The notes beneath the pieces are model-generated. The model did no database searches. It was given only the letters and a program-made list of their open reading frames with translations, and was not told the origin of the DNA. From the NCBI RefSeq assembly GCF_025751495.1, contig NZ_JAOWKZ010000005.1, forward strand, positions 124,001 to 188,000: 64,000 nucleotides of DNA, given 5' to 3'. Made by a program: the position numbers and the translations under genes. The number at the start of each line of letters is the position of its first letter. Within the stretch, counting starts at the first letter, position 1. The stretch is from Albidovulum litorale. GTDB lineage: Bacteria; Pseudomonadota; Alphaproteobacteria; Rhodobacterales; Rhodobacteraceae. This document shows, in pieces, positions 1 to 64,000 of this stretch.

Positions 1-52
1 CTGGATCGGTCACAGTTGCCGTGAATTCTGAACGCGCAGTCGCGCTAGAAAA

Positions 53-865
53 CTAAGCTTCCGACTTCGGAGAACGGGCGGACCACAGATCGGGCCGCCT
101 TTCCATCGTCAGTCTCTCCGCCTCAGCCCGTCGCCATTTCTCGATCTCGCCGTGGTGGCCGGACATGAGGACAGGCGGGATCTCTCGCCCCTCCCACTTA
201 GCGGGACGTGTGTATTGCGGATGCTCCAACAGGCCGTGGGAATGGCTTTCCTCTTCGGTGGAGGCGGCATTGCCGAGCACTCCGGGCAGGAGCCGTACCA
301 CGGCATCCAGCATCGCCTGCGCGGCGATCTCTCCGCCCGTCAGGACGAAGTCGCCAAGGCTGACCTCTTCGACCGCGTAGTGGTCCAGCACCCGCTGGTC
401 GACGCCTTCGAACCGGCCCGCGAGCATCGTGATGCCTTCTGATGTCGCCCAGCCGCGGGCCATGGCCTGATTGAAGGGTTTGCCGCGCGGCGACAAGTAG
501 ACGACCGGCCATTTCGCCCGGTCGGCGGGCGTACCGATGGCGGCCTGATCGAAGGCCGCGCCCACCACATCGGCGCGCAGCACCATCCCGGCCCCGCCGC
601 CTGCGGGCGTGTCGTCGACATTGCGGTGTTTGCCGATGCCAAAGGGGCGGAGCGGGATCGTCTCAAGATGCCAGAGCCCCTCCGCCAGGGCCTTTCCGGT
701 CAGGCTGAGGCCGAGCGTGCCGGGAAAAGCCTCGGGGAAGAGCGTAATGATGCGGGCGGTCCATGCGCCTTTCAGACGCGGGGCCTCAGCCATCAGGTCG
801 CGGGGTTTCAGCGAGGCCGAGACGGACAGACGCCCGTGCGACTTCGGTTTCTCGTCGTCCGTCAC
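53..865 (-). CDS. trmD: tRNA (guanine-N1-)-methyltransferase TrmD
   Basis: Methylates G37 of tRNAs reading CNN codons, using S-adenosylmethionine in the SPOUT trefoil-knot fold. The 270-residue product carries the family landmarks: the N-terminal start of the fold at ITLFPEAFP (40-48), the knot segment YLSPRGKPF (123-131), [11 protein letters not shown] (148-158) with the conserved Arg151, and [10 protein letters not shown] (170-179) with the catalytic Asp172 equivalent. The first 35 residues are an extension before the usual start. The start is GTG, overlaps the rimM stop by 4 bp (GTGA) and has a GGAGG seven bases upstream, which fixes it despite the long N-terminus. It is the last visible gene of the rpsP-rimM-trmD operon. 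Confidence 0.96.
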
Positions 866-1368
866 TCCGTTTCCTCCGGCGGGTCGGCGATGATCCGGCC
901 GGCGGTGAGGTCGACCGTCGGTACGACCGTGCGGGTGAAGGGCAGAAGGAGCGCGGTCTTACGACCGGGCGCAAAGATTTCAAGGATATCGCCCGCGCCA
1001 TGATTGTGGACCGCGCGGACGGTGCCGATTTTGGTTCCACAGGTATCGAAGACCTCAAGCCCGATAAGGTCGGTATGATAGAACTCGTCATCCGGCAGGC
1101 TGGGCAGCATCGACCGGTCGGCGAAAAGCTCGACACCGCGAAGGGCATCGGCCTCTTCCTTGGTGGCAATGCCGGAAAGCCGCGCGGCAAAGCCGTTATT
1201 GATGCTGCGGGTGATGCGGAGGGTAAAGCTGCGTTTGCCGTCCTCGGTCCAGAGGGGGGCATAGGCGGCAATCGCCTCTGGCTGGGCGCAGTAGCTTTTC
1301 AGCCGCACCTCGCCCCGAACACCGAAGGCGCCGCCAATGGCGCCGACGCAGACGCGGTCAGTTGCCAT
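862..1368 (-). CDS. rimM: 16S rRNA processing protein RimM
   Basis: Ribosome maturation factor that binds S19 in the 30S head during late small-subunit assembly. The 168 residues fit the family: an N-terminal RimM beta-barrel opening with [18 protein letters not shown] (about 8-25), and a C-terminal PRC-barrel from about residue 95 ([19 protein letters not shown]). A strong GGAGG lies 6 bases before the ATG, and both lie inside the end of the preceding small ORF, so the two share 11 bases (1358-1368). Its stop overlaps the trmD start. The gene order rpsP, rimM, trmD is the standard proteobacterial one. Confidence 0.96.
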
Positions 1369-1510
1369 CCGTCACCTCCGGGCAGTCGGCCGCCACCGGG
1401 GCGGCGGCCGTTTTCGGGACCAGAATGCGATCGGTCTTCATGCCCAGCCAGAACGACCCCGCGCAAAGCGTGAGAGTGATGATCCGGCGCAGGAAGAAGC
1501 CGATCAGCAT
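1358..1510 (-). CDS. 50-residue putative single-pass membrane protein between rpsP and rimM
   Basis: A short ORF fills the otherwise unexplained space between rpsP and rimM. The product starts [20 protein letters not shown] and continues [18 protein letters not shown]: one hydrophobic stretch (about 3-24) with two arginines near its start, then a short Pro/Ala tail containing one Cys (Cys43). The ORF ends 11 bases inside rimM, so ribosomes finishing it would be placed at the rimM start. The upstream ribosome-binding signal is weak (GAAAAG). I do not recognise the family. It could be a real small membrane protein or a coupling ORF; its placement within a conserved operon and its clean hydrophobic segment favour a real gene. 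Confidence 0.55.
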
Positions 1511-1524
1511 GTCTTTTCAGCGTC

Positions 1525-1926
1525 TTATTCGGACGCGGCTTCGTCGGCCGCAGCCTCTTCGGCGGGGGCGGCAGCGGCCTCAGAAGCCTTCGCCGATTTT
1601 GCGGCCTTTTCCTCAGCGCGCTTCTTGGCCTTGTCGCCAGGCTCGGCTTTTTTCATGTTGGCGCGGGTGGCCTTTTCTTTCACGCCGGCGGCTTCCAGCA
1701 TGCGGGCGATGCGGTCGGTCGGCTGGGCGCCTTTGGACAGCCAGTGCTGCACGCGCTCCATGTCCATCTTTACGCGGTCTTCGGAGTCCTTCGGCAGCAG
1801 CGGGTTGTAGGTGCCGAGTTTTTCGATGAAGCGGCCGTCGCGCGGCATGCGGCTGTCGGCGGCGACGATCGAATAGAACGGACGCTTCTTGGAACCCCCA
1901 CGGGCGAGGCGGATTTTCATAGCCAT
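1525..1926 (-). CDS. rpsP: 30S ribosomal protein S16
   Basis: Structural protein of the small ribosomal subunit. The first 80 residues are canonical S16: [20 protein letters not shown], the [20 protein letters not shown] block and an [16 protein letters not shown] helix. From about residue 84 the 133-residue product carries a Lys/Ala/Glu-rich low-complexity tail ending [11 protein letters not shown], a typical alphaproteobacterial extension. The start is the first ATG, 7 bases after an AGGAG. It is the first gene of the rpsP-rimM-trmD group. Confidence 0.97.
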
Positions 1927-1978
1927 GTCATTTCTCCTATCTTGGCTTTGAAACAGGCAGATGCCTGCTATTCCTTGG

Positions 1979-2275
1979 TTATTTTTGCAGTTTCTCGTGA
2001 TGCCTGATGACTTCGGAGATGATGAAGTTCAGGAATTTCTTGGCAAATTCGGGGTCGAGATCGGCCTCCAGCGCCATGCGCTGCAACCGCTCGATCTGCT
2101 GGCTTTCACGCAGGGGATCGGAGGGCGGCAGGTCGTGTTCGGCCTTCAGACGCCCCACCGCCTGGGTGTGCTTGAACCGCTCGGCCAGCGTGTAGACGAG
2201 GATCGCGTCGAGCCGGTCGATGCTCTCCCGGTGGCCCTTCAGCAGGGACGCGGCAAGGGTCGTGGGATCGCTCAT
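1979..2275 (-). CDS. Chorismate mutase, AroQ class
   Basis: Rearranges chorismate to prephenate, the branch step to phenylalanine and tyrosine. The 98-residue monofunctional product is an all-helical AroQ domain: [20 protein letters not shown] (15-34), the [20 protein letters not shown] loop with its conserved Lys and Asp, and [20 protein letters not shown]. No prephenate dehydratase or dehydrogenase domain is attached. Start chosen at the ATG preceded by GGAGG (5-base spacing). That ATG overlaps the stop of a 27-codon ORF that itself overlaps the upstream acetyltransferase gene, so it sits at the end of a coupled chain. Confidence 0.9.
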
Positions 2276-2355
2276 CGGGGCCTCCGGTTCGGGGTCGGCA
2301 AAGTGTCGGCAAAACGTATGGCAAGCGTCGGGCAGATGTCGGGACGGACTTTCAT
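2272..2355 (-). CDS. 27-codon linking ORF between GNAT and chorismate mutase genes
   Basis: The 76-base gap between the last acetyltransferase gene and chorismate mutase is spanned exactly by a 27-codon ORF (product begins MKVRPDICPTLAIRFAD). Its ATG overlaps the upstream stop as ATGA (2352-2355), and its TGA overlaps the chorismate mutase ATG as ATGA (2272-2275). The peptide has no recognisable domain. It may act only to pass ribosomes along, or it may be chance in a high-G+C frame; the double overlap is the only evidence. Confidence 0.35.
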   Translation of the reverse strand: MKVRPDICPTLAIRFADTLPTPNRRPR

Positions 2356-2927
2356 GTGCGTCCCTCCCGGTAGTGGCGGTAGACGAGGACGGGGTCGTCG
2401 AAAGCGACCTCGGACGCGCGGTCGCGGGTCGCGCCAAGACGGTCGGCCAGACGCACCGAGCGGTCGTTGCCGTCGACGATATAGCTGACCAGCGTGTCCC
2501 AGCCGAGAGCGCCAAAGGCATGGGAGCGGGCGGCGTTGGCGGCCTCATGGGCGAGGCCCTTGCCCTCGGCCGCCTCGGAGAAGAGAAAGCCGAGTTCCGG
2601 CTCCCGGTCGCCGGGTTCGAAGCCGAGGAGGACGAAGCCGAGCAGCACGCGGTCGGCCTTGTCCTCGACCGTCCAGAGACCGTGACCGCGCAGGAGCCAG
2701 GTGGCGGTGGCCTGGGTGAAGTCGCGCCAGGCATCTTCACGCGACATCGGGCCGCCGATATAACGCCCGCGCTCGCTGCATTCGATCGCGGCCCAGTCGT
2801 CGAAATCGCCGATGTGCGGGGCGCGGAGGCGGAGCCGCGCGGTCTCGATCACCGGAATCATGGCTGCGAGCGAAGCCGCGAAAGCGGCGGCCGGGCCGGT
2901 CGAAGGCTGTTCCCAAGCGTGGATCAT
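2352..2927 (-). CDS. GNAT family N-acetyltransferase (RimJ/RimL type), copy C
   Basis: Transfers an acetyl group from acetyl-CoA to an amino group; the substrate cannot be read from sequence. The 191-residue product has the RimJ/RimL arrangement: IETARLRLRAPHIGDFDDWA (27-46), strand beta4 EPELGFLFSEAAEGKGLAHEA with the acetyl-CoA loop EGKGLA, and DTLVSYIVDGNDRSVRLADRLG near the end. The start ATG overlaps the stop of the preceding copy by 4 bp. It is the last of three consecutive related acetyltransferase genes, and has a roughly 22-residue N-terminal extension that the other two lack. Confidence 0.88.
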   Translation of the reverse strand: MIHAWEQPSTGPAAAFAASLAAMIPVIETARLRLRAPHIGDFDDWAAIECSERGRYIGGPMSREDAWRDFTQATATWLLRGHGLWTVEDKADRVLLGFVLLGFEPGDREPELGFLFSEAAEGKGLAHEAANAARSHAFGALGWDTLVSYIVDGNDRSVRLADRLGATRDRASEVAFDDPVLVYRHYREGRT

Positions 2928-3463
2928 GTGCGCGCCTCCGGTTTCGGGTGGCGGTAGACATAGCAGGGTTTGTCGCCGCCGGGATGGGCGGCGTTGTCGT
3001 CGCGGCTGGCCCCCATGCGTTCGGCCAGCGCGATGGAGCGGGTGTTTTCGGGGGCGATGTAGCTGACGGCTGTGTCCCAGCCGAGGTCGCGGAAGGCATA
3101 GGCGCGGGCGGCGGTCGCGGCCTCGCAGGCAAAGCCCTTGCCCTCGGTCTCTGCCGCCCAGACCAACCAGCCGATTTCGCGTTCCGGCCAACCCGCGGGG
3201 AACCATGGCCCGGCCATGCCCAGCACCTTGTCCGCGCCCTTGGCCGTGAAGATGAACATGCCAAAGCCGCGCATCACCCAATGGCCGATGAGATGGCCGA
3301 AGGCACGCCATTTCCTGCCCTCGTCCAACTCGCCGTCGCGCACGAACTGCGAGCGGGGGGTGGAGAGGAAGGCGGAGAAGGCGGGCCAGTCCTGCGGCGC
3401 GGGGGCGCGGAGGGTCAGGCGGTCTGTGGTCAGGACGGGCGTATCGGCCAGATGCGGGGTCAT
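2924..3463 (-). CDS. GNAT family N-acetyltransferase (RimJ/RimL type), copy B
   Basis: Second of three tandem acetyltransferases, 179 residues. Visible landmarks are LTTDRLTLRAPAPQDWPAFS near the N-terminus, the beta4/acetyl-CoA region REIGWLVWAAETEGKGFACE, and DTAVSYIAPENTRSIALAER followed by LGASRDD-like sequence (MGASRDD). It is clearly more similar to its two neighbours than a random GNAT would be (shared TDRLTLRAP, EGKG, SIAL and the final VYRH/V-H block), so the trio looks like local duplication. Both ends overlap neighbouring genes by 4 bp. Substrate unknown. Confidence 0.88.
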   Translation of the reverse strand: MTPHLADTPVLTTDRLTLRAPAPQDWPAFSAFLSTPRSQFVRDGELDEGRKWRAFGHLIGHWVMRGFGMFIFTAKGADKVLGMAGPWFPAGWPEREIGWLVWAAETEGKGFACEAATAARAYAFRDLGWDTAVSYIAPENTRSIALAERMGASRDDNAAHPGGDKPCYVYRHPKPEART

Positions 3464-3969
3464 GCGAGCCCCCTGATATCATGGACGATCACGACGTCGC
3501 CGGGATCGGTGCCGGGGATGGTGGGGTCGATCACGCCGCCGAGTTTCAGCCCGAGCGCGATGGAGCGGGCGTTGGCCGGGTCGATGATATTGATGAGCCG
3601 GTCCCAGCCGAAGCTCTTGCGCGCCCAGACCATGACGGCACGGGCCGCCTCGGCGGCGTAACCCTTGCCCTCTGCCTCCGGCACGGTGAACCAGCCAAGC
3701 TCGGGTTCGGGATAACCCATGAATTCATAGATGCCGACCTCGCCCACATAAGCGCCGGTTTTGCGGTCGTCGAGGCCGAAGGCGCCGTAGCCCTTGAACT
3801 GCCAGAGCGCCACATCGGCGGCCCAGTTCTTCCATGCCTCGTTCCGGTCCATCATGCCGCGTTCATGGATCGAACGGGGGGAGGCGAAGAACTCGGCCCA
3901 ATGCTCGAAATCCGCGAGTTTCGGGGCGCGGAGGGTGAGGCGGTCGGTGTGGAGGGTGGGAGGGGTCAT
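3460..3969 (-). CDS. GNAT family N-acetyltransferase (RimJ/RimL type), copy A
   Basis: First of the three tandem copies, 169 residues. It has TDRLTLRAPKLADFEHWAEF (8-27), the beta4/acetyl-CoA segment PELGWFTVPEAEGKGYAAEA and DRLINIIDPANARSIALGLK. It lies 100 bp downstream of ffh on the same strand, so it may start its own unit or follow ffh. Its stop overlaps the next copy by 4 bp, implying joint translation of all three. The natural substrate (a ribosomal protein N-terminus, an antibiotic or a metabolite amine) cannot be inferred. Confidence 0.88.
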   Translation of the reverse strand: MTPPTLHTDRLTLRAPKLADFEHWAEFFASPRSIHERGMMDRNEAWKNWAADVALWQFKGYGAFGLDDRKTGAYVGEVGIYEFMGYPEPELGWFTVPEAEGKGYAAEAARAVMVWARKSFGWDRLINIIDPANARSIALGLKLGGVIDPTIPGTDPGDVVIVHDIRGLA

Positions 3970-3993
3970 GCGGCCCCCTTTTGCGCGCGCAGC

Positions 3994-4048
3994 GCCCGAC
4001 CCACCCCCAAAGGGGTAGGCGCTTCACGCCCTTCCCGTCGGGTCGGGC
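3994..4048 (-). terminator. Inverted repeat downstream of ffh, possible terminator or processing site
   Basis: GCCCGACCC (3994-4002) and its complement GGGTCGGGC (4040-4048) flank a smaller CCCC-AAA-GGGG hairpin in the 100-bp gap after ffh. No T-run follows, so factor-independent termination is uncertain; it may be only a stable structure separating ffh from the acetyltransferase genes. Confidence 0.35.
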
Positions 4049-4069
4049 ACTGGAGGGGCGCGTACAGGG

Positions 4070-5590
4070 TCACTTCTTCTTCCCGAACCCGCCGAGGCCC
4101 GAAAGCCCCGAGGGCAGCTTCATGCCGCCAAGACCGCCCGGCAGGCCCATGCCGCTCGGCAGCTTGCCGCCGCCGATGCCTTCCTGCATGCCCTTGGCCA
4201 TGGCTTCCATCTCGGCCGGGCTCATCTTCGAGGGGTCGGGCATGCCGCCCTTGCCCATCATCTGCTTGATGGCCTGTTTCATCATGCCGCCCTTGCCCAT
4301 CTTCTTCATCATGTCCGCCATCTGGCGGTGCATCTTCAGAAGCTGGTTGAGTTCCGAAACCTCCAGCCCGGCACCGGCGGCAATACGCTTCTTGCGGCTG
4401 GCCTGCAGAAGGGCGGGGTTGGCGCGTTCCTTCTTGGTCATCGAGTTGATCAGCGCGATCTGGCGGCGGAGGATCGAGTCATCAAAACCCGCCGCCTCCA
4501 TCTGTTTCGCGGCCTTGCCCATGCCCGGCAGCATGCCCATCATGCCCTGCATGCCGCCCATCTTGATCATCTGCTCAAGCTGGGACTTGAGGTCGTTCAT
4601 GTTGAAGAGACCCTTGGCAAAACGCTTGGCCATGCGTTCGGCCTGTTCGGCCTCCAAGGTCGCCTGCGCCTTTTCGACAAGGGCCACGATGTCGCCCATG
4701 CCGAGGATGCGGCCGGCGATGCGCTCGGCCTCGAAGGTCTCAAGCGCGTCCATCTTTTCGCCGAGACCCACGAAGCGGATCGGCTTGCCGGTGACAGCGC
4801 GCATGGAAAGGGCGGCACCGCCGCGGCCGTCGCCGTCCATCCGGGTGAGGACCACGCCGGTGATGCCGACCTTGGCGTCGAACTCCTGCGCGACCTCGAC
4901 GGCGACCTGACCGGTGAGGCCATCGACGACGAGGAGGGTTTCGCGGGGCTTGGTGGCGGCGGCGACCTCGGCCACCTCATCCATCAGCACCTGATCGATC
5001 TGGAGGCGCCCGGCAGTGTCGAGCATGTAGACGTCGTAGCCGCCGAGCGTCGCCTGTTGTTTGGCGCGCTTGGCGATCTGTACCGCACTTTCGCCCTTGA
5101 CGATCGGCAGCGTATCGACGCCGATCTGGGTGCCGAGGATCGCAAGCTGCTCCATCGCGGCGGGGCGGTTGGTATCCAAGGAGGCCATCAGGACGCGCTT
5201 CTTCTCGCGTTCCTTCAGGCGTTTGGCGAGTTTCGCGGTGGTGGTGGTCTTGCCGCCGCCCTGAAGGCCGACCATCAGGATCGGCGCGGGCGGGTTGTCG
5301 ATTTTCAGCGTGCCGGGGTCTTCGGCACCGCGCAGCACGTCGATCAGCGCGTCATGGACGATCTTGACGACCTGCTGGCCCGGCGTGATCGACTTGGTGA
5401 CGGCGGCACCGGTGGCCTTGCCCTCGACCGCCTTGATGAAATCGCGTGCGACCGGCAGCGAGACGTCGGCCTCCAGAAGTGCCACGCGGACCTCGCGCAA
5501 AGCGGTCTTGACGTCGTCCTCAGAGAGGGCGCCCTGTTTCGTCAGCCGGTCGAAGACGCCGCCAAGGCGTTCTGACAGGTTCTCGAACAT
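4070..5590 (-). CDS. ffh: Signal recognition particle protein Ffh
   Basis: GTPase subunit of the bacterial signal recognition particle; it binds signal sequences of nascent membrane proteins together with 4.5S RNA and docks at FtsY. The 506-residue product has the N helical bundle (1-90), P-loop GLQGGGKTTTTAK (108-120), DTAGRLQID (191-199), TRMDGDGRGGAA and TGKPIRFVGLGEK, then a methionine-rich M domain (about 330-450) for signal-peptide and RNA binding. The tail is Gly/Met/Leu-rich and ends in KKK, as in other Rhodobacteraceae. No 4.5S RNA gene was seen nearby. Confidence 0.97.
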   Translation of the reverse strand: MFENLSERLGGVFDRLTKQGALSEDDVKTALREVRVALLEADVSLPVARDFIKAVEGKATGAAVTKSITPGQQVVKIVHDALIDVLRGAEDPGTLKIDNPPAPILMVGLQGGGKTTTTAKLAKRLKEREKKRVLMASLDTNRPAAMEQLAILGTQIGVDTLPIVKGESAVQIAKRAKQQATLGGYDVYMLDTAGRLQIDQVLMDEVAEVAAATKPRETLLVVDGLTGQVAVEVAQEFDAKVGITGVVLTRMDGDGRGGAALSMRAVTGKPIRFVGLGEKMDALETFEAERIAGRILGMGDIVALVEKAQATLEAEQAERMAKRFAKGLFNMNDLKSQLEQMIKMGGMQGMMGMLPGMGKAAKQMEAAGFDDSILRRQIALINSMTKKERANPALLQASRKKRIAAGAGLEVSELNQLLKMHRQMADMMKKMGKGGMMKQAIKQMMGKGGMPDPSKMSPAEMEAMAKGMQEGIGGGKLPSGMGLPGGLGGMKLPSGLSGLGGFGKKK

Positions 5591-5924
5591 ATGGCCCTCC
5601 TTGGCCTTTCCACTTCACTGCCCCCGACATAGCGACAGGAGCGTCCAAACGCAAAACGCACCAGTGGGCGCAACGCGCTGACTGGTGGCGATCCCCTGAC
5701 ATTCCGGGGACCGGAAGCTTTGCCACTTCCGGAATCCGGGCGGGTTTAGGCGAGGGGAGGCGGCGAGTCAAGCCGGGTCGGGGTCTGACGGCGTTCCAGT
5801 TCGGGTGTCCCATTTAGCCCGATATGGTCCATGAATCGGCACTCTCGCCACCGGCTGCCAGCCTGTTTCGCGTTTGCCGACGTGACATGCTACACTTCGC
5901 CCTTCGAAGAGAACGGGGGAAGAC
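5591..5924. other. 334-bp intergenic region upstream of ffh and the GFA gene
   Basis: This divergent gap holds no convincing gene. The most visible element is an inverted repeat, CCGGAAG (5711-5717) and CTTCCGG (5726-5732) with an 8-base loop; ATTCCGG (5701-5707) offers an alternative partner for CCGGAAT (5729-5735). It probably carries the ffh promoter on the minus strand and the GFA-gene promoter on the plus strand. I cannot place exact promoter elements. Confidence 0.5.
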
Positions 5925-6353
5925 ATGTCGAAAACGTACAAAGGCCAATGCTTCTGCGGAGCCGTCGAAATCGAAGCGACGGGAGAACCCGCCGGGATGG
6001 GCTATTGCCACTGTGAAAGCTGTCGGGCGTGGTCCGCCGGCCCTGTCAATGCATTCACGCTGTGGGCTCCGGACAAGGTCAAGGTTGTCAAAGGCGCAGA
6101 GCATATCAGGCAATACAACAAGACCGAAAACAGCGACCGGAAGTGGTGCGACAAGTGTGGCGGTCACCTCATGGCCGGGCATCCGGGTCTGGGCCTCACC
6201 GATGTCTATGCTGCGGTAATTCCAGACCTTGAGTTCGCGCCGGGCATACATGTCAATTACGCGGAAACCGTGCTGCGAATGAAAGACGGCCTGCCAAAAA
6301 TGAAGGACTTTCCCTCTGAGTTCGGCGGTTCAGGAGAAACGGTTCCGGAATAG
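5925..6353 (+). CDS. GFA family zinc-binding protein
   Basis: Member of the glutathione-dependent formaldehyde-activating (GFA/CENP-V) fold family, small zinc proteins of which only a few have known reactions. The 142-residue product has the full cysteine set: Cys9 and Cys11 in QCFCGAVEIEA, Cys28, Cys30 and Cys33 in YCHCESC, and Cys75 and Cys78 in KWCDKCGG. GGGGAAGAC before the ATG supports the start. It is a single gene, convergent with sqr. The family name should not be read as proof of S-hydroxymethylglutathione synthesis. Confidence 0.88.
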   Translation: MSKTYKGQCFCGAVEIEATGEPAGMGYCHCESCRAWSAGPVNAFTLWAPDKVKVVKGAEHIRQYNKTENSDRKWCDKCGGHLMAGHPGLGLTDVYAAVIPDLEFAPGIHVNYAETVLRMKDGLPKMKDFPSEFGGSGETVPE

Positions 6354-6377
6354 GCCGACCAAGTTACCGTGTACCGG

Positions 6378-6411
6378 CCGCCACCCCTGACTTGTCGTCA
6401 GCGGGTGGCGG
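6378..6411 (+). terminator. Hairpin after the GFA gene
   Basis: CCGCCACCC (6378-6386) pairs with GGGTGGCGG (6403-6411), and an inner TGAC/GTCA pair extends the stem. It lies 24 bases after the GFA stop and is followed by only a short GTTT. Likely transcription end for the plus-strand gene, possibly bidirectional. Confidence 0.5.
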
Positions 6412-6439
6412 GTTTGCCCGAATGTTCGAGATTTTGAAC

Positions 6440-6461
6440 TGAGGCACAGCCAAGTGCCTCA
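6440..6461 (-). terminator. Hairpin overlapping the sqr stop codon
   Basis: TGAGGCAC (6440-6447) and GTGCCTCA (6454-6461) form a perfect 8-bp stem with a 6-base loop that includes the sqr stop. On the minus strand it is followed by GTTCAAAATC, a weak U-tract. Plausible 3-prime end structure of the sqr mRNA. Confidence 0.4.
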
Positions 6462-7745
6462 GCCCTTCTGGACCTCTTTCAGTTTGTCGATGCCAAGCAT
6501 CTTCATCATGGCCTTTTCGTAATAGGGTTCGGACGTTCCCTTCCTGACCTTGTGCAGGAAATATTTCTCGAACCCGATCTTTGCCAGATGGACCCATTTT
6601 CCCGAAGACGCCCAGTTGACGTTCCGGGGCGGGATCTGCGGCTGGGCGACGAAGGCGACGCCGCTGTCGCCGAAATCGGCGAGGCAGACGGCGTTCCACG
6701 TGCCGACATTGTCGGGTTCCTTGCCGCGCAGCACCTGCCCGAGGTTGTGGGCCGTCGCGGTCACCATCGATTCAATCATGAAGCCGGTCTTCGGCACGCC
6801 GCAGGGCACCGGCGTCGGCCCCATCGGCGGGATCGCGACGCAGACGCCTACCGCGAAGATATTGGGGTATTTCGGATTGCGCTGGTGCTGGTCGACGATG
6901 GTGAAGCCGCGCGGGTTCGCGAGACCCTCTATGCCCGCGACCGCCTTGATGCCGCGGAACGCGGGCAGCATCATCGCAAAGCCGAAGGGCAGGGCCTTTT
7001 CCGCCTTGACCGATCCGTCTTCGGCGATCTCCTCGACCACCATCTGGCCGTCCTCGACCTTCTTGACGCGGGACGAGGTCATCCACTTGATGTGGTGGTT
7101 GCGCATCTCGCTTTCGAGCAGGCCCTTGGTGTCGCCGACCCCGTCGAGGCCGAGATGGCCGATATAGGGTTCGGAGGTGACGAAGGTCATCGGCACCTTG
7201 TCGCGGATCTTGCGGCGGCGGAGTTCGGTTTCCAGGATGAAGGTGAATTCGTAGGCCGGACCGTAGCAGGACGCGCCCTGCACCGCGCCGACGATGATCG
7301 GGCCGGGGTTCTTGCAGAAGGCTTCGAACTTTTCGGCGGCCATCTCAGCATGGTCGACATGGCAGATCGACTGGGTGTGCCCACCATGGGGGCCGAGCCC
7401 CTCGATCTCGTCGAAGGCGAGTTCGGGGCCAGTGGCGATGATCAGGTAATCGTAGTCGATCGATGTGCCGTCGACGAGGTCGAGCCGGTTTTCTTCCGGG
7501 TGCAGCTTTTCCGCCGCGACCGGCTTGAATTCGATCCCTTTTCTGTTCAGCGGCTGGGTCAGGTCGACCGTGATGTCGTCCCGTTCGCGCCAGCCGACGG
7601 CAATCCATGGATTGGACGGGACGAAGTGATAAAGGGGGTCCTTGGTCACAACGGTGATCCGGTCCTCTGGCCGGATCTGGTCGGCCAGTTCATAGGCCAT
7701 GATGGAGCCGCCAAGCCCGGCCCCCAGAACGACGATATGTGCCAT
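6459..7745 (-). CDS. sqr: Sulfide:quinone oxidoreductase, type I
   Basis: FAD enzyme at the membrane surface that oxidises sulfide to polysulfide or sulfane sulfur and passes electrons to quinone. The 428-residue product has the FAD motif VVLGAGLGG (5-13), FVPSNPWIAVGWRERDDI (41-58), and all three catalytic cysteines: Cys128 (QSICHVDHAE), Cys160 (GAVQGASCYGPAYEF) and Cys354 (NAVCLADFGD). The first two match the numbering known for the Acidithiobacillus enzyme. The C-terminus is the amphipathic membrane-binding part (WVHLAKIGFEKYFLHK). Start chosen at the ATG behind GGAGGAGCAGGAA rather than the in-frame ATG 54 bases upstream. Stands alone; no sox or persulfide dioxygenase gene is adjacent. 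Confidence 0.93.
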   Translation of the reverse strand: MAHIVVLGAGLGGSIMAYELADQIRPEDRITVVTKDPLYHFVPSNPWIAVGWRERDDITVDLTQPLNRKGIEFKPVAAEKLHPEENRLDLVDGTSIDYDYLIIATGPELAFDEIEGLGPHGGHTQSICHVDHAEMAAEKFEAFCKNPGPIIVGAVQGASCYGPAYEFTFILETELRRRKIRDKVPMTFVTSEPYIGHLGLDGVGDTKGLLESEMRNHHIKWMTSSRVKKVEDGQMVVEEIAEDGSVKAEKALPFGFAMMLPAFRGIKAVAGIEGLANPRGFTIVDQHQRNPKYPNIFAVGVCVAIPPMGPTPVPCGVPKTGFMIESMVTATAHNLGQVLRGKEPDNVGTWNAVCLADFGDSGVAFVAQPQIPPRNVNWASSGKWVHLAKIGFEKYFLHKVRKGTSEPYYEKAMMKMLGIDKLKEVQKG

Positions 7746-7800
7746 TTCCTGCTCCTCCCAGAGCATCGGCTGGCCATTTTGGGCAGCCTGATAGCACATA

Positions 7801-7822
7801 CATATAATGAAAATGGAATATG
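7801..7822 (-). promoter_or_regulatory. AT-rich imperfect inverted repeat upstream of sqr
   Basis: The stretch 7790-7840 is sharply AT-rich compared with its surroundings and contains CATAT (7801-7805) and ATATG (7818-7822) flanking a 12-base spacer, with TTGACA-like sequence further upstream on the minus strand. It sits 56-77 bp before the sqr ATG and could be the promoter and an operator for a sulfide-responsive ArsR-type repressor (SqrR/BigR). The match to those known sites is not shown here. Confidence 0.35.
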
Positions 7823-7850
7823 ATAATGATCTGTGTCAATTTCACGCAGC

Positions 7851-7884
7851 GAAAAGAAAAACCCCGCGCCGGGTGGCGCGGGGT
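7851..7884 (-). terminator. Rho-independent terminator of the xdh-BMP transporter operon
   Basis: A perfect 10-bp stem, ACCCCGCGCC (7861-7870) with GGCGCGGGGT (7875-7884) around the 4-base loop GGGT, is followed on the minus strand by TTTTCTTTTC. It lies 27 bp after the BMP gene stop and is the clearest intrinsic terminator in the window. Confidence 0.9.
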
Positions 7885-7911
7885 CTGTCGTTCAGGGCGA
7901 AGTCCCTAGAA

Positions 7912-8997
7912 TTACTTCGGAATATCGCCGGTGATGCCCTCGACATAGAAGCCCATGCCAAGAAGATCGCCATCCGGTGCGGTCTGGCCTTCGGCCAGCC
8001 AGGCCGAGCCGTCCTGCTTGTTGATCGGGCCGGTGAACGGGTGGTAGGTGCCTGCCGCGATGGCGTCGCGCATACCTTCCGCTTCGGCTTTCACCTCGTC
8101 TGGCAGACCGGTGAATTCGCCGATTCCGACCGTGCCGTCTTTGATCCCGTCCCATGTGTCTTCGGAGACCCATGTTCCATCCATAACGGCCTGGATCTGC
8201 CTGATGTAGTAGGGCGACCAATCGTCGATAATCGACGTTACGCGCGGAGTGGGTTTGTAGTCTTCCATATCGGAAGCCTGACCGAAGCCGATCGCGTTTC
8301 CGCCCGATTTGGCGATTTCCGCCAACGGTGCAGTGGAGTCGGTATGCGCGGCAATGACATCCACACCCTGATCGAGCAGAGCCTTGGCGGCGTCGGCTTC
8401 TTTGGCCGGATCCAACCAAGTGAACGCCCAGACGACGCTCAGTTCGACGTCAGGATTTACCTTTTTGGCGTTGTGGAAGTAGGAGTTGATCCCCATGATC
8501 ACTTCAGGGATGGGGAACGAGGCGATGTAGCCGATCTTGTTCGACTTGGTCATGCGGCCGGCGATAAGACCCTCGATCGCGCGCCCCTCATAGAACCGGG
8601 CGTTGTAGATACCGACGTTGGGATGTTCGCGCTTGAAACCGGTTGCGTGTTCAAACTTTACGTTCGGGAATTTCGCGGCAACGGCGTTCGTCGGGTCCAT
8701 GTAGCCGAAAGACGTGGTGAAGATGATGTTGCAGCCGCCAAGTGCCATCTGGGTCAGCACTCGTTCGGAGTCTGCGCCTTCGGGAACCGATTCCTGCCAT
8801 TGAAACTGAACTTTGTCGCCAAAATGCTCCTGCGCCTTTGTCACGGAGGCGTGGTGCGCCTGCGTCCAGCCGCCGTCGCCAATAGTGCCGACATAGACGA
8901 AGCAGGCCTTGACGCTGTCCATCTGGGCGTTGGCCGCGCCGCCAAAGGCAAGCCCGAGGCCGAGCGCGGCAGAGGCAAGTAGATGTCTTCTTTTCAT
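7912..8997 (-). CDS. BMP family ABC transporter substrate-binding protein
   Basis: Periplasmic binding protein of the basic membrane protein (PnrA-like) family, whose known members bind nucleosides or purines. The 361-residue product begins MKRRHLLASAALGLGLAFGG and is cleaved after ANA; there is no lipobox cysteine. Family blocks are CFVYVGTIGDGGWTQAHH (about 32-49), FATTSFGYMD-like FTTSFGYMDP and NKIGYIASFPIPEVIMGINS. Start supported by GGGAG six bases upstream. It is the last gene of the operon, 43 bp after the second permease. Its company with xanthine dehydrogenase genes points to a purine ligand (inference). Confidence 0.92.
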   Translation of the reverse strand: MKRRHLLASAALGLGLAFGGAANAQMDSVKACFVYVGTIGDGGWTQAHHASVTKAQEHFGDKVQFQWQESVPEGADSERVLTQMALGGCNIIFTTSFGYMDPTNAVAAKFPNVKFEHATGFKREHPNVGIYNARFYEGRAIEGLIAGRMTKSNKIGYIASFPIPEVIMGINSYFHNAKKVNPDVELSVVWAFTWLDPAKEADAAKALLDQGVDVIAAHTDSTAPLAEIAKSGGNAIGFGQASDMEDYKPTPRVTSIIDDWSPYYIRQIQAVMDGTWVSEDTWDGIKDGTVGIGEFTGLPDEVKAEAEGMRDAIAAGTYHPFTGPINKQDGSAWLAEGQTAPDGDLLGMGFYVEGITGDIPK

Positions 8998-9040
8998 GTT
9001 ACACTCCCGGTTGGTGGGGCTTTGGCCCCGATGTTTGGCC

Positions 9041-9973
9041 TCAGTGCGAGGCGTGGAAATTCTGCCCGAGGCTTGCAGGCGCGTTCAGAGACGCCTTGCC
9101 CCGGCCAGAGGACATGATGACCAGCACAAGGATGGTTATCAGATAGGGCGCCATCGACAAGTACTCGACAGGGATGGCAGAGCCCGCGGCCTGCAGATTG
9201 AGTTGCAGAACCGTGATGCCACCGAAGAGATAGGCGCCGATCATCACGCGCCAGGGCCGCCAGCTGGCAAAGACCACGATCGCGAGCGCGATCCAGCCCG
9301 CGCCAGAGGTGATGCCGTCGATCCATTGGGGCACGCGGACGAGGCTGACATAGGCCCCGCCCATCCCGGCCATGGCGCCCCCGAACATGATGCAGCCGAT
9401 GCGGACGCGGGTGACCTTGTAGCCGAGCGAATGTGCCGCTTCGTGGTTTTCGCCGACCGCGCGGATGATCAGGCCGAGACGCGTCGATTTCAGGACCCAC
9501 CAGGTCACCGCGACCATGAGGATGGAGAAATAGACCATCCAGTCATGCCCGAAGAGGACGCGGCCGAAGAATGGGATATCGGCCAGGGGACCGAAGGGCA
9601 CCGCGCCCGTGGGTGGCGGCTTGATGCCGTTATAGCCCTGGCCTGCGAGCGAGGAGAGGCCGAGGCCGAACAAGGTCAGCGCCAGACCGGTGGCCACCTG
9701 ATTGGTGAGCAGGAACTGGGTCAGGCAGGCGAAGATCAGGCTGAGTGCCGCGCCCGCCATTGCGCCACCGATGAAGCCCACGACCGGGCTTCCGGTATTG
9801 ACCGCCACGATGAACCCGGCGATGGCGCCGATGATCATCATCCCCTCGACGCCGAGGTTCAGGACGCCCGATTTTTCCACGATAAGCTCGCCGAGCGCGG
9901 CCAGCATGATCGGAACCGCCGCCACCATGAGCGAGGCAATCAGAACGGCCGGGTTAATTGATCCGAAATCCAT
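9041..9973 (-). CDS. ABC transporter permease, BMP/nucleoside type (second permease)
   Basis: Inner-membrane permease of the branched-chain amino-acid/ribose (BPD_transp_2) superfamily. The 310-residue product is almost entirely hydrophobic with about eight to ten helices, and contains the family signature ELIVEKSGVLNLGVEGMMII (28-47) and GENHEAAHSLGYKVTRVR, the cytoplasmic loop that contacts the ATPase. The ATG shares one base with the stop of the preceding permease (TGATG), which fixes the start. It forms a heterodimeric channel with the neighbouring permease. Confidence 0.92.
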   Translation of the reverse strand: MDFGSINPAVLIASLMVAAVPIMLAALGELIVEKSGVLNLGVEGMMIIGAIAGFIVAVNTGSPVVGFIGGAMAGAALSLIFACLTQFLLTNQVATGLALTLFGLGLSSLAGQGYNGIKPPPTGAVPFGPLADIPFFGRVLFGHDWMVYFSILMVAVTWWVLKSTRLGLIIRAVGENHEAAHSLGYKVTRVRIGCIMFGGAMAGMGGAYVSLVRVPQWIDGITSGAGWIALAIVVFASWRPWRVMIGAYLFGGITVLQLNLQAAGSAIPVEYLSMAPYLITILVLVIMSSGRGKASLNAPASLGQNFHASH

Positions 9974-11052
9974 CACTTGCCTCCCGTGAACATGCGGATG
10001 CGGTAGTTGGACAGGACGTCCACGCCGAGTAGGAAGAAGAGCAACATCCCCTGGAAGACCTGGATTGCCGCCGATGGCAGGCCCATATTGGTCGCGGCCA
10101 TCTCGCCGCCGACATAGGTCAGCGCCATCAGAAGCCCGGCAAAGACGATGCCGATCGGGTTCAGACGCCCGAGGAAAGCCACGATGATCGCGGTGAAGCC
10201 GTAGCCCGAGTTGAAGTCGATTGAGATCTGGCCCGCAGGCCCCGTCACCTCGAACAGCCCCGCGAGGCCTGCAAGCGCGCCTGAGAGGCCCATGCAGAAG
10301 ACGACGAGCCGGGTCGGGTTGACGCCGTGGAACCGTGCCGCGCGCGGCGCCTGACCCGCGAGCTTGATCTGGAAGCCGAGGATGTGTCGTTGCAGGAGGA
10401 TATAGACGAGAACCGCCGTCACCAATGCCGCGACGCCGCCCCAATGCAGGCCCGATCCCGCGATCAGTTCGGGGTTCGAGGCTGCCTTGTAGGACGAGAA
10501 GTTGCGGCTGCCGGGAAAGCCCGCGCCATCGGGATTGCGCAGGAAGCCGGTCGCGGCCTTGGCGAGGATTGTCTCGGCGACATAGACCAGCATCAGGGAG
10601 ACGAGGATTTCATTGGTGTTGAACCGCGTCTTGAGGATCGCCGGGATCATCGCCCAGAGCCAGCCGCCTAGCGCGCCCGCGATCACCATGACCGGATAGA
10701 TCAGGCGGGTTTCGGTCGGATAGACGGCAAGGCCCACCGAGGCACCGATCACAGCGCCCATGATGTACTGGCCTTCCGCGCCGATATTCCAGATGCCTGC
10801 CCGGAAACCGAGCGCGAGGCCGATGGCGATCAGGATCAGCGGCCCCGCCTTCACCAGCAACTGACCGCGCAGGTAGAAGGCGAACTCGCCGAAGATCGGG
10901 TCCCAGAAGATGGTGCGGATCACCGCGAACGGGTCCTTGCCGAGCATCGCAAACAGGATGCCGCCGACGATCATCGTCAGGAGGACGGCCACCACCGGCG
11001 TGCCGTATTGCCAGAACTGCGAGGGGTTTGGACGTTTCTCAAGCCTCAGCAT
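9973..11052 (-). CDS. ABC transporter permease, BMP/nucleoside type (first permease)
   Basis: Partner permease, 359 residues, of the same superfamily. Landmarks are the N-terminal helix GTPVVAVLLTMIVGGILFAM (18-37), GFRAGIWNIGAEGQYIMGAV, QAPRAARFHGVNPTRLVV as the ATPase-coupling loop, and GYGFTAIIVAFLGRLNPIGI near the C-terminus. The start overlaps the ATPase gene by 14 bp. This order (ATPase, permease, permease, binding protein) is the standard one for BMP-type nucleoside importers. Confidence 0.92.
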   Translation of the reverse strand: MLRLEKRPNPSQFWQYGTPVVAVLLTMIVGGILFAMLGKDPFAVIRTIFWDPIFGEFAFYLRGQLLVKAGPLILIAIGLALGFRAGIWNIGAEGQYIMGAVIGASVGLAVYPTETRLIYPVMVIAGALGGWLWAMIPAILKTRFNTNEILVSLMLVYVAETILAKAATGFLRNPDGAGFPGSRNFSSYKAASNPELIAGSGLHWGGVAALVTAVLVYILLQRHILGFQIKLAGQAPRAARFHGVNPTRLVVFCMGLSGALAGLAGLFEVTGPAGQISIDFNSGYGFTAIIVAFLGRLNPIGIVFAGLLMALTYVGGEMAATNMGLPSAAIQVFQGMLLFFLLGVDVLSNYRIRMFTGGK

Positions 11053-12568
11053 GATGCGCCACCTCCATTCCGTGGGCGCCGCCCATCATCAGCCCGATCT
11101 CGTCAATGGTCAGGCCCTTCACCGGGCGCGGCTTCGAAAGCCGGCCCTCGTTCAAGACCGCGAACATGTCCGCGACCTCCAGAAGTTCATCGAGGTCCTG
11201 GCTGATCACAACGACGCCCGCACCTTCCGCCGCGCGGTTGAGGATCGCCTGCCGGATCGCCGCCGCCGCGGCGGCATCGACGCCCCAGGTGGGCTGGTTG
11301 ATGACGATGACTTCCGGCGTCTGGTCAAGTTCGCGCCCGATCAGGAATTTCTGCAGATTGCCGCCCGACAGCGCGCGGGCCGCGACATGGTTGCCGGGTG
11401 TGCGCACGTCATAGGTGGCAATGACCTCATCGGCGAAGCGCCGCGTCGCGGGCCAGTCGATGAAACCCCTGTTCGACAGCTTGCGCCGCAGGTATCCGCT
11501 AAGAAACGCGTTTTCCACGAGCGACATATCGGGGGCCGCGGCATGGCCGTAGCGGTCCTCGGGCGCGGCCACCAGCCCGGCATTGCGTCGTTCGGACGGG
11601 CCGTAGTCGCCCGCCGCATGACCGTTCAGGCGAACCTTGTCCGGCGCGGTCCTGAGTTCACCTGAAAGCGCCAGCAACAGCTCGTCCTGCCCGTTGCCTG
11701 CGACGCCCGCGATGCCCAGAACCTCACCCCGCGCGACGGTGAAACTGACCTTCTTCAGCGATGTGCCGAAGGGGATCGGCGAGTCGACCGACAGATCGGT
11801 CACGCCCAGCACCACCTCGCCCTTGTCGGCGGCCTTGCGCTCCGGCGGTGTCAGCGTTGCGCCGACCATCAGTTCGGCCAGTTCGCGCGCCGTGGACTGT
11901 TTCGGATCGGCGGTGCCGACGACCTTGCCGCGTCTGAGGATCGTGGCGGCATCGCAGAGCGTGCGGATTTCTTCCAGCTTGTGGGAGATATAGAGGATCG
12001 CCGTGCCCTCGGCCGACAATTGCCGGAGCGTCCGGAACAGGATCTCCACCTCCTGCGGCGTCAGCACGGATGTCGGCTCGTCCATGATCAGGAGCTTGGG
12101 GTCCTGAAGCAGGCAGCGGACGATCTCCACCCGCTGGCGTTCGCCCGCCGAGAGGTCGCCCACCATGCGCGACGGGTCCAAAGGCAGCCCGTATTCCTCG
12201 CTGACCGCCCGGATGCGTGCGGCAAGCTCGCGCATCGGGGGCGGGTTTTCCATGCCAAGGGCGACATTCTCGGCGACGTTCAGCGCCTCGAAAAGCGAGA
12301 AGTGCTGAAAGACCATCGCGACGCCCAGTTCGCGTGCCATGCTGGGCGCGGTCGGCGCGAAGGCTTTGCCGCGCAGCGTCATCCGTCCCTCGTCGGGCTT
12401 CACGAGGCCGTAGATCATTTTCACCAGCGTCGATTTGCCCGCGCCGTTTTCACCCAGAAGCGCGTGAACCTCGCCGACGCCGATCTTGAACGAGACATCC
12501 TCGTTCGCTTTCACCCCGGGATAAGACTTGCTTATCCCATTGATATCGAGAAGAATTTCCCCCGTCAT
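11039..12568 (-). CDS. ABC transporter ATP-binding protein with two ATPase domains
   Basis: Duplicated ATPase subunit (509 residues) of a nucleoside or purine importer. Domain 1 is intact: Walker A GENGAGKST (39-47), signature LSAGERQRVEI and Walker B LLIMDEPTSVL. Domain 2 (from about 260) is degenerate: the P-loop reads GVAGNGQDEL, and Walker B VIVINQPTWGVD has Gln in place of the catalytic Glu, while the signature LSGGNLQKF is kept. Such asymmetry is usual for this family. Start chosen at the ATG that overlaps the xdhC stop by 4 bp. Confidence 0.92.
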   Translation of the reverse strand: MTGEILLDINGISKSYPGVKANEDVSFKIGVGEVHALLGENGAGKSTLVKMIYGLVKPDEGRMTLRGKAFAPTAPSMARELGVAMVFQHFSLFEALNVAENVALGMENPPPMRELAARIRAVSEEYGLPLDPSRMVGDLSAGERQRVEIVRCLLQDPKLLIMDEPTSVLTPQEVEILFRTLRQLSAEGTAILYISHKLEEIRTLCDAATILRRGKVVGTADPKQSTARELAELMVGATLTPPERKAADKGEVVLGVTDLSVDSPIPFGTSLKKVSFTVARGEVLGIAGVAGNGQDELLLALSGELRTAPDKVRLNGHAAGDYGPSERRNAGLVAAPEDRYGHAAAPDMSLVENAFLSGYLRRKLSNRGFIDWPATRRFADEVIATYDVRTPGNHVAARALSGGNLQKFLIGRELDQTPEVIVINQPTWGVDAAAAAAIRQAILNRAAEGAGVVVISQDLDELLEVADMFAVLNEGRLSKPRPVKGLTIDEIGLMMGGAHGMEVAHHAEA

Positions 12569-13515
12569 CCCGCGCGTTCCTTTTGTGAGTTTTGTGCGGT
12601 CTTCGCTTTCAGTACTTCGGTGGCCACGCCCACGGCGATTGCCTGCGGGTGCTTGCCAAGACTTGGATCGCCGATCGGGCAGCGGATGCGGTCGATCTGA
12701 CCGTCCGCATGGCCAAGGGCCTTCAGCCGCGACCGGAACCGCGCCCATTTCGTGGCCGATCCGATCAGGCCGGCCATGCCGAAGCCGTGGCCAAGCAGCC
12801 GGTGGCAGATTTCAAGATCGAGCGCATGGCTGAAGGTCAGGACCAGATGCTCGGCATGGCCCGGAGCATCCGGCACCAGATCGGCCGGGTTGGCGGCGAT
12901 TTTCCGCACGACGCCTTCCGGCACATCCGGGAAGCGCGCGGCATCGGTGTCGATCCAGGTCAGCCTGAGGCCGGGCAGGGGGGCAAGCACCGAAACCAGC
13001 GCCCTGCCGACATGGCCTGCGCCCCAGATCCAGATGTCGCGCATGGGCGCGGTCACCGGTTCCACCATCCAGCCATGCAGGATGCGCGGGACCGGCCGGA
13101 AGCCTTCGCCCCGCGCCCGGTTGAGGATGCGGCGCACCGACAACGGCATCTCGCCGGTGGTGCCGGGCAGGGGGCGGGCGATGACGGTTCCATCCCCAAG
13201 CGTGGCCAGCCTTTCCGCGCCCCACACCTCCGACAGCAGCACGACCGCGCCGCCGCAGCACTGGTTCAGCGCCGGGCCGAGCGGCATCCGGTCGAGCCGG
13301 TCGTCCCCCCCGTCCGCCAGCATGTCCCGCGCTTTCGCCGCCGCCTCGTATTCCAGAGCGCCGCCGCCGATCGTGCCGGACTGGCCCCCGGCCCAGACCA
13401 GCATCGCCGCGCCCTCCTCGCGCGGGGCAGAGCCTTTGACCTCGGCCACGACGACCCGCGCCACGGCTCCGTGTTCGGCCACCGCGCGGGTCAGGGTTTC
13501 GCGGTCGAAACTCAT
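12565..13515 (-). CDS. xdhC: Xanthine dehydrogenase accessory protein XdhC
   Basis: Chaperone that binds molybdenum cofactor, promotes its sulfuration and inserts it into XdhB; not part of the final enzyme. The 316-residue product has the N-terminal XdhC/CoxI region (VVVAEVKGSAPREEGAAMLV, about 21-40, and QSGTIGGGALEYEA) and a C-terminal Rossmann-like domain starting IWIWGAGHVGRALVSVLAP. Both ends overlap neighbours by 4 bp, which sets the start. Coupling of xdhC directly to the transporter ATPase joins the enzyme and importer halves into one operon. Confidence 0.93.
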   Translation of the reverse strand: MSFDRETLTRAVAEHGAVARVVVAEVKGSAPREEGAAMLVWAGGQSGTIGGGALEYEAAAKARDMLADGGDDRLDRMPLGPALNQCCGGAVVLLSEVWGAERLATLGDGTVIARPLPGTTGEMPLSVRRILNRARGEGFRPVPRILHGWMVEPVTAPMRDIWIWGAGHVGRALVSVLAPLPGLRLTWIDTDAARFPDVPEGVVRKIAANPADLVPDAPGHAEHLVLTFSHALDLEICHRLLGHGFGMAGLIGSATKWARFRSRLKALGHADGQIDRIRCPIGDPSLGKHPQAIAVGVATEVLKAKTAQNSQKERAG

Positions 13516-15827
13516 TTCCCCGTCCCCCTTGCGCGCTTGACCGCCGCCAGCACAGCCTCGGAAGTCGCGGGGGCCTGAAGGTCGGGATAGTTCGGCCCGC
13601 AGGCGGCACAGGCGTCCGAGAGTGCCGAGAAGACCGAAATCCCGTGCATGAAGGGCGGTTCGCCCACGGCCTTCGACCGGTAGATCGTGTCCTCGCGGTT
13701 CGCCCCGTGCCAGAGCGCGACATTGAAGATGCGCGGCCGGTCGGAGCAGGCGGGGATCTTGTAGGTGGAGGGCGCATGGGTGCGCAGCCGCCCCTTGTCG
13801 TCCCACACGAGTTCCTCGGTCGTCAGCCAGCCCGCCCCCTGCACATAGGCCCCTTCAACCTGCCCGATATCGAGCGCTGGGTTCAGGCTTGCGCCTGCAT
13901 CATGCAGGATATCGGCGCGCAGGATGCGGTTTTCGCCGGTCAGCGTGTCGATCACCACTTCGCTTACTGCCGCGCCATAGGAGAAGTAGTAGAACGGTCG
14001 CCCGCGTCCGGCGACACGGTCCCATGTGATCTTTGGTGTCGCGTAGAAGCCGGTGGATGAAAGACTGACGCGGCCCATGTAGCAGCGCGACGCGGCTTCG
14101 GCGAATGTCATCTCGTCGCCGCCGACAAAGACCTTGCCCTCCTTGAAATGCACCTTGGCGGGCACCGTCTGATGCTCGCGCGCCAGATAGTCGGCCATCC
14201 GGTCGCGGATCGTGTCGCAGGCGGCCTTGACCGCCATGCCGTTCAGATCCGACCCGGACGAGGCCGCCGTGGCCGAGGTATTGGGCACCTTGGCGGTATC
14301 GGTCGCGGTGATGGCGATGGCCCCGACATCGACGCCGAAGGACGCGGCGGCGACCTGGCTGACCTTGCGGAAGAGGCCCTGACCCATCTCGGTCCCGCCA
14401 TGGTTCAGATGGATCGAACCATCCGAATAGACATGCACCAGCGCGCCCGCCTGATTGAGGTGGGTGAGCGTGAAGGAAATGCCGAACTTCACCGGGGTCA
14501 GCGAGATACCTTTCTTAAGGATCGCATTTTCGGCGTTCCACTTTGCAATCGCCGCCTTGCGGGTGGCGAAAGCGCTCGATGCTTCCAGTTTCGTCACCAG
14601 CCCGTTCAGGATGAAGTCCTCGACCTCCATATGATAGGGGGTCGTCTGCTTCTTCTTGGCCGAAGTACTCCCGCCGGAGGCGTCCTTCATATCGGCATAG
14701 AAATTTGCCTTGCGGACGGCGAGCGGCTCAAGCCCGAGCTGATGGGCAATGTGATCCATCGCGCGTTCGATCCCCAGCATTCCCTGCGGGCCGCCAAAGC
14801 CGCGATAGGCGGTGGCGGACTGGGTATTGGTCTTCAGTCGGTGGCTTTCGATGCGCACATGCTCAAGGTTGTAGGCATTGTCCGAATGCAGCATCGCCCG
14901 GTCGGCGACCGGCAGGGAAAGGTCCATGGCCCAGCCGCAGCGGGCGAGTTGCAGGAACTCGATCCCGAGGATGCGACCCGTGTCGTCCACGCCCGCCCGG
15001 TACTCGATGCGGAAATCGTGGCGCTTGCCGGTGATGACCATGTCGTCGTCGCGGTCATAGCGCATCTTGGCCGGGCGACCCAGTAGGCGCGCTACCAGTG
15101 CGCAGGACACGGCCAGCGCATTGCCCTGGCTTTCCTTGCCGCCAAACCCGCCGCCCATGCGGCGGATCTCGACCCGCACGGCGTTCATCGGCACGCCTAT
15201 GGCTTCGGCCACCTTGTGCTGGATCTCGGTCGGGTGCTGGGTCGAGGACTGGACGATCACGCCGCCCTCGGCGGGCAGCGCAAGGGCCGCCTGACCTTCG
15301 AGGTAGAAATGCTCCTGCCCACCCATCTCGAACCGGCCTTCGACAACGCGAGGGGCGCTTGCGATGGCCTTCGCAGCATCGCCCTTGGTCCAGATGACCG
15401 GGCCGCCCTCGAACCGGCTGCCGGCTGCCATCGCGTCATCGACGGTCAGCAGCGCGGGACGTTCCTTGTAGATGATCCTGCCCTTGCGCGCCGCCTTGCG
15501 CGCGGCAAGGTGGCTGTCGGCGATGACAAGGAAGATCGGCTGGCCGACATAGTGAACTGTGCCGGTGGCCAGCAAGGGCTCGTCATGGATCGAGGGCGAT
15601 ACATCGTTGGCGAAGGGCAGGTCGTCGGCCGTCCAGACCGCGATCACGCCCGGCGCGGCGCGCACTGCCGAGAGGTCCATCGACGTGATCTCGCCATGCG
15701 CCACGGTCGAGAGGCCGAAGGCCAGATGCGCGGTGTTCGCGGGCAGGGGCACGTCGTCGATGTAACGCGCGGTGCCGGTGACATGGAGATGGCCGGAATC
15801 GTGGGTGACGGGTTTCGCGACGCTCAT
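13512..15827 (-). CDS. xdhB: Xanthine dehydrogenase molybdopterin-binding subunit XdhB
   Basis: Large catalytic subunit: oxidises hypoxanthine and xanthine to urate at a molybdenum centre. The 771-residue product has the xanthine-dehydrogenase fold from [10 protein letters not shown] (16-25), the cofactor loops [10 protein letters not shown] and [27 protein letters not shown], and the catalytic glutamate Glu723 in [11 protein letters not shown]. The cytoplasmic, two-gene (XdhA plus XdhB) form is typical of Rhodobacter-type enzymes. The start overlaps the xdhA stop by 4 bp. Confidence 0.95.
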
Positions 15828-17191
15828 GCCTCTACCTCCAGCACCGAAACGGGGTTGCCTGACCGTTCATGGAAATACCGCAGAAGCATGTTCTGCGCCG
15901 TCTCCAGCCGGTAATCAGCCGAGGCGCGCATGTCGGTCATGGGTGTGAAGTCCTTGGCAAAGGCGGGCAGGGCGGCTTCGATGGTCGCAAGCGTCCAGTC
16001 GCGACCCTGAAGCGCCGCTTCGACGGCGGAGGCTCGTTTCGGGATGCCGGCCATGCCACCGAAGGCGATCCGCGCGCTTTCAATTTTCGAACCTTTAAGG
16101 TCGATATTGAAGCATCCGCAGACCGCAGATATGTCCTGATCGAACCTTTTCGAGAGTTTGTAGCAGGCAAGGGCGGGTGCTGTGTCGGGGATCGTCACCG
16201 CCTCGACAAACTCACCTTTCGCGCGGTCCTGCTTGCCATAATCGATGAAGAAATCCTCCAGCGCGATCTCGCGCCGGGTGTCGCCCTTGCGCAGATGTAG
16301 CCGCGCGCCCATGGCAATCAGCGCCGGGGGCGCGTCGCCGATGGGCGAGCCATTGGCAATGTTGCCGCCGATGGTGGCCGCGCCCCGTACCTGTTCCGAG
16401 GCGAAGCGGCGCAGAAGTTCGGCGAAGGCCGGATGCGGGTCCTCCATCGCGCGGCGCAAGGCCGCGATGGTCACGCCCGCGCCCACACGCCAGCCACCTT
16501 CGACATTCTCGATCTCTTGCAGATCGGTGCAGGCATGCAGGAAGGCGACCTCGGGCAGGTCGCGCAATTGCTTGGTGACCCAAAGCCCGACATCGGTCGC
16601 GCCCGCGACAAGGACGGCGTCGGGATGGCTTTCATACCATTCCGCAAGCTCATCCGACGTCGCGGGCGCGAAGGGGGCGGCATCCCCGGACAAAGCCCCC
16701 AGATTCTCAGTCATCCAGTCCGGCACGGGCGCGTTCGCCACCGCCTCGGCCGCACGGATGATCGGCGCGTAGCCGGTGCAGCGACAGAGATTGCCCGCGA
16801 GGTAATCGTCGTGATCTGTCGCGCCGTTCTTCTGGGCCGCTGCCATCGACATGACGAAACCCGGCGTACAGAAACCGCACTGGCTGCCATGCTTTTCGAC
16901 CATCGCGGTCTGAACCGGATGCACCTCGCCCTTTGGGCCCGTCAGGCCCTCGACCGTGCGGACGGCTTTCCCATGCAGTTGCGGCAGAAAGAGGATGCAG
17001 GCATTCAGCGCGCGTGTGCCGCCCGTGTCGGTCACCATGACCGTACAGGCGCCGCAATCGCCTTCGTTGCAGCCTTCCTTGGTTCCCGTAAGGCCCCGTG
17101 TGTCACGCAGCCAATCCAGTAGCGTCCGCGTGGGGCTTTCGCCTGACACGGTCACGGGCGTTCCGTTCAGCAGAAACGCTATGTCGTTCAT
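15824..17191 (-). CDS. xdhA: Xanthine dehydrogenase FeS/FAD subunit XdhA
   Basis: Electron-transfer subunit carrying two [2Fe-2S] clusters and FAD. In the 455-residue product the plant-type cluster is bound by Cys41, Cys46, Cys49 (CNEGDCGAC) and Cys64; the second by Cys105, Cys108 (CGFC), Cys136 and Cys138 (CRC). The FAD domain follows ([30 protein letters not shown]). First gene of the xdhABC-transporter operon, which runs to the terminator near 7.86 kb. Electrons presumably go to NAD+. Start is the ATG giving [10 protein letters not shown]; upstream in-frame codons do not include a good start. Confidence 0.94.
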
Positions 17192-17295
17192 CGAATGAAC
17201 CCGCCGCCTTCTCCTCTTTCCGGCCAGTTGCGCATCCGCCCGATGCGGCGTAAAGCGGATGTCGCGCGCCTCCCTGCCTCCATGAAGCGCCGAAC

Positions 17296-17311
17296 CTTGC
17301 CACAAGGCAAG
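17296..17311. promoter_or_regulatory. Inverted repeat upstream of xdhA
   Basis: CTTGCC (17296-17301) and GGCAAG (17306-17311) flank the 4-base spacer ACAA, about 105 bp before the xdhA start and 145 bp before the divergent gene. On the plus strand it is followed by CTAAACCTTTTTC. Either an operator for the purine operon or a small hairpin; no regulator gene is adjacent. Confidence 0.3.
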
Positions 17312-17456
17312 CTAAACCTTTTTCAAAAACCGCTGAGCAGTTTCTTGGATTTCAAGATAATCGCCGGAATTTCACCGGTCGGGTAACCCTTACTGGCAAT
17401 GCGAACCGCGCCCGGTCATACTTGCCCCAAGGGTGGTTTCGAATACCGGGTAGGGC

Positions 17457-18278
17457 ATGGAAACGGCGCTTTATGTGCTTGTGCTGGTGTCTCTGGCTCT
17501 GATCGTGGCGCAGGTCACGGCGAGCCGGCGCCACCGCGCGTTTGTTCTCGATCTCGCTCGGAGGTTGCGGGACAGCGCGCCCACCCTCGATGTCGAGGCG
17601 ACATTGCCGCCGATTGTCGCGGATTTTGCCCGGCGCAACGGGGCGAATCTCGACGGGATGCCCCGGGTGGCGTCCTTCCATCAGACCGGCGAGCTTCGAA
17701 TCCGCAAGGGCGGTGCATTCCGATCGTTTCTGGCCTGGCAGGTCGTGGCGCTCGGCCGGGCCGGGTTTCTTTGGGAGGCGCGCCAGACCGGTGCGTCGCC
17801 GGTCTGGGTCAGGGTTCTTGATGCCTATATCGGCGCGGAAGGATGGCTGGAGGTCTGGCTGTTCGGGACGATCCCGCTGAAGAAGGCCGAGGGCGATGCT
17901 GTTTCGCTGGGCGAGGCCTATCGCTATCTGGCCGAGCTGCCCTGGGCGCCGGACGCGATTCTCGGCAATCCCGATCTGGCCTGGCGGGTGACCGGGCCCG
18001 ATGCAGCCGAGGTGCGGATGACCGTGCAGGAGGGCGTCGCCCGGGTGCGGTTCGGTTTCGACGCGGCGGGTGACATCGTGACCATGGAGGCAGAGGGGCG
18101 GCCGGCTTTGGATGAGGATGGCAGGACGGTCAACCGCGACTGGCGCGGCCGTTATGACGACTACGCCTGGATCGGCGGGCGGCGCGTGCCACAATCCGGC
18201 GAGGTGGGTTATGTCTACACATCGGGCTACGAGGCTTACTTTCGCGGCCGGATCAGCGATTACGAGATATCCTCGTGA
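17457..18278 (+). CDS. Membrane-anchored conserved protein, DUF6544-like
   Basis: Unknown function. The 273-residue product has one N-terminal hydrophobic segment (ALYVLVLVSLALIVAQVTAS, 4-23) followed by a soluble, mostly beta-rich domain with many Trp and Gly residues, including WQVVALGRAGFLWEAR, WLEVWLFGTIPLKKAEGDAV and a C-terminal GEVGYVYTSGYEAYFRGRI. This pattern resembles the DUF6544 family, but I cannot verify that. It is a single plus-strand gene divergent from xdhA and 163 bp before dnaE. The ribosome-binding site is weak (GGTAGGGC). Confidence 0.7.
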   Translation: METALYVLVLVSLALIVAQVTASRRHRAFVLDLARRLRDSAPTLDVEATLPPIVADFARRNGANLDGMPRVASFHQTGELRIRKGGAFRSFLAWQVVALGRAGFLWEARQTGASPVWVRVLDAYIGAEGWLEVWLFGTIPLKKAEGDAVSLGEAYRYLAELPWAPDAILGNPDLAWRVTGPDAAEVRMTVQEGVARVRFGFDAAGDIVTMEAEGRPALDEDGRTVNRDWRGRYDDYAWIGGRRVPQSGEVGYVYTSGYEAYFRGRISDYEISS

Positions 18279-18441
18279 CGGCCGTCCCCGAGCGGCGCGC
18301 AAAAATCTTTGAAGACTTTTGCCAAGAAAATTTTGATTTTCTAGAACCTTGCGGGGAATCGGGCCGGACGCAAACAGGCACGTGGCAGGACACTCGGATT
18401 GGGTCTTTTCGCGCCCGTCGCTGATAAGCTAGGGTCCGGCC

Positions 18442-21400
18442 ATGGCGACCGCTCCCCGATTCATCCATCTCCGCACCCATACCGAGTACTCGCTTCTAGA
18501 AGGGGCGGTGCCGGTCAAGAAACTCGTCGGCTTCTGTGACAAGATGAAGATGCCCGCGATCGCGGTCACGGATACGAACAACATGTTCGCGGCGCTTGAA
18601 TTTTCGGTTCTGGCGAAGGGGGCGGGCGTGCAGCCCATCGTCGGTTGCCAATTGTCGGTCGATGCCGATCCCGTCCAGCAGGGCGAACGTCCCCGCCGGC
18701 CCGCGCCTGTTGTCCTTCTGGCGCAGAACGAAGCCGGGTACATGAACCTGATGAAGCTCAATTCCTGCCTTTACCTGCGCGGCGACGGATCGCTGCCGCA
18801 TGTGACGGTGGAAGAGTTGGAGGCGCATTCGGATGGCATCATCTGCCTGACCGGCGGGCCCGACGGGCCGGTTGGCCGCTTCTTGCAAGCCGGGCAGGGG
18901 CCCAAGGCTGAGGCGCTGATGCGCCGCCTTGCCGCCGCCTATCCCGACCGGCTCTATGTCGAGTTGCAGCGCCATCCCGGCGAGGGTGGTCAGTATACCG
19001 AGGCCGAATGTCTGACCGAACGCGGCCATGTCGAGATGGCCTATGCGATGGGCCTGCCGCTGGTGGCCACGAACGATGTCTATTTCCCGAAACCGGACAT
19101 GTACGAGGCGCATGACGCGCTGATCTGCATCGCCGAGGGTGCCTATGTCGACCAGCAGGAACCGCGCCGCCGCCTGACACCGCAGCATTACCTTAAATCG
19201 CCGGAAGAGATGGCGGCGCTTTTCGCCGACCTGCCCGAGGCGCTGGACAACACCGTCGAGATCGCCCGCCGCTGCGCCTTTGCGGCCTACAAGCGCAAGC
19301 CGATCCTGCCGCGTTTCGCCGATGACGAGGTCCACGAACTGCGCCGTCAGGCGAATGAGGGGCTTCAGGCGCGGCTTGCCGTCATCCCCCATGCGGTGAG
19401 CGTGGAGGAGTACCAGGAACGGCTCGATTTCGAACTCGGCATCATCGAACAGATGGGGTTTCCGGGCTACTTCCTGATCGTTGCGGACTTCATCAAATGG
19501 GCCAAGGATCACGACATCCCGGTAGGACCTGGGCGGGGTTCGGGCGCGGGGTCGCTCGTTGCTTACGCGCTGACGATTACCGATCTTGATCCGCTGCGCT
19601 ATTCGCTGCTGTTCGAACGGTTCCTGAACCCTGAGCGGGTGTCGATGCCGGACTTCGACATCGACTTCTGCATGGACCGGCGCGAAGAGGTGATCCGCTA
19701 TGTGCAGGACCATTACGGACGCGACAAGGTGGGCCAGATCATCACCTTCGGTGCTTTGCTGTCAAAAGCCGCTGTGCGCGATGTGGGCCGGGTCTTGCAG
19801 ATGCCCTATGGGCAGGTGGATCGCCTGTCGAAGCTGATCCCGGTCGAGGGGGTCAAACCCGTATCTATCGAAAAGGCGCTGGCCGATGAGCCGCGCCTGC
19901 GCGAGGCGGCACGGGCAGAGGAGGTGGTGCAGCGGCTTCTAGACTATGGCCAGAAGGTTGAGGGGCTTCTGCGCAACGCCTCCACCCACGCTGCCGGTGT
20001 GGTGATCGGCGACCGGCCGCTGGACGAGTTGGTGCCGATCTACCGCGATCCGCGCTCGGACATGCCCGCGACCCAGTTCAACATGAAATGGGTCGAACAG
20101 GCGGGGCTGGTGAAGTTCGACTTCCTCGGGTTGAAGACCCTGACCGTCATCCAGAACGCTGTCGACCTGATCCGGGCTGGCGGGCGGCATCTGCACGAGG
20201 CCGCCGACGGGCGGCGTCTTTACGATCCACCCGAAGGCGCCGAGGACCAGATCAACGCGATCCCGCTCGATGATGAGCCGACGTACAAGCTCTATGCCGC
20301 GGCGAAGACGGTCGCGGTGTTCCAGGTTGAAAGCTCGGGCATGATGGATGCGCTGCGCCGCATGAAGCCCACCTGTATCGAGGATATCGTGGCACTCGTG
20401 GCGCTTTACCGCCCCGGTCCGATGGAGAACATCCCGACCTATTGTGAGGTGAAGAACGGGCTGAAAGACCTTGAATCTATTCATCCTTCCATCGACCATA
20501 TCCTGAAGGAAACCCAAGGCATCATCGTCTATCAGGAACAGGTGATGGAGATCGCGCAGGTCATGGCGGGCTACACGCTCGGCGGCGCCGACCTGTTGCG
20601 CCGGGCCATGGGCAAGAAGATCGCCGAGGAGATGGCGAAGGAGCGGCCGAAGTTCATCGACGGGTCGGTCGCGAATGGGGTGGACAAGAAGAAAGCCGGA
20701 GAGGTATTTGATCTTCTTGAGAAATTCGCCAATTACGGTTTCAACAAATCCCACGCCGCCGCCTATGCCGTCGTCAGCTATCAGACCGCCTGGCTGAAGG
20801 CCAACCACCCCGTCGAGTTCATGGCGGGCGTCATGAACTGCGATATCCATCTGACCGACAAGTTGTCGATCTATGCCGAGGAGGTGCGGCGGGGCCTCGA
20901 CATCACCATCGTGCCGCCTTGCGTGAACCGGTCTGAGGCGACGTTCTCGGTGGCGGATGGGCAGATCGTCTATGCTTTGGGGGCGCTCAAGAATGTCGGT
21001 GTCGAGGCGATGAAGATGATCGTCGAGGCGCGAGGCGCGAAACCCTTCGCCACGCTCTTCGATTTCGCCCGCCGCGCGGATCTGAAGCGCATCGGCAAGC
21101 GGCCGCTGGAGATGCTGGCGCGGGCAGGGGCTTTCGATCAGCTCGACCCCAACCGTGCCCGGGTCTTCGGCGCACTCGACGCGCTTTCGGCCTATTCGGC
21201 GGCGATCCACGAAGGCCGCGCCTCGGCTCAGGTCTCGCTCTTCGGTGAGGCGGGGGATGACCTGCCGGAACCGCGCCTGCCGAATTGCGATGACTGGCTA
21301 CCCGCCGAACGGCTGGCGCAGGAGCATCAGGCGGTGGGCTTCTACCTCTCGGGTCACCCCTTGGACGACTACGCCCCGGCGCTGAAGCGCAAGGGGATGC

Positions 21401-21951
21401 TGACGCTGGCCGAATTGCAGCAAAAGGCCGAGCGCGACGGCGCGGCGGTGGCGCGGGTGGGCGTCCTCGTCTCGGGCCTGCAAGACCGCAAATCGGCACG
21501 CGGCACGCGGTTTTTCCGCATGAACATCTCGGACCCGACCGGGCAGGTCGCGGGCATTGCGCTTTTCACCGAAGATTTCGATGCCTGCCGCCGGGTCTTC
21601 GACGGGACCAATCAGGTGGTGATGTCGCTTGAGGCGCGGTTCAACGAGGGCCAGTTCGATCCTGTCGGACGGGGCGTGACCCCGATGGAAGGCGCGGTGG
21701 CGGATGCGGGCGGAGCGGGCCTGCGTATCCATATCGAGGACGAAGGCGCGGTCACGTCGGTCGCATCGCTTCTGACCCGGATGATGGAAGAGGCCAAGAT
21801 CCGCACCCGCGGCCCGATCAGTTTCTGCATCGCCAATCGCGACACAGGCGAGGAGGTGGAGGTCGAGGCCGGGCAGGATTATCCCGTCAACCCACAGGTC
21901 AAGGGCGCGATCAAGGCGATGCCGGGCGTGGTTCTGGTCGAAGAGGTCTGA
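18442..21951 (+). CDS. dnaE: DNA polymerase III subunit alpha
   Basis: Replicative polymerase catalytic subunit, 1169 residues, normal for DnaE1. Order of parts: PHP domain (from FIHLRTHTEYSLLEGAVPVK, about 7-26), polymerase core with GPGRGSGAGSLVAYAL (the nucleotide-binding loop) and the catalytic aspartates in MPDFDIDFCMDRR (around 403-415) and VKFDFLGLKTL (around 557), then helix-hairpin-helix, OB-fold (GVLVSGLQDRKSARGTRFFR) and a C-terminal tau-binding region. It is convergent with the next gene, with only 4 bp between stops and no terminator. Confidence 0.97.
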   Translation: MATAPRFIHLRTHTEYSLLEGAVPVKKLVGFCDKMKMPAIAVTDTNNMFAALEFSVLAKGAGVQPIVGCQLSVDADPVQQGERPRRPAPVVLLAQNEAGYMNLMKLNSCLYLRGDGSLPHVTVEELEAHSDGIICLTGGPDGPVGRFLQAGQGPKAEALMRRLAAAYPDRLYVELQRHPGEGGQYTEAECLTERGHVEMAYAMGLPLVATNDVYFPKPDMYEAHDALICIAEGAYVDQQEPRRRLTPQHYLKSPEEMAALFADLPEALDNTVEIARRCAFAAYKRKPILPRFADDEVHELRRQANEGLQARLAVIPHAVSVEEYQERLDFELGIIEQMGFPGYFLIVADFIKWAKDHDIPVGPGRGSGAGSLVAYALTITDLDPLRYSLLFERFLNPERVSMPDFDIDFCMDRREEVIRYVQDHYGRDKVGQIITFGALLSKAAVRDVGRVLQMPYGQVDRLSKLIPVEGVKPVSIEKALADEPRLREAARAEEVVQRLLDYGQKVEGLLRNASTHAAGVVIGDRPLDELVPIYRDPRSDMPATQFNMKWVEQAGLVKFDFLGLKTLTVIQNAVDLIRAGGRHLHEAADGRRLYDPPEGAEDQINAIPLDDEPTYKLYAAAKTVAVFQVESSGMMDALRRMKPTCIEDIVALVALYRPGPMENIPTYCEVKNGLKDLESIHPSIDHILKETQGIIVYQEQVMEIAQVMAGYTLGGADLLRRAMGKKIAEEMAKERPKFIDGSVANGVDKKKAGEVFDLLEKFANYGFNKSHAAAYAVVSYQTAWLKANHPVEFMAGVMNCDIHLTDKLSIYAEEVRRGLDITIVPPCVNRSEATFSVADGQIVYALGALKNVGVEAMKMIVEARGAKPFATLFDFARRADLKRIGKRPLEMLARAGAFDQLDPNRARVFGALDALSAYSAAIHEGRASAQVSLFGEAGDDLPEPRLPNCDDWLPAERLAQEHQAVGFYLSGHPLDDYAPALKRKGMLTLAELQQKAERDGAAVARVGVLVSGLQDRKSARGTRFFRMNISDPTGQVAGIALFTEDFDACRRVFDGTNQVVMSLEARFNEGQFDPVGRGVTPMEGAVADAGGAGLRIHIEDEGAVTSVASLLTRMMEEAKIRTRGPISFCIANRDTGEEVEVEAGQDYPVNPQVKGAIKAMPGVVLVEEV

Positions 21952-21955
21952 TCCG

Positions 21956-23089
21956 TCAGTTTTGCGCGCCGGGCGTGGTCGCTCCGGCCAGTTCCGAAGC
22001 CGACAGACCGGTAATGCCGGTCTGCGCCATCGCGATGCTGAGTTCGTCGCTGATTACATCCCAAAGGCAATGCAGGCCTTCCTCGCCTGCGGCGGCGATG
22101 GCGAATTGCAGGATGCGGCCGAGAAAGACGAAATCCGCGCCCGAGGTGCAAGCTTTCAGCACATCTTCCCCCGACCGGATGCCGCTGTCGTAATAAAGCG
22201 GGAATGCCTCGCCGAGCGCGGCCCGGATTTCGGTCAATGCGTGGATTGGCGCGGGTGCGCTTTCCAGTTGTCGCGCGCCGTGGCTGGAGACCTGGATCGC
22301 ATCGGCCCCCGCCGATTTCAGCTGCATCGCGTCCTCAGGATCGAGCACGCCTTTCACGACCAGCCGGCCCGGCCAGAGGTCGCGCAACCGTTTCAGTGTG
22401 GACCAGTCAGCCTTTGCCCGGCTTTCAGTGCGGTCGAAGGTGAAACCCTCCATCGCGAAATTCGCCATCTGAGGGCGTCCGGCGAAAAGCGTGGTGAGCG
22501 ACCAGCGCGGGTGCAGCGCGAAATCGACGAACTGGCGCGGCCCGATCCGGAACGGCATGGTAAAGCCGTGGCGCAACTCACGCGGGCGGCGGCCGACCTC
22601 GGGCACGTCGACGGTCAGGACCAGTGTTTCATATCCCGCCGCCTGTGCGCGTTCGACCAGCCGGAAGGTCCCCGACCCGTCACCGCTGAAATAAAGCTGG
22701 AACCATGCATTCCCTTCGGCCACCTCGATCAGCCGTTCCATCGGGGTCGAGGCGACGGTTGAGACGCCAAGCGGCACCGCGTGGCGCGCGGCAAGCCGGG
22801 CCAGCATCAGGTCGGCGCCGGGGCCTGAAAGATTGCACATGCCCATCGGTGCGATGCCGAAGGGGCGGCCGGTCTTCTTGCCGAAAAGCGTCGATGTCAG
22901 CGACCGTTCGCTGACATCGCAGAGGATGCGCGGCCGCAGACAGATCGCGTCGAGCGCCGCCCGTTGCCGCGCCGCGCCGGTCTCGTTGCCCGCCGCGCCG
23001 TCGATATAGTCGAAGACCATCCACGGCAGGCGACGCTGCGCGAGGCGGCGGGCATCGCCGCTGGAATGGATGTTCCGGGCGGCAGACAT
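21956..23089 (-). CDS. FMN-dependent 2-hydroxyacid dehydrogenase (LldD family), candidate sulfolactate dehydrogenase
   Basis: Member of the glycolate oxidase/L-lactate dehydrogenase family, oxidising an L-2-hydroxy acid and handing electrons from FMN to a quinone, cytochrome or oxygen. Active-site landmarks in the 377-residue product: Tyr28 (FDYIDGAAG), TVDVPEVGRRPRELRHGF (159-176), Lys246 (VVKGVLD), and the catalytic His270 and Arg273 in SSHGARQLES, where the usual SNHGGRQ has Ser and Ala replacements. It follows comE by 3 bp and ends the operon. Beside sulfopyruvate decarboxylase, oxidation of sulfolactate to sulfopyruvate is the natural role, but lactate or another hydroxy acid is possible. 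Confidence 0.85.
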   Translation of the reverse strand: MSAARNIHSSGDARRLAQRRLPWMVFDYIDGAAGNETGAARQRAALDAICLRPRILCDVSERSLTSTLFGKKTGRPFGIAPMGMCNLSGPGADLMLARLAARHAVPLGVSTVASTPMERLIEVAEGNAWFQLYFSGDGSGTFRLVERAQAAGYETLVLTVDVPEVGRRPRELRHGFTMPFRIGPRQFVDFALHPRWSLTTLFAGRPQMANFAMEGFTFDRTESRAKADWSTLKRLRDLWPGRLVVKGVLDPEDAMQLKSAGADAIQVSSHGARQLESAPAPIHALTEIRAALGEAFPLYYDSGIRSGEDVLKACTSGADFVFLGRILQFAIAAAGEEGLHCLWDVISDELSIAMAQTGITGLSASELAGATTPGAQN

Positions 23090-23092
23090 GGT

Positions 23093-23647
23093 TCAGGCTT
23101 TCACCGCCTCCATGAAACGGTGGCGGATGACGACCGGGTCCAGCGTGATCACCGGCATCTTGGCATTGCCGCTTTCGCATTTGCTGACGATCACGGTCAT
23201 GCGGTCGCCTGCCAGCGCCTCTTCCAATACCTTCTTGGTGTCCTCCGCCCGGCATTCGATGACGTTGTCGCAGCCGCAGGCTTTGGCCACAGCCGTCAGC
23301 GACGTCTTCTTGCCCGCATAGGTCGGCTGGTCGCCGGTCGAACCGTAGGAACCGTTGTCAATGATCAGCAGGATGTAGTTGTCAGCCGGATTGTTGGCGA
23401 TGGTCGGCAGCGTGCCGAGATTGGTCAGGACCGAGCCGTCGCCGTCGATGGCGATCACCTTCTTCGGCTGTGCCAGCGCAAGGCCAAGTCCGATGGACGA
23501 GGCCAGCCCCATCGTGCCGAGCATGTAGAAATTCGTCGGCTGATCGTCGATCGCGTGCAGTTCCTGGCTCGGGATGCCGATATTGCAGACGACGAGGTGA
23601 TCGCGGATGACCGGGGCGATTTCGCGCAGGATTTCAGAGCGGATCAT
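23093..23647 (-). CDS. comE: Sulfopyruvate decarboxylase, beta (ThDP-binding) subunit
   Basis: C-terminal half of a thiamine-diphosphate decarboxylase split over two genes. The 184-residue product has the ThDP/Mg motif AIDGDGSVLTNLGTLPTIAN, then LLIIDNGSYGSTGDQPTYAG, giving the GDG...N arrangement. With ComD it converts 3-sulfopyruvate to sulfoacetaldehyde plus CO2. Start set by the 4-bp overlap with comD. A phosphonopyruvate decarboxylase has the same fold; the DHPS-type neighbourhood and split-gene form favour sulfopyruvate. Confidence 0.88.
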   Translation of the reverse strand: MIRSEILREIAPVIRDHLVVCNIGIPSQELHAIDDQPTNFYMLGTMGLASSIGLGLALAQPKKVIAIDGDGSVLTNLGTLPTIANNPADNYILLIIDNGSYGSTGDQPTYAGKKTSLTAVAKACGCDNVIECRAEDTKKVLEEALAGDRMTVIVSKCESGNAKMPVITLDPVVIRHRFMEAVKA

Positions 23648-24150
23648 TGGTCGCCGTAGCCTCCCCAGAAATTGGCATCGGTCAGGATCGCGACCGGCTT
23701 GTTGGACATGAATGTGTATTTCAGGATGTTGTCGAGTTCCTCGACATCCTTCTGCCAGTGGAAGTGGTAGGTCGGGATGTTGAGCTGCGCCAGAAGCGCC
23801 TTGGTATGGACCGCCATTTCCACCTGACAGGCGACAGGTTCGCGCAATTCGCCGCGGTAGGAAATCAGCATCGGCAGCGGCATCCGGTAGAACTGGGTCA
23901 GTGTTGCCAGCGTGTTGATCGTCACGCCGATGGCGGTGTTCTGCATGATGATCGCAGGCTTTTTGCCGCCCATGAAGGCGCCCGCGCAAAGGCCCATGCC
24001 CTCGTCTTCCTTGTTTGAGGGCACATGCATGATCTCGGGCCGCCGGTCGACCTCGTCGATCACGCCGGCGAGCTGTTTGCACGGGACCGTTGTCACGAAC
24101 GATATGCCGTTCGCGACAAGGTCGTTTACGATGCGGGAGTGGATGGACAC
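23644..24150 (-). CDS. comD: Sulfopyruvate decarboxylase, alpha subunit
   Basis: N-terminal (PYR-domain) half of the split decarboxylase, 168 residues. Landmarks: FVTTVPCKQLAGVIDEVDRR (18-37), PSNKEDEGMGLCAGAFMGGK with the conserved glutamate that activates thiamine, and MQNTAIGVTINTLATLTQFY. The start codon is GTG, preceded by AGGAG ten bases upstream. The stop overlaps comE by 4 bp so both subunits are made together. Product sulfoacetaldehyde would need Xsc or a reductase/dehydrogenase encoded elsewhere, since none is in this window. Confidence 0.88.
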   Translation of the reverse strand: MSIHSRIVNDLVANGISFVTTVPCKQLAGVIDEVDRRPEIMHVPSNKEDEGMGLCAGAFMGGKKPAIIMQNTAIGVTINTLATLTQFYRMPLPMLISYRGELREPVACQVEMAVHTKALLAQLNIPTYHFHWQKDVEELDNILKYTFMSNKPVAILTDANFWGGYGDQ

Positions 24151-24216
24151 GGGTTTCGGTCTCCTGATTGGTGGGGGCGCAACGCGGCCTGCTACGAGTT
24201 GGCCGCGCGGCAGGCT

Positions 24217-24621
24217 TCAGCGCAAGACATGAACGGAGCAGGACGCGTGGCGGACGACCCGCGCCGCCGTTGATCCCAGAAAATAGTCCTTCAGACCGGG
24301 CTTATGCGATCCGATCACGATACAATCAGCGCCGATTTCATCCGCATAGTCAGCGATCGTGCGACCGGTATGGCCGGCAAGAATAACCGGGGTCACATCT
24401 TTTTGGTCGGCGACCCGCTGTTCCAGCCGGGCGCGGGCGGCCTTAAAGGCCGAGTTGACCGTCTCGTCGTCGAGATAGGTCCGCACAGAACCCTGGGGCG
24501 CTTCGTACACATGGAGCGCAACCATCTCTCCACCCTCGTCAAGAAGTTGGCGGGCGACGCCGATCGCGGAAATGCCGATGCCGTGATCAAGCGCCATGGG
24601 GATCAGGATCTTTTTATACAA
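24217..24621 (-). CDS. Universal stress protein family protein (in the sulfonate operon)
   Basis: Small Usp-fold ATP-binding protein of unknown precise role, 134 residues. It begins (M)[19 protein letters not shown] and ends [30 protein letters not shown] choose a TTG start at 24621: it is preceded by AAGGAG with 6-base spacing and gives the usual Usp N-terminus, whereas the in-frame GTG at 24663 has no such signal and adds a non-family extension. A related copy, with the same DYFLG...AARVVRHA ending, sits in the second TRAP operon at 32.3-32.7 kb. Usp proteins are known partners of some TRAP importers (TeaD with TeaABC). Confidence 0.85.
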
Positions 24622-24655
24622 CGGCCTCTCCTTGTGTCTTGGGACAACGGTGCTG

Positions 24656-25651
24656 TCAGGCACCGGGTGTCAGTATGATTTTCGGCGCGGGGGACTTGCC
24701 TGACCGGATCTCGCTGAAACTCACCGCTCCGTCGCTGAGTGGCCTTTGGTCGAGCCAGTCGAGCGGACCCAGTCGGCCGTCGAAGATCGCGGCGGCGGTC
24801 TGGCGGAAATCTTCAGCGGTGTAGGTATAGGTGCCGATGAAGGTGATCTCCTGCAACGTCATGCGCCGGATATCCAGCCCGCCGGTATTCTCGCCCAGTC
24901 CGATATGGAGGATCACGCCACCGGGGCGGGTATGTCTGGACGCGGTTGCGCGTGTCGCGGCGAAGCCCACACCGTCAAGGACGATGTCGAACAGATCGCC
25001 CGCGCCAAGCTGATCCGGAGCGATGGCATTCTGGCCGCAGCGCTCGCGCAGATAGGTCCGGCGGGTCGGGTTGGGTTCGACCACCGTGACATCCGTGATA
25101 CCCTGCGCGGAAAGGCTGAGCGCGCCGCCGAGGCCAATCGCACCGCCCCCCAGTACCAAAGCCCGTGCCGATGCCGCCGCATCGCCCAAAGCCGCGCGAC
25201 CAAGCCGGACGGCATGCCAGCCACAGCCGATTGGCTCGGCCAAAGCCGCCTTGGCAAAGGACACATCATCCGGAACCGTGACCAGATTGCGGGCAGGCAT
25301 TGCCACCCACTCGGCAAAGGCGCCTTCGCGCGGCGGCATCGAGATGATCTGACGGCTGGCGCAGAGGTTGTCGCGCCCCGCCTGACAGGCCGGGCAGGTG
25401 CCGCAGGTCACGAGCGGATTGATCGTCACACGTTCGCCATCGCGCGGCCCGCCGGTGATCACGCCGGACGCTTCGTGGCCAAGGATCAGGGGCGCGGGCC
25501 GCCGTTCGTCATGGCCGAGATAGGCATGCATGTCCGAGCCGCAGATGCCGACCGCCTCGATCCGGATCAGCTCTTCGTCCGGGCCGGGCGTGGGGTCGGG
25601 CATGTCGCGGTAGGCGAGTGTTTCGGGGGCTTCGTAGACGAGCGCTTTCAT
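24656..25651 (-). CDS. Zinc-dependent alcohol dehydrogenase (MDR family), candidate DHPS dehydrogenase
   Basis: 331-residue medium-chain dehydrogenase. Catalytic-zinc site: [13 protein letters not shown] (36-48) and LILGHEASG; structural zinc cysteines in [18 protein letters not shown](P) fold around [20 protein letters not shown]. Its start overlaps the SDR gene by 4 bp. In characterised DHPS clusters an SDR/MDR pair (HpsO, HpsP) interconverts the two DHPS enantiomers through a keto intermediate; this pair sits next to hpsN and is a good candidate for that role. Which gene matches which letter I cannot say. Confidence 0.85.
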
Positions 25652-26415
25652 TTCGCGGTGAACCCTCCGTCGACCATGAGGACCTGCCCGGTCACATAGG
25701 CCGAGGCTTCCGAACTGAGGAACAAAAGCGGGCCGTCGATATCCTCCGGCTCGCCATTCCGGCCGATGCAGGTCTGTGCGGCGTTGCGCGCGGCACGTTC
25801 GGGATCGGCAAAGACCGGGGCGGTCAGTTCGGTGCGGAAAAAGCCGGGGCCGATGGCGTTTGCGGTGATGCCATGGCGCGACCAGGCTTCGGCCATGGCG
25901 CGGGTCAGCTGGGCGATCCCGCCCTTCGATGCGCCATAGGCCAGCCCGCCGGTAAAGGCCCGCGTCGTCTGCAGCGAGGCGAATGTGACGATGCGCCCCC
26001 AGCCCTTCTGCTTCATCGCGGGCACCAGCGCCTGACTGAGGAAGAAGGGTGCCGCGAGGTTGAGGTTCAGCGTCACGTCCCAGCCTTCGGGCGTCACCTC
26101 GTCTGCGGTCTGCCTTGTGTTGATCCCCGCCGCATGGATGACGATATCGGGCGGGCCGAATGGTCCCGCCACGTCACGCGCGATCCCGGCCAGCGCCGAG
26201 CGGTCGGAGAGGTCCGCCTGTACGGCGGCGGTGTCGCCCGCTGCCTCGGCCTGCCAGTCCGCCAGCACGTCGGCGCGTCGGGCGACGCCCACCACCTTTG
26301 CACCCGCCGCCCCGAGGACGACGGCCGCGCGGCGACCGAGGCCCGAACTGGCCCCGGTGACACAGGCGACCTTGCCCCTAAGATCGAACAGCGAGGAGGA
26401 ATGAGGCTCAGCCAT
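25648..26415 (-). CDS. Short-chain dehydrogenase/reductase, candidate DHPS dehydrogenase
   Basis: 255-residue classical SDR using NAD(P)(H). Cofactor motif VTGASSGLGRRAAVV (about 19-33), NNAG position replaced by HAAGINTR, catalytic Ser in VTFASLQTTRAF and the Tyr-Lys pair in LAYGASKGGIA. The start overlaps the hpsN stop by 8 bp and its stop overlaps the zinc dehydrogenase start, so hpsN, SDR and MDR are translated as a chain. Probable role: stereochemical conversion of S-DHPS, together with the following dehydrogenase (inference from context). Confidence 0.86.
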   Translation of the reverse strand: MAEPHSSSLFDLRGKVACVTGASSGLGRRAAVVLGAAGAKVVGVARRADVLADWQAEAAGDTAAVQADLSDRSALAGIARDVAGPFGPPDIVIHAAGINTRQTADEVTPEGWDVTLNLNLAAPFFLSQALVPAMKQKGWGRIVTFASLQTTRAFTGGLAYGASKGGIAQLTRAMAEAWSRHGITANAIGPGFFRTELTAPVFADPERAARNAAQTCIGRNGEPEDIDGPLLFLSSEASAYVTGQVLMVDGGFTAK

Positions 26416-27715
26416 TGGCGGTCAGGTCGAACTCTTCGTCGGGGAAATACTTCGCCAGACGGACATCGGCGGCGCGGGCGTGACCCTCCATCCCTTCGAG
26501 CCGCGCGATGCGGGCGGTGGCCTCGGCTACGGGTTTCGAGCCTTCGCGGGTTGCCCGCTGCCATGTGACGATCTTCATGTATTTGTGGACGCTGAGCCCG
26601 CCGGTATAGGAGGCGGCGCCCGAGGTCGGCAGCACATGGTTGGTGCCCGCCGCCTTGTCGCCGTAGGACACTGTCGTTTCTTCACCGAGGAAGAGCGACC
26701 CGTAGCAGCTCAGTCGATCCAGCCACCAGTCGAGATCTTCGGCCTGCACCGTCAGATGCTCGGGTGCATAATCGTCCGAGGTGGCGGCCATTTCCTCGCG
26801 ATCGGCACAGAGGATCACCTCGGCATAGTCGCGCCAGGCGGCGGTCGCGTTTTCGCGGTTCACATCGGGCAGGTCGTCGATATAGGTCGGGACCAGTTCC
26901 ATGACCCTCTCGGCCAGCGCGCGGTCGTCGGTAACGAGCCAGACGGGCGAGTTGTAGCCGTGCTCGGCCTGACTCACGAGGTCGGTCGCCACGATATGCG
27001 CATCGGCCGTCTTGTCGGCGAGGATCAGACTGTCGGTCGGGCCCGCGATCATGTCGATGCCGACCCGGCCAAAGAGCATGCGCTTGGCCTCGGCCACGAA
27101 CTGGTTGCCGGGACCGACAAGGATCTTGGCCTTGGGCAGACCGAAAAGGCCGAAAGTCATCGCCGCGACGCCCTGAACCCCGCCCATGGCCATGATCTTG
27201 TCCGCACCGCAAAGATGGGCGGCATAGACGATGGCGGGGGCGATGCCGACACCCGGACGGGGGGGCGAACAGGCGGTGATGTGATTGCAGCCCGCGACCT
27301 TGGCCGTGGTGACCGTCATGATGGCGCTCGCGATATGGCTGTAGCGCCCGCCGGGTACATAGCACCCCGCCGCGTCGACCGGGATCGCCTTCTGCCCGGC
27401 GATCAGGCCCGGCACGACCTCGTATTCGATATTGGCGACCGTGGATTTCTGCTGCTCGGCGAAGCGGCGCACGTTGTCGTGGCTGAACTGGATGTCACGC
27501 TTGAGTTTCTCCGGCACCAGCGCGCAGGCTGCCTCGATCTCTTCCGGTGTCAAGATGATCGAACCGTCGTACTTGTCGAACTTGGCAGCATATTCCAGCG
27601 CCTTTGCATCGCCGCCCGCCTCGATATCGTCGAGGATCGCACGCACGATCTTCTTGGTTTCCGAGGCGTCCGACTTGGAGGTCAGGCTGGCTTTCTTGAG
27701 ATATTCACGGGGCAT
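26408..27715 (-). CDS. hpsN: HisD-family sulfopropanediol 3-dehydrogenase HpsN
   Basis: Zinc-dependent NAD+ enzyme related to histidinol dehydrogenase; HpsN oxidises (R)-DHPS in two steps to (R)-sulfolactate. The 435-residue product keeps the HisD machinery: Gln249 and His252 (SQAEHG), Asp353 and His412 as zinc ligands, and the general acid/base pair Glu319-His320 (YAPEHLTV). Family-specific stretches are VPGGRYSHIASAIMT (120-134) and HVLPTSGAASYTGGLSVHKY. It is not in a his operon; it sits between a TRAP transporter and two dehydrogenases with comDE downstream. That context, more than sequence alone, separates it from true HisD. Confidence 0.87.
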   Translation of the reverse strand: MPREYLKKASLTSKSDASETKKIVRAILDDIEAGGDAKALEYAAKFDKYDGSIILTPEEIEAACALVPEKLKRDIQFSHDNVRRFAEQQKSTVANIEYEVVPGLIAGQKAIPVDAAGCYVPGGRYSHIASAIMTVTTAKVAGCNHITACSPPRPGVGIAPAIVYAAHLCGADKIMAMGGVQGVAAMTFGLFGLPKAKILVGPGNQFVAEAKRMLFGRVGIDMIAGPTDSLILADKTADAHIVATDLVSQAEHGYNSPVWLVTDDRALAERVMELVPTYIDDLPDVNRENATAAWRDYAEVILCADREEMAATSDDYAPEHLTVQAEDLDWWLDRLSCYGSLFLGEETTVSYGDKAAGTNHVLPTSGAASYTGGLSVHKYMKIVTWQRATREGSKPVAEATARIARLEGMEGHARAADVRLAKYFPDEEFDLTANG

Positions 27716-27725
27716 GCGAAGGGTC

Positions 27726-29057
27726 CTACTTGTAGATATCGGGCAGAAGCGTCGTTGAAATCACCGGCAGGTAGGCGATGAAGAGCGTGACGATCAGCAT
27801 GAAGATGACGAAGGGCACGGCGCGCCATGCGATCTTGAGGATCGACTCGCCGGTGAGGCCCGAGACGACGAAGAGGTTGAGCCCGAGCGGCGGCGTGATG
27901 AAGCCGACACCGAGCGCCGTGATCATCATGATGCAGAACTGAATCTCGTTCATGCCGATGTTGTCGGCCAAGGGCTTCAGGATCGGCGCAAGGATCACGA
28001 TGTTCGGAGTTGTCTCCATCACGCAGCCCGCTGCGATCAGGATTCCCACCATCATCAGGATCAGCACCCAGGGCTCATCGCTGACCGAGGTCGCGGCAGT
28101 GACGAAGCCCTGCGGCACGCCCAAGATTGCGAGCGCCTGCGCGAGCGGCAGTGAGAAGGCGATGATCGGCAGGATGACACCGTTCACCTTGGCAGAGCTC
28201 ACCAGCATCGCCGGGAAGTCTGAAAGCTTCAGCGTGCCGAGGATGAAGCCCATTATGATGGTAACGACGACTGCCGTCGCGCCGGCTTCGGTGGGCGTCA
28301 GGCGGCCCGAGAAGATCCCGTAGAAGATGATCCCGGGAACTATGAAAGCGTACCAACCCGACTTGAGCGAGGTTCCAAGTCGGCTGGCCCATTCCGAGAA
28401 GGCCATGTTGCCGCCACCCTCCCAGCCGTAGAGCCTGTTCATGATGATGTTGGTTGCGAGGATCGAGACCAGAATCGCGAGGCCGGGGATCAGGGCGGCG
28501 AGGAACAGGGTCGATGCCGAGATGCCCAGAACGAGTCCGATGATGATGTAGGCAATCGACGGCGGGATGAGGATGCCCGTACAGGCGCCGGCAGCGACGA
28601 GCGCGCAGGCATAGGGCCTCGGGTAGCCGGATTCGACGAGCCGGTCGATGGTCATTCGTCCGACAGCAGCGGCACCCGCCGCGTCCGAGCCGGAAATCGC
28701 AGCGAACATGCCGCAGACGAGCACTGTGGCCGAGCCAAAACCGCCCTTTGCGAACTGCGTCAGCGCCTCGGCCACATCGAGGAATTTGCGGCTGAGCCCC
28801 GTCCGGACCAGCACATCGCCGGTCAGGATGAAAAGCGGCACCGCTGTCAGCGCAAAATGGTCGATCCCGTGAAAAAGACTCTCGCCGACGAGCGACAGAG
28901 GCAGCGCGCCCGAAATGAGCAGCATGAGGATGGCCGACGCGCCGATCGCCGCCCAGACAGGCACGGCAAGCGCCACGAGCAGGATGAAGAGGAGGACTGG
29001 ACCGTAGAAGTCCCATCCAAGCTCGATGGTCTGTTCCTGAATCTGGTTCCAAAGCAT
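27726..29057 (-). CDS. TRAP transporter large permease (DctM)
   Basis: Ion-coupled membrane subunit of a TRAP importer, 443 residues and about 12 helices. DctM landmarks: GWDFYGPVLLFILLVALAVP at the N-terminus, GISGSDAAGAAAVG-like AAISGSDAAGAAAVGRMTID, CTGILIPPSIAYIIIG, and VGFITPPLGLNLFVVSG. Start chosen at the ATG behind GAGGGCCAGCCG, 10 bp after the small permease stop; the frame stays open further upstream but only within dctQ. Probable cargo DHPS or a related sulfonate. Confidence 0.92.
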   Translation of the reverse strand: MLWNQIQEQTIELGWDFYGPVLLFILLVALAVPVWAAIGASAILMLLISGALPLSLVGESLFHGIDHFALTAVPLFILTGDVLVRTGLSRKFLDVAEALTQFAKGGFGSATVLVCGMFAAISGSDAAGAAAVGRMTIDRLVESGYPRPYACALVAAGACTGILIPPSIAYIIIGLVLGISASTLFLAALIPGLAILVSILATNIIMNRLYGWEGGGNMAFSEWASRLGTSLKSGWYAFIVPGIIFYGIFSGRLTPTEAGATAVVVTIIMGFILGTLKLSDFPAMLVSSAKVNGVILPIIAFSLPLAQALAILGVPQGFVTAATSVSDEPWVLILMMVGILIAAGCVMETTPNIVILAPILKPLADNIGMNEIQFCIMMITALGVGFITPPLGLNLFVVSGLTGESILKIAWRAVPFVIFMLIVTLFIAYLPVISTTLLPDIYK

Positions 29058-29067
29058 CGGCTGGCCC

Positions 29068-29583
29068 TCAATCGAACAGTTTGTCGCCCTCGTACACGGA
29101 ACGCCCGTGACGAAGGTCGGATAGGTCGCGAAGGAACGACTGGACGAGGCGGAAGCAGACCAGTGCAAATCCGATCGGCACCGCCGACAGGAACCAGACC
29201 TGGCTGATGCGAAGCCCGTGCGTCACCGATCCGAATTTCGCGGAAACGATGACCGTCTCGAACGACCAGTAAAGCGCGACCAGCGCGACAGCGAACATCA
29301 CGATGTCGCCGAAGATGTAGAGAAGCGCCTTCACCCTGCGCCCGACATACTGAAGGATCACGTCGATCCGGATATGGCCGCGTTCGCGCACCGCCGAGGC
29401 CGCGCCGATCCAGGCGAGGTAGATGAAGGAATAGCGCACGATTTCCTCGCCCCAGATCGAGGAATAGGACAGGATCTCGCGCCGGAGCACCTCGATGAAC
29501 ATCGTGATCACAAGCATCACGTAGAACACGAGGAGCGCCCATCGCTCCGCATTGCGGTTCAGGGCATCAAGAATGCGCGGCAT
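29068..29583 (-). CDS. TRAP transporter small permease (DctQ)
   Basis: Four-helix TRAP subunit that joins the large permease, 171 residues. Visible helices: WALLVFYVMLVITMFIEVLR (15-34), EIVRYSFIYLAWIGAASAVR with the conserved loop after it (ERGHIRIDVI), LYIFGDIVMFAVALVALYWS and WFLSAVPIGFALVCFRLVQS. The start ATG follows GGAGGAG. It is separated from the binding-protein gene by 120 bp containing a strong hairpin. Confidence 0.92.
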   Translation of the reverse strand: MPRILDALNRNAERWALLVFYVMLVITMFIEVLRREILSYSSIWGEEIVRYSFIYLAWIGAASAVRERGHIRIDVILQYVGRRVKALLYIFGDIVMFAVALVALYWSFETVIVSAKFGSVTHGLRISQVWFLSAVPIGFALVCFRLVQSFLRDLSDLRHGRSVYEGDKLFD

Positions 29584-29664
29584 GTACTCCTCCCCTCGCC
29601 AGCAGCCTCAGGGGCACCGGCGTTTCGTCACGGTCGCTATCTCTTGGATATTGGCCTGGAAAGA

Positions 29665-29685
29665 GCCGGCGCGTGTCGCGCCGGC
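29665..29685 (-). terminator. Attenuating hairpin between TRAP binding-protein and permease genes
   Basis: GCCGGCGCG (29665-29673) pairs with CGCGCCGGC (29677-29685) around a 3-base loop, 18 bp after the binding-protein stop; on the minus strand it is followed by TCTTTCC. A perfect 9-bp G+C stem here could stop part of the transcripts or protect the upstream mRNA, giving more binding protein than permease. Confidence 0.6.
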
Positions 29686-29703
29686 CCGGTATTCTTTCCC
29701 GGA

Positions 29704-30852
29704 TCAGGCGTCGTGGACGTAGAAGCGCCCCTGGGTGTTCGCCGCCTCTTCGAGCTTTGCGAAGGCATCCATCGACCCCGCCAGATCAGTCTTGAACTTG
29801 TCCCATTCGGGCCGCTGGTAGCCGCCGGCCTCCTGCCACTCGGCAAGCTGATCTTGCGAGAGCGTATGGAATTCGACCCCGGCCTTGCGCAGTTCCGACA
29901 TCGCGTAGTTGCGCGCTGCCGGCACCTTGGCGAGGTTCTGCTGGCGGGTGATAGAGCCCGCAAACATGATGCCTTCCTGCACGTCGCCCGGCAGCCCGTT
30001 GAACCATTCGAGGTTCATCGAGTAGATCTGGCTGTCCGGCACCGCCTGGGTGAAGGTGACGTGGCTCAGGATGTCCTTGAAGCCGAAGACGTAGAGTGCG
30101 CCTACAGATGGGTCGAGCGCATCGGCGACACCCTGCTTGATCGCCGACGGTGTTTCACCCCAGGCGACCGGAGTCGGGTTGGCGCCGACCATCCGGTAGT
30201 ATTGCTGCAGCATTTCGGACCCCGGCACCCGGAACTTGACGCCCGACAGGTCGGACGGCGACAGGACCGGACCGGCCCCGCCCTTGCGCATTGCGACAAC
30301 GCGCGGATCGATGTTGACGTAGAACAGGGCCTTGAAGCCTGACGCTTCGACCTTTGGATTGACCTCAGACTGCCATGCCTCAGAGGAAATGAGGTTCTCG
30401 AACCTTTGGTTGGATCCGCAGAAATAGGGCAGGTTGATCAGGTCGACCACGCTGGCGAACGGTGCGAAGTTCGACAGCGAGTGCTGCGCGCACTGGATCG
30501 TGCCGGTTTGAACGCCCTGCGCCAGCGCGCCACCGGCGCCCAACTGGCCACCCGGCGCGAGTTTGACATAGACCTTGCCGTCGGTGGCGTTCTGGATGTT
30601 CTCTTTGAGATCGAGCTGCATGATCGGATAGCTGCGGTCTGCCGTCAGCACATAAGCGGTCGCCAGCGTCATGATGTGCTCGGCCGCCGCCTCGCGCTCT
30701 TTCTCCTCGTTGGCTGTCTGGGCCACTGCTTCGGATGACCAGAGCGTTCCCCCGGCCCCGGCGACCACGGCGGCGGTAAAGCTTCCGCTTGCCGTGAGTT
30801 TCAGGAAATTGCGGCGTTCGGCCGATTCCACTTCCTTGCGGTCTTTATCCAA
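29704..30852 (-). CDS. TRAP transporter substrate-binding protein (DctP), Tat-exported
   Basis: Periplasmic ligand-binding subunit, 382 residues. A classical twin-arginine signal is present, ERRNFLKLTASGSF (12-25), followed by a hydrophobic stretch and cleavage near AVAQ. The DctP fold includes GGQLGAGGALAQGVQTGTIQ and GVKFRVPGSEMLQQYYRMVG, the latter with the conserved arginine that holds carboxylate or sulfonate groups. The start codon is TTG, with GGGAGGA six bases upstream; no better ATG or GTG lies nearby. First TRAP gene of the sulfonate operon. Confidence 0.92.
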   Translation of the reverse strand: MDKDRKEVESAERRNFLKLTASGSFTAAVVAGAGGTLWSSEAVAQTANEEKEREAAAEHIMTLATAYVLTADRSYPIMQLDLKENIQNATDGKVYVKLAPGGQLGAGGALAQGVQTGTIQCAQHSLSNFAPFASVVDLINLPYFCGSNQRFENLISSEAWQSEVNPKVEASGFKALFYVNIDPRVVAMRKGGAGPVLSPSDLSGVKFRVPGSEMLQQYYRMVGANPTPVAWGETPSAIKQGVADALDPSVGALYVFGFKDILSHVTFTQAVPDSQIYSMNLEWFNGLPGDVQEGIMFAGSITRQQNLAKVPAARNYAMSELRKAGVEFHTLSQDQLAEWQEAGGYQRPEWDKFKTDLAGSMDAFAKLEEAANTQGRFYVHDA

Positions 30853-30874
30853 ATCTCGTCCTCCCGTTGGACTG

Positions 30875-31060
30875 TCAGCCGCCGGCTTTGTCTTTCTGCG
30901 CGGCTTCCCGTTTCAGAATGGCCGCGACGAACAGCACCGACGCGGCGAACAGAACCAGCATTTCCCCGACATCGCTCAGGAAGGTATTTCCGGTCGCTGC
31001 CCCCAGCGCGACGTTGGCGGTAAAAACCGCGAACATGACGAGCGAGGCGACGAGAAACAT
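30875..31060 (-). CDS. Small two-helix membrane protein, first gene of the sulfonate operon
   Basis: 61-residue product with two hydrophobic segments, FLVASLVMFAVFTANVALGA (2-21) and MLVLFAASVLFVAAILKREA (34-53), and a charged C-terminal tail (QKDKAGG). AGGAG stands nine bases before the ATG, and it lies 22 bp ahead of the TRAP binding-protein gene and directly behind the LacI operators. Its size, topology and ribosome-binding site make it a real gene. Function unknown; possibilities include an accessory subunit of the TRAP system or a membrane partner of a sulfolactate-oxidising enzyme. Confidence 0.7.
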   Translation of the reverse strand: MFLVASLVMFAVFTANVALGAATGNTFLSDVGEMLVLFAASVLFVAAILKREAAQKDKAGG

Positions 31061-31095
31061 GAGCTGAGACTCCTGTCGGAATGATTCTGCGTATA

Positions 31096-31111
31096 ATGTA
31101 AGCGCTTACAT
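31096..31111. promoter_or_regulatory. Palindromic LacI-type operator 1
   Basis: ATGTAAGCGCTTACAT is a perfect 16-bp palindrome with the central CG typical of LacI/GalR operators. It lies 36 bp upstream of the small membrane protein gene (minus strand) and 94 bp upstream of the lacI-type gene (plus strand), so one regulator can control both directions. Confidence 0.8.
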
Positions 31112-31118
31112 CACGTAA

Positions 31119-31134
31119 ATGCAAGCCTTTACAT
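31119..31134. promoter_or_regulatory. LacI-type operator 2 (imperfect)
   Basis: ATGCAAGCCTTTACAT matches operator 1 at 13 of 16 positions. The centres are 23 bp apart, about two helical turns, so two dimers could bind the same DNA face. Confidence 0.65.
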
Positions 31135-31204
31135 TGGCTGTGCGGGCAGATTACTTTTTGAACATGAAACAACGGCACCCATCGTCGCATCTGTCGGGCA
31201 AGTC

Positions 31205-32245
31205 ATGACCATTCCGCGTTCCGCCCCCACATTGAACGATGTTGCGCAGGCGGCAGGCGTTTCCACGGCGACGGTGTCACGGTGCCTGAACACGCCCGAA
31301 CGCGTCATCGACAGCACGCGTGAGCGGGTGATGAAAGCCGTGCAAGAGCTTGGATACACGCCGAATTTCGGCGCCCGTGTCATGGCGGCACGACGCACCA
31401 ACACGATTGGCGCCATCATTCCGACCATGGAGAACGCGGTCTTTGCGCGGGGGTTGCAGGCCTTTCAGGAGGGTTTGAGGGAAAGCGGTTTCACGCTTCT
31501 GGTGGCAAGCTCGTCCTACCGGTCAGACATCGAAGAGGAACAGATCCGCGCCCTTGTCGCACGGGGTGCCGACGGTCTGCTGTTGATCGGACATGACCGC
31601 GACCCGGCCATACTGGCCTACCTGCAGGCGCAGAACATCCCGGTTCTGGTCGCATGGAGTTTCGACCCGGGTGCGTTGCTGCCTTCGGTCGGTTTCGACA
31701 ACCGCCGGTCCATGCAGGCCCTTGCCGATACCGTCATCGGGATGGGGCATCGCCGCATCGGCGTCATCTCGGCGATCACGCGCGGCAACGACCGCGCGCG
31801 GTTGCGGCTGGCCGGAATTCGCGATGCGGTTGCACTGGCCGGGCTCGGTGAGGATGCGGTTACCGTGATCGAAACCACCTATGCAATCGAGACCGGCGCG
31901 GAGGCCTTTGAGGCGCTGATGACATCGCAACAGCCGCCGACTGTGGTCATGTGCGGCAACGACGTTCTGGCTGTCGGCGCAATGAAGAAAGCGCGCGAGC
32001 TTGGTCTTGACGTACCGCGCGATGTGTCGATCACGGGGTTCGACGATATTGAACTGGCCAGTCTCGTCGATCCGGCGCTGACCACCGTGCATGTGCCGCA
32101 CCGGGAGATGGGGCGGCGGGCGGCACGGGCGCTGATCGAGATGGTCGATCACGGTCGGTCCGTACCGAGCGAGGAACTGGCCGCCAATGTCTGCATGAGA
32201 GGGTCGGTCGCCCTGCCCGGTCGCGACACCGGCGCAACAGCCTGA
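31205..32245 (+). CDS. LacI family transcriptional regulator of the sulfonate operon
   Basis: 346 residues: an N-terminal helix-turn-helix, TLNDVAQAAGVSTATVSRCL (10-29), with hinge helix, then a periplasmic-binding-protein-like ligand domain (NTIGAIIPTMENAVFARGLQ; VSITGFDDIELASLVDPALT). Divergent from the sulfonate operon across a 144-bp gap holding two matching palindromes, so it almost certainly represses that operon and itself. The inducer is probably the imported sulfonate or a pathway intermediate. The C-terminal half is of typical length. Confidence 0.92.
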   Translation: MTIPRSAPTLNDVAQAAGVSTATVSRCLNTPERVIDSTRERVMKAVQELGYTPNFGARVMAARRTNTIGAIIPTMENAVFARGLQAFQEGLRESGFTLLVASSSYRSDIEEEQIRALVARGADGLLLIGHDRDPAILAYLQAQNIPVLVAWSFDPGALLPSVGFDNRRSMQALADTVIGMGHRRIGVISAITRGNDRARLRLAGIRDAVALAGLGEDAVTVIETTYAIETGAEAFEALMTSQQPPTVVMCGNDVLAVGAMKKARELGLDVPRDVSITGFDDIELASLVDPALTTVHVPHREMGRRAARALIEMVDHGRSVPSEELAANVCMRGSVALPGRDTGATA

Positions 32246-32312
32246 CCAGCGCTGGGCGCGCCGTTGAGCGAGCCGGAAAAGCAGGACTGGATCTATCCCG
32301 GCGAAGCCGTCG

Positions 32313-32747
32313 TCAGCTTCTGATCACATAGACCGAACATTTGGCGTGGCGCACCACCCGGGCGGCGTTGGGACCCAGAAAATAGTCGCGGAAATCCGGA
32401 CGATGCGCGCCAATCACGATGAGGCTGGCGCCCACCTCGTCGGCGGTGGCAAGAATTTCCTGATAGGCCGTGCCGTGCCGGACGATATGGGTGATGTTCT
32501 TGTCCTCTGGCGCACCGAGGCATCCCGATATCGCGGCATGAAGCGATGTCGCCGCCTCTTTCAGCGCGCGCTTTTCTGCGTCTTCGCTGAAATAGGTGCC
32601 CACGATGCTCATCCCGAAATCAGGAATGACGGTCACCACAGCCAGCGAGGCACCGTCCATACCGGCCAGTTTCTGCGCCCGGGTCAGAATGTCTGCATGA
32701 TGCTCGGGATGAGAAAGGTCGATCGCAACCAGAACTGTATTGGTCAT
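32313..32747 (-). CDS. Universal stress protein family protein coupled to a TAXI-TRAP transporter
   Basis: 144-residue Usp domain: TVLVAIDLSHPEHHADILTR (4-23), then SLIVIGAHRPDFRDYFLG and [16 protein letters not shown] at the nucleotide-binding end. Its start overlaps the fused TRAP permease stop by 4 bp and follows AAGGAG, so its production is tied to the transporter. Known precedent: TeaD, an ATP-binding Usp, modulates the TeaABC TRAP importer. Shares its C-terminal motif with the Usp at 24.2-24.6 kb. Confidence 0.9.
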   Translation of the reverse strand: MTNTVLVAIDLSHPEHHADILTRAQKLAGMDGASLAVVTVIPDFGMSIVGTYFSEDAEKRALKEAATSLHAAISGCLGAPEDKNITHIVRHGTAYQEILATADEVGASLIVIGAHRPDFRDYFLGPNAARVVRHAKCSVYVIRS

Positions 32748-35338
32748 GCCGCAACTCCTTCGGCTTCCAGCGCGAGCTTTCGCCGGCGCTGCATGAACGC
32801 GACACCGGCGAGGAGGATGAATGCCGGGATGTAGAAGATCTCCTTGCGCATCCGGTTGGCCGAGACTTCCAGTTCGGCAACCTCCCAGTCGAAGTCGATG
32901 CCAAGCTGTTCAGCCGTTCCGCCGAAATTCAGGTTGTCGACAAAGATCTTGCCGTCTTCCTCGCGGAACTCGATCCCGGCCGCATCCATGAGGCGGGTCG
33001 GGCCATCGGCACCGGCCGCCCCGAGAGGCAGCAGGTATCGGGCATCGACAGGATCGCCATAGAGATCCTCTCCTATCACTCGGACGCGTATCGATGCGTC
33101 GTCACCTGCCTGTTCCGCCCGCTCGAAAAGTTCGATGCCGGGACGCGCCTCGAATTTCGGGGTGATCTGATCCATGAAGAAGCCCGGCCGGAAGAGCATG
33201 AGGGCAACGAGCAGCAAAATCGCGCTTTCCCACAGCTTCGATGGCACGATGAAATAGTTCATCGTTGCCGCAGCAAAGAGCAGCATCGCGATTGTCGCCA
33301 CGATGAAGATCACCACGGCATGGGCTGGACCGACATTGATCAGCAGAAGGTCGGTGTTGAAGACGAAGAGGAACGGCAGAAGCGCCGTGCGGATCGAGTA
33401 GAAGAAAGCCTGGAAGCCGGTCTTCAACGGATCCGCCCCGGAAATCGCGGCGGCCGCGAAGCTCGCAAGGCCAACGGGCGGTGTCACATCGGCCATGATG
33501 CCGAAATAGAAGACGAACATATGCACCGCGATCAGCGGTACGATCAGCCCCGATTGCGCGCCAAGCTCGACCACAACACCGGCCATCAGCGACGAGACGA
33601 CGATATAGTTGGCCGTCGTCGGCAGGCCCATGCCGAGGATGATCGAGATGAGCGCGACGAAGAACAGCATCGCCATCAGGTTGCCACCGGACAGGAATTC
33701 GACGAATTCCGCCATGACCTGACCGATCCCGGTCAGTGTGACGGCGCCCACGATGATGCCCGCGACACCCATGGCGGCCGCGAGACCGACCATGTTGCGC
33801 GCGCCGTCGATGAGCCCTTCGGCGATTTCGGTGAAGCCCCTTTTCGTTTCGTCCATCATGTCGGCGTTCTTGCGGAAGAAGGCCTTGATCGGGTGCTGCG
33901 TCGCGAGGATCACCAGCATGAAGATCGCCGACCAGAAGGCAGAAGCGCCGGGCGATTTCCGCTCGATCATCAGGAGATACATCAGAAGCAGGATCGGCAT
34001 GATGTAGTGAATGCCGGTCTTGAAGATCTCCTTGGTCGGCGGCAGATGCTCCATCGATTCAAGGCTCATCTCCAGATCCGGCTGGCGTGCGGCATAGGCA
34101 AGGGCCGCCACATAGGACACCGCGATCAGGGCAAGAATGACCCAGAGCGACGGATCGCCAAGCGCGGTGTTCAGGACGCGGACGATGAATCCGCAGAGCC
34201 AGAGCGTCCCCCCGGCGATGATGATCGAGATCGCGATCATGAACACCGCGCCCAGCATGAACTTAACGGGGTGCATCTTGCTGGTGCCGGGCAGCTTCAT
34301 CTTCAGCGCCTCAAGATGGACGATGTAGATGAGCGCGATGTAGGAAATCGCCGCCGGGACGATGGCGGTCTTGACGACCTCGACATAGGAGACGCCGACA
34401 TATTCTGTCATCAGGAACGCGACCGCACCCATGACGGGCGGCGTCAGCACGCCGTTGACGGAAGACGAAACCTCAACCGCGCCCGCCTTGGTGGCTGGGA
34501 AACCGACTTTCTTCATCAGCGGGATGGTGAAGGTGCCGGTCGTTACCACGTTGGCGATGGAGGAGCCGGAGATCAGGCCCGTCGCCGCCGAGGCGATGAC
34601 GGCGGCCTTTGCCGGTCCGCCGCGCAGATGGCCAAGTGCTGCAAAGGCGAGTTGCAGGAAGTAGTTGCCGGCACCCGCCTTGTTCAAAAGCGCGCCGAAC
34701 AGAACGAAGAGGAAGACGAAGCCCGACGACACGCCGAGCGCCACGCCATAGACGCCCTCGGTCGTCAGCATCAGGTGGCTCATCGCCTTTTCGAACGACG
34801 CGCCTTTCCAGCGCACGACCTCGGGCAGCCCGTCCCATGATCCGAAGAAGACATAGGCGAGGAAGAAGAGCGCGACACCCATCAGCGGGAAGCCGAGCGA
34901 CCGGCGCGCGGCCTCCATCAGCAGGACGATGCCGATGCCGGCCATGACAAGGTCGGTGGTATTGGGGATGCCGGTGCGCGCGGCGACGCCGGAATAGTCC
35001 CACCACTGGTAGGAGGCCGCGGCCGCCGCAACGATTGCCGTGATCCAGGTAAGGACCGGAATATGGTTGCGTGGACTGGACTTGAAGGCGGGGAAAAGAA
35101 GATAGGCAAGCAGGACCGCAAAGCCGAGGTGAATGGCGCGGGTCTGGGTGTCGTTCCAGAGACCGACGCCCAGAAGGAAGGGCAGGGGCGAGGCGATCCA
35201 GAGCTGGAACAGCGACCAGATCAGCGGCGTCCACCAGAGCAGGCGGCGGGCATAAAGCTGGTCGGGATTGCGTCCGCCGGAATCCGCCTGTGCGACGAGG
35301 TCTTCCAGTTCACTGGTTGCGGTTGCCTTGTCGGTCAT
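32744..35338 (-). CDS. TRAP transporter fused permease, TAXI type, with DUF3394 C-terminus
   Basis: Single polypeptide of 864 residues combining the small (DctQ) and large (DctM) permease units, as usual for TAXI-TRAP systems. Blocks include FASPLPFLLG-like leading helices, GLISGSSIANVVTTGTFTIP, LGMGLPTTANYIVVSSLMAG and VTPPVGLASFAAAAISGADP. After about residue 690 comes a soluble region (RPGIELFERAEQAGDDASIR) fitting DUF3394, ending in a last helix. I prefer the ATG at 35338 (GGGAGAG upstream) over the in-frame GTG two codons earlier. Its stop couples to the Usp gene. Confidence 0.9.
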   Translation of the reverse strand: MTDKATATSELEDLVAQADSGGRNPDQLYARRLLWWTPLIWSLFQLWIASPLPFLLGVGLWNDTQTRAIHLGFAVLLAYLLFPAFKSSPRNHIPVLTWITAIVAAAAASYQWWDYSGVAARTGIPNTTDLVMAGIGIVLLMEAARRSLGFPLMGVALFFLAYVFFGSWDGLPEVVRWKGASFEKAMSHLMLTTEGVYGVALGVSSGFVFLFVLFGALLNKAGAGNYFLQLAFAALGHLRGGPAKAAVIASAATGLISGSSIANVVTTGTFTIPLMKKVGFPATKAGAVEVSSSVNGVLTPPVMGAVAFLMTEYVGVSYVEVVKTAIVPAAISYIALIYIVHLEALKMKLPGTSKMHPVKFMLGAVFMIAISIIIAGGTLWLCGFIVRVLNTALGDPSLWVILALIAVSYVAALAYAARQPDLEMSLESMEHLPPTKEIFKTGIHYIMPILLLMYLLMIERKSPGASAFWSAIFMLVILATQHPIKAFFRKNADMMDETKRGFTEIAEGLIDGARNMVGLAAAMGVAGIIVGAVTLTGIGQVMAEFVEFLSGGNLMAMLFFVALISIILGMGLPTTANYIVVSSLMAGVVVELGAQSGLIVPLIAVHMFVFYFGIMADVTPPVGLASFAAAAISGADPLKTGFQAFFYSIRTALLPFLFVFNTDLLLINVGPAHAVVIFIVATIAMLLFAAATMNYFIVPSKLWESAILLLVALMLFRPGFFMDQITPKFEARPGIELFERAEQAGDDASIRVRVIGEDLYGDPVDARYLLPLGAAGADGPTRLMDAAGIEFREEDGKIFVDNLNFGGTAEQLGIDFDWEVAELEVSANRMRKEIFYIPAFILLAGVAFMQRRRKLALEAEGVAA

Positions 35339-35372
35339 TTCCACTCTCCCCGTCCCATACTGGTATCATGTG

Positions 35373-35399
35373 CCACAACCCCGCCATGCGGGGTTGTGG
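35373..35399 (-). terminator. Hairpin between TAXI binding-protein gene and fused permease gene
   Basis: CCACAACCCCGC (35373-35384) and GCGGGGTTGTGG (35388-35399) form a perfect 12-bp stem with a 3-base loop in the 84-bp gap. No T-run follows on the minus strand, so it is more likely an mRNA-stabilising or attenuating structure than a full terminator. Confidence 0.55.
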
Positions 35400-35422
35400 T
35401 CGTCGTCACTTGTTTGGCGGGC

Positions 35423-36394
35423 TTACATCCAGCCGCGTTCCTTGTAGTACTTTTCGGCGCCCGGATGCAGCGGAGCGGTCAGGCCGTCCTTGATCATTTC
35501 GGACTCGACCAGCATTCCGAAGGCCGGATGCAACTGCTTGAAGTCCTCAAAGTTTTCGAAGATCGCTTTGACCACGGCATAGACCACGTCGTCGGGCACG
35601 TTCGCCGACGTCACAATGGTTGCCTTCGGACCCCAGGACGGTATGTCGTCGGCATTGCCGGGATACATGCCGCCTGGAATGGTCGCCGCCGCATAGGCCG
35701 GGTTTTCGGCCAGAAGCTTGTCTATACCCGGTCCCGTGAGCGGAATGATCTTCACGTCACAGGTCGATGTCGCTTCCTGGCTGGAGCCATTTGGCAGACC
35801 CGCTGCCCAGATCGTCGCGTCGATATTGCCGTCGCAAAGTGCGGCGGACTGCTCCGACGACTTCAGCTCAGCCGTGAGCCCGAAGTCGGACGTGTTGATC
35901 CCTTCGTAATGCAGAAGCGTTTCGGCCAGAACCCGCGTCCCCGAGCCGGGGTTGGCGATGTTGATCTTCTTGCCCTTGAAGTCCGCGGTCGTGTTGATCC
36001 CGGAATCAGCCCGCGCCATGACGTGCAGTGGTTCGGGATGAACCGAGAAGAGCGAGCGAAGGTCCGGGTAGGGGCCATCTTCCTCGAAAGCACCTGAACC
36101 GGCGATCGAAGCTGTCTGAACGTCGGACTGGACCACGCCGAAATCAAGTTCGCCCTGACGGATCGTGCGGGCGTTGTAGACGGAGCCGCCCGTGGATTCG
36201 ACCGAGCAGCGGATGCCGTGTTCCTTGCGGTCCTTGTTGACCAGACGGCAGATGGCGCCCCCTGTCGGATAGTAGACGCCGGTAACACCGCCGGTCCCGA
36301 TCGTGATGAAGCGCTGTTCCTGGGCTGACGCCCCCGCAGCAAACGAAACTGCGGCAGCAGCGGCCATACCGAACAATAGCTTGTTCAATGTCAT
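35423..36394 (-). CDS. TAXI family TRAP transporter substrate-binding protein
   Basis: Periplasmic binding protein of the TAXI (TRAP-associated extracytoplasmic immunogenic) family, 323 residues. Sec signal MTLNKLLFGMAAAAAVSFAAG with cleavage after ASA; TIGTGGVTGVYYPTGGAICR (31-50) is the family signature. A GGAGG lies 5 bases before the ATG. It begins the TAXI-TRAP-Usp operon and is 88 bp downstream of the RpiR regulator gene on the same strand. Ligand unknown; in this context probably the methylated amine or amino acid used by the divergent catabolic operon. Confidence 0.92.
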   Translation of the reverse strand: MTLNKLLFGMAAAAAVSFAAGASAQEQRFITIGTGGVTGVYYPTGGAICRLVNKDRKEHGIRCSVESTGGSVYNARTIRQGELDFGVVQSDVQTASIAGSGAFEEDGPYPDLRSLFSVHPEPLHVMARADSGINTTADFKGKKINIANPGSGTRVLAETLLHYEGINTSDFGLTAELKSSEQSAALCDGNIDATIWAAGLPNGSSQEATSTCDVKIIPLTGPGIDKLLAENPAYAAATIPGGMYPGNADDIPSWGPKATIVTSANVPDDVVYAVVKAIFENFEDFKQLHPAFGMLVESEMIKDGLTAPLHPGAEKYYKERGWM

Positions 36395-36482
36395 GAGGTC
36401 CTCCGAGTTGAGTAAGGTCGTGGTTGGTCACACGTTATATGTTTGAGGGTCGCGTACCTGATCGCCTCTTGTCATCTGAAAA

Positions 36483-37370
36483 CTAATGTTTTTTTTGCGC
36501 GACCCAGTAGGCGTTATGCGCGACCCGCAAATCCTCGTATTTCCTGATTCGTGTTTCGGTCGTCTGGTCGCCGCCCTGAAAGATCATCGCCAGCAGTATT
36601 TCCAGAACCGCCATGGCCCCTGAATTGCACGCGAAATGGTGTGTGCTGTTGGTTGAAACCAGAAGTGAGATGTCTGGTTTGAAATGCGGGGCGACCACTT
36701 CGGAATCGGTGACGAACACCACGGTCGCGCCGCGCGACTTGGCGAACATCGCTGCCTCGATCGTTTCCCGCGAGTAGGGCGTAAAGGTCACCGCGAGCAC
36801 GACATCGCCCGGTCCCGCATCGCTCAGTTCATCAATCGCGCTGCCGACGTGGCTTGGGGCTAATTGTATGGATTTCAACGCCATTCTGGCGATGTAATGA
36901 AAGTGGAACGCAAGCCCGTAGCTGGCGCGCATTGCAGTCACGTAGACTGTCCGCGCCTGCAGCATAAGGTCAGCGACCCGTTCCAGTTTTTCCGTCGACT
37001 GGCGCTGCAACGACCTTTGAACCACGGCCAGAGAGTTCAGGGTCGCGGTGGCATGGGCTACGCCCGCAGGGCCGCTGTCCCGAAGCTCGTCGACCCATTC
37101 CCGGCCGTCCACATCCTCAGTCGATGATACCAGCGCATGACGGAACGGTTCGCGCATATCGTCATAGCCTGCGAACCCCATCTGATGCGCCATCCGGACA
37201 AGTGTGAATGTGCTGACGCCCGATTTCCGTGCCGTCTCGCGGATCGAGTCCAAGCCGAACTCGGCCGGATTATCGAGAATGTATTTCGCGACCGTTTTCA
37301 GGCGCGGCGAGAGCGTCGGCGCGATCTCCTTAAGCCTTGAAATCGTTCTGGTTCTTAGCGTTGGGTCCAT
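36483..37370 (-). CDS. RpiR family transcriptional regulator
   Basis: 295 residues with an N-terminal RpiR helix-turn-helix (ISRLKEIAPTLSPRLKTVAK, 10-29, through GVSTFTLVRMAHQMGFAGYD) and a C-terminal SIS domain (about 125-260: YVTAMRASYGLAFHFHYIAR and GDVVLAVTFTPYSRETIEAA) that normally senses a phosphosugar or other small ligand. It lies between the TAXI-TRAP genes and the divergent demethylase operon, so it probably regulates both. RpiR regulators of amine or amino-acid use occur in related bacteria. Confidence 0.9.
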   Translation of the reverse strand: MDPTLRTRTISRLKEIAPTLSPRLKTVAKYILDNPAEFGLDSIRETARKSGVSTFTLVRMAHQMGFAGYDDMREPFRHALVSSTEDVDGREWVDELRDSGPAGVAHATATLNSLAVVQRSLQRQSTEKLERVADLMLQARTVYVTAMRASYGLAFHFHYIARMALKSIQLAPSHVGSAIDELSDAGPGDVVLAVTFTPYSRETIEAAMFAKSRGATVVFVTDSEVVAPHFKPDISLLVSTNSTHHFACNSGAMAVLEILLAMIFQGGDQTTETRIRKYEDLRVAHNAYWVAQKKH

Positions 37371-37400
37371 CCGATTCGTGCCCGTTTTCCTGACCGGTAG

Positions 37401-37417
37401 ATAATATCATATGTTAT
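37401..37417. promoter_or_regulatory. Imperfect AT-rich palindrome, possible RpiR operator
   Basis: ATAATATCATATGTTAT has a CATATG core and agrees with its own complement at 12 of 17 positions. It lies 31 bp from the RpiR start and 87 bp from the demethylase start. A related AT-rich string, CGTTATATGTTT, is found at about 36434 in front of the TAXI gene. Operator role is a guess from position. Confidence 0.35.
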
Positions 37418-37503
37418 TTTTTGTCGACATTGACCAGCAATGTGATTTCTCAAATGCTTGGGTGGCCGATTGATTGCGGCCAGCCCATGTGACGGGAAGC
37501 ACC

Positions 37504-39897
37504 ATGTCCAAGCCTCTACCAGCCCACGCCTCGGTCGTCGTGATCGGCGGCGGCATCATGGGGTGTTCGACGCTCTACCATCTGGCCAAGATGGGGGTGG
37601 GTGATGCAATCCTGCTGGAACGCAACAAGCTTACATCGGGCACCACCTGGCATTCCGCAGCACAGGTCCGTGCGTTGCGCCACTCGCGCAACCTGACGCG
37701 GATGATCCAGTATTCGGTCGACCTCTACAGCCAGTTGGAAAAGGAGACGGGCCAGAGCGTCGGCTGGATCCAGAAGGGATCGCTGTCGATCGCCACGACG
37801 CCTGATCGCCTGACCCATATCAGGCGGCAGGAGGCACTGGCACGTGCCTTCGGGATCGAGGTGCGTCCGGTCAGTGCGGGTGAGGCGAAGGAACGCTGGC
37901 CGCTTATGAATGCCGATGACGTGCTCGGTGCGGTCTGGTCGCCGCAGGATGGGCGTGTCAGCCCGTCCGATGTCTGCGCGGCTTTGGTCAAGGCCGCCCG
38001 CGGTCTCGGCGCGGCGATCTTTGAGGATACCGGGGTGACCGGCATCCTGACCGAACGCGGCCATGTGCGCGGGGTGGAGACCAGCCGGGGCGTGATCATG
38101 TGCGACGCCATCGCGATCTGCGCCGGGCTCTGGTCACGCGAGGTGGCGGCGATGGCCGGGGCCGAGGCGCCGCTTCTGGCCTGCGAGCATTTCTACCTGC
38201 TGACCAAACCCATCGACGGGATCACCGGCAACATGCCGACCCTGTCGGACCATGACAGCCACCTTTACATTCGCGATGACAGCGGCGGCCTGCTCGTTGG
38301 CTGCTTTGAACCGATGGGCAAGCCCATCGCCCCCGGCATCCTCGACGAAAGTTTCCAGTTCGGCCTGTTGCCCGAGGATTGGGACCATTTCGAGCCGATG
38401 ATGCTCAATGCGCTGCACCGGTTGCCGGCGCTTGAGACGGCCGAGGTGAAGATGCTCCTGAACGGGCCGGAAAGCTTCACGCCAGACGGCACCTTCATGC
38501 TGGGCGAGGCTGCCGAGACGCGGGGGCTTTTCTTCGGTTGCGGCATGAATTCGGTCGGGCTTGCCTCGGGCGGCGGCGCGGGCATGAACCTCGCGCATTC
38601 CATCGTGCATGGTCACACCGCCTATGACCTGACCGAAGCTGATGCCAAACGCTTCGCGCCGGTTTTCAACTCGTTCGAGCATCTGATGGCGCGGGCGCCC
38701 GAGATCCTTGGAACACATTACGACATCGCCTATCCGGGCAAGCAGCTAAAGACCGCCCGCGATCTGCGCAAACTGCCGCTCGATGCCGAGTACCGCCGCG
38801 CCGGGGCGCATTTCGGGCAATTCTTCGGCTGGGAGCGGCCCCTGTATTTCAACAAGACAGCAGAGCCGCGCCTGACTTTCGGACGACCGGACTGGTTCGG
38901 GAACGTCGCCGCCGAGGTGCGCGCCGCGCATGAAGGGGCCGCGATCTTTGACGCCTCGCCTTTCGGCAAGATCGAGGTCACCGGGCCGGATGCCGAGGCC
39001 TTCCTGATGAAGACCTGCGCGGGGCACATGAACCGCGCGCCGGGATCGGTGATCTATTCCGCCGTTCTGAACGGCCGCGGCACGTTCGAGGCTGATATCA
39101 CCGCGCAGCGGATCGCGGCAGACCACTATCGCCTGTTCACCGGTGCCGCTTCCATCAAGCGTGACCTCGCCTGGTTCCGGCGCCATGCCGAGGGGTTCGA
39201 CGTAGACCTTGCCGACAGCACCGAAGACTACGCCGTCCTCTCGCTCATGGGTCCCGATGCGGCGCGGATCGTTTCGCAATGTGGCGCGCCTGAACTGAAC
39301 GATCTGGGGTATTTCAAGGTCGGCCCCGGCCATATCGCGGGCAAACATGTGCGCGCGGCCCGGATGTCCTATGTCGGCGAGGCGGGGTGGGAGATCACCT
39401 GCAAGGCGGAAAACGCCGCGATCATCTACGCGGCTTTGGTGGCGGCGGGTGCCGTACCGGCGGGTCTTTACGCGCAAACATCCATGCGGGTCGAGAAAGG
39501 CTTTCGTGCGATGGGCCATGAGCTTGACAGCGATGTCTCGCCGATCGAGGCCGGGCTTGACTTCGCGACACGAAAGTCGGGCGGATTCATCGGCTTCGAT
39601 GCGCTGGCGGACCGCCGCAAACAGGGGGTGAAATCCAAGATCGTGTCGCTGGTGCTGGACGATGGGGACGCTGTGGCGCTTGGTCACGAGCCGGTTCTTC
39701 TGGGCGGTGTTATAATCGGTCAGACCAGTTCCTGCGCGTTCGGATACCGGGTTGGGAAACCTGTCGCGCTTGCGCATATCCGAGACCCGCTTGCCGATGG
39801 AACAGAGGTCCTGATCGACATCGCGGGGCAGAACTTTGCTGCTCGTGTGGTCAATGGTCCGGTTTTCGATCCGGACGGCTTGAGAATGAAGGGGTAG
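37504..39897 (+). CDS. DMGDH-like FAD-dependent demethylase with GcvT-type folate domain
   Basis: 797-residue two-part enzyme. N-terminal half: FAD-binding amino-acid oxidase domain (VVVIGGGIMGCSTLYHLAKM, 11-30; His50 in TSGTTWHSAAQ, the position of covalent FAD attachment in dimethylglycine dehydrogenase). C-terminal half (from about 430): GcvT/aminomethyltransferase domains (GPDAEAFLMKTCAGHMNRAP; GEAGWEITCKAENAAIIYAA) that pass the released methyl carbon to tetrahydrofolate. Removes an N-methyl group from a secondary or tertiary amino acid; dimethylglycine, sarcosine or another N-methyl compound. Start at the ATG behind GGGAAG, not the in-frame codon 30 bases earlier. Confidence 0.88.
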   Translation: MSKPLPAHASVVVIGGGIMGCSTLYHLAKMGVGDAILLERNKLTSGTTWHSAAQVRALRHSRNLTRMIQYSVDLYSQLEKETGQSVGWIQKGSLSIATTPDRLTHIRRQEALARAFGIEVRPVSAGEAKERWPLMNADDVLGAVWSPQDGRVSPSDVCAALVKAARGLGAAIFEDTGVTGILTERGHVRGVETSRGVIMCDAIAICAGLWSREVAAMAGAEAPLLACEHFYLLTKPIDGITGNMPTLSDHDSHLYIRDDSGGLLVGCFEPMGKPIAPGILDESFQFGLLPEDWDHFEPMMLNALHRLPALETAEVKMLLNGPESFTPDGTFMLGEAAETRGLFFGCGMNSVGLASGGGAGMNLAHSIVHGHTAYDLTEADAKRFAPVFNSFEHLMARAPEILGTHYDIAYPGKQLKTARDLRKLPLDAEYRRAGAHFGQFFGWERPLYFNKTAEPRLTFGRPDWFGNVAAEVRAAHEGAAIFDASPFGKIEVTGPDAEAFLMKTCAGHMNRAPGSVIYSAVLNGRGTFEADITAQRIAADHYRLFTGAASIKRDLAWFRRHAEGFDVDLADSTEDYAVLSLMGPDAARIVSQCGAPELNDLGYFKVGPGHIAGKHVRAARMSYVGEAGWEITCKAENAAIIYAALVAAGAVPAGLYAQTSMRVEKGFRAMGHELDSDVSPIEAGLDFATRKSGGFIGFDALADRRKQGVKSKIVSLVLDDGDAVALGHEPVLLGGVIIGQTSSCAFGYRVGKPVALAHIRDPLADGTEVLIDIAGQNFAARVVNGPVFDPDGLRMKG

Positions 39898-39901
39898 GGT
39901 T

Positions 39902-40672
39902 ATGGCACCGGCTTTCATCATGGTGGCCCCGACGGGTGCGCGGCGGACACCGGCGGACCATCCGGCACTGCCGGTCACGCTTCCCGATATCGTTGAGACT
40001 GCCCGCGCCTGCCATGCCGCCGGGGCGGCGGCCCTGCACCTGCATATCCGCGACGATCAGGGCGTCCATTCGCTCGATCCGGGCCGATACCGCGAAACTT
40101 TGGCAGAGCTCGCCCGGACAGTGCCGACGATGCGTGTTCAGGTAACGACGGAATCGGCGGGGATCTTCTCCGTCGGGGATCAGCTCGCGACCCTTACCGC
40201 ATTGCACCCCGAATGGGTCAGCCTTTCGATCCGCGAGGTCGCGCGGGAGCCGGAACTCGCCGACAGGGTCTATGGCACCTGCGCGGCTGCCGGGACGGAG
40301 ATCCAGCATATCCTCTACGATACCGACGATATCCGCCTGCTAACCGAGTGGACGTCGAAGGGCATCGTGCGACCGGACCAGACGAGCGTCATCCTCGTCC
40401 TTGGGCGCTACAGCGCCGGGCAGGTGTCCAACCCGGCCGATCTTCCCCCGTTTCACGCGCAACTGTCGACCGGGCACCGCTGGATGCTGTGCGCCTTCGG
40501 TGCGCGGGAGCATGAATGCCTACGCGCGGCGCATGCGCTTGGCGGTGATCTTCGGGTCGGTTTCGAAAACAGCCTGACGGATGCAACAGGAACGCCCCAT
40601 GCGTCGAATGCCGCATCCGTTGCCGCACTGATCGCATCTCTTGGCCAACAGACCGAAAGGAACACGGTATGA
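39902..40672 (+). CDS. Beta-keto acid cleavage enzyme (BKACE, DUF849 family)
   Basis: Zinc enzyme that splits a beta-keto acid with acetyl-CoA, giving acetoacetate and a new CoA ester (or the reverse distribution); the founding member Kce works in lysine fermentation. In the 256-residue product the metal ligands are exactly placed, His46 and His48 in ALHLHIRDDQG, with Glu222 in RVGFENS. It is shorter than most family members (about 270-310). It lies 4 bp after the demethylase and overlaps the aminotransferase start by 4 bp. BKACE substrates vary widely, so the keto acid is unknown. Confidence 0.88.
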   Translation: MAPAFIMVAPTGARRTPADHPALPVTLPDIVETARACHAAGAAALHLHIRDDQGVHSLDPGRYRETLAELARTVPTMRVQVTTESAGIFSVGDQLATLTALHPEWVSLSIREVAREPELADRVYGTCAAAGTEIQHILYDTDDIRLLTEWTSKGIVRPDQTSVILVLGRYSAGQVSNPADLPPFHAQLSTGHRWMLCAFGAREHECLRAAHALGGDLRVGFENSLTDATGTPHASNAASVAALIASLGQQTERNTV

Positions 40673-42003
40673 GCCACGTTTTCCCCCGCCATTGCCACGG
40701 CACCTTTCCTACCGCGACCGGCGGTGACGGATGCTTTTTGATCGACGCAAGCGGAAAGCGCTATTTTGACGGATCGGGGGGCGCTGCGGTGTCCTGCCTC
40801 GGTCATTCGAACGAGCGGGTGAAGCAGGCGATCAAGGACCAGGTCGACCAGCTCGCCTTTGCCCATACGGGCTTCTTCACCTCCGAGCCCGCCGAAGAGC
40901 TTGCCGATCTTCTGATCGCGAATGCGCCGGGCGATCTTGACCGGGTTTATTTCGTTTCGGGCGGGTCCGAGGCGACCGAAGCTGCGATCAAGCTGGCGCG
41001 CCAGTACTTCGTCGAGCGGGGCGAGCCGCAGCGCCGCCACCTGATCGCGCGGCGGCAAAGCTATCACGGCAACACGCTTGGCGCGCTGGCCGCAGGCGGT
41101 AACGAATGGCGGCGCCAGCAATTCGCGCCGCTACTGATCGAGGTAAGCCACATCGCGCCCTGTTACGAATATGTCGAGCGGGCAGAGGATGAGACGCCGG
41201 AAGACTACGGGTATCGGGCCGCGCAGGAATTGGAGAAAGAAATCCTGCGGCTGGGACCGGATACGGTCATGGCGTTCATGGCCGAGCCGGTCGTGGGCGC
41301 AACCATGGGTGCCGTGCCGCCCGCGCCCGGTTATTTCACGCGCATCCGCGAGATCTGCGACAAATACGGGGTTCTCCTGATCCTCGACGAGGTCATGTGC
41401 GGGATGGGGCGGACCGGCCATCTGTTCGCCTGCGAGGCCGAGGGCATTGCCCCCGATATCCTCTGCATCGCCAAGGGGCTGGGCGCCGGGTATCAGCCGA
41501 TCGGGGCCATGCTGTGTTCTTCCGGTGTTTACGACACGATCGCGGGCGGTACGGGGTTCTTCCAGCACGGTCATACCTATATCGGCCATCCGGTCGCCGC
41601 GGCCGCGGGTCTGGCGGTGGTGCGGGAGCTTCTCGACCGGGGATTGGTGGCGCAGGCGCGTGAACGGGGAATGTACCTTGGCGAACAGCTCCGCGCGCGG
41701 TTCGCCCAGCATCCGCATGTCGGCGATATCCGCGGACGCGGCATGTTCTGGGGGCTGGAATTCGTCGCCGACCGCGACACCAAGACACCCTTCGATCCAA
41801 AGCTGGGGGTCGCCGGGAAACTGAAAAAGGCCGCCTTTGCAGAGGGACTGATCTGTTACCCGATGCCGGGGACGCGCGATGGCAAGCATGGCGATCACGT
41901 CCTCCTCGCGCCGCCGTTCATCGCCTCGGAAGCGGAGCTTTCGGATGCGCTGGATGCGCTCGGGCGGGCGATTTCGACGGTGATCGGGGCTGCCACCGCG
42001 TGA
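40669..42003 (+). CDS. Class III aminotransferase
   Basis: PLP enzyme of the omega-amino-acid:pyruvate/diaminopelargonate type, 444 residues. Landmarks: YFDGSGGAAVSCLGHSNERV (24-43), VSGGSEATEAAIKLARQYF, the PLP aspartate in ILDEVMCGMGRTG and the Schiff-base Lys269 in CIAKGLGAGYQPIGA. Start overlaps the BKACE stop. In operon order it would turn a primary beta- or omega-amine into the keto acid that BKACE cleaves. The frame ends 25 bp from the convergent EamA gene. Confidence 0.9.
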   Translation: MSHVFPRHCHGTFPTATGGDGCFLIDASGKRYFDGSGGAAVSCLGHSNERVKQAIKDQVDQLAFAHTGFFTSEPAEELADLLIANAPGDLDRVYFVSGGSEATEAAIKLARQYFVERGEPQRRHLIARRQSYHGNTLGALAAGGNEWRRQQFAPLLIEVSHIAPCYEYVERAEDETPEDYGYRAAQELEKEILRLGPDTVMAFMAEPVVGATMGAVPPAPGYFTRIREICDKYGVLLILDEVMCGMGRTGHLFACEAEGIAPDILCIAKGLGAGYQPIGAMLCSSGVYDTIAGGTGFFQHGHTYIGHPVAAAAGLAVVRELLDRGLVAQARERGMYLGEQLRARFAQHPHVGDIRGRGMFWGLEFVADRDTKTPFDPKLGVAGKLKKAAFAEGLICYPMPGTRDGKHGDHVLLAPPFIASEAELSDALDALGRAISTVIGAATA

Positions 42004-42027
42004 CGCGGATAGTGAGCTGGGTCGGTT

Positions 42028-42921
42028 CTAGGTTGTAAGTGCAGGCGGTCTGTGGCGCATGCCGGTGGCGGCATTGAAAGCGATGGCGGCAAGCAGGATG
42101 GCTCCGCCGACGAAGGTTCCGGTGCTCGCGCTTTCGGCGAGGATCAGCCAGACCCAGACCGGGGCCAGCATCACTTCGACCATGGCCAGAAGACCAAGCT
42201 CGGCCGCCCCGACCACCCGGCTGCCGACGGTGTAGATCGACAGGCCGAAAGCCAAAAGGGCGGCCCCCATCAGCATCGCGATGGCGATGGAGCGGGGGGG
42301 CAGGGCGAAGCTTTCACCGCGCGCGGCGATCACGGCACCCGCGACGATCACCGACAGGACCCCGCCGATCAGGACCGAGGGCAGCATATTGGCGACCCGT
42401 CCCCAGCGGAGCGCAATGGTGAAGGCCGAAAACCCAGCAGCCGAAGCGATGGCCGCAAGGTTGCCCCAGCCTGCGCCGATGGCGAGCCCCTCGCGCACCA
42501 TCACGAACATGCCGATCCCGGCGAGTGCGATGGCGCCCCAGGTGGCACGGCGGACCGGTTCCTTCAGCACGAGCCAGGCCATGATGGCGGTGAAGAGGGG
42601 TGCTGCGGCGAAGAGGAAGACGGCATTGGCAACCGTGGTGGCCTGAATGGCATAGATCGCGCCCGCGAAGGCGAAGACGAGCCCCGTACCGCCGATGACG
42701 CCGGGCAGGCCTGCCGTTCGGATCCGCGCAATAGGATGGCCGCCCGACCGGATCGTGACCGTCAAAAACAGGACCGGGGCCATGCCGAGCGACCGGTAAA
42801 AGAGCACCTGCCACGTTCCTGCATCGCCCAGCATGCGGATCGCGAGCCCCATGAGCGACCAGAGCACGGCCGCGAAAAGCACGAGCCCGACGCCCGTCCG
42901 GTAGCTGATTTCCCGTTCCAT
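42028..42921 (-). CDS. EamA/DMT family transporter
   Basis: Inner-membrane protein of the drug/metabolite transporter superfamily, 297 residues with ten predicted helices in two EamA repeats (for example TGVGLVLFAAVLWSLMGLAI at 9-28 and LGLLAMVEVMLAPVWVWLIL late in the second repeat). Such proteins usually export amino acids or other metabolites. I chose the ATG giving MEREISYRTGVG, because the 49 upstream in-frame codons are charged and do not look like membrane protein. It converges on the aminotransferase gene; substrate unknown. Confidence 0.88.
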   Translation of the reverse strand: MEREISYRTGVGLVLFAAVLWSLMGLAIRMLGDAGTWQVLFYRSLGMAPVLFLTVTIRSGGHPIARIRTAGLPGVIGGTGLVFAFAGAIYAIQATTVANAVFLFAAAPLFTAIMAWLVLKEPVRRATWGAIALAGIGMFVMVREGLAIGAGWGNLAAIASAAGFSAFTIALRWGRVANMLPSVLIGGVLSVIVAGAVIAARGESFALPPRSIAIAMLMGAALLAFGLSIYTVGSRVVGAAELGLLAMVEVMLAPVWVWLILAESASTGTFVGGAILLAAIAFNAATGMRHRPPALTT

Positions 42922-43009
42922 CCGCGTCTCCCTTTGGGCGCAGACTGGGCGGTGGGCGGGCGCTGCGTCTGTTCCGTTGCCGACCTCGTTCGGCGTCGGT
43001 TTCGGGCGC

Positions 43010-44212
43010 TCAGCCCCGCAGCCATCCATCGGCGAAGCTGAGGCCGCGGCAGTCGGTGAACTGACCAAGGCGCGTCAGTTCAGCCTCAAGCCGTGCCAGC
43101 CGTCCCGCGCCCATCCTGACGCCCGGCTCGGGCCAGAACGCGCGGATGGCCAACACACCTTCCCCCCGCTGGCACTTCGCGTCGATCCGGCCGATCAGCC
43201 GGTCGCGCTCCATCACCGGGAAGACGTAATAGCCGTATTGCCGCTTGGGTTCCGGCACGAAAACCTCGATCCGGTAGAAAAAGCCGAAGAGCCGCTCGGC
43301 CCTTTTGCGGTCGCGCAAAGCCGGGTCGAAGGGCGAGAGGATGCGGATGCGGTTCGGGGGTTCCGGCACCGCCGACGCCTCTTCGGCAAGGCCGGGCCGG
43401 GCGAAGGAGCGGCGGAGCGCGCCGCCCGCGCCTTCGATCTGCACCTCCTCGATCGCGCCGCGTTTCAGGGTGGCCACGCACCAGTCCTTTGCTTCGGTTG
43501 GCGTGATCAGGTCCCAGAAGGCCGCGATTTCCCCGGACGTGGCGAAACCCAGGCGATCAAGCGCGGCGTTGCAGGCCCAGTCCACGGTCGCGGCCTCTCC
43601 CGGATCGGGCAGGGCGTGATGGTCGGGCAGGACGCGTTCGGTCAGGTCGTAGATCTTGGCAAAGTTCCGGCGGTGGCAGATCGACAACTCCCCCGACCGC
43701 CAGAGATATTCGAGTGCGGTTTTCGACGGGTGCCATTCCCACCAGCCGCCCTTGCCGCGTTTTTCGTCTTCGCCCACATCGCCCGACCCGCAACGGCCGT
43801 TTTCGCGCACATGGGTCAGCACGTCCTCGACCTTCCCGTGAAACTCCGACCCGTGCCAATTGGCCCAGCGGGCGCGGATGCGGTTGGCATCGCGGTTGAA
43901 GCGCAGTTTCCAATAGGGAAAGAAGTCGGCCGGAATGACCGAGGCATCATGCGTCCAGTGTTCGAAAAGCGATCTTTCCTTTTCGAGAAGCACCGCGAGG
44001 TTCCGTGGCCGGTAGCTTTGCCGCCGCGACCAGAGGATCATGTGATGCGCGCGTTCGACCGTGTTGATGCTGTCGATCTGCACGAAGCCGAGCCGGTGGA
44101 TGAGCGAGAGAAGGTCCGCCCCCTTTGCCGGTCCCGATGGTGGTTCGATCAGCGCATGGCGGTCAAGAAAAAGTCTGCTTGCGGCTTGATTGTCGAGAAC
44201 CGGCAGGTTCAT
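43010..44212 (-). CDS. Winged-helix YcaQ/AlkX-like DNA glycosylase family protein
   Basis: 400-residue member of the HTH_42 (YcaQ) family, whose characterised members open DNA interstrand cross-links and remove alkylated bases. The catalytic QxD motif is present in RLGFVQIDSINTVERAHH (Gln and Asp near 46-48), and the C-terminal portion has GYYVFPVMERDRLIGRIDAK and the final GLSFADGWL. Two starts are possible: ATG at 44212, overlapping the dipeptidase stop as ATGA (chosen), or ATG at 44221, nine bases earlier. Translationally coupled to the dipeptidase gene. Confidence 0.88.
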   Translation of the reverse strand: MNLPVLDNQAASRLFLDRHALIEPPSGPAKGADLLSLIHRLGFVQIDSINTVERAHHMILWSRRQSYRPRNLAVLLEKERSLFEHWTHDASVIPADFFPYWKLRFNRDANRIRARWANWHGSEFHGKVEDVLTHVRENGRCGSGDVGEDEKRGKGGWWEWHPSKTALEYLWRSGELSICHRRNFAKIYDLTERVLPDHHALPDPGEAATVDWACNAALDRLGFATSGEIAAFWDLITPTEAKDWCVATLKRGAIEEVQIEGAGGALRRSFARPGLAEEASAVPEPPNRIRILSPFDPALRDRKRAERLFGFFYRIEVFVPEPKRQYGYYVFPVMERDRLIGRIDAKCQRGEGVLAIRAFWPEPGVRMGAGRLARLEAELTRLGQFTDCRGLSFADGWLRG

Positions 44213-45261
44213 TCGCCCCATGTCCGTTCAAGCACCCTCAGCCAGTTTTCATGCGCGATCTTCGTGATCAGGGCCTCGTCATAGTCATGCGCCTTTAGTG
44301 TTTCGATCAGACGGGGCAGGCCCGCCGCATCGCCAATTGCCTTTGGCACGGACACCCCGTCGAAATCCGAACCGAGACCGACGCGGGTTTCGCCAAGATG
44401 TTCCAGAAGGTGGTCTAGATGCCGCAGGAGCGGGTCCCAGCCTTCGAACGAGGCATTCCTGCCGTCCGGATTCAGAAAGACGGTGCCGAAATTGAGGCCG
44501 ACCATGCCGTCGCTTTCCCGGATCATCGCGAGCTGGCGGTCCGTCAGGTTGCGGGTGGACGGGGTGACGGCGTAGGCATTGGAATGGGTGGCGACGAGCG
44601 GCGAGTCGGAGATCGCGGCGATGTCGTTGAAGCCTTTTTCGTTAAGGTGACTGAGGTCGATCATGATCTTCAGCGCGTTGCATTCCCTGATGAGCCGCTT
44701 GCCCGTCTCGGTCAGTCCATCACCGGTATCGGGCGAGCCGGGGAAACGGAACGGAACGCCATGACCGAAGATCGTCGGGCGCGACCAGACCGGCCCGACC
44801 GACCGCAGGCCTACCCCATGCCACACATGCAGCGCGTCGAGGTCCTCGCCAATGGCTTCCGCCCCTTCGAAATGCAGGATGGCGGCGATGCGACCCGTCG
44901 CCATCGCGGCGCGGATATCCGCAACGCTGCGGCAGATGGTCAATTTGTCCGTGCGTTCCATCCACATCAGATGCCCGATCTTGGCGGCCGCGACCGGCTG
45001 CGCCACCGTCGCGCCGATGGGTTTCGGCAGGTCGAGGTCGTAGGGCGGGTTGTTCATCAGCGCTTCGTAATCCGTCGTGTCATTCTCATCATGAGACGGG
45101 ATGTAGACGGCGAAAAACCCGCCCGCGAAGCCGCCGGCCTTCATCCGTGGCAGGTCGAGATGGCCCTTGCCGTTGCCCTTGAGCCAGATGGTTTCACGGT
45201 CTTCGGGATTTTCCAGAAGACGCAGGAGGAAGTCGTTGTGGCCGTCGAAAACCGGGATCAT
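44209..45261 (-). CDS. Membrane dipeptidase (peptidase M19)
   Basis: Zinc metallopeptidase of the renal dipeptidase family, 350 residues. The first metal motif is right at the start (His8 and Asp10 in MIPVFDGHND); further family blocks are ILHFEGAEAIGEDLDALHVW, IDLSHLNEKGFNDI and VATHSNAYAV, and the late VGLGSDFDGV. Bacterial members cleave dipeptides, some with D-amino acids; no signal peptide is present, so it is cytoplasmic. Divergent from the FadR-type regulator gene across 252 bp. Confidence 0.92.
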   Translation of the reverse strand: MIPVFDGHNDFLLRLLENPEDRETIWLKGNGKGHLDLPRMKAGGFAGGFFAVYIPSHDENDTTDYEALMNNPPYDLDLPKPIGATVAQPVAAAKIGHLMWMERTDKLTICRSVADIRAAMATGRIAAILHFEGAEAIGEDLDALHVWHGVGLRSVGPVWSRPTIFGHGVPFRFPGSPDTGDGLTETGKRLIRECNALKIMIDLSHLNEKGFNDIAAISDSPLVATHSNAYAVTPSTRNLTDRQLAMIRESDGMVGLNFGTVFLNPDGRNASFEGWDPLLRHLDHLLEHLGETRVGLGSDFDGVSVPKAIGDAAGLPRLIETLKAHDYDEALITKIAHENWLRVLERTWGE

Positions 45262-45513
45262 GACAGTGTCTCTCCTCGCGCGTGGTCAGGCAAAGGTTCG
45301 CCTTTCCGTCGATCAAGGGCAAGCCCGCCTTGCCGATGAAATCTCGGTATTGTCAGCATCGGAGCTTTGCGGGCGTTCACCCGGGCGAAGTGGAGCGCCC
45401 AACAAGGCCGGCGAGCGGGGCTCTACGCCGACTTACGACCGATCGCTTCTGGCCTTTCCCATTGCCCCTCCGCTCGTGCGGTCATATGACTTGACCAATT
45501 GACGAGGACCGCC

Positions 45514-46284
45514 ATGCCCTTCCGCAAGATCGAGCCCGAGAAACTTTCCGACACCGTCGCTCGCCAGATCGAAAGCCTGATCCTTCACGGCATCCTGCGC
45601 CCGGGCGAGAGGCTACCCTCGGAACGCGAGTTGTCGGAACGGCTCGGCGTCTCGCGCCCCTCGCTCCGCGACGCGGTATCGGCGTTGCAAGAGGTCGGCC
45701 TCCTGGCGACACGCGCCGGATCGGGCATCTTTGTCGCCGAGGTCCTCGGTTCAGCCTTCTCGCCCGCCCTCATCGACCTCTTCGCCCGGCACGAGGATGC
45801 AGTCTTCGACTATCTCGATTTCCGCCGCGATCTTGAGGGGCTGGCCGCTGAACGAGCCGCCCGCCTTGCCTCGGACACCGACCTCTCGGTTGTCGCCGAG
45901 ATATTTGCCAAGATGGAAGCCGCGCATCTGAAGCGCGACCCATCGGACGAGGCGCGGCTTGATGCCGAATTCCACATGGCGATCATCGAGGCCAGCCACA
46001 ACGTCGTCATGCTGCACATGATGCGCTCCATGTTCGACCTTTTGCGGCAAGGGGTCTTCTACAACCGCAAGGTCATGTTCAAGCAGCGCATGACCCGGGG
46101 TACCCTGCTCGATCAGCACCGGGCCATCAATGACGCGCTTCAGGCCCGCAATTCCGAAGCGGCCCGGGGCGCCGTCGAGGCGCATCTCAGCTTTGTCCGC
46201 CAGGCGCTGGAGGATGATCTGAAGGCCGATCGGAACGAAAGGCTGGCGCAGCTTCGGTTCGAACATGAAAAAGAGCGGGGCTGA
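45514..46284 (+). CDS. FadR-type GntR family transcriptional regulator
   Basis: 256 residues: an N-terminal winged helix (SDTVARQIESLILHGILRPG, then LPSERELSERLGVSRPSLRD) and a C-terminal all-helical FCD effector domain (about 95-235) with the metal-binding histidines in EFHMAIIEASHN and EAHLSF. The start is the ATG 7 bases after GAGGA, rather than an upstream in-frame ATG with no such signal. FCD regulators usually sense an organic acid. Target could be itself or the divergent dipeptidase; no operator is obvious beyond TTGACCAATTGAC just upstream. Confidence 0.9.
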   Translation: MPFRKIEPEKLSDTVARQIESLILHGILRPGERLPSERELSERLGVSRPSLRDAVSALQEVGLLATRAGSGIFVAEVLGSAFSPALIDLFARHEDAVFDYLDFRRDLEGLAAERAARLASDTDLSVVAEIFAKMEAAHLKRDPSDEARLDAEFHMAIIEASHNVVMLHMMRSMFDLLRQGVFYNRKVMFKQRMTRGTLLDQHRAINDALQARNSEAARGAVEAHLSFVRQALEDDLKADRNERLAQLRFEHEKERG

Positions 46285-46287
46285 GCG

Positions 46288-46803
46288 GTGTCCGCCAACC
46301 GTCCGGCCAACAGGGACTTCGGCATTTTCGAAGTCGAGGCGGGCGGCGGACGGCTTGCGCTCTGCCCGATGCCGGGGCGATACGGCGACTATCCCGGCGA
46401 CCTTCAAACGATCCTCGGTTGGGGTCCGGGTCTCGTCCTGACCATGGCGACGGGATCGGAGCTAGCGGCATACGGGGCCGCCACCCTGTCCGTGGACCTC
46501 GCCAACCGTGGCATCGAATGGCGCCATCTGCCGGTCGAGGATTTCAGCGCCGAAAGTGCGGCTTTGCGCGACGGCTGGGCCGGTGTCTCGCGTGAGGCGC
46601 GGACCCTGCTTTCGGATGGCGGTCGCGTGCTCACCCATTGCCTTGGTGGGTGCGGGCGTTCCGGCATGGCAGTCCTGCGGATCATGACCGAACTCGGCGA
46701 AGCCGCCGATGCCGCGCTCACTCGCCTCCGCACCATCCGCCCCTGCGCGGTCGAGACCGCGGCGCAAAGGCTCTGGGCCGCAGGCGGCGCCACACAGCGC
46801 TAG
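46288..46803 (+). CDS. Dual-specificity-like protein phosphatase
   Basis: 171-residue cysteine phosphatase fold. The P-loop is [11 protein letters not shown] with nucleophile Cys118 and Arg124 (HCx5R), and Asp84 or Asp85 in LPVEDF is the likely general acid. The GTG start lies 4 bp after the FadR-type gene, so the two are probably co-transcribed; the ribosome-binding signal is modest. Target unknown: phosphotyrosine, phosphoserine or a small phosphate ester. Its stop overlaps the convergent acyltransferase stop. Confidence 0.78.
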
Positions 46804-47549
46804 ACCGGCCCGGACTCGGCCACCATCCGCAGGCTGCGGGCGCGGGCGGCGGGCACCTTGTCCACCTCCAGCCCGGTGAAGACATGCAGCGTTCCCAACT
46901 CGCGGTCGATCACCGCGTGATCGCCGACCCAGCCACCCATGCCAACATAGGCCCTGAGAAGCGGTGGCAGGGTCCGCAAGGCCATCCCCGGATCGGGCTC
47001 GGCCGCCCCCGCCTCCGCAAGCGCCACGGTCTCGGTCGCGCGGCGGCCCGGTCGACGGTCAGGTGGTGCAAGATGACGGTTGGCAAGCCAGCCGAACGCA
47101 TCGCGATAGATCGCGGCCTCGGTCCCGGCAAAGGACGAACAGCCGAACAAGAGCCCCGCCGACATCGCATCGACCTCTGCCGTGATCGCACCCCAGGCAA
47201 GGCGCAGGATATCGGGGTCGCGCTGGCCGGGCGCGAGGCAAAATCGCCCCAGTTCCAGCATCGGCCGGTCAAGCCGTTCCAGTACCGAAAGGTCGTAGAC
47301 CTGCGCCGAATAGCTCCGGCCAATCTCGCGCCCGGAACCGAGCGGCATCAGCCGGAACGTCGCGACCAGCGCCCCGCTTTCCGCCTCTTCGATCAGGACA
47401 TGGCGGCAGAGCGGGTCGAACCGGTCCGCGTCGCGCACGCCGACAGTACCGCCAAGGAAGGCCTGACCGCGCAACACCTGCGCCCGTTCGACGTCCCCCC
47501 CGCTCCCGGCCAGCCGGGCCAGATACCGACCCCGTCGCATCGGCTGCAT
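46800..47549 (-). CDS. olsB: OlsB-like N-acyltransferase (hemolysin-like GNAT)
   Basis: 249 residues. OlsB attaches a 3-hydroxyacyl group from ACP to ornithine, the first step of ornithine lipids, which are common phosphate-free membrane lipids in this bacterial group. Visible features are [10 protein letters not shown] (about 25-34), [49 protein letters not shown] and [16 protein letters not shown]. The usual partner olsA (second acyl transfer) is not adjacent, so ornithine specificity is by family only. Start chosen at the first ATG of the conserved region. Confidence 0.75.
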
Positions 47550-47654
47550 TTTTCGGCACTCTCCCGCTTGGCTGACGGCACGGCCTGCCCTACATATCAA
47601 CCCAGTCGTTGTAACGCGTTTTCGCGGCTTGGTGGAATGGAATGGAGGACGCCG

Positions 47655-48050
47655 ATGGCCGAAAAGATCGAGAAAACTGACGAGGAATGGCGCGCCCAGC
47701 TTTCCGACCTTGCCTACAAGGTGACGCGCAAACACGCGACCGAACGCGCCTTCTCGCATGACGACTTCCCCAAGGGGCCCGCGACCTTTCATTGCGTCTG
47801 CTGCGGCCAGCCGCTCTTCGACGCCGAGACCAAGTTCGATTCCGGCACCGGCTGGCCCAGCTTCTACAAGCCGATGGACGGCGAGGCGGTCGGCGAAGCG
47901 GAAGACCGCAGCTGGTTCATGCGCCGGACCGAGGTCCATTGCGCCGCCTGCGACGCCCATCTCGGCCATGTCTTCCCCGACGGCCCGAAACCGACCGGCC
48001 TGCGCTATTGCATCAACGGCGTGGCGCTCGATCACCGCCCGAAGGAATAG
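47655..48050 (+). CDS. msrB: Peptide-methionine (R)-S-oxide reductase MsrB
   Basis: Repairs methionine-R-sulfoxide in oxidised proteins, using thioredoxin. The 131-residue cytoplasmic product has structural zinc cysteines Cys47 and Cys50 (CVCC), Cys96 and Cys99 (CAAC), [14 protein letters not shown] (61-74) and catalytic Cys119 in [18 protein letters not shown] stands 7 bases before the ATG. It is a single gene divergent from the acyltransferase. A short sequence resembling its last 20 codons recurs at 50356-50412. Confidence 0.95.
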
Positions 48051-48107
48051 CCGGCCTGTATCGCTGACGACACCGACATTGACGGCCCGAACCGATTGCA
48101 GCGCCGG

Positions 48108-49820
48108 CTATGCGGACCGGTGTGACTGGTTCAAAGCCGCCGTCGCGAATTCGAGGTGGCCGTCGGCATGCGTTCTGGCGACAATGGGCAGCAACTGGCG
48201 GGCCAGGGCGGCGGCCCCCCGATCATCACCGGCCTTCCTTGCCAAACGCACCTGATCGGAAATTATCTCGACCAACAGCCCCGCATAACGATCGGTGACC
48301 GAACAGCACCGCTCGCGCGCGTGAATGAGCCATCTGTCGGCCGCTTTGTATTCGCCGGAATAGACATCGACCAGAGCGAGCGCCCGTGCCGCAGCGGCCT
48401 GCCAGCAGGGATCGGCCAGTTGGTTGCTGACCGCCAGCGCTTCTTCGAGATCAGCCCGCGTCGTGTTGCCGATCTCGTGAATGGCCAGTCTGGCTTCGGC
48501 AAGGATTGCAACCGGCCATGGCCGGAAGGCCAGCCAGTTGATGTCATCGCACAGCCTCAGGCACCGAAGAAGCCAGTCCCGCGCCGTCTCCGGACGTCCG
48601 GCCCGCAACAGACCCCAGGCTCCGATGCCCAGCGCCCAGATCTCGCGTCGCCGGTTCTCCGCCCGACGCGCGAAGTCGAGCGATCGCTCAAAGTGTGAAA
48701 CCCCCAGCTCCACCCGCCCCCAATCGACGAGATTGAAGCCCATGAAGGCGTGAATGCCTGCCTGGCGCTCGTCATTACCATGTGCATGCGTCAAGGCCTC
48801 CGCCAGGTAATCAGCAGCAGACGGGCGCCGGCCCGCAAGGGCGTCACAATATCCCAGTTCGCACAGGGCCTCTGCCGCGACATCCGACGACCCTATCCTG
48901 ACGGCGATATCGGCGGCCTGCTGCAGTGTCAGCGCACCTTCATCGTCAAATCCGCGACAGGCATGGATGAGCGAGGTGCCAAGCTGTTCCAGCGCGCGCG
49001 CCTGAAGATGCTCATCCCCCGCCTTTTCAGCGTCTGCCGCGGCGCGGCGCAGGCAATCAAGCCCTGCATCCACCGCACCGGCCGCGACGGCCGCCTTGCC
49101 GGATTTGATCAGGGCGTCGATGATGGCGGTCTTCGAAACCCCGTGCGGCGGGTCGGTTACCGTCTTTCGGGCGGCGGCACGCAGGGCCGGGGTCGGCTTC
49201 TCACCGGTCTGCTTCAGAAAACGCGCCTCCGTTGCTTCCGCATGCGCGACCGCCGCAGCAATGTCGCCCGCGGCGGCGAGGCATTTGACCAGAATGATGT
49301 GTCCCGACTCGTCCAGCGGGCGGCAGCGCACGCCACGCTCCGCTAGACTGCGCGCACGAACATGGTCTCCCGCCGACAGCGCGCGCATCGATTGCCGCCG
49401 CAGACATTCGTAAAGCTGGCTGGCGATATGCTCGCGTTCGATCAGCAGCCATGTATCGAAAGCCGCACTCGCGGCGGGTTCCACGCCTTCGAGAAATGAG
49501 GTCGGCCCGGCATCTTCGACCTCACCGGATTTCAGTCTCCAGACATCCACATGGGTGTCGGCCGGAAAATTCAGAACGATCGGGTCGCCCTGAAGCGTCT
49601 TCGCACCGGTCGCGCGCCGGAGGGATGCAAGACACCAACGCAATGCCCCAAGCGGGTCTTCGGTTTCCGAGAAAATCTCCGCAGCAAGCTCGCGCCGCCC
49701 CAATGGCCGGCCAGAGCAGAGCAATCGCGCAAGAACCGCCCAAGGTTGATGGCCGGGCACACCCGTCTCGCTTCCGTCGTCTGCCATGATCCTTGGCCTG
49801 CCGATCAGGAATATCTTCAC
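48108..49820 (-). CDS. SARP/BTAD-type transcriptional regulator with TPR region
   Basis: About 570 residues. The N-terminal 90 resemble an OmpR-like winged helix (VKIFLIGRPRIMADDGSETG; LGALRWCLASLRRATG), the next 150 fit a bacterial transcriptional activation domain (FDTWLLIEREHIASQLYECL; SLAERGVRCRPLDESGHIIL), and the rest (about 240-560) is TPR-like helical repeats, with no ATPase domain. SARPs are best known from Streptomyces; in alphaproteobacteria their targets are little studied. The GTG at 49820 behind GGAG is preferred; an in-frame ATG at 49856 is possible. Divergent from the DUF4242 gene. Confidence 0.8.
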   Translation of the reverse strand: MKIFLIGRPRIMADDGSETGVPGHQPWAVLARLLCSGRPLGRRELAAEIFSETEDPLGALRWCLASLRRATGAKTLQGDPIVLNFPADTHVDVWRLKSGEVEDAGPTSFLEGVEPAASAAFDTWLLIEREHIASQLYECLRRQSMRALSAGDHVRARSLAERGVRCRPLDESGHIILVKCLAAAGDIAAAVAHAEATEARFLKQTGEKPTPALRAAARKTVTDPPHGVSKTAIIDALIKSGKAAVAAGAVDAGLDCLRRAAADAEKAGDEHLQARALEQLGTSLIHACRGFDDEGALTLQQAADIAVRIGSSDVAAEALCELGYCDALAGRRPSAADYLAEALTHAHGNDERQAGIHAFMGFNLVDWGRVELGVSHFERSLDFARRAENRRREIWALGIGAWGLLRAGRPETARDWLLRCLRLCDDINWLAFRPWPVAILAEARLAIHEIGNTTRADLEEALAVSNQLADPCWQAAAARALALVDVYSGEYKAADRWLIHARERCCSVTDRYAGLLVEIISDQVRLARKAGDDRGAAALARQLLPIVARTHADGHLEFATAALNQSHRSA

Positions 49821-49864
49821 AGCGCCGCGCTCCGCCCAACGTCCCGCGCCAACCATAGCACGGC

Positions 49865-49883
49865 AACCGTGTGGGAAACCGTG
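49865..49883 (+). promoter_or_regulatory. Direct heptamer repeat between the SARP-type regulator and DUF4242 genes
   Basis: AACCGTG occurs twice, at 49865-49871 and 49877-49883, with a 12-bp period; a TAAAGAT element follows at 49887. SARP activators typically bind tandem heptamers one helical turn apart just upstream of the -10 element. Position and form fit autoregulation and DUF4242 control, but the sites are short. Confidence 0.4.
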
Positions 49884-49982
49884 AGAGTAAAGATTTGGTT
49901 TTTTTTGTTTGCATCACACGTCTCGCGAAACGCCGCTGCCGCAGGCTTGGTAACAGGCATCTAACCGAGGAAAGGAAAGAAC

Positions 49983-50258
49983 ATGCCGATGTTTCTGGTC
50001 GAAAGGAATATTCCGGGCGCCGACACCCTGACGCAGGAAGAACTGCGCGACATCTCGGCGAAGTCGAACAAGGTAGTGGCGGGCCTTGGCGTGCCGTATG
50101 TCTGGCACCAGACCTATGCGGCGGGCGACAAGCTTTACTGCATCCATGAGGCGGATAACGCCGAGGCGATCTACGCCCATGCCAAGAACGGCGGATTTCC
50201 CGCCGACCTCGTGGCCGAGATCAAGAACATCTTCGGGCCGAAGACAGCAGCGGCCTAA
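49983..50258 (+). CDS. DUF4242 family protein (SCO4226-like)
   Basis: 91-residue ferredoxin-like small protein. Key blocks are MPMFLVERNIPGADTLTQEE (1-20), WHQTYAAGDKLYCIHEADNA and EAIYAHAKNGGFPADLVAEI. Its Streptomyces relative SCO4226 binds nickel; the ligand residues (His37 in VWHQTY and others) look present, but metal binding here is inferred. AGGAAAGGAAAG precedes the ATG. Divergent pairing with the SARP-type regulator suggests it is the main target. A hairpin follows at 50276-50301. Confidence 0.85.
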   Translation: MPMFLVERNIPGADTLTQEELRDISAKSNKVVAGLGVPYVWHQTYAAGDKLYCIHEADNAEAIYAHAKNGGFPADLVAEIKNIFGPKTAAA

Positions 50259-50275
50259 AGGCACCATGAACGACA

Positions 50276-50301
50276 GGGGCGCCGGCCTTTACCGGCGTCC
50301 T
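50276..50301 (+). terminator. Hairpin after the DUF4242 gene
   Basis: GGGGCGCCGG (50276-50285) pairs with CCGGCGTCCT (50292-50301), including G-T pairs, around the 6-base loop CCTTTA. It starts 18 bp after the DUF4242 stop; there is no following T-run. Confidence 0.45.
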
Positions 50302-50355
50302 CTGCAACCTGGGCCGTGGCGGTCATCGTTACTCATTTCATTCGGATCGGCGTTT

Positions 50356-50412
50356 GGCCCGAAGCCAACCGGCCTGCGTTGCAGCATCAACGGCGGGGTG
50401 CTGGACCACCGC
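50356..50412 (+). pseudogene. Fragment of a second msrB-like gene
   Basis: One reading frame here gives [19 protein letters not shown], closely matching [19 protein letters not shown] at the end of the intact MsrB of this window (residues 110-128). The fragment has no zinc sites, no start and no upstream MsrB sequence, and the catalytic Cys is shifted by one residue (RCS instead of RYC). The DNA is also similar (GGCCCGAAGCCAACCGGCCT against GGCCCGAAACCGACCGGCCT). A remnant of a duplicated or foreign msrB. Confidence 0.7.
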
Positions 50413-50820
50413 CAGAATGAATGGCGGATCGAGAAGGCGCGTGAGATGGTCGGTTTTGCGGGGCAAACCAGCCTCGGAGATGTCAGGGCTGAACGGCCGC
50501 TCTGCGCGCTTTGCTTCGCCGAGGGATCTGCCTCATGCACCAACCCATCTTGAGCCTGGTCCGCATCGCGCTTGCAGTGGTGGCAAGCCGGTGCCGCTGA
50601 ATTCGGGCGGCGCTTGGACTCGTGTGTAGAAGCCTCGAGGACGGAAACGACCTACCGCGCCAATGCTTGCCTCAGATGGATCATTTTGGACCAAAAAGTC
50701 CCTTCCTCCGTGAAGGGATGACGCGGAAGTGAGTGGCGAAATACAACCCGCCCACTTGTTGCTTCCGCCGGAATTTCCCGGCCGGTCGCTTTGTTTCGGC
50801 CAGATGACATGAGGCTGCGG

Positions 50821-51231
50821 CTACCTTAACTCCTTGCGGATGACCAGCTTCAGTCCCGACCAGACCTCGTCCACCGCGCAGACCTTGATGTCGACAAGCC
50901 CCATGGGCAGGCAGATTTCACGCACAGTGTCCTCGGTCACTTCCGAATAGCGTTTCGACGCTTTCTTCGGCCAACTCACCCAGACCATGCCATCGGGCGC
51001 GATCCGGTGTCGCGCCTCTGGCAGCCGCCGCTGCAACTCGTCTCGGAAGGGGGTGAAGATGTGAAGGAAGGCGAGGTCGCCGGGCAGGGCCGCATCGGTG
51101 CCGATTTCTTCCGGTGCGGCGTCGATCCCCAGCGTTTCGGCATAGGGCCAGGGCGGGTTCACGACCGCCGCTTTCATCCCGGGCTTGATGCCGAGTTTCT
51201 TTGCAAGAGGCGTGCCGGAATAACCTGCCAT
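50821..51231 (-). CDS. DUF3052 family protein
   Basis: 136 residues, starting with the family hallmark MAGYSGTPLAKKLGIKPGMK, then VVNPPWPYAETLG, LHIFTPFRDELQRRL, and PDGMVWVSWPKKASKRYSEV. Function unknown; the fold resembles a small Rossmann-like or methyltransferase-like domain without a clear cofactor motif. An upstream in-frame ATG at 51252 lies inside the sulfotransferase gene; I choose 51231 because family members begin at MAGYSG. One base separates it from the sulfotransferase stop, so the two are probably co-transcribed. Confidence 0.88.
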   Translation of the reverse strand: MAGYSGTPLAKKLGIKPGMKAAVVNPPWPYAETLGIDAAPEEIGTDAALPGDLAFLHIFTPFRDELQRRLPEARHRIAPDGMVWVSWPKKASKRYSEVTEDTVREICLPMGLVDIKVCAVDEVWSGLKLVIRKELR

Positions 51232-51232
51232 C

Positions 51233-52051
51233 TCAGTTCGCGAGTTTGACATGGACCTCGTTGAGGTCGATCTCGCCCACCGGCATCTTGTTGGCCGGGT
51301 TATCGAAATCGTAGCGGAACAGCTGGAAGTCCTTGTGGTAGATCTCCCACATCAGGTGCATCGAGAGGTCGTCGAAATAATCCTCCACCGGATGCGCCCG
51401 CTTCGGCCCGTGGCCTTCGCTTTCGTTGAACTTCGGAATGTCTTTCAGGATCACGGCCTGCTTCGTCTCAATGTTGTCGAGCACGCTTTGCATGCCGTCA
51501 TTGAACTTCTCGGTGAAGACGATGTTGTCGTAGCGCCCGCCGCTGGAAATGAAGGTGCCGATATGTCCCGACATGGCGGACCAGTGGATGTCGGGTTCCA
51601 TCGGCTTGCGCCAGCGGATCGTGTCGCGGGCAAATAGAAGGAAACGGCGGAAGGACTTGATCTGGTCAAACTCAAAGCCGTTTTCCGGGTCGCCGACCTC
51701 GATCCCGTATTTCTGGATCAGAAGTGGCACGAGGTTGCCGCGATAGCGTTTGCCGTTGCGCTGAATGCCGCAGATCTTGTCGAAGAAGGACGACAGGATG
51801 CGGGTATAGGGATTGCGCACGCAGGTGAAGGCATAGCTCTTATGGGCGGCCACATTCGCCTCGATCAGCCGCTGGCTCTGTTCCTGCGCCCATTTGTGCA
51901 GACCCGCGGTCGAATCGTGGATATCGCCATCGAAAAAGGTGCCGTGATCGGAATAGAACATGATCTGGCCAATCGTGGAGCAGGCGCATTTCGGCACCAC
52001 GCGATAGACCACGCTTTCACTTTCCGTCATCCAGGTGCCGGGAAAACCCAT
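51233..52051 (-). CDS. Sulfotransferase family protein (carbohydrate sulfotransferase type)
   Basis: 272-residue cytoplasmic PAPS-dependent sulfotransferase. The 5-prime phosphosulfate loop is YRVVPKCACSTIGQIMF (16-32), matching the VPKCGCTSI type, and the 3-prime phosphate-binding motif is TCVRNPYTRILSSFFDKICG (77-96). Such enzymes put sulfate on sugars. The divergent neighbour at 52.2 kb is a Core-2/I-branching glycosyltransferase, and together they may make a sulfated surface glycan. Acceptor unknown. Confidence 0.85.
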   Translation of the reverse strand: MGFPGTWMTESESVVYRVVPKCACSTIGQIMFYSDHGTFFDGDIHDSTAGLHKWAQEQSQRLIEANVAAHKSYAFTCVRNPYTRILSSFFDKICGIQRNGKRYRGNLVPLLIQKYGIEVGDPENGFEFDQIKSFRRFLLFARDTIRWRKPMEPDIHWSAMSGHIGTFISSGGRYDNIVFTEKFNDGMQSVLDNIETKQAVILKDIPKFNESEGHGPKRAHPVEDYFDDLSMHLMWEIYHKDFQLFRYDFDNPANKMPVGEIDLNEVHVKLAN

Positions 52052-52202
52052 GTAACGCTTACCTCCAACGTGCCCGCACGCAACCGGGCACTATCCTGCA
52101 CGACAATTACGGCCTAAAGAGCAAAGAAACACTGTCTTTTCAACGGCAGATAAAGCTATCTGGGGCAACAAAAACGGCAAGAAGGGCCTCATCGTTTCGA
52201 AA

Positions 52203-53780
52203 ATGGCAAAAATCGCCTTCATTCTCCTGTGCCACAAGGACCCCGAAGGGATCATCCGGCAAGCCGAGCGGCTGACAGCGGTGGGCGATTGCATGTCGAT
52301 CCATTTCGATGCGAGCGCGCCGAAATCGGAGTATGACCGCATCCGCAAGGCCCTTGACGGCAACCCCAATGTCACCTTCGCGCGGCGGCGGGTCCGATGC
52401 GGCTGGGGGGAATGGAGCCTTGTTCAGGCAACTTTGCACGCGGTCGAAGCGGCGGTATCGGCCTTTCCGGGTGCGACGCATTTCTACATGCTCTCGGGCG
52501 ATTGCATGGCCATCAAGTCGGCCGAATATGCCCATGATTTCCTCGACAGCGCCGATATCGATTACATCGAGAGCTTTGATTTCTTCGGCTCGGACTGGAT
52601 CAAGACCGGGATCAAGGAAGAGCGGCTGATCTATCGCCACCTGTTCAACGAACGCAGCAACAAGCGGCTGTTCTACGGCGCGATGGAGCTGCAGAAGCGG
52701 CTTGGCTGGCGGCGCAAGATTCCGGCCGACCTGCAGGTCATGATCGGAAGCCAGTGGTGGTGCCTCAGGCGACGGACGATCGAATGGGTGCTGGACTTTA
52801 CCCGCAAGCGCAAGGACGTGATGCGGTTCTTCCGCACGACATGGATCCCGGATGAGACCTTCTTTCAGACCATCGTCCGCCATGTCGTGCCGGATGCCGA
52901 GATCCGCAGCCGGACGCTGACCTTCCTGATGTTTTCCGACTACGGCATGCCGGTCACGTTCTACAACGATCACTATGATCTGCTGCTGGCCCAGGATTTC
53001 CTCTTTGCCCGCAAGGTCAGCCCCGAGGCGCGCGAACTGAAGCGGCGGCTTGGGGTTCTCTATGCCTCGGAGGGGACGGAGTTCCGGATTTCGAACGAGG
53101 GGCAGCGACTTTACCGCTTCGTGACCGACCGGGGCCGCGAGGGGCGCCGCTATGCGCCGCGGTTCTGGGAGGCCGAGGCGAGCCTCGGGCGCGAGCGCGA
53201 GCTTCTGATCGTGATCTGCAAGAAATGGCATGTGGCACGACGGCTGGCCGGGATTGTGCGGCAGGAACTGGACCTTCCTGTCATCGAATATCTGTTCGAT
53301 GAGGGCAAAACAGAGCTTCCCGATCTCGGGGGCATTCAGTCGACCATTGAAAAACGCACACGGCACCGGCGGGCGCTGATGCGGATGCTGTTTGACTATC
53401 ACAAGACCGATCGGCTGCTGGTCTGCATGGACCCGAGGAATTTCGAGCTTTTGCAGGATTTCTGCGCCGACCGGGCGACGACGCGGCTGCTGGAGATTCA
53501 GTGCCGGTTCTGCGACGACTACCTGACCGGCCATGCGAAGCGGATCGGGCTTGCGGGCGAGCAGGCGGGACCCGAGGCAATGGCGCGGCTCTTGCCGACG
53601 ATCCGCAACGATCTGCGCCATGAAAGCGACCGGATCGCGGATGCCGGATTTGCCCATCTAAACCGGATGCGCGAAACCGCCGGGCCGGACGAAAACGCCG
53701 TGCCTTTGGCGGCGTTTTTGTCTATCCCGGAAGACAAGGCGCGCGCGATCGCGGCAATGGAAAACCTGTTTTCGGACTGA
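52203..53780 (+). CDS. Core-2/I-branching beta-1,6-N-acetylglucosaminyltransferase family protein
   Basis: 525 residues. The N-terminal 300 are a GT14-like glycosyltransferase: [20 protein letters not shown] (2-21), [60 protein letters not shown] and [14 protein letters not shown]. The C-terminal 220 are a family-specific extension (DUF5928 in my recollection) with [20 protein letters not shown] and no known role. No signal or membrane segment, so it acts inside the cell on a lipid- or nucleotide-linked acceptor. Divergent from the sulfotransferase with 151 bp between. Confidence 0.85.
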
Positions 53781-53788
53781 GGACGACT

Positions 53789-54172
53789 ATGGCCTACGCT
53801 TACGACGACACCAACATCTTCGCCCGTATCCTGCGCGGCGAAATTCCCAACAAGACGGTGCTGGAGACCGAGCATACGCTGGCCTTCCACGATATCGGCC
53901 CGCAGGCGCCGGTGCATGTGCTGGTGATCCCGAAGGGGCCCTATGTGAACTTCGATCATTTCGCGGCCGCGGCCAGCGCCGAGGAGATCGCCGATTTCAC
54001 CCGCGCGGCGGGCGAGGTCTGCCGGATGATGAAGATTGCACCTGGCGAAGGCGACAATGGCTATCGCACGATCTCGAATGCCGGGACGCATGGTGTGCAG
54101 GAGGTGCCGCACTATCACATGCACATCCTTGGCGGCCGGGTTCTCGGCTCGATGCTGAAACGGGTGGATTGA
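53789..54172 (+). CDS. HIT family nucleotide-binding protein (HINT-like)
   Basis: 127 residues with the complete histidine triad His108, His110, His112 in [11 protein letters not shown] and the N-terminal [20 protein letters not shown] (10-29). HINT proteins hydrolyse AMP-lysine and similar adenosine phosphoramidates. It starts 8 bp after the glycosyltransferase stop and is probably in the same transcript, although a functional link is not evident. Confidence 0.93.
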
Positions 54173-54243
54173 CAGGCGGGGCCCGCTTGTCCATCCCCCC
54201 GCAATCGCTATCATGCAGCAAATCTTCTGACGGAGTAACGACG

Positions 54244-54429
54244 ATGACCATCCCCGCCCCCGAAACCGAGGTTGTGACCACCTGGAAAGTGGCCTGCGAC
54301 GGCGGCGAGGGCGCCCTGGGCCATCCGCGCGTCTGGCTGACGATCCCGCACGATACAGGCTTTGTCGAATGCGGCTACTGCGACAAACGCTATGAGATCG
54401 ACCGCGCCCACGCGCATGACGATCACTGA
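54244..54429 (+). CDS. Small zinc-finger domain protein
   Basis: 61 residues with a CHCC zinc site: Cys18, His27, Cys43 and Cys46 ([12 protein letters not shown]). This type is widespread in alphaproteobacteria and related to the mitochondrial complex I subunit NDUFS6 zinc domain. GGAG eight bases before the ATG supports the start; in-frame codons further upstream do not belong to the family. Function as a free protein is unknown. Confidence 0.85.
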
Positions 54430-54550
54430 GGCAGTGTCTCAGAACTCGCGGGCCAGGAACAAAGTACCACTTCCCGGACGAACTGATTGACCGGACCGGC
54501 GGAGGAGTCGTTATACTCGCCGCGCGGAAAAGCTGAGGGACGGTCCGGCC

Positions 54551-55852
54551 ATGTGGCGAAGGGGTGAAACCTGCGGCGTATTGGCGGCGGTCCTGTGGAT
54601 CGCCTCGGTCGGCTTTGGACTGGCGCAGGATTTCTTCACACTCAAAGGCCATGGCGGGCCGGTCAAGGGGATCGCCGTGGGCGCGGACGGTACCATCGTA
54701 ACCGCGAGTTTTGACAATTCAGTGGGAGTCTGGCGTGATGGCATACCGCAATGGCTGGAAGGCCACGACGCGGCGGTCAATGCCGTAATCTATCCCGGCG
54801 AGGGGCGGATCGTGTCGGCCGGCGATGATTTTTCATTGCGACTCTGGGATGACGACGGGGGGCACGTCCTTGGCCGCCATCTTGGCAAGGTGGTGCGGCT
54901 TGCGTTGTCGCCCGACGGCACAAGGGTTGCCTCCGCCAGCTGGGACGGGACGGCGCGGATCTGGCCATTGGCAGGCGATGCCCCGCCGGTGGTGATCGAG
55001 GGCCATGGGGGGAGCGTCAACGACGCGGTTTTCTCGCCCGATGGAGCGCGGCTTTACACCGCTTCTGCGGATGGGACGATCCGGGTCTGGAATGCGGATA
55101 CGGGCGAGGCCCTTGGTCAGCTCGTTCATCATGGTTTCGGCGTCAATGCATTGGCCATGGCGGCGGACGGGGCATGGCTCGCCTATGGTGCGGTCGACGG
55201 CGGCACGAGGGTTCTGGCCTTGCCGGGGGGCAAGGTGATCGGGGATTTCACGCTCGACCGCCGCCCGATCCTGGCGTTGGCCCATCATCCGGGCAGACAG
55301 CGGATCGCGGTGGGCGATGCCGAGGGCTATATCATGATGCTCGACACCGTCGAATGGCGGATCGCGGATGATTTTCGGGCTACATTGAAAGGACCGGTCT
55401 GGGCTTTGGTCTTTTCGTTCGACGGCGCGAATATCCATGCCGGCGGGCTCGACAACGCGATGTATAGCTGGCCGGTCGACGATCTCGACGGGGTGAGGAT
55501 CGAGGATGCCGGTCAGAGTTACCTGACCCCGCCCGAAGAGATGTCGAATGGCGAGAGGCAGTTCCAGCGCAAATGCTCGATCTGCCACACGCTCGGACCC
55601 GATGGAGGTCGGCGGGCCGGACCGACGCTGCACGGGCTCTTCGGGCGCAAGGCGGGATCGATGACGGGATATCCTTATTCCGAGCGGCTGGTTCGGGGGG
55701 ATATCGTCTGGAGTGAAGAGACGGTAGACCAGTTGTTCGATCTTGGACCGGATCACTTCATTCCCGGATCGAAGATGCCGATGCAGCGGATTACAGGGGA
55801 AGGGGACCGCGCCGACCTGATTGCGTTTCTGAAAACGGCGACGGCGCAGTAG
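54551..55852 (+). CDS. WD40-repeat propeller fused to a C-terminal cytochrome c
   Basis: 433-residue exported protein. After a signal peptide (about 1-25, ending GFGLAQ) come seven WD40 repeats, such as LKGHGGPVKGIAVGADG and IEGHGGSVNDAVFSPDG with ASADGTIRVWN, enough for one closed seven-blade propeller (about 28-315). A class I cytochrome c domain follows: heme motif CSICH (Cys342, Cys345, His346), RAGPTLHGLFGRKAGSMTGY and axial Met in GSKMPMQRI (Met409 or Met411). Periplasmic electron carrier or heme-dependent sensor; the partner is unknown. The gene has the normal high G+C of the window. Confidence 0.87.
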   Translation: MWRRGETCGVLAAVLWIASVGFGLAQDFFTLKGHGGPVKGIAVGADGTIVTASFDNSVGVWRDGIPQWLEGHDAAVNAVIYPGEGRIVSAGDDFSLRLWDDDGGHVLGRHLGKVVRLALSPDGTRVASASWDGTARIWPLAGDAPPVVIEGHGGSVNDAVFSPDGARLYTASADGTIRVWNADTGEALGQLVHHGFGVNALAMAADGAWLAYGAVDGGTRVLALPGGKVIGDFTLDRRPILALAHHPGRQRIAVGDAEGYIMMLDTVEWRIADDFRATLKGPVWALVFSFDGANIHAGGLDNAMYSWPVDDLDGVRIEDAGQSYLTPPEEMSNGERQFQRKCSICHTLGPDGGRRAGPTLHGLFGRKAGSMTGYPYSERLVRGDIVWSEETVDQLFDLGPDHFIPGSKMPMQRITGEGDRADLIAFLKTATAQ

Positions 55853-55992
55853 TGCCGATAGTGGCGACAAGCCGTAGGATCAGGGGTCATATGGGCTCGC
55901 TGTGCTGACAAACCGGACGCACGCGAATAACAACCTGGTAGACGGAAACCACGTCATTGTGTACGAATTTCCGAAGTAATTCATCAATATAG

Positions 55993-57456
55993 GTGCTCCC
56001 AGTGCTGGTTGCGTTTTCTGATTTTTCTGAATCTCCGGCGTTAGAGACCGATGTTTGTATCACAGGAGGTGGTCCGGCTGGCATCACACTTGCAATTGAA
56101 TTGGCGCGTTCTGGCCGAGAGGTGATACTCGTTGAAAGTGGCGGTCTCGAACCGGACGACGACAGTCAGGAATTGGCCGCCGGAGAAATCTCGGGAGTAC
56201 CCTACACGGACTTAGACAGCGTTCGCCTGAGGTATCTTGGTGGCAGCACTAATCACTGGGCAGGTCAGTCAACACCGCTTCAGCCAATTGACTTCTCGGT
56301 TCGGGATTGGGTTGCGGACAGCGGATGGCCGATTGATTACAACGACTTCGCAGGCTACCTGCCACGCGCAGCCGACTTGTGCCGAGTGTCGCACGAGGAA
56401 TGGGTGCTTCCAAACAATGCCCCCACGAACCATCTGGAGGACGCCGGTTTCCGGCCGGTACTCTTTCGGTTTCCCGAACCCATCTTCGGTTTCGGCGAGG
56501 CCTATCGAAGGGATTTGGAAAAGACAACCGGACTTACAGTGATCCTGGGCGGGCATGTTCTCGGCTTCAACTCAAATGAAACCGGGTCGGAAGTAATGTC
56601 GGTAACGGTAGGGAACCGCGCAGGAAAACGCCAGGAGATACGTGCCCGCACATATGTTCTGGCAACCGGTGGAATTGAAAACGCGCGTCAGCTTCTGCTT
56701 TCAGGACCCACGGAGAGCCGTCCGGATCGCTGGCCGGGACTTGGCAACAATCATGACGGCGTGGGACGCTACTTCATGGAGCACCCGGCCTATGACTTGG
56801 GGCAGGTTTCCCTCACCGAAAGTGACGACTTTCTTTCCGAGGCCTATACGTGGATCGGCGACGATAAGGTAAGGTTGGATCTACAACTGGATGCATCCGT
56901 GCAACGCGAGGCTCGCATACTGAATCACAGCATGTTTCTGTTGGGGTCCGGAAGTCGTCGCAAGTCATTTAGCGAAAGAATGTTGAGCTGGATAAAACCA
57001 CCAGACTTGGAGTTTCGTATACGTGTTCGGCTTGAACACGCACCCTATGCGGACAGCCGCGTAACTTTGTCTGACGAACTTGACGCGTTCGGCCTGCGAC
57101 GCACAAAGCTTGAGATGCGCGTTGGCGATCTGGAGCTTGCCACGATCAGACACGTCGTCGAATCCTGTGGACGGGGCGTAGGCATGGCCGATTTGGGGCG
57201 GTTGAAGTTTGATGGGAATAGTTTGAGCGAAGCCTGGATTGATGACGCATTCTGGCAGATTCATCATGCTGGTGGGACAAGGATGAGCGCGGACCCGGCC
57301 AAAGGTGTCGTCGATGCAAATTGCAAAGTTCACGGCGTGGCAAACCTTTATGTGGCGGGCAGCTCGGTATTTCCAACCTCAGGCCAGGCCAACCCGACGA
57401 TGAATTTTATCGCCCTTGCACTGCGGCTGGCGGATCACCTTGAGAAAGGAACGTGA
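55993..57456 (+). CDS. GMC family oxidoreductase, large subunit of a putative periplasmic dehydrogenase
   Basis: 487-residue flavoprotein. FAD motif VCITGGGPAGITLAIELARS (21-40), STNHWAGQSTPLQPIDF, ARTYVLATGGIENARQLLLS, and the GMC_oxred_C end QIHHAGGTRMSADPAKG with SGQANPTMN, carrying the catalytic His and Asn. It resembles the large subunits of sugar or sugar-acid dehydrogenases rather than choline oxidases. GTG start with no clear ribosome-binding site; an in-frame TAG immediately precedes it, so the start cannot be earlier. Lower G+C than its neighbours, suggesting transfer. No own signal peptide. Confidence 0.85.
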   Translation: MLPVLVAFSDFSESPALETDVCITGGGPAGITLAIELARSGREVILVESGGLEPDDDSQELAAGEISGVPYTDLDSVRLRYLGGSTNHWAGQSTPLQPIDFSVRDWVADSGWPIDYNDFAGYLPRAADLCRVSHEEWVLPNNAPTNHLEDAGFRPVLFRFPEPIFGFGEAYRRDLEKTTGLTVILGGHVLGFNSNETGSEVMSVTVGNRAGKRQEIRARTYVLATGGIENARQLLLSGPTESRPDRWPGLGNNHDGVGRYFMEHPAYDLGQVSLTESDDFLSEAYTWIGDDKVRLDLQLDASVQREARILNHSMFLLGSGSRRKSFSERMLSWIKPPDLEFRIRVRLEHAPYADSRVTLSDELDAFGLRRTKLEMRVGDLELATIRHVVESCGRGVGMADLGRLKFDGNSLSEAWIDDAFWQIHHAGGTRMSADPAKGVVDANCKVHGVANLYVAGSSVFPTSGQANPTMNFIALALRLADHLEKGT

Positions 57457-57459
57457 ACT

Positions 57460-57852
57460 ATGGGGCTGGCAAGACGCAGTGTATTTACGGGTGCTATCGG
57501 ATGCCTGGTTTCGCCTGCTTTTGCACGCGAAACACCCTTGAAAATCGTTGAAATCTGCTTGGAAGCAACGCATCACCCGGTGAAAACACAAATCGGTTTA
57601 GCATGTCTCGCAACAATTGGCGTGGACAATGCCGTTGAACTTGCAAAAGCGCAGATGTCAGGTTGTGGGTCTTTATCGAGTTTGCGCCAAAAGTGGCGAG
57701 AAGATTTCAAAAAGGGACAGATCCAAGCTGTTGACGAATGGCAATTGGCACGAACCGAGATTGCGGTTTTGGCTGTCGGCGCGGCGCTTCGATCCGGCCT
57801 TCTGAACAGTGAAATGGTCGCCAACGGATGGCGACTGAATAGATCCTCCTGA
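57460..57852 (+). CDS. Small Tat-signal protein, putative partner subunit of the GMC enzyme
   Basis: 130 residues starting MGLARRSVFTGAIGCLVSPA: a twin-arginine pair, short hydrophobic core and AFA cleavage site. The mature part has no known motif, but contains two Cys and a helical C-terminal segment (QLARTEIAVLAVGAALRSGL). It lies 3 bp after the GMC gene. In FAD-glucose and fructose dehydrogenases a small Tat-signal subunit carries the leaderless GMC subunit across the membrane; this protein fits that pattern by position and signal, though sequence similarity is faint. Confidence 0.65.
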   Translation: MGLARRSVFTGAIGCLVSPAFARETPLKIVEICLEATHHPVKTQIGLACLATIGVDNAVELAKAQMSGCGSLSSLRQKWREDFKKGQIQAVDEWQLARTEIAVLAVGAALRSGLLNSEMVANGWRLNRSS

Positions 57853-58376
57853 TATCTGGTCAAGCAAAGGTCCGCTGACCAACATTCATTTCATGCGTGT
57901 CTGGATCAGGATTTAGCGGCGCAATGGGAACAAGCAGTCGATTGTACCTTTGGTGCAACATGCAAGTATTCCAGATCGGGCTTATCCTTGCACCAAATGG
58001 TGCAGAACCCCAGCAATTCTTCAGCCGTGTCGTTCTTTTCGGCAACAACGGCGATGTCTGAAGGACTTGGTTCTTACGACCGTCAGAGCCTTAAAAGCTC
58101 CTGCTTAATATCCCTTGCAATCGTTCGCGGGAGAACGCCCGATCATATGTCGATCATCAACTTTGAATGCGCAGGTCAGCAATGCGCGACAAGTCTGTCG
58201 AGCGCGCCAGTCATGTGGACATCGTGTTTGAACAACTCTCCATCCCTGCAACGGCATACCGTCATGTTTTCAAGATGCAATGGTCGTGTCAGGAACTTGA
58301 GCAGTTCGCTTTAACCAGACAGTCAGGCGGGTGAGTTCCATTTGCCGTCCGCTTGATCGAAACAACCATCGACTAT
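57853..58376. other. 524-bp low-G+C gap with gene debris
   Basis: No intact gene. Contents: a GNAT-like fragment on the minus strand (57906-58073), an inverted repeat TTTGGTGCAA (57949-57958) and TTGCACCAAA (57988-57997), and a 55-codon plus-strand ORF (58167-58334) of no recognisable family. The lower G+C matches the GMC genes and contrasts with the opp operon that follows, so the patch from about 55.9 to 58.3 kb looks imported. Confidence 0.55.
57906..58073 (-). pseudogene. Possible acetyltransferase fragment
   Basis: A 55-codon open stretch without a start codon encodes DIAVVAEKNDTAEELLGFCT and DLEYLHVAPKVQST, which resemble the beta2-beta4 part of a GNAT domain just before the acetyl-CoA loop. 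The expected glycine-rich loop is absent (ACSHCAAKS, then stop). Probably the decayed remains of a GNAT gene. Confidence 0.35.
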
Positions 58377-59390
58377 TCAGGCCCGTTCCACCGCCTTCTT
58401 CGCGCCGATCAGCGGGCCCGGGAAATGGCAGGCAACGCCGTGTGCGCCATGTGTGAATTCCGGGACCTTTTCGGCGCAGCGCGCCTCGGCCCGGGGGCAG
58501 CGGGTGCGGAAGACGCAACCCGAGGGAGGCGCGAGCGGTGAGGGAAGATCGCCGTCCAAGGGGATCATCACTTTTTGGCGTTCCGCCGCCGGATCGGGGA
58601 TCGGCACGGCAGACAGGAGCGCCTGCGTATAGGGGTGCTGCGGGTCGGCATAGAGGTCGCGGCTTGTCGCCATCTCCATTTCGCGCCCGAGATAGAGCAC
58701 CATGACGCGGTCGGAGATATGCTTCACCACGGAAAGGTCATGGGCGATGAAGATCATCGCAAGGCCGAGGTCGCGCTGCAATTCGGCGAGAAGGTTGATC
58801 ACCTGCGCCTGAATCGAGACGTCCAAGGCCGAGACGGGTTCATCGCAGATCAATAGCTTCGGTTCCACGATCAGCGCGCGGGCGATGCCGATGCGCTGGC
58901 ACTGGCCGCCGGAAAACTCGTGCGGATACCGGTTGATCTGGTTCGGCAGAAGGCCCACCCGGTCCATCATCTTCTTGACGCGGGTCTTGACCTCTTCGCC
59001 CGAAAGGTCGGGTTTGTGTGTCTTCAGCGGCTCGGCGATGATCTGGCCGACGGTCATACGGGGATTGAGGCTGGCCAGCGGGTCCTGAAACACCATCTGG
59101 ATATCGGCGCGGTATTTCAGCATCTCACGCCGAGACAGCGCCAGAAGATCGGTCTTGCCCTGCCAGATCGCCTTGCCGGTGCCGGGCACCATCTGGATGA
59201 GCGCGCGGGCCAGCGTGGACTTACCACAGCCGGATTCGCCGACAATGCCAAGGGTTTCGCCGGGGAACAGTTCGAAATTCACGCCCGAGACGGCGTGGAG
59301 AAGACGCGGCTTGGTCCAGGGCATGTCGCCCGCGCGCTTCAGTTCAAAGGTGACGCGAAGGTCTTCGACGCGGAGCAGCGGTTCGGTCAT
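58377..59390 (-). CDS. oppF: Oligopeptide ABC transporter ATP-binding protein OppF
   Basis: Second ATPase of the Opp importer, 337 residues. Walker A GIVGESGCGKSTLARAL, Q-loop MVFQDPLASLNPR, signature EFSGGQCQRIGIARAL, Walker B LLICDEPVSALDVS, and the oligopeptide-specific C-terminal zinc or FeS-type cysteines in GCVFRTRCPRAEARCAEKVP. Start set by the ATG overlapping the oppD stop by 4 bp. Last gene of the operon. Confidence 0.93.
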   Translation of the reverse strand: MTEPLLRVEDLRVTFELKRAGDMPWTKPRLLHAVSGVNFELFPGETLGIVGESGCGKSTLARALIQMVPGTGKAIWQGKTDLLALSRREMLKYRADIQMVFQDPLASLNPRMTVGQIIAEPLKTHKPDLSGEEVKTRVKKMMDRVGLLPNQINRYPHEFSGGQCQRIGIARALIVEPKLLICDEPVSALDVSIQAQVINLLAELQRDLGLAMIFIAHDLSVVKHISDRVMVLYLGREMEMATSRDLYADPQHPYTQALLSAVPIPDPAAERQKVMIPLDGDLPSPLAPPSGCVFRTRCPRAEARCAEKVPEFTHGAHGVACHFPGPLIGAKKAVERA

Positions 59391-60355
59391 GCCAGTTCCT
59401 CCAGCGTGCGGTTGCAGGCCCGCCAACGGTCGGGCGCGAACTGGGCAAGCGGCGCGAGATGATCAAGGCAATCCTCGCGCGCGAAATCGCAGCGCGGCGC
59501 AAAGGGGCAGCCTGTCTGTGCCTGGGTCATGTTGGGCGGGCTGCCGGGGATGGAGTCCAGTTCCTCGCCTTCCTGATCGACGCGCGGGATCGCGCGCAGA
59601 AGGCCACGGGAATAGGGGTGGGCGGGGGTGGTGAACAGGGGATCGACCGGGCTTTGTTCCATCACCTGTCCGCCGTAGAGGACCAGTACATCCTCGCAGA
59701 ACCCCGCAACCACGCCGAGGTCATGGGTGATGAGGATCGTTGCCATGCCGAAGTCGCGCTGAAGCTCGGACAGAAGCGCCATGATCTGTGCCTGCACGGT
59801 GACGTCGAGCGCGGTCGTGGGCTCATCAGCGATCAGCAGTTCGGGGCGGCACAGCAGCGACATGGCGATCATCACCCGCTGGCGCATGCCGCCGGAAAAC
59901 TCGTGCGGATAAAGCCCGACGCGCCCCTTCGCGTCGGGAATCTTCACTGCGTCGAGCATCCGGATGCTTTCGGCGACGGCCTCGGCCTTGCCCATGCCCT
60001 TGTGGTGGGTCAGCACCTCGGCCATCTGGTCGGCCACGCGCATATAGGGGTTGAGCGAGGTCATCGGGTCCTGAAAGACCATCGCGATCTGGTTGGCGCG
60101 GATCGGGTTGATGACATGCGGGGGTGCATTCAGGATCTCTTTCCCGCTGAACTTCACCGACCCGGTCGCCGTCCCATTCTTAGCCAGAAGCCCCATGATC
60201 GCGAAGGAAAGCTGGCTTTTTCCCGACCCGCTTTCGCCCACGATGCCAAGGGTTTCGCCCTTCTCAAGGGTGAAGTTCACCCCGTTCACGGCGTTTACCG
60301 TTCCGTCCGGCGTAGCGAAGCTGACCCCCAGGTCCCTGACTTCAAGCAGTGCCAT
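59387..60355 (-). CDS. oppD: Oligopeptide ABC transporter ATP-binding protein OppD
   Basis: First ATPase of the Opp importer, 322 residues. Walker [20 protein letters not shown] (with Gln after Lys-Ser), [15 protein letters not shown], signature [16 protein letters not shown], Walker [15 protein letters not shown], and the terminal cysteine cluster [16 protein letters not shown]. Start chosen at the ATG giving [11 protein letters not shown], one base after the oppC stop. Forms a heterodimer with OppF under the OppBC channel. Confidence 0.93.
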
Positions 60356-60356
60356 A

Positions 60357-61283
60357 TCAGCGGTCCTTCGGATCGAGCGCGTCGCGCAGGCCGTCGCCGA
60401 CGAAGAAGAAGGCAAAGAGCGTGAGGACGAAGAAAAGAAGCGGGAAGCAGAGCTGCCAGAGCGTGCCGTAATAGATCGTCTTCGCCCCTTCCGAGATCAG
60501 CGCGCCGAGCGATGTCAGGGGTTCCTGCACGCCGAGGCCGAGGAAGGAGATGAAGCTTTCGGTCAGGATCATTTCGGGCACCAGAAGCGTGGCATAGACC
60601 GCGACGATGCCCAGAAGGTTCGGCACGATATGACGCAGGATGATTGTAAAGGTGGACACGCCCGTCGCCTGCGCCGCCTCGACATATTCGCGGTGCTTGA
60701 GGCTCAGAGTCTGGCCGCGCACGATCCGCGCCATGTTGAGCCAACTCAGCAGCCCGATGCCGATGAAGAGCATGACGATCGAGCGGCCGAACATCACCAG
60801 CAGGAGGATGATGACGAACATGAAGGGGATCGCCAGAAGGATATCGACGATCCGCATCATGATCTGGTCAGTGCGCCCACCGATATAGCCCGATACTGCC
60901 CCGTAAAGTGTGCCGACGATGACGGCGACGGCCGCACCGAGAATGCCGACCATGAGCGAAATCCGCGTGCCTTGAAGCGTGCGGGAAAAGAGATCGCGCC
61001 CCAGATCGTCGGTGCCGAAATAATGGCCATTCTCAAGCGAAGGCCCGCCAAGCTGGGCGATCTGCCCCATGACATTGAAATCAAGCTCTTCGTTCGTCCA
61101 GGTCGTCAGCGCGTCGCCGAAGAGCGCCAGAAGCGTGATGGTGATCAGCGTGATCAGCCCCGCGACGGCGGCCTTGTTGCGGAAGAAGCGGCGGCGCGCA
61201 TCGGCCCAGAGCGAGCGGCCCTTGACCTCTTCGGCCGCGAACCGGTCGCCGAGGCTCTTCATGCCTATTGAATCGATGACCAT
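60357..61283 (-). CDS. oppC: Oligopeptide ABC transporter permease OppC
   Basis: 308-residue inner-membrane permease. After a cytoplasmic N-terminus (SLWADARRRFFRNKAAVAGL) there are six helices; family features are YFGTDDLGRDLFSRTLQGTR and the EAA loop EYVEAAQATGVSTFTIILRH, which contacts the ATPases. It follows oppB after 3 bp. An internal ATG (MKSLGDRF) seven codons later is an alternative start. Confidence 0.93.
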   Translation of the reverse strand: MVIDSIGMKSLGDRFAAEEVKGRSLWADARRRFFRNKAAVAGLITLITITLLALFGDALTTWTNEELDFNVMGQIAQLGGPSLENGHYFGTDDLGRDLFSRTLQGTRISLMVGILGAAVAVIVGTLYGAVSGYIGGRTDQIMMRIVDILLAIPFMFVIILLLVMFGRSIVMLFIGIGLLSWLNMARIVRGQTLSLKHREYVEAAQATGVSTFTIILRHIVPNLLGIVAVYATLLVPEMILTESFISFLGLGVQEPLTSLGALISEGAKTIYYGTLWQLCFPLLFFVLTLFAFFFVGDGLRDALDPKDR

Positions 61284-61286
61284 GGC

Positions 61287-62210
61287 TCAGTACCGGATTT
61301 TCGGGTCGATCCACGCGTAGAGGATATCGACCACGAGGTTGAAAAGGATGGTGAGCGCCCCCACGAGGATGGTGACGCCAAGCATGACCGCGTAGTCGCG
61401 GTTGAGCGCGCTGTCGACAAAGCTTCTGCCGATGCCGCCGGTGGAGAAGTAGAAATCCACCACGACCGAACCGGTGATCATCGTCACGAAGGCAGGCCCG
61501 AGGTAGGAAAGAACCGGCAGCAGCGCGGGTTTCAACGCGTGACGCAGGATCACCTTGCGTTCCGGCAAGCCCTTGGCGCGGGCAGTGCGGATGTGGTTGG
61601 AGGTCAGAACCTCCAGCATCGAGGCCCGCGTGATCCGCGCGATCGAGGCCATAAAAGAGGTCGAAAGCGCGATGACCGGCATGACCATGTATTCCCACTG
61701 GCCGCCTTCCCAGCCGCCGCCGGGCAGCCAGCGCAGCCAGTAGGTGAAGGTCAAAAGCAGGATCGGTGCCATCACGAAGTTCGGTAGCACTTGCGCGCCG
61801 ATGGAGACGCCGACGGCAAGATAGTCGAGGAAGGTATTGTGTCGGATCGCCGCCGCGATGCCGAGCGATACGCCAACGGCGACTGCGACAAGGAACGAGA
61901 TAAAGCCATAGGTCAGCGTGACCGGAAAGCCCTGTGCGATGATCTCGTTCACCGTCCGGTCCTTGTAGATGAAGGACGGGCCGAAATCGAAATGCGCGAT
62001 GATGCCCCAGACATAGGAGAAAAGCTGACGCCAGAGCGGCTGATCGAGACCGTATTTCGCCTCAAGATTGGCCAGCACCTGCGGCGGCAGCGCGCGTTCC
62101 TGCGTGAACGGGCCGCCGGGGGCCGCGTGCATCAGGAGGAACGAGATGATGATGAGCAGAAGAAGCGTCGGCACCGCGACGGCCAGACGCTTGATGACAT
62201 AGGAGAGCAT
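61287..62210 (-). CDS. oppB: Oligopeptide ABC transporter permease OppB
   Basis: 307-residue partner permease. The N-terminus MLSYVIKRLAVAVPTLLLLI and the periplasmic APGGPFTQERALPPQVLANL are characteristic of OppB rather than DppB. EAA loop: IRTARAKGLPERKVILRHAL. It is separated from oppA by 60 bp containing a strong hairpin. Confidence 0.93.
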   Translation of the reverse strand: MLSYVIKRLAVAVPTLLLLIIISFLLMHAAPGGPFTQERALPPQVLANLEAKYGLDQPLWRQLFSYVWGIIAHFDFGPSFIYKDRTVNEIIAQGFPVTLTYGFISFLVAVAVGVSLGIAAAIRHNTFLDYLAVGVSIGAQVLPNFVMAPILLLTFTYWLRWLPGGGWEGGQWEYMVMPVIALSTSFMASIARITRASMLEVLTSNHIRTARAKGLPERKVILRHALKPALLPVLSYLGPAFVTMITGSVVVDFYFSTGGIGRSFVDSALNRDYAVMLGVTILVGALTILFNLVVDILYAWIDPKIRY

Positions 62211-62234
62211 GAGGAAACCCTACCGCAAGGAAGC

Positions 62235-62259
62235 GGGGCGCGCCGGTCAGGCGCGCCCC
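62235..62259 (-). terminator. Hairpin between oppA and oppB
   Basis: GGGGCGCGCC (62235-62244) and GGCGCGCCCC (62250-62259) form a perfect 10-bp stem with a 5-base loop, 12 bp after the oppA stop, with no T-run. Likely protects oppA mRNA or lowers read-through into oppBCDF. Confidence 0.6.
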
Positions 62260-62270
62260 TCAAAGCCGCC

Positions 62271-63884
62271 TTAGTTGGCGACGCGATACATGTCCTTGAG
62301 GTACCAGTTCTGCATCAGGTTGTTCACGCTCATGCCCCTCATGTCGGGCTTGATCATCTCAACCTTCGTGTACTGATAGATCGGCGCGAAGGGCATGTTC
62401 TCCGCGAGGATCTGTTCGGCTTCCTTGTAGAGCGGCGCCGGGTCAGCGGCCGTCTTCGATTCCTTCATCAACTCGTCGTAACGGTCGTTGAAGAACTTGC
62501 CGTTGTTGTGGCCGGAATAGGAGGTGAAGAGGTCCAGATAGGTCGAGGCTTCGTTGTAGTCGCCGCACCATGCATAGCGGGCTACTTCGAAGTCCTGGTT
62601 CTGCATCTTGTCGGTATGAACCTTCCATTCCATGTTGTTCGGCGTCATTTCGACACCGACGGATTTCCAGAACTGCTGAATCGCGATGGCGATCTTCTTG
62701 TGGTTTTCCGAGGTGTTGTAGTTCAGCGTCAGCTTCAGCGGGTTGTCCGGGCCGTAGCCTGCCTCTGCCAGCAGCTCCTTCGCTTTGGCGAACTTTTCTT
62801 CCTGCGGCCAGCTCGCATAGTCGATTTCCGGCATTTCGAAACCGGCGGTTGCCGCATGGGTCCAGTTATAGGACGGCGCCTGTCCACCCTGAAGGATCTT
62901 GTCGACGATCGTGTCGCGGTCGATGGCATAGGACAAAGCCTTGCGCACGCGCACATCCTTGAGTGCCGCCGGTCCCTTCGCCTCGTCGAGGTTGAACATG
63001 TAGATATAAGAGCAGGACTGCGGCACCGAGACTGCCTGATCAGGATACTGTTCTTTCAGGCTGGGATATTGTCCCGCCGGGATGTCAACGCGGTCAAGCT
63101 CGCCCGCAAGGTAACGGGTCAGCGCGGCGTTGTTGTCGTTGATCGTCAGCGCGGTCGCCTTGGTGATGATCGTCTTGGCGTCATCCCAGTACATCGGGTT
63201 GCGCTCCATCACGACCTTTTCGCCGAGGATATGTTCTTTCAGCACATAGGCGCCGTTGCCGACGAGGTTGCCCGGTTCGGTCCACTTGTCGCCACCTGCT
63301 TCCACCACGGCCTTGTTGACCGGGAAGACCGAGGCATGGGTGGTCATAGACGGGAAGTAGGGCAGGGGTGCGGTGATCTTCACCTCGAATGTGTGATCGT
63401 CCACGGCCTTGACGCCCAGCTCATCGACCGGCTTTTCGCCCGCGATGATTTCAGAGGCGTTCACGATCTGCATCAGCTCGATATACCAAGCATATTCCGA
63501 GGCGGTCGCCGGATCGGCCAGACGCTTCCACGCATAGACGAAGTCGTTCGCCGTCACCGGATCGCCGTTCGACCACTTGGCGTTGTCGCGCAGGTGGAAG
63601 GTGTAGGTCGTCTTGTCATCCGAAAGTTCGTAGGACGTCGCGACGCCCGGAACGAGGTTGCCGACCTGATCTTCGTTGTAGAGACCTTCGAAGAGCGAGC
63701 GCATGATGCCCGAGCCTTCGACGTCGGTGTTGATCTGCGGGTCCATCGACTTGATCGCGTCCAGGAGCCAGTAGGTGTATTCCTGATTTTCCGCGAGCGT
63801 ATCGCCCGCCGCAACTTCGGCCGCAACGGCCGGCAGGGCGAGGCTGGCGCTGAGGATGGTGGAAAGGAGCAGTTTGTTCATCAT
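62271..63884 (-). CDS. oppA: Oligopeptide ABC transporter periplasmic binding protein OppA
   Basis: 537-residue SBP_bac_5 protein with Sec signal MMNKLLLSTILSASLALPAV, cleaved after VAA. OppA landmarks: SMDPQINTDVEGSGIMRSLF, GLYNEDQVGNLVPGVATSYE, YTFHLRDNAKWSNGDPVTAN and WCGDYNEASTYLDLFTSYSG, the last typical of OppA/MppA rather than DppA. GGGAGG precedes the tandem ATGATG start; the first ATG has the better spacing (7). First gene of oppABCDF, in the same order as in enterobacteria. The upstream 116 bp to the window edge presumably holds the promoter. Confidence 0.93.
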   Translation of the reverse strand: MMNKLLLSTILSASLALPAVAAEVAAGDTLAENQEYTYWLLDAIKSMDPQINTDVEGSGIMRSLFEGLYNEDQVGNLVPGVATSYELSDDKTTYTFHLRDNAKWSNGDPVTANDFVYAWKRLADPATASEYAWYIELMQIVNASEIIAGEKPVDELGVKAVDDHTFEVKITAPLPYFPSMTTHASVFPVNKAVVEAGGDKWTEPGNLVGNGAYVLKEHILGEKVVMERNPMYWDDAKTIITKATALTINDNNAALTRYLAGELDRVDIPAGQYPSLKEQYPDQAVSVPQSCSYIYMFNLDEAKGPAALKDVRVRKALSYAIDRDTIVDKILQGGQAPSYNWTHAATAGFEMPEIDYASWPQEEKFAKAKELLAEAGYGPDNPLKLTLNYNTSENHKKIAIAIQQFWKSVGVEMTPNNMEWKVHTDKMQNQDFEVARYAWCGDYNEASTYLDLFTSYSGHNNGKFFNDRYDELMKESKTAADPAPLYKEAEQILAENMPFAPIYQYTKVEMIKPDMRGMSVNNLMQNWYLKDMYRVAN

Positions 63885-64000
63885 CGGATGACCTCCCAGT
63901 GGTTGTGTTGTTGTTTTCATTGTTGCCTAGAATGCGCCTGAATAGACGAATGCGCAAAGCCTAGTGCGCGGGTCGTTCCGCACAAGATCAATGCGCCGGT

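Follow-up and report, generated by a model that had tools for sequence, protein, structure and literature searches.

We describe an operon of Albidovulum litorale that may encode a catabolic route for an N-methylated, glutamate-like beta-amino diacid, in the simplest case N-methyl-beta-glutamate, with a CoA-independent last step; we hold this reading with somewhat less than even confidence. A TAXI-TRAP importer would take up the compound, an FAD/folate demethylase would strip its N-methyl group(s) to give methylene-THF and a primary amine, a class III aminotransferase would convert the amine to a beta-keto diacid, and a BKACE-fold zinc protein would release CO2 from this diacid (or hydrolyse it) without acetyl-CoA. 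The simplest route would run from N-methyl-beta-glutamate through beta-glutamate (3-aminoglutarate) and 3-oxoglutarate to acetoacetate and CO2; substrate, step order and last reaction are those that we infer for the operon. The initial annotation of this DNA had joined the same trio of enzymes in one pathway, with N-demethylation preceding transamination, and our analysis supports both points. It had also known of no named pathway with this trio, and no description of one was found in the literature searched, from which subscription journals were mostly absent.

The operon lies in a 64,000 bp stretch of contig NZ_JAOWKZ010000005.1 (positions 124,001–188,000), referred to below as the window; its host is a marine-type bacterium. 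On the forward strand, the gene for the FAD/folate N-demethylase (dimethylglycine dehydrogenase-like, 797 aa) occupies positions 37504–39897; the ORF finder gave a TTG at 37474 as the earliest start, an ATG at 37504 and the end at 39897. After a gap of 4 bp it is followed by the gene for the BKACE-fold (DUF849, PF05853) zinc protein (39902–40672), a proposed beta-keto diacid decarboxylase characterized by profile, AlphaFold2 model and clade alignments. This gene overlaps by 4 bp the class III aminotransferase gene (40669–42003), whose Aminotran_3 product is of the NF005685/PRK07483 type (762.7 bits for NF005685 against a curated cut-off of 485). Divergent from the trio, on the reverse strand, are the genes for an RpiR-type regulator with profile matches to HTH_6 and SIS (36483–37370), a VcGluP-like TAXI solute-binding protein (35423–36394; TRAP_TAXI, TIGR02122), a fused TRAP permease (32744–35344; TRAP_fused, TIGR02123, DUF3394) and the universal stress protein (Usp) of the TRAP operon (32313–32747; PF00582). 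ORF coordinates and profiles thus bear out the tight coupling of the three genes beside a divergent regulator and importer, as described earlier, and since the arrangement is found again in many genera, it is not due to chance. The divergent promoter region contains an operator-like inverted repeat, the palindrome AATATCATATGTTATT (37403–37418). Sites like it (p ≤ 0.05 against shuffles) were revealed in 15 of 21 loci with the RpiR type of the window, the window and its near-copy L005 included, and in none of 10 loci with the other RpiR type, the 31 loci having been chosen by hand.

The conserved core of these loci consists of the BKACE-fold protein and the aminotransferase, and the demethylase is accessory. 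The clade set comprised 73 sequences: the window, 44 of 45 loci (L044 left out) and 28 of 32 places from a search of the phylum (G388, G319, G361 and G247 left out). The two core genes lay at most 3 kb apart in 60 of the 73 loci. The initial annotation's three-gene operon therefore holds as a coupled trio in the window, but most relatives are without the demethylase gene, which was found in 21 of the 73 loci and was absent from 52. We then have 51 further loci, obtained by taking 60 of 80 family match places and dropping nine repeats (at least 98% to an earlier locus in the BKACE-fold gene); seven of the 20 other places were the window or loci already known. Among these 51, the core aminotransferase was present in 41 and the demethylase in seven, and neither demethylase nor TAXI gene was found in 24. 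An NF005685-type aminotransferase was not located near the BKACE-fold gene in 13 of the 73 and 10 of the 51 loci. Members of the clade were found in 77 of 295 genomes of the family and in 32 of the 398 phylum genomes. In the sample of about 109 match rows it was the largest group without the catalytic Glu (11 rows versus 5, 2 and 1).

It should be mentioned that in three clustered loci (L007 was profiled) a GNAT gene is placed between the two core genes. A molybdenum hydroxylase gene beside the core in Ruegeria L046 was read as genus-level synteny, similar gene sizes and order being seen in other Ruegeria loci. A beta-keto acid intermediate, as already suggested in the initial annotation, is likely: a hydroxyacyl/carnitine-dehydrogenase-type gene adjoins the BKACE-fold gene in four relatives and a class V PLP enzyme gene does so in three.

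The BKACE-fold protein, judged from the alignments, is a member of a coherent clade whose 73 sequences all agree in the zinc ligands kept and in the catalytic and CoA-contact residues lost. Its AlphaFold2 model has a mean pLDDT of 94.6, and the best fold match is Kce (2y7d). For comparison we used 90 other PF05853 members, that is about 109 family match rows minus 11 clade rows and eight weak or fragmentary ones (seven fragments, one with a stop, and G051:C4); set A1 contained 44 of 46 available sequences (L011 and the broken L044 left out), and one clade comparison took 29 of the 73 clade rows. A subgrouping by active-site residues had been proposed for this protein. The zinc ligands His46, His48 and Glu222 are indeed retained in 73/73 sequences, but the catalytic Glu and Asp are replaced in every one (I137 and N223), while the other members have Glu in 82/90 and Asp in 90/90 cases. 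We take Asp231 of Kce to be its active-site Asp, with a role in catalysis. The clade Ile position aligns with position 143 of Kce and with E171 of BKACE15, the catalytic base, which is essential according to PMC11961710 (E171L is inactive). At the position of the basic CoA-contacting residue (Lys254 of BsfD, PMC12871164) Lys or Arg occurs in 0/73 clade sequences versus 66/82 canonical members. The beta4–beta5 stretch has 25–30 residues in the clade versus 32–58 in the 82 canonical members. R218 is kept, E84 and E112 are invariant (73/73) and Y139 is present in 72/73. Arg14 is found in 68/73, where Kce has Glu14; in L089 the position is occupied by Ser, in L096 and L100 by Tyr, and these three loci have other partner genes. 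A Tyr145 equivalent in all BKACEs, as stated in PMC12871164, was not upheld in our alignment, Phe being present in 59/82 canonical members.

Because the base, the Asp and the CoA-contact residue are lost, the acetyl-CoA-dependent cleavage foreseen in the initial annotation is not supported for this clade. CoA-independent decarboxylation of a beta-keto diacid would be the likelier reaction, and it is decarboxylation rather than cleavage that we infer. We also considered 3-dehydrocarnitine or another cationic beta-keto acid as substrate and rejected it, since position 14 is Arg and not Glu or Asp.

The demethylase combines the DAO, FAO_M, GCV_T and GCV_T_C domains, and its best solved matches are DMGDH (4p9s) and DMGO (1pj5). 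Its H50, H229, Y255 and D531, counted from the alignment, correspond to H48, H225, Y259 and D552 of DMGO, presumably the catalytic residues. None of its paralogues in the same genome is more than 39% identical to it. A TAXI gene is also present in 19 of the 21 demethylase loci. The demethylase gene is truncated or broken in L025 and L031, both among the 20 TAXI-aligned demethylase loci, and in L042, which has no TAXI gene; L216 has a full demethylase gene and no TAXI gene within reach.

The importer pocket, as far as its residues indicate, is of the glutamate type with the main glutamate contacts kept. The TAXI protein is 57% identical to VcGluP (8s4j), which, according to PMC11574862, binds L-glutamate and, more weakly, glutamine, pyroglutamate and D-glutamate. 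The VcGluP contacts Y45, S75, Q93, H123 and E125 are the same in the window protein and are retained in 42/42 TAXI sequences; S40, D157, Y200 and M201 are changed in the window protein. The main chain of M201 touches the amino group of the ligand, and Y200A and M201A had only a modest effect on glutamate binding (same text). Positions 200–204 read WAAGL in 20/20 TAXI sequences from loci with the demethylase and [YF][TG][VI]GH in 22/22 from loci without it. A later sample of 26 further loci with TAXI gave 6/6 and 20/20, respectively, so that the joined samples amount to 26/26 (two of the demethylase genes truncated or broken) and 42/42. These residues make a link between importer and demethylase well supported. 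The demethylase-type TAXIs form one clade in the tree, and therefore the pocket switch may have been a single event. In a set of 29 rows, the TAXI and TRAP trees each required a single change to account for demethylase presence, and the BKACE-fold and aminotransferase trees three. When the row sets were larger and of unequal size, five changes were counted for the BKACE-fold protein (43 rows), three for the aminotransferase (43), and one each for TAXI and TRAP (30). The difference of one versus three changes is weakly supported because starred branches force just one change per tree; the case for the link is carried by the pocket residues and not by the trees. If our reading is right, importers that take up the N-methylated form can be recognised in sequences by the WAAGL pocket.

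Other readings of the same loci were weighed. It is unlikely, in our estimate, that substrate and steps are as proposed but 3-oxoglutarate and acetyl-CoA are cleaved to malonyl-CoA and acetoacetate by an enzyme whose base has moved to E84 or E112. The kept zinc ligands and R218, the two invariant Glu residues, the nearly invariant Y139 and Kce as nearest fold would suit such an enzyme; against it stand the replaced base and Asp, the missing basic CoA contact, the shortened beta4–beta5 stretch and the inactivity of BKACE15 E171L. About as improbable is another glutamate-like amino diacid, e.g., a hydroxylated or longer homologue, with a keto acid other than 3-oxoglutarate. The VcGluP-like pocket sets a glutamate-like frame only, VcGluP itself takes other ligands more weakly, and Arg14, replaced in L089, L096 and L100, only suggests an acidic end; yet no compound fits more simply than beta-glutamate, which marine archaea contain in abundance and which reaches 730 mM inside Nitrosopumilus maritimus (PMC8269262).

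A poorer prospect is that the demethylase makes glutamate from N-methylglutamate while aminotransferase and BKACE-fold protein serve another compound. The glutamate-type pocket with its demethylase-linked change agrees with this, but such a core is not needed for glutamate, and all 21 demethylase genes stand beside a clade BKACE-fold gene, mostly together with TAXI, a co-occurrence that is partly by construction because the loci were gathered via the BKACE-fold gene. We regard as very improbable the route of the initial annotation, from N-methyl-beta-alanine or a related betaine through beta-alanine and malonate semialdehyde to BKACE, even though beta-alanine:pyruvate transaminase and a BKACE form a working designed module in E. 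coli (PMC11961710). Both the beta-alanine-type substrate and malonate semialdehyde as the keto acid are at odds with the glutamate-type pocket, with Arg14 and with loss of the base without which the enzyme assayed on malonate semialdehyde is inactive.

If the preferred reading, an N-methylated beta-amino diacid degraded without CoA, is right, the operon encodes a nutrient route that has not been described before. Both a reaction and a substrate could then be assigned to a widespread, non-canonical clade of BKACE-fold proteins, whose annotation as "cleavage enzyme" would be incorrect, and the fate of beta-glutamate would become testable through genes. To our knowledge, N-methyl-beta-glutamate is not known as a natural compound. 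A bolder and rather doubtful hypothesis is that the clade is a CoA-independent 3-oxoglutarate decarboxylase, which with the aminotransferase and a VcGluP-like importer would constitute the missing bacterial beta-glutamate route; the window variant would extend this route to N-methylated beta-glutamate through its demethylase and a remodelled importer. This would predict N-methylated beta-glutamate as an undescribed marine osmolyte, beta-glutamate being an osmolyte of ammonia-oxidising archaea.

Comparison with known systems revealed that the clade shares with the BKACE family (Kce; Paracoccus BKACE15, 8rip) the fold, the three zinc ligands and Arg218, and differs from it in the Glu to Ile and Asp to Asn replacements, the missing CoA-contact Lys/Arg, the new invariant E84 and E112, and Arg14. 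According to PMC4922564, which gives the original BKACE grouping at second hand, DUF849 group G6 has no BKACE activity and shows decarboxylation and activity with beta-ketoglutarate; its share of the family (70/725) is like that of our clade (11/about 109), a comparison by share alone, and the inactive group G7 has a subgroup of the same size as G6. Module 2 of the CORE cycle (PMC11961710) is similar in that a transaminase feeds a BKACE; it differs in being designed, in using malonate semialdehyde and in having a BKACE with the catalytic Glu. The demethylase matches the dimethylglycine dehydrogenase/oxidase family in all four domains and the aligned catalytic residues. Finally, the importer resembles the VcGluP TAXI-TRAP system in overall identity and in the five retained contacts, and departs from it by S40G, T124P, D157T, Y200W, M201A, V202A and H204L.

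The demethylase, BKACE-fold (DUF849, PF05853) and aminotransferase genes, described as a tightly spaced trio in the initial annotation, indeed form such a group: all are ORFs on the + strand, located at 37504–39897, 39902–40672 and 40669–42003, respectively, with a gap of 4 bp after the demethylase gene and an overlap of 4 bp between the other two. Divergent from them, genes for an RpiR regulator, a TAXI binding protein, a fused TRAP permease and a universal stress protein were revealed by ORFs and profiles. A palindrome (37403–37418) lies between the RpiR and demethylase genes; of 31 loci tried in all, similar sites (p ≤0.05 against shuffles) were found in 15 of the 21 with the window's RpiR type, a count that includes the window and its near-copy, and in none of the 10 carrying the other RpiR type. 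Past the TAXI operon, at 29704–32245, we found one gene for a TRAP binding protein of the DctP type (−) and one for a LacI-type regulator (+); among the 45 loci compared, this pair was seen only in the near-identical locus L005 of Defluviimonas aestuarii, the closest relative found (BKACE-fold protein, 92%).

The BKACE-fold protein is no ordinary BKACE. Its AlphaFold2 model is a confident TIM barrel (mean pLDDT 94.6), with Kce as the best PDB match and other DUF849 proteins, cis-epoxysuccinate hydrolase and ObcA ranking next. When residues of 73 clade members (the window, 44 loci and 28 loci) were compared, the proposed BKACE identity held in part: His46, His48, Glu222 and Arg218 are kept in all 73, but Kce Glu143 is replaced by Ile137 and Asp231 by Asn223. 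The Kce numbering was counted in alignments, with residue names that we presume to be correct. Gln135 and Glu84 stand at the positions of Kce Glu141 and Gly84 in 73/73 members, and Glu112 is also invariant. Among 90 other family members, the base position is Glu in 82 and the Asp is present in all. Because Kce Tyr145 corresponds to BKACE15 Tyr173, BKACE15 Glu171 falls at Kce position 143; a role as the base was proposed for this Glu, and the E171L variant had no activity (PMC11961710). The Arg proposed as base in earlier work, as cited for BKACE15 (PMC11961710), is retained in the clade. At the position of BsfD Lys254, a basic residue contacting CoA (PMC12871164), 66 of the 82 canonical members carry K/R versus 0 of 73 in the clade, and the beta4–beta5 stretch has 25–30 residues in the clade versus 32–58 in canonical members.

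In a FastTree family tree of 119 rows (29 from the clade; long branches flagged), the clade forms one side of a branch with support 99. A lone divergent DUF849 member, L197 (G091:C4:260512–261222), shares Arg14, His20 and Glu112 with the clade but, unlike it, keeps the Asp and has Gly at the base position; it is possibly an intermediate and lies on a long branch. The clade made up 11 of about 109 match rows in the family search. This share fits candidate membership in the DUF849 group G6 (70 of 725 proteins), reported to lack BKACE activity but to decarboxylate and to act on beta-ketoglutarate; it would also suit a subgroup of the inactive group G7, a group of 139 proteins (PMC4922564). The window's genome (4.05 Mb, 13 contigs) also contains, outside the window (G000:C8:877678–879895), a canonical BKACE paralogue, L116; it is of the Ile14 type, retains Glu as well as Asp, and lies some 60 bp away from a class III aminotransferase match that shares 43% identity with that of the window. 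Judged by sequence, they are a second aminotransferase/BKACE pair with normal catalytic residues. Another aminotransferase homologue in this genome (G000:C9:291033–292337) is broken by one TGA.

Of 398 genomes from the phylum, 32 carry a member of the clade, as do 77 of 295 from the family. In the neighbourhood set of 73 loci (a first set of 45, plus 28 from genomes of the phylum), the aminotransferase gene lies ≤3 kb from the BKACE-fold gene in 60; within 8.5 kb, TAXI occurs in 41, TRAP permease in 40 and RpiR in 44. A GNAT acetyltransferase gene separates the two core genes in L007 (10756–11178, profiled) and, by clustering, in L015 and L033. Among the 13 loci without the aminotransferase, the BKACE-fold gene is adjoined by a 3-hydroxyacyl-CoA/carnitine-dehydrogenase-type gene in four (L086, where a class III aminotransferase of another type is adjacent as well, L092, L096 and L100) and by a class V PLP enzyme in three (L026, L044 and L089); the sequence of L025 stops 35 bases past the match, and the remaining five are L008, L083 (gene sizes like L086), L101, L103 and L105. 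In L026 (10001–12981) the class V enzyme, after the BKACE-fold gene, is fused to a PF04199 cyclase domain, and L100 also has a TctC binding protein. Since a transaminase and a 3-hydroxyacid dehydrogenase would both yield a beta-keto acid, these alternative partners support the intermediate proposed initially. At the position of Kce Glu14, which presumably binds the amine of the substrate, 68 of 73 members carry Arg (the position is missing in two rows), the exceptions being Ser in L089 (class V partner) and Tyr in L096 and L100 (dehydrogenase partner). From the alignment, the natural reading of Arg14 is a substrate with an acidic end; its link to the aminotransferase is not strict, because nine loci lacking that gene keep Arg14.

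The demethylase gene lies ≤3.5 kb from the BKACE-fold gene in 21/73 loci and is full-length in 18, the copies in L031 (9055–9998), L025 (8297–8965) and L042 (7383–7744) being truncated or broken. Profiles revealed all four DMGDH/DMGO family domains in the window's protein; its H50, H229, Y255 and D531 align with family residues that we take to be the covalent-flavin His, the catalytic His/Tyr and the folate-site Asp. Paralogues in its own genome are ≤39% identical. Two tandem demethylase genes in L029 suggest removal of two methyl groups in some cases.

TAXI residues 200–204 are WAAGL in 20/20 operons that have a demethylase gene (full-length in 18; L025 and L031 retain this pocket despite the damaged gene) and [YF][TG][VI]GH in 22/22 operons without it. 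The split was repeated in a later sample of 60 more loci of the family, 51 of them not repeats (aminotransferase in 41, TAXI in 26, demethylase gene in 7): WAAGL in 6/6 with the demethylase and YT[VI]GH in 20/20 without; L216 has the demethylase gene and no TAXI in reach, and 24 loci have neither. When trees were built for one shared set of 29 operons, demethylase presence took one change on those of TAXI and TRAP and three on those of the BKACE-fold protein and the aminotransferase (weakly resolved). L012 and L087 have cores near those of demethylase operons (aminotransferase 78% and 76%), yet they lack the demethylase and carry the other type of TAXI. Therefore, the demethylase and the importer travel together, and most simply the imported compound is the one demethylated.

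On the reading we favour, the importer would take up an N-methylated, glutamate-like beta-amino diacid, which would be demethylated and then transaminated to a beta-keto diacid; the latter would be broken down CoA-independently, most likely by decarboxylation. The simplest substrate/keto-acid pair would be beta-glutamate and 3-oxoglutarate. This predicts N-methyl-beta-glutamate as a natural compound, of which we know no report. No other identified metabolite of Nitrosopumilus maritimus reaches the abundance of beta-glutamate (730 mM), whose levels in both profiles were higher at depth than near the surface (PMC8269262).

The window's TAXI protein shares 57% identity with VcGluP (8s4j), which binds L-glutamate at 0.065 uM and glutamine, pyroglutamate and D-glutamate less strongly; in the thermal-shift results described there, aspartate, 2-oxoglutarate, adipate and lysine gave no shift (PMC11574862). 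The glutamate-holding residues of VcGluP (Y45, S75, Q93, H123 and E125) are kept in 42/42 TAXI proteins of these operons. Its residues 200–204 are YMVGH and include M201, whose main chain touches the ligand amino group (PMC11574862); the aromatic/hydrophobic lining that replaces Thr and His in the demethylase-linked importers would suit an N-methyl group.
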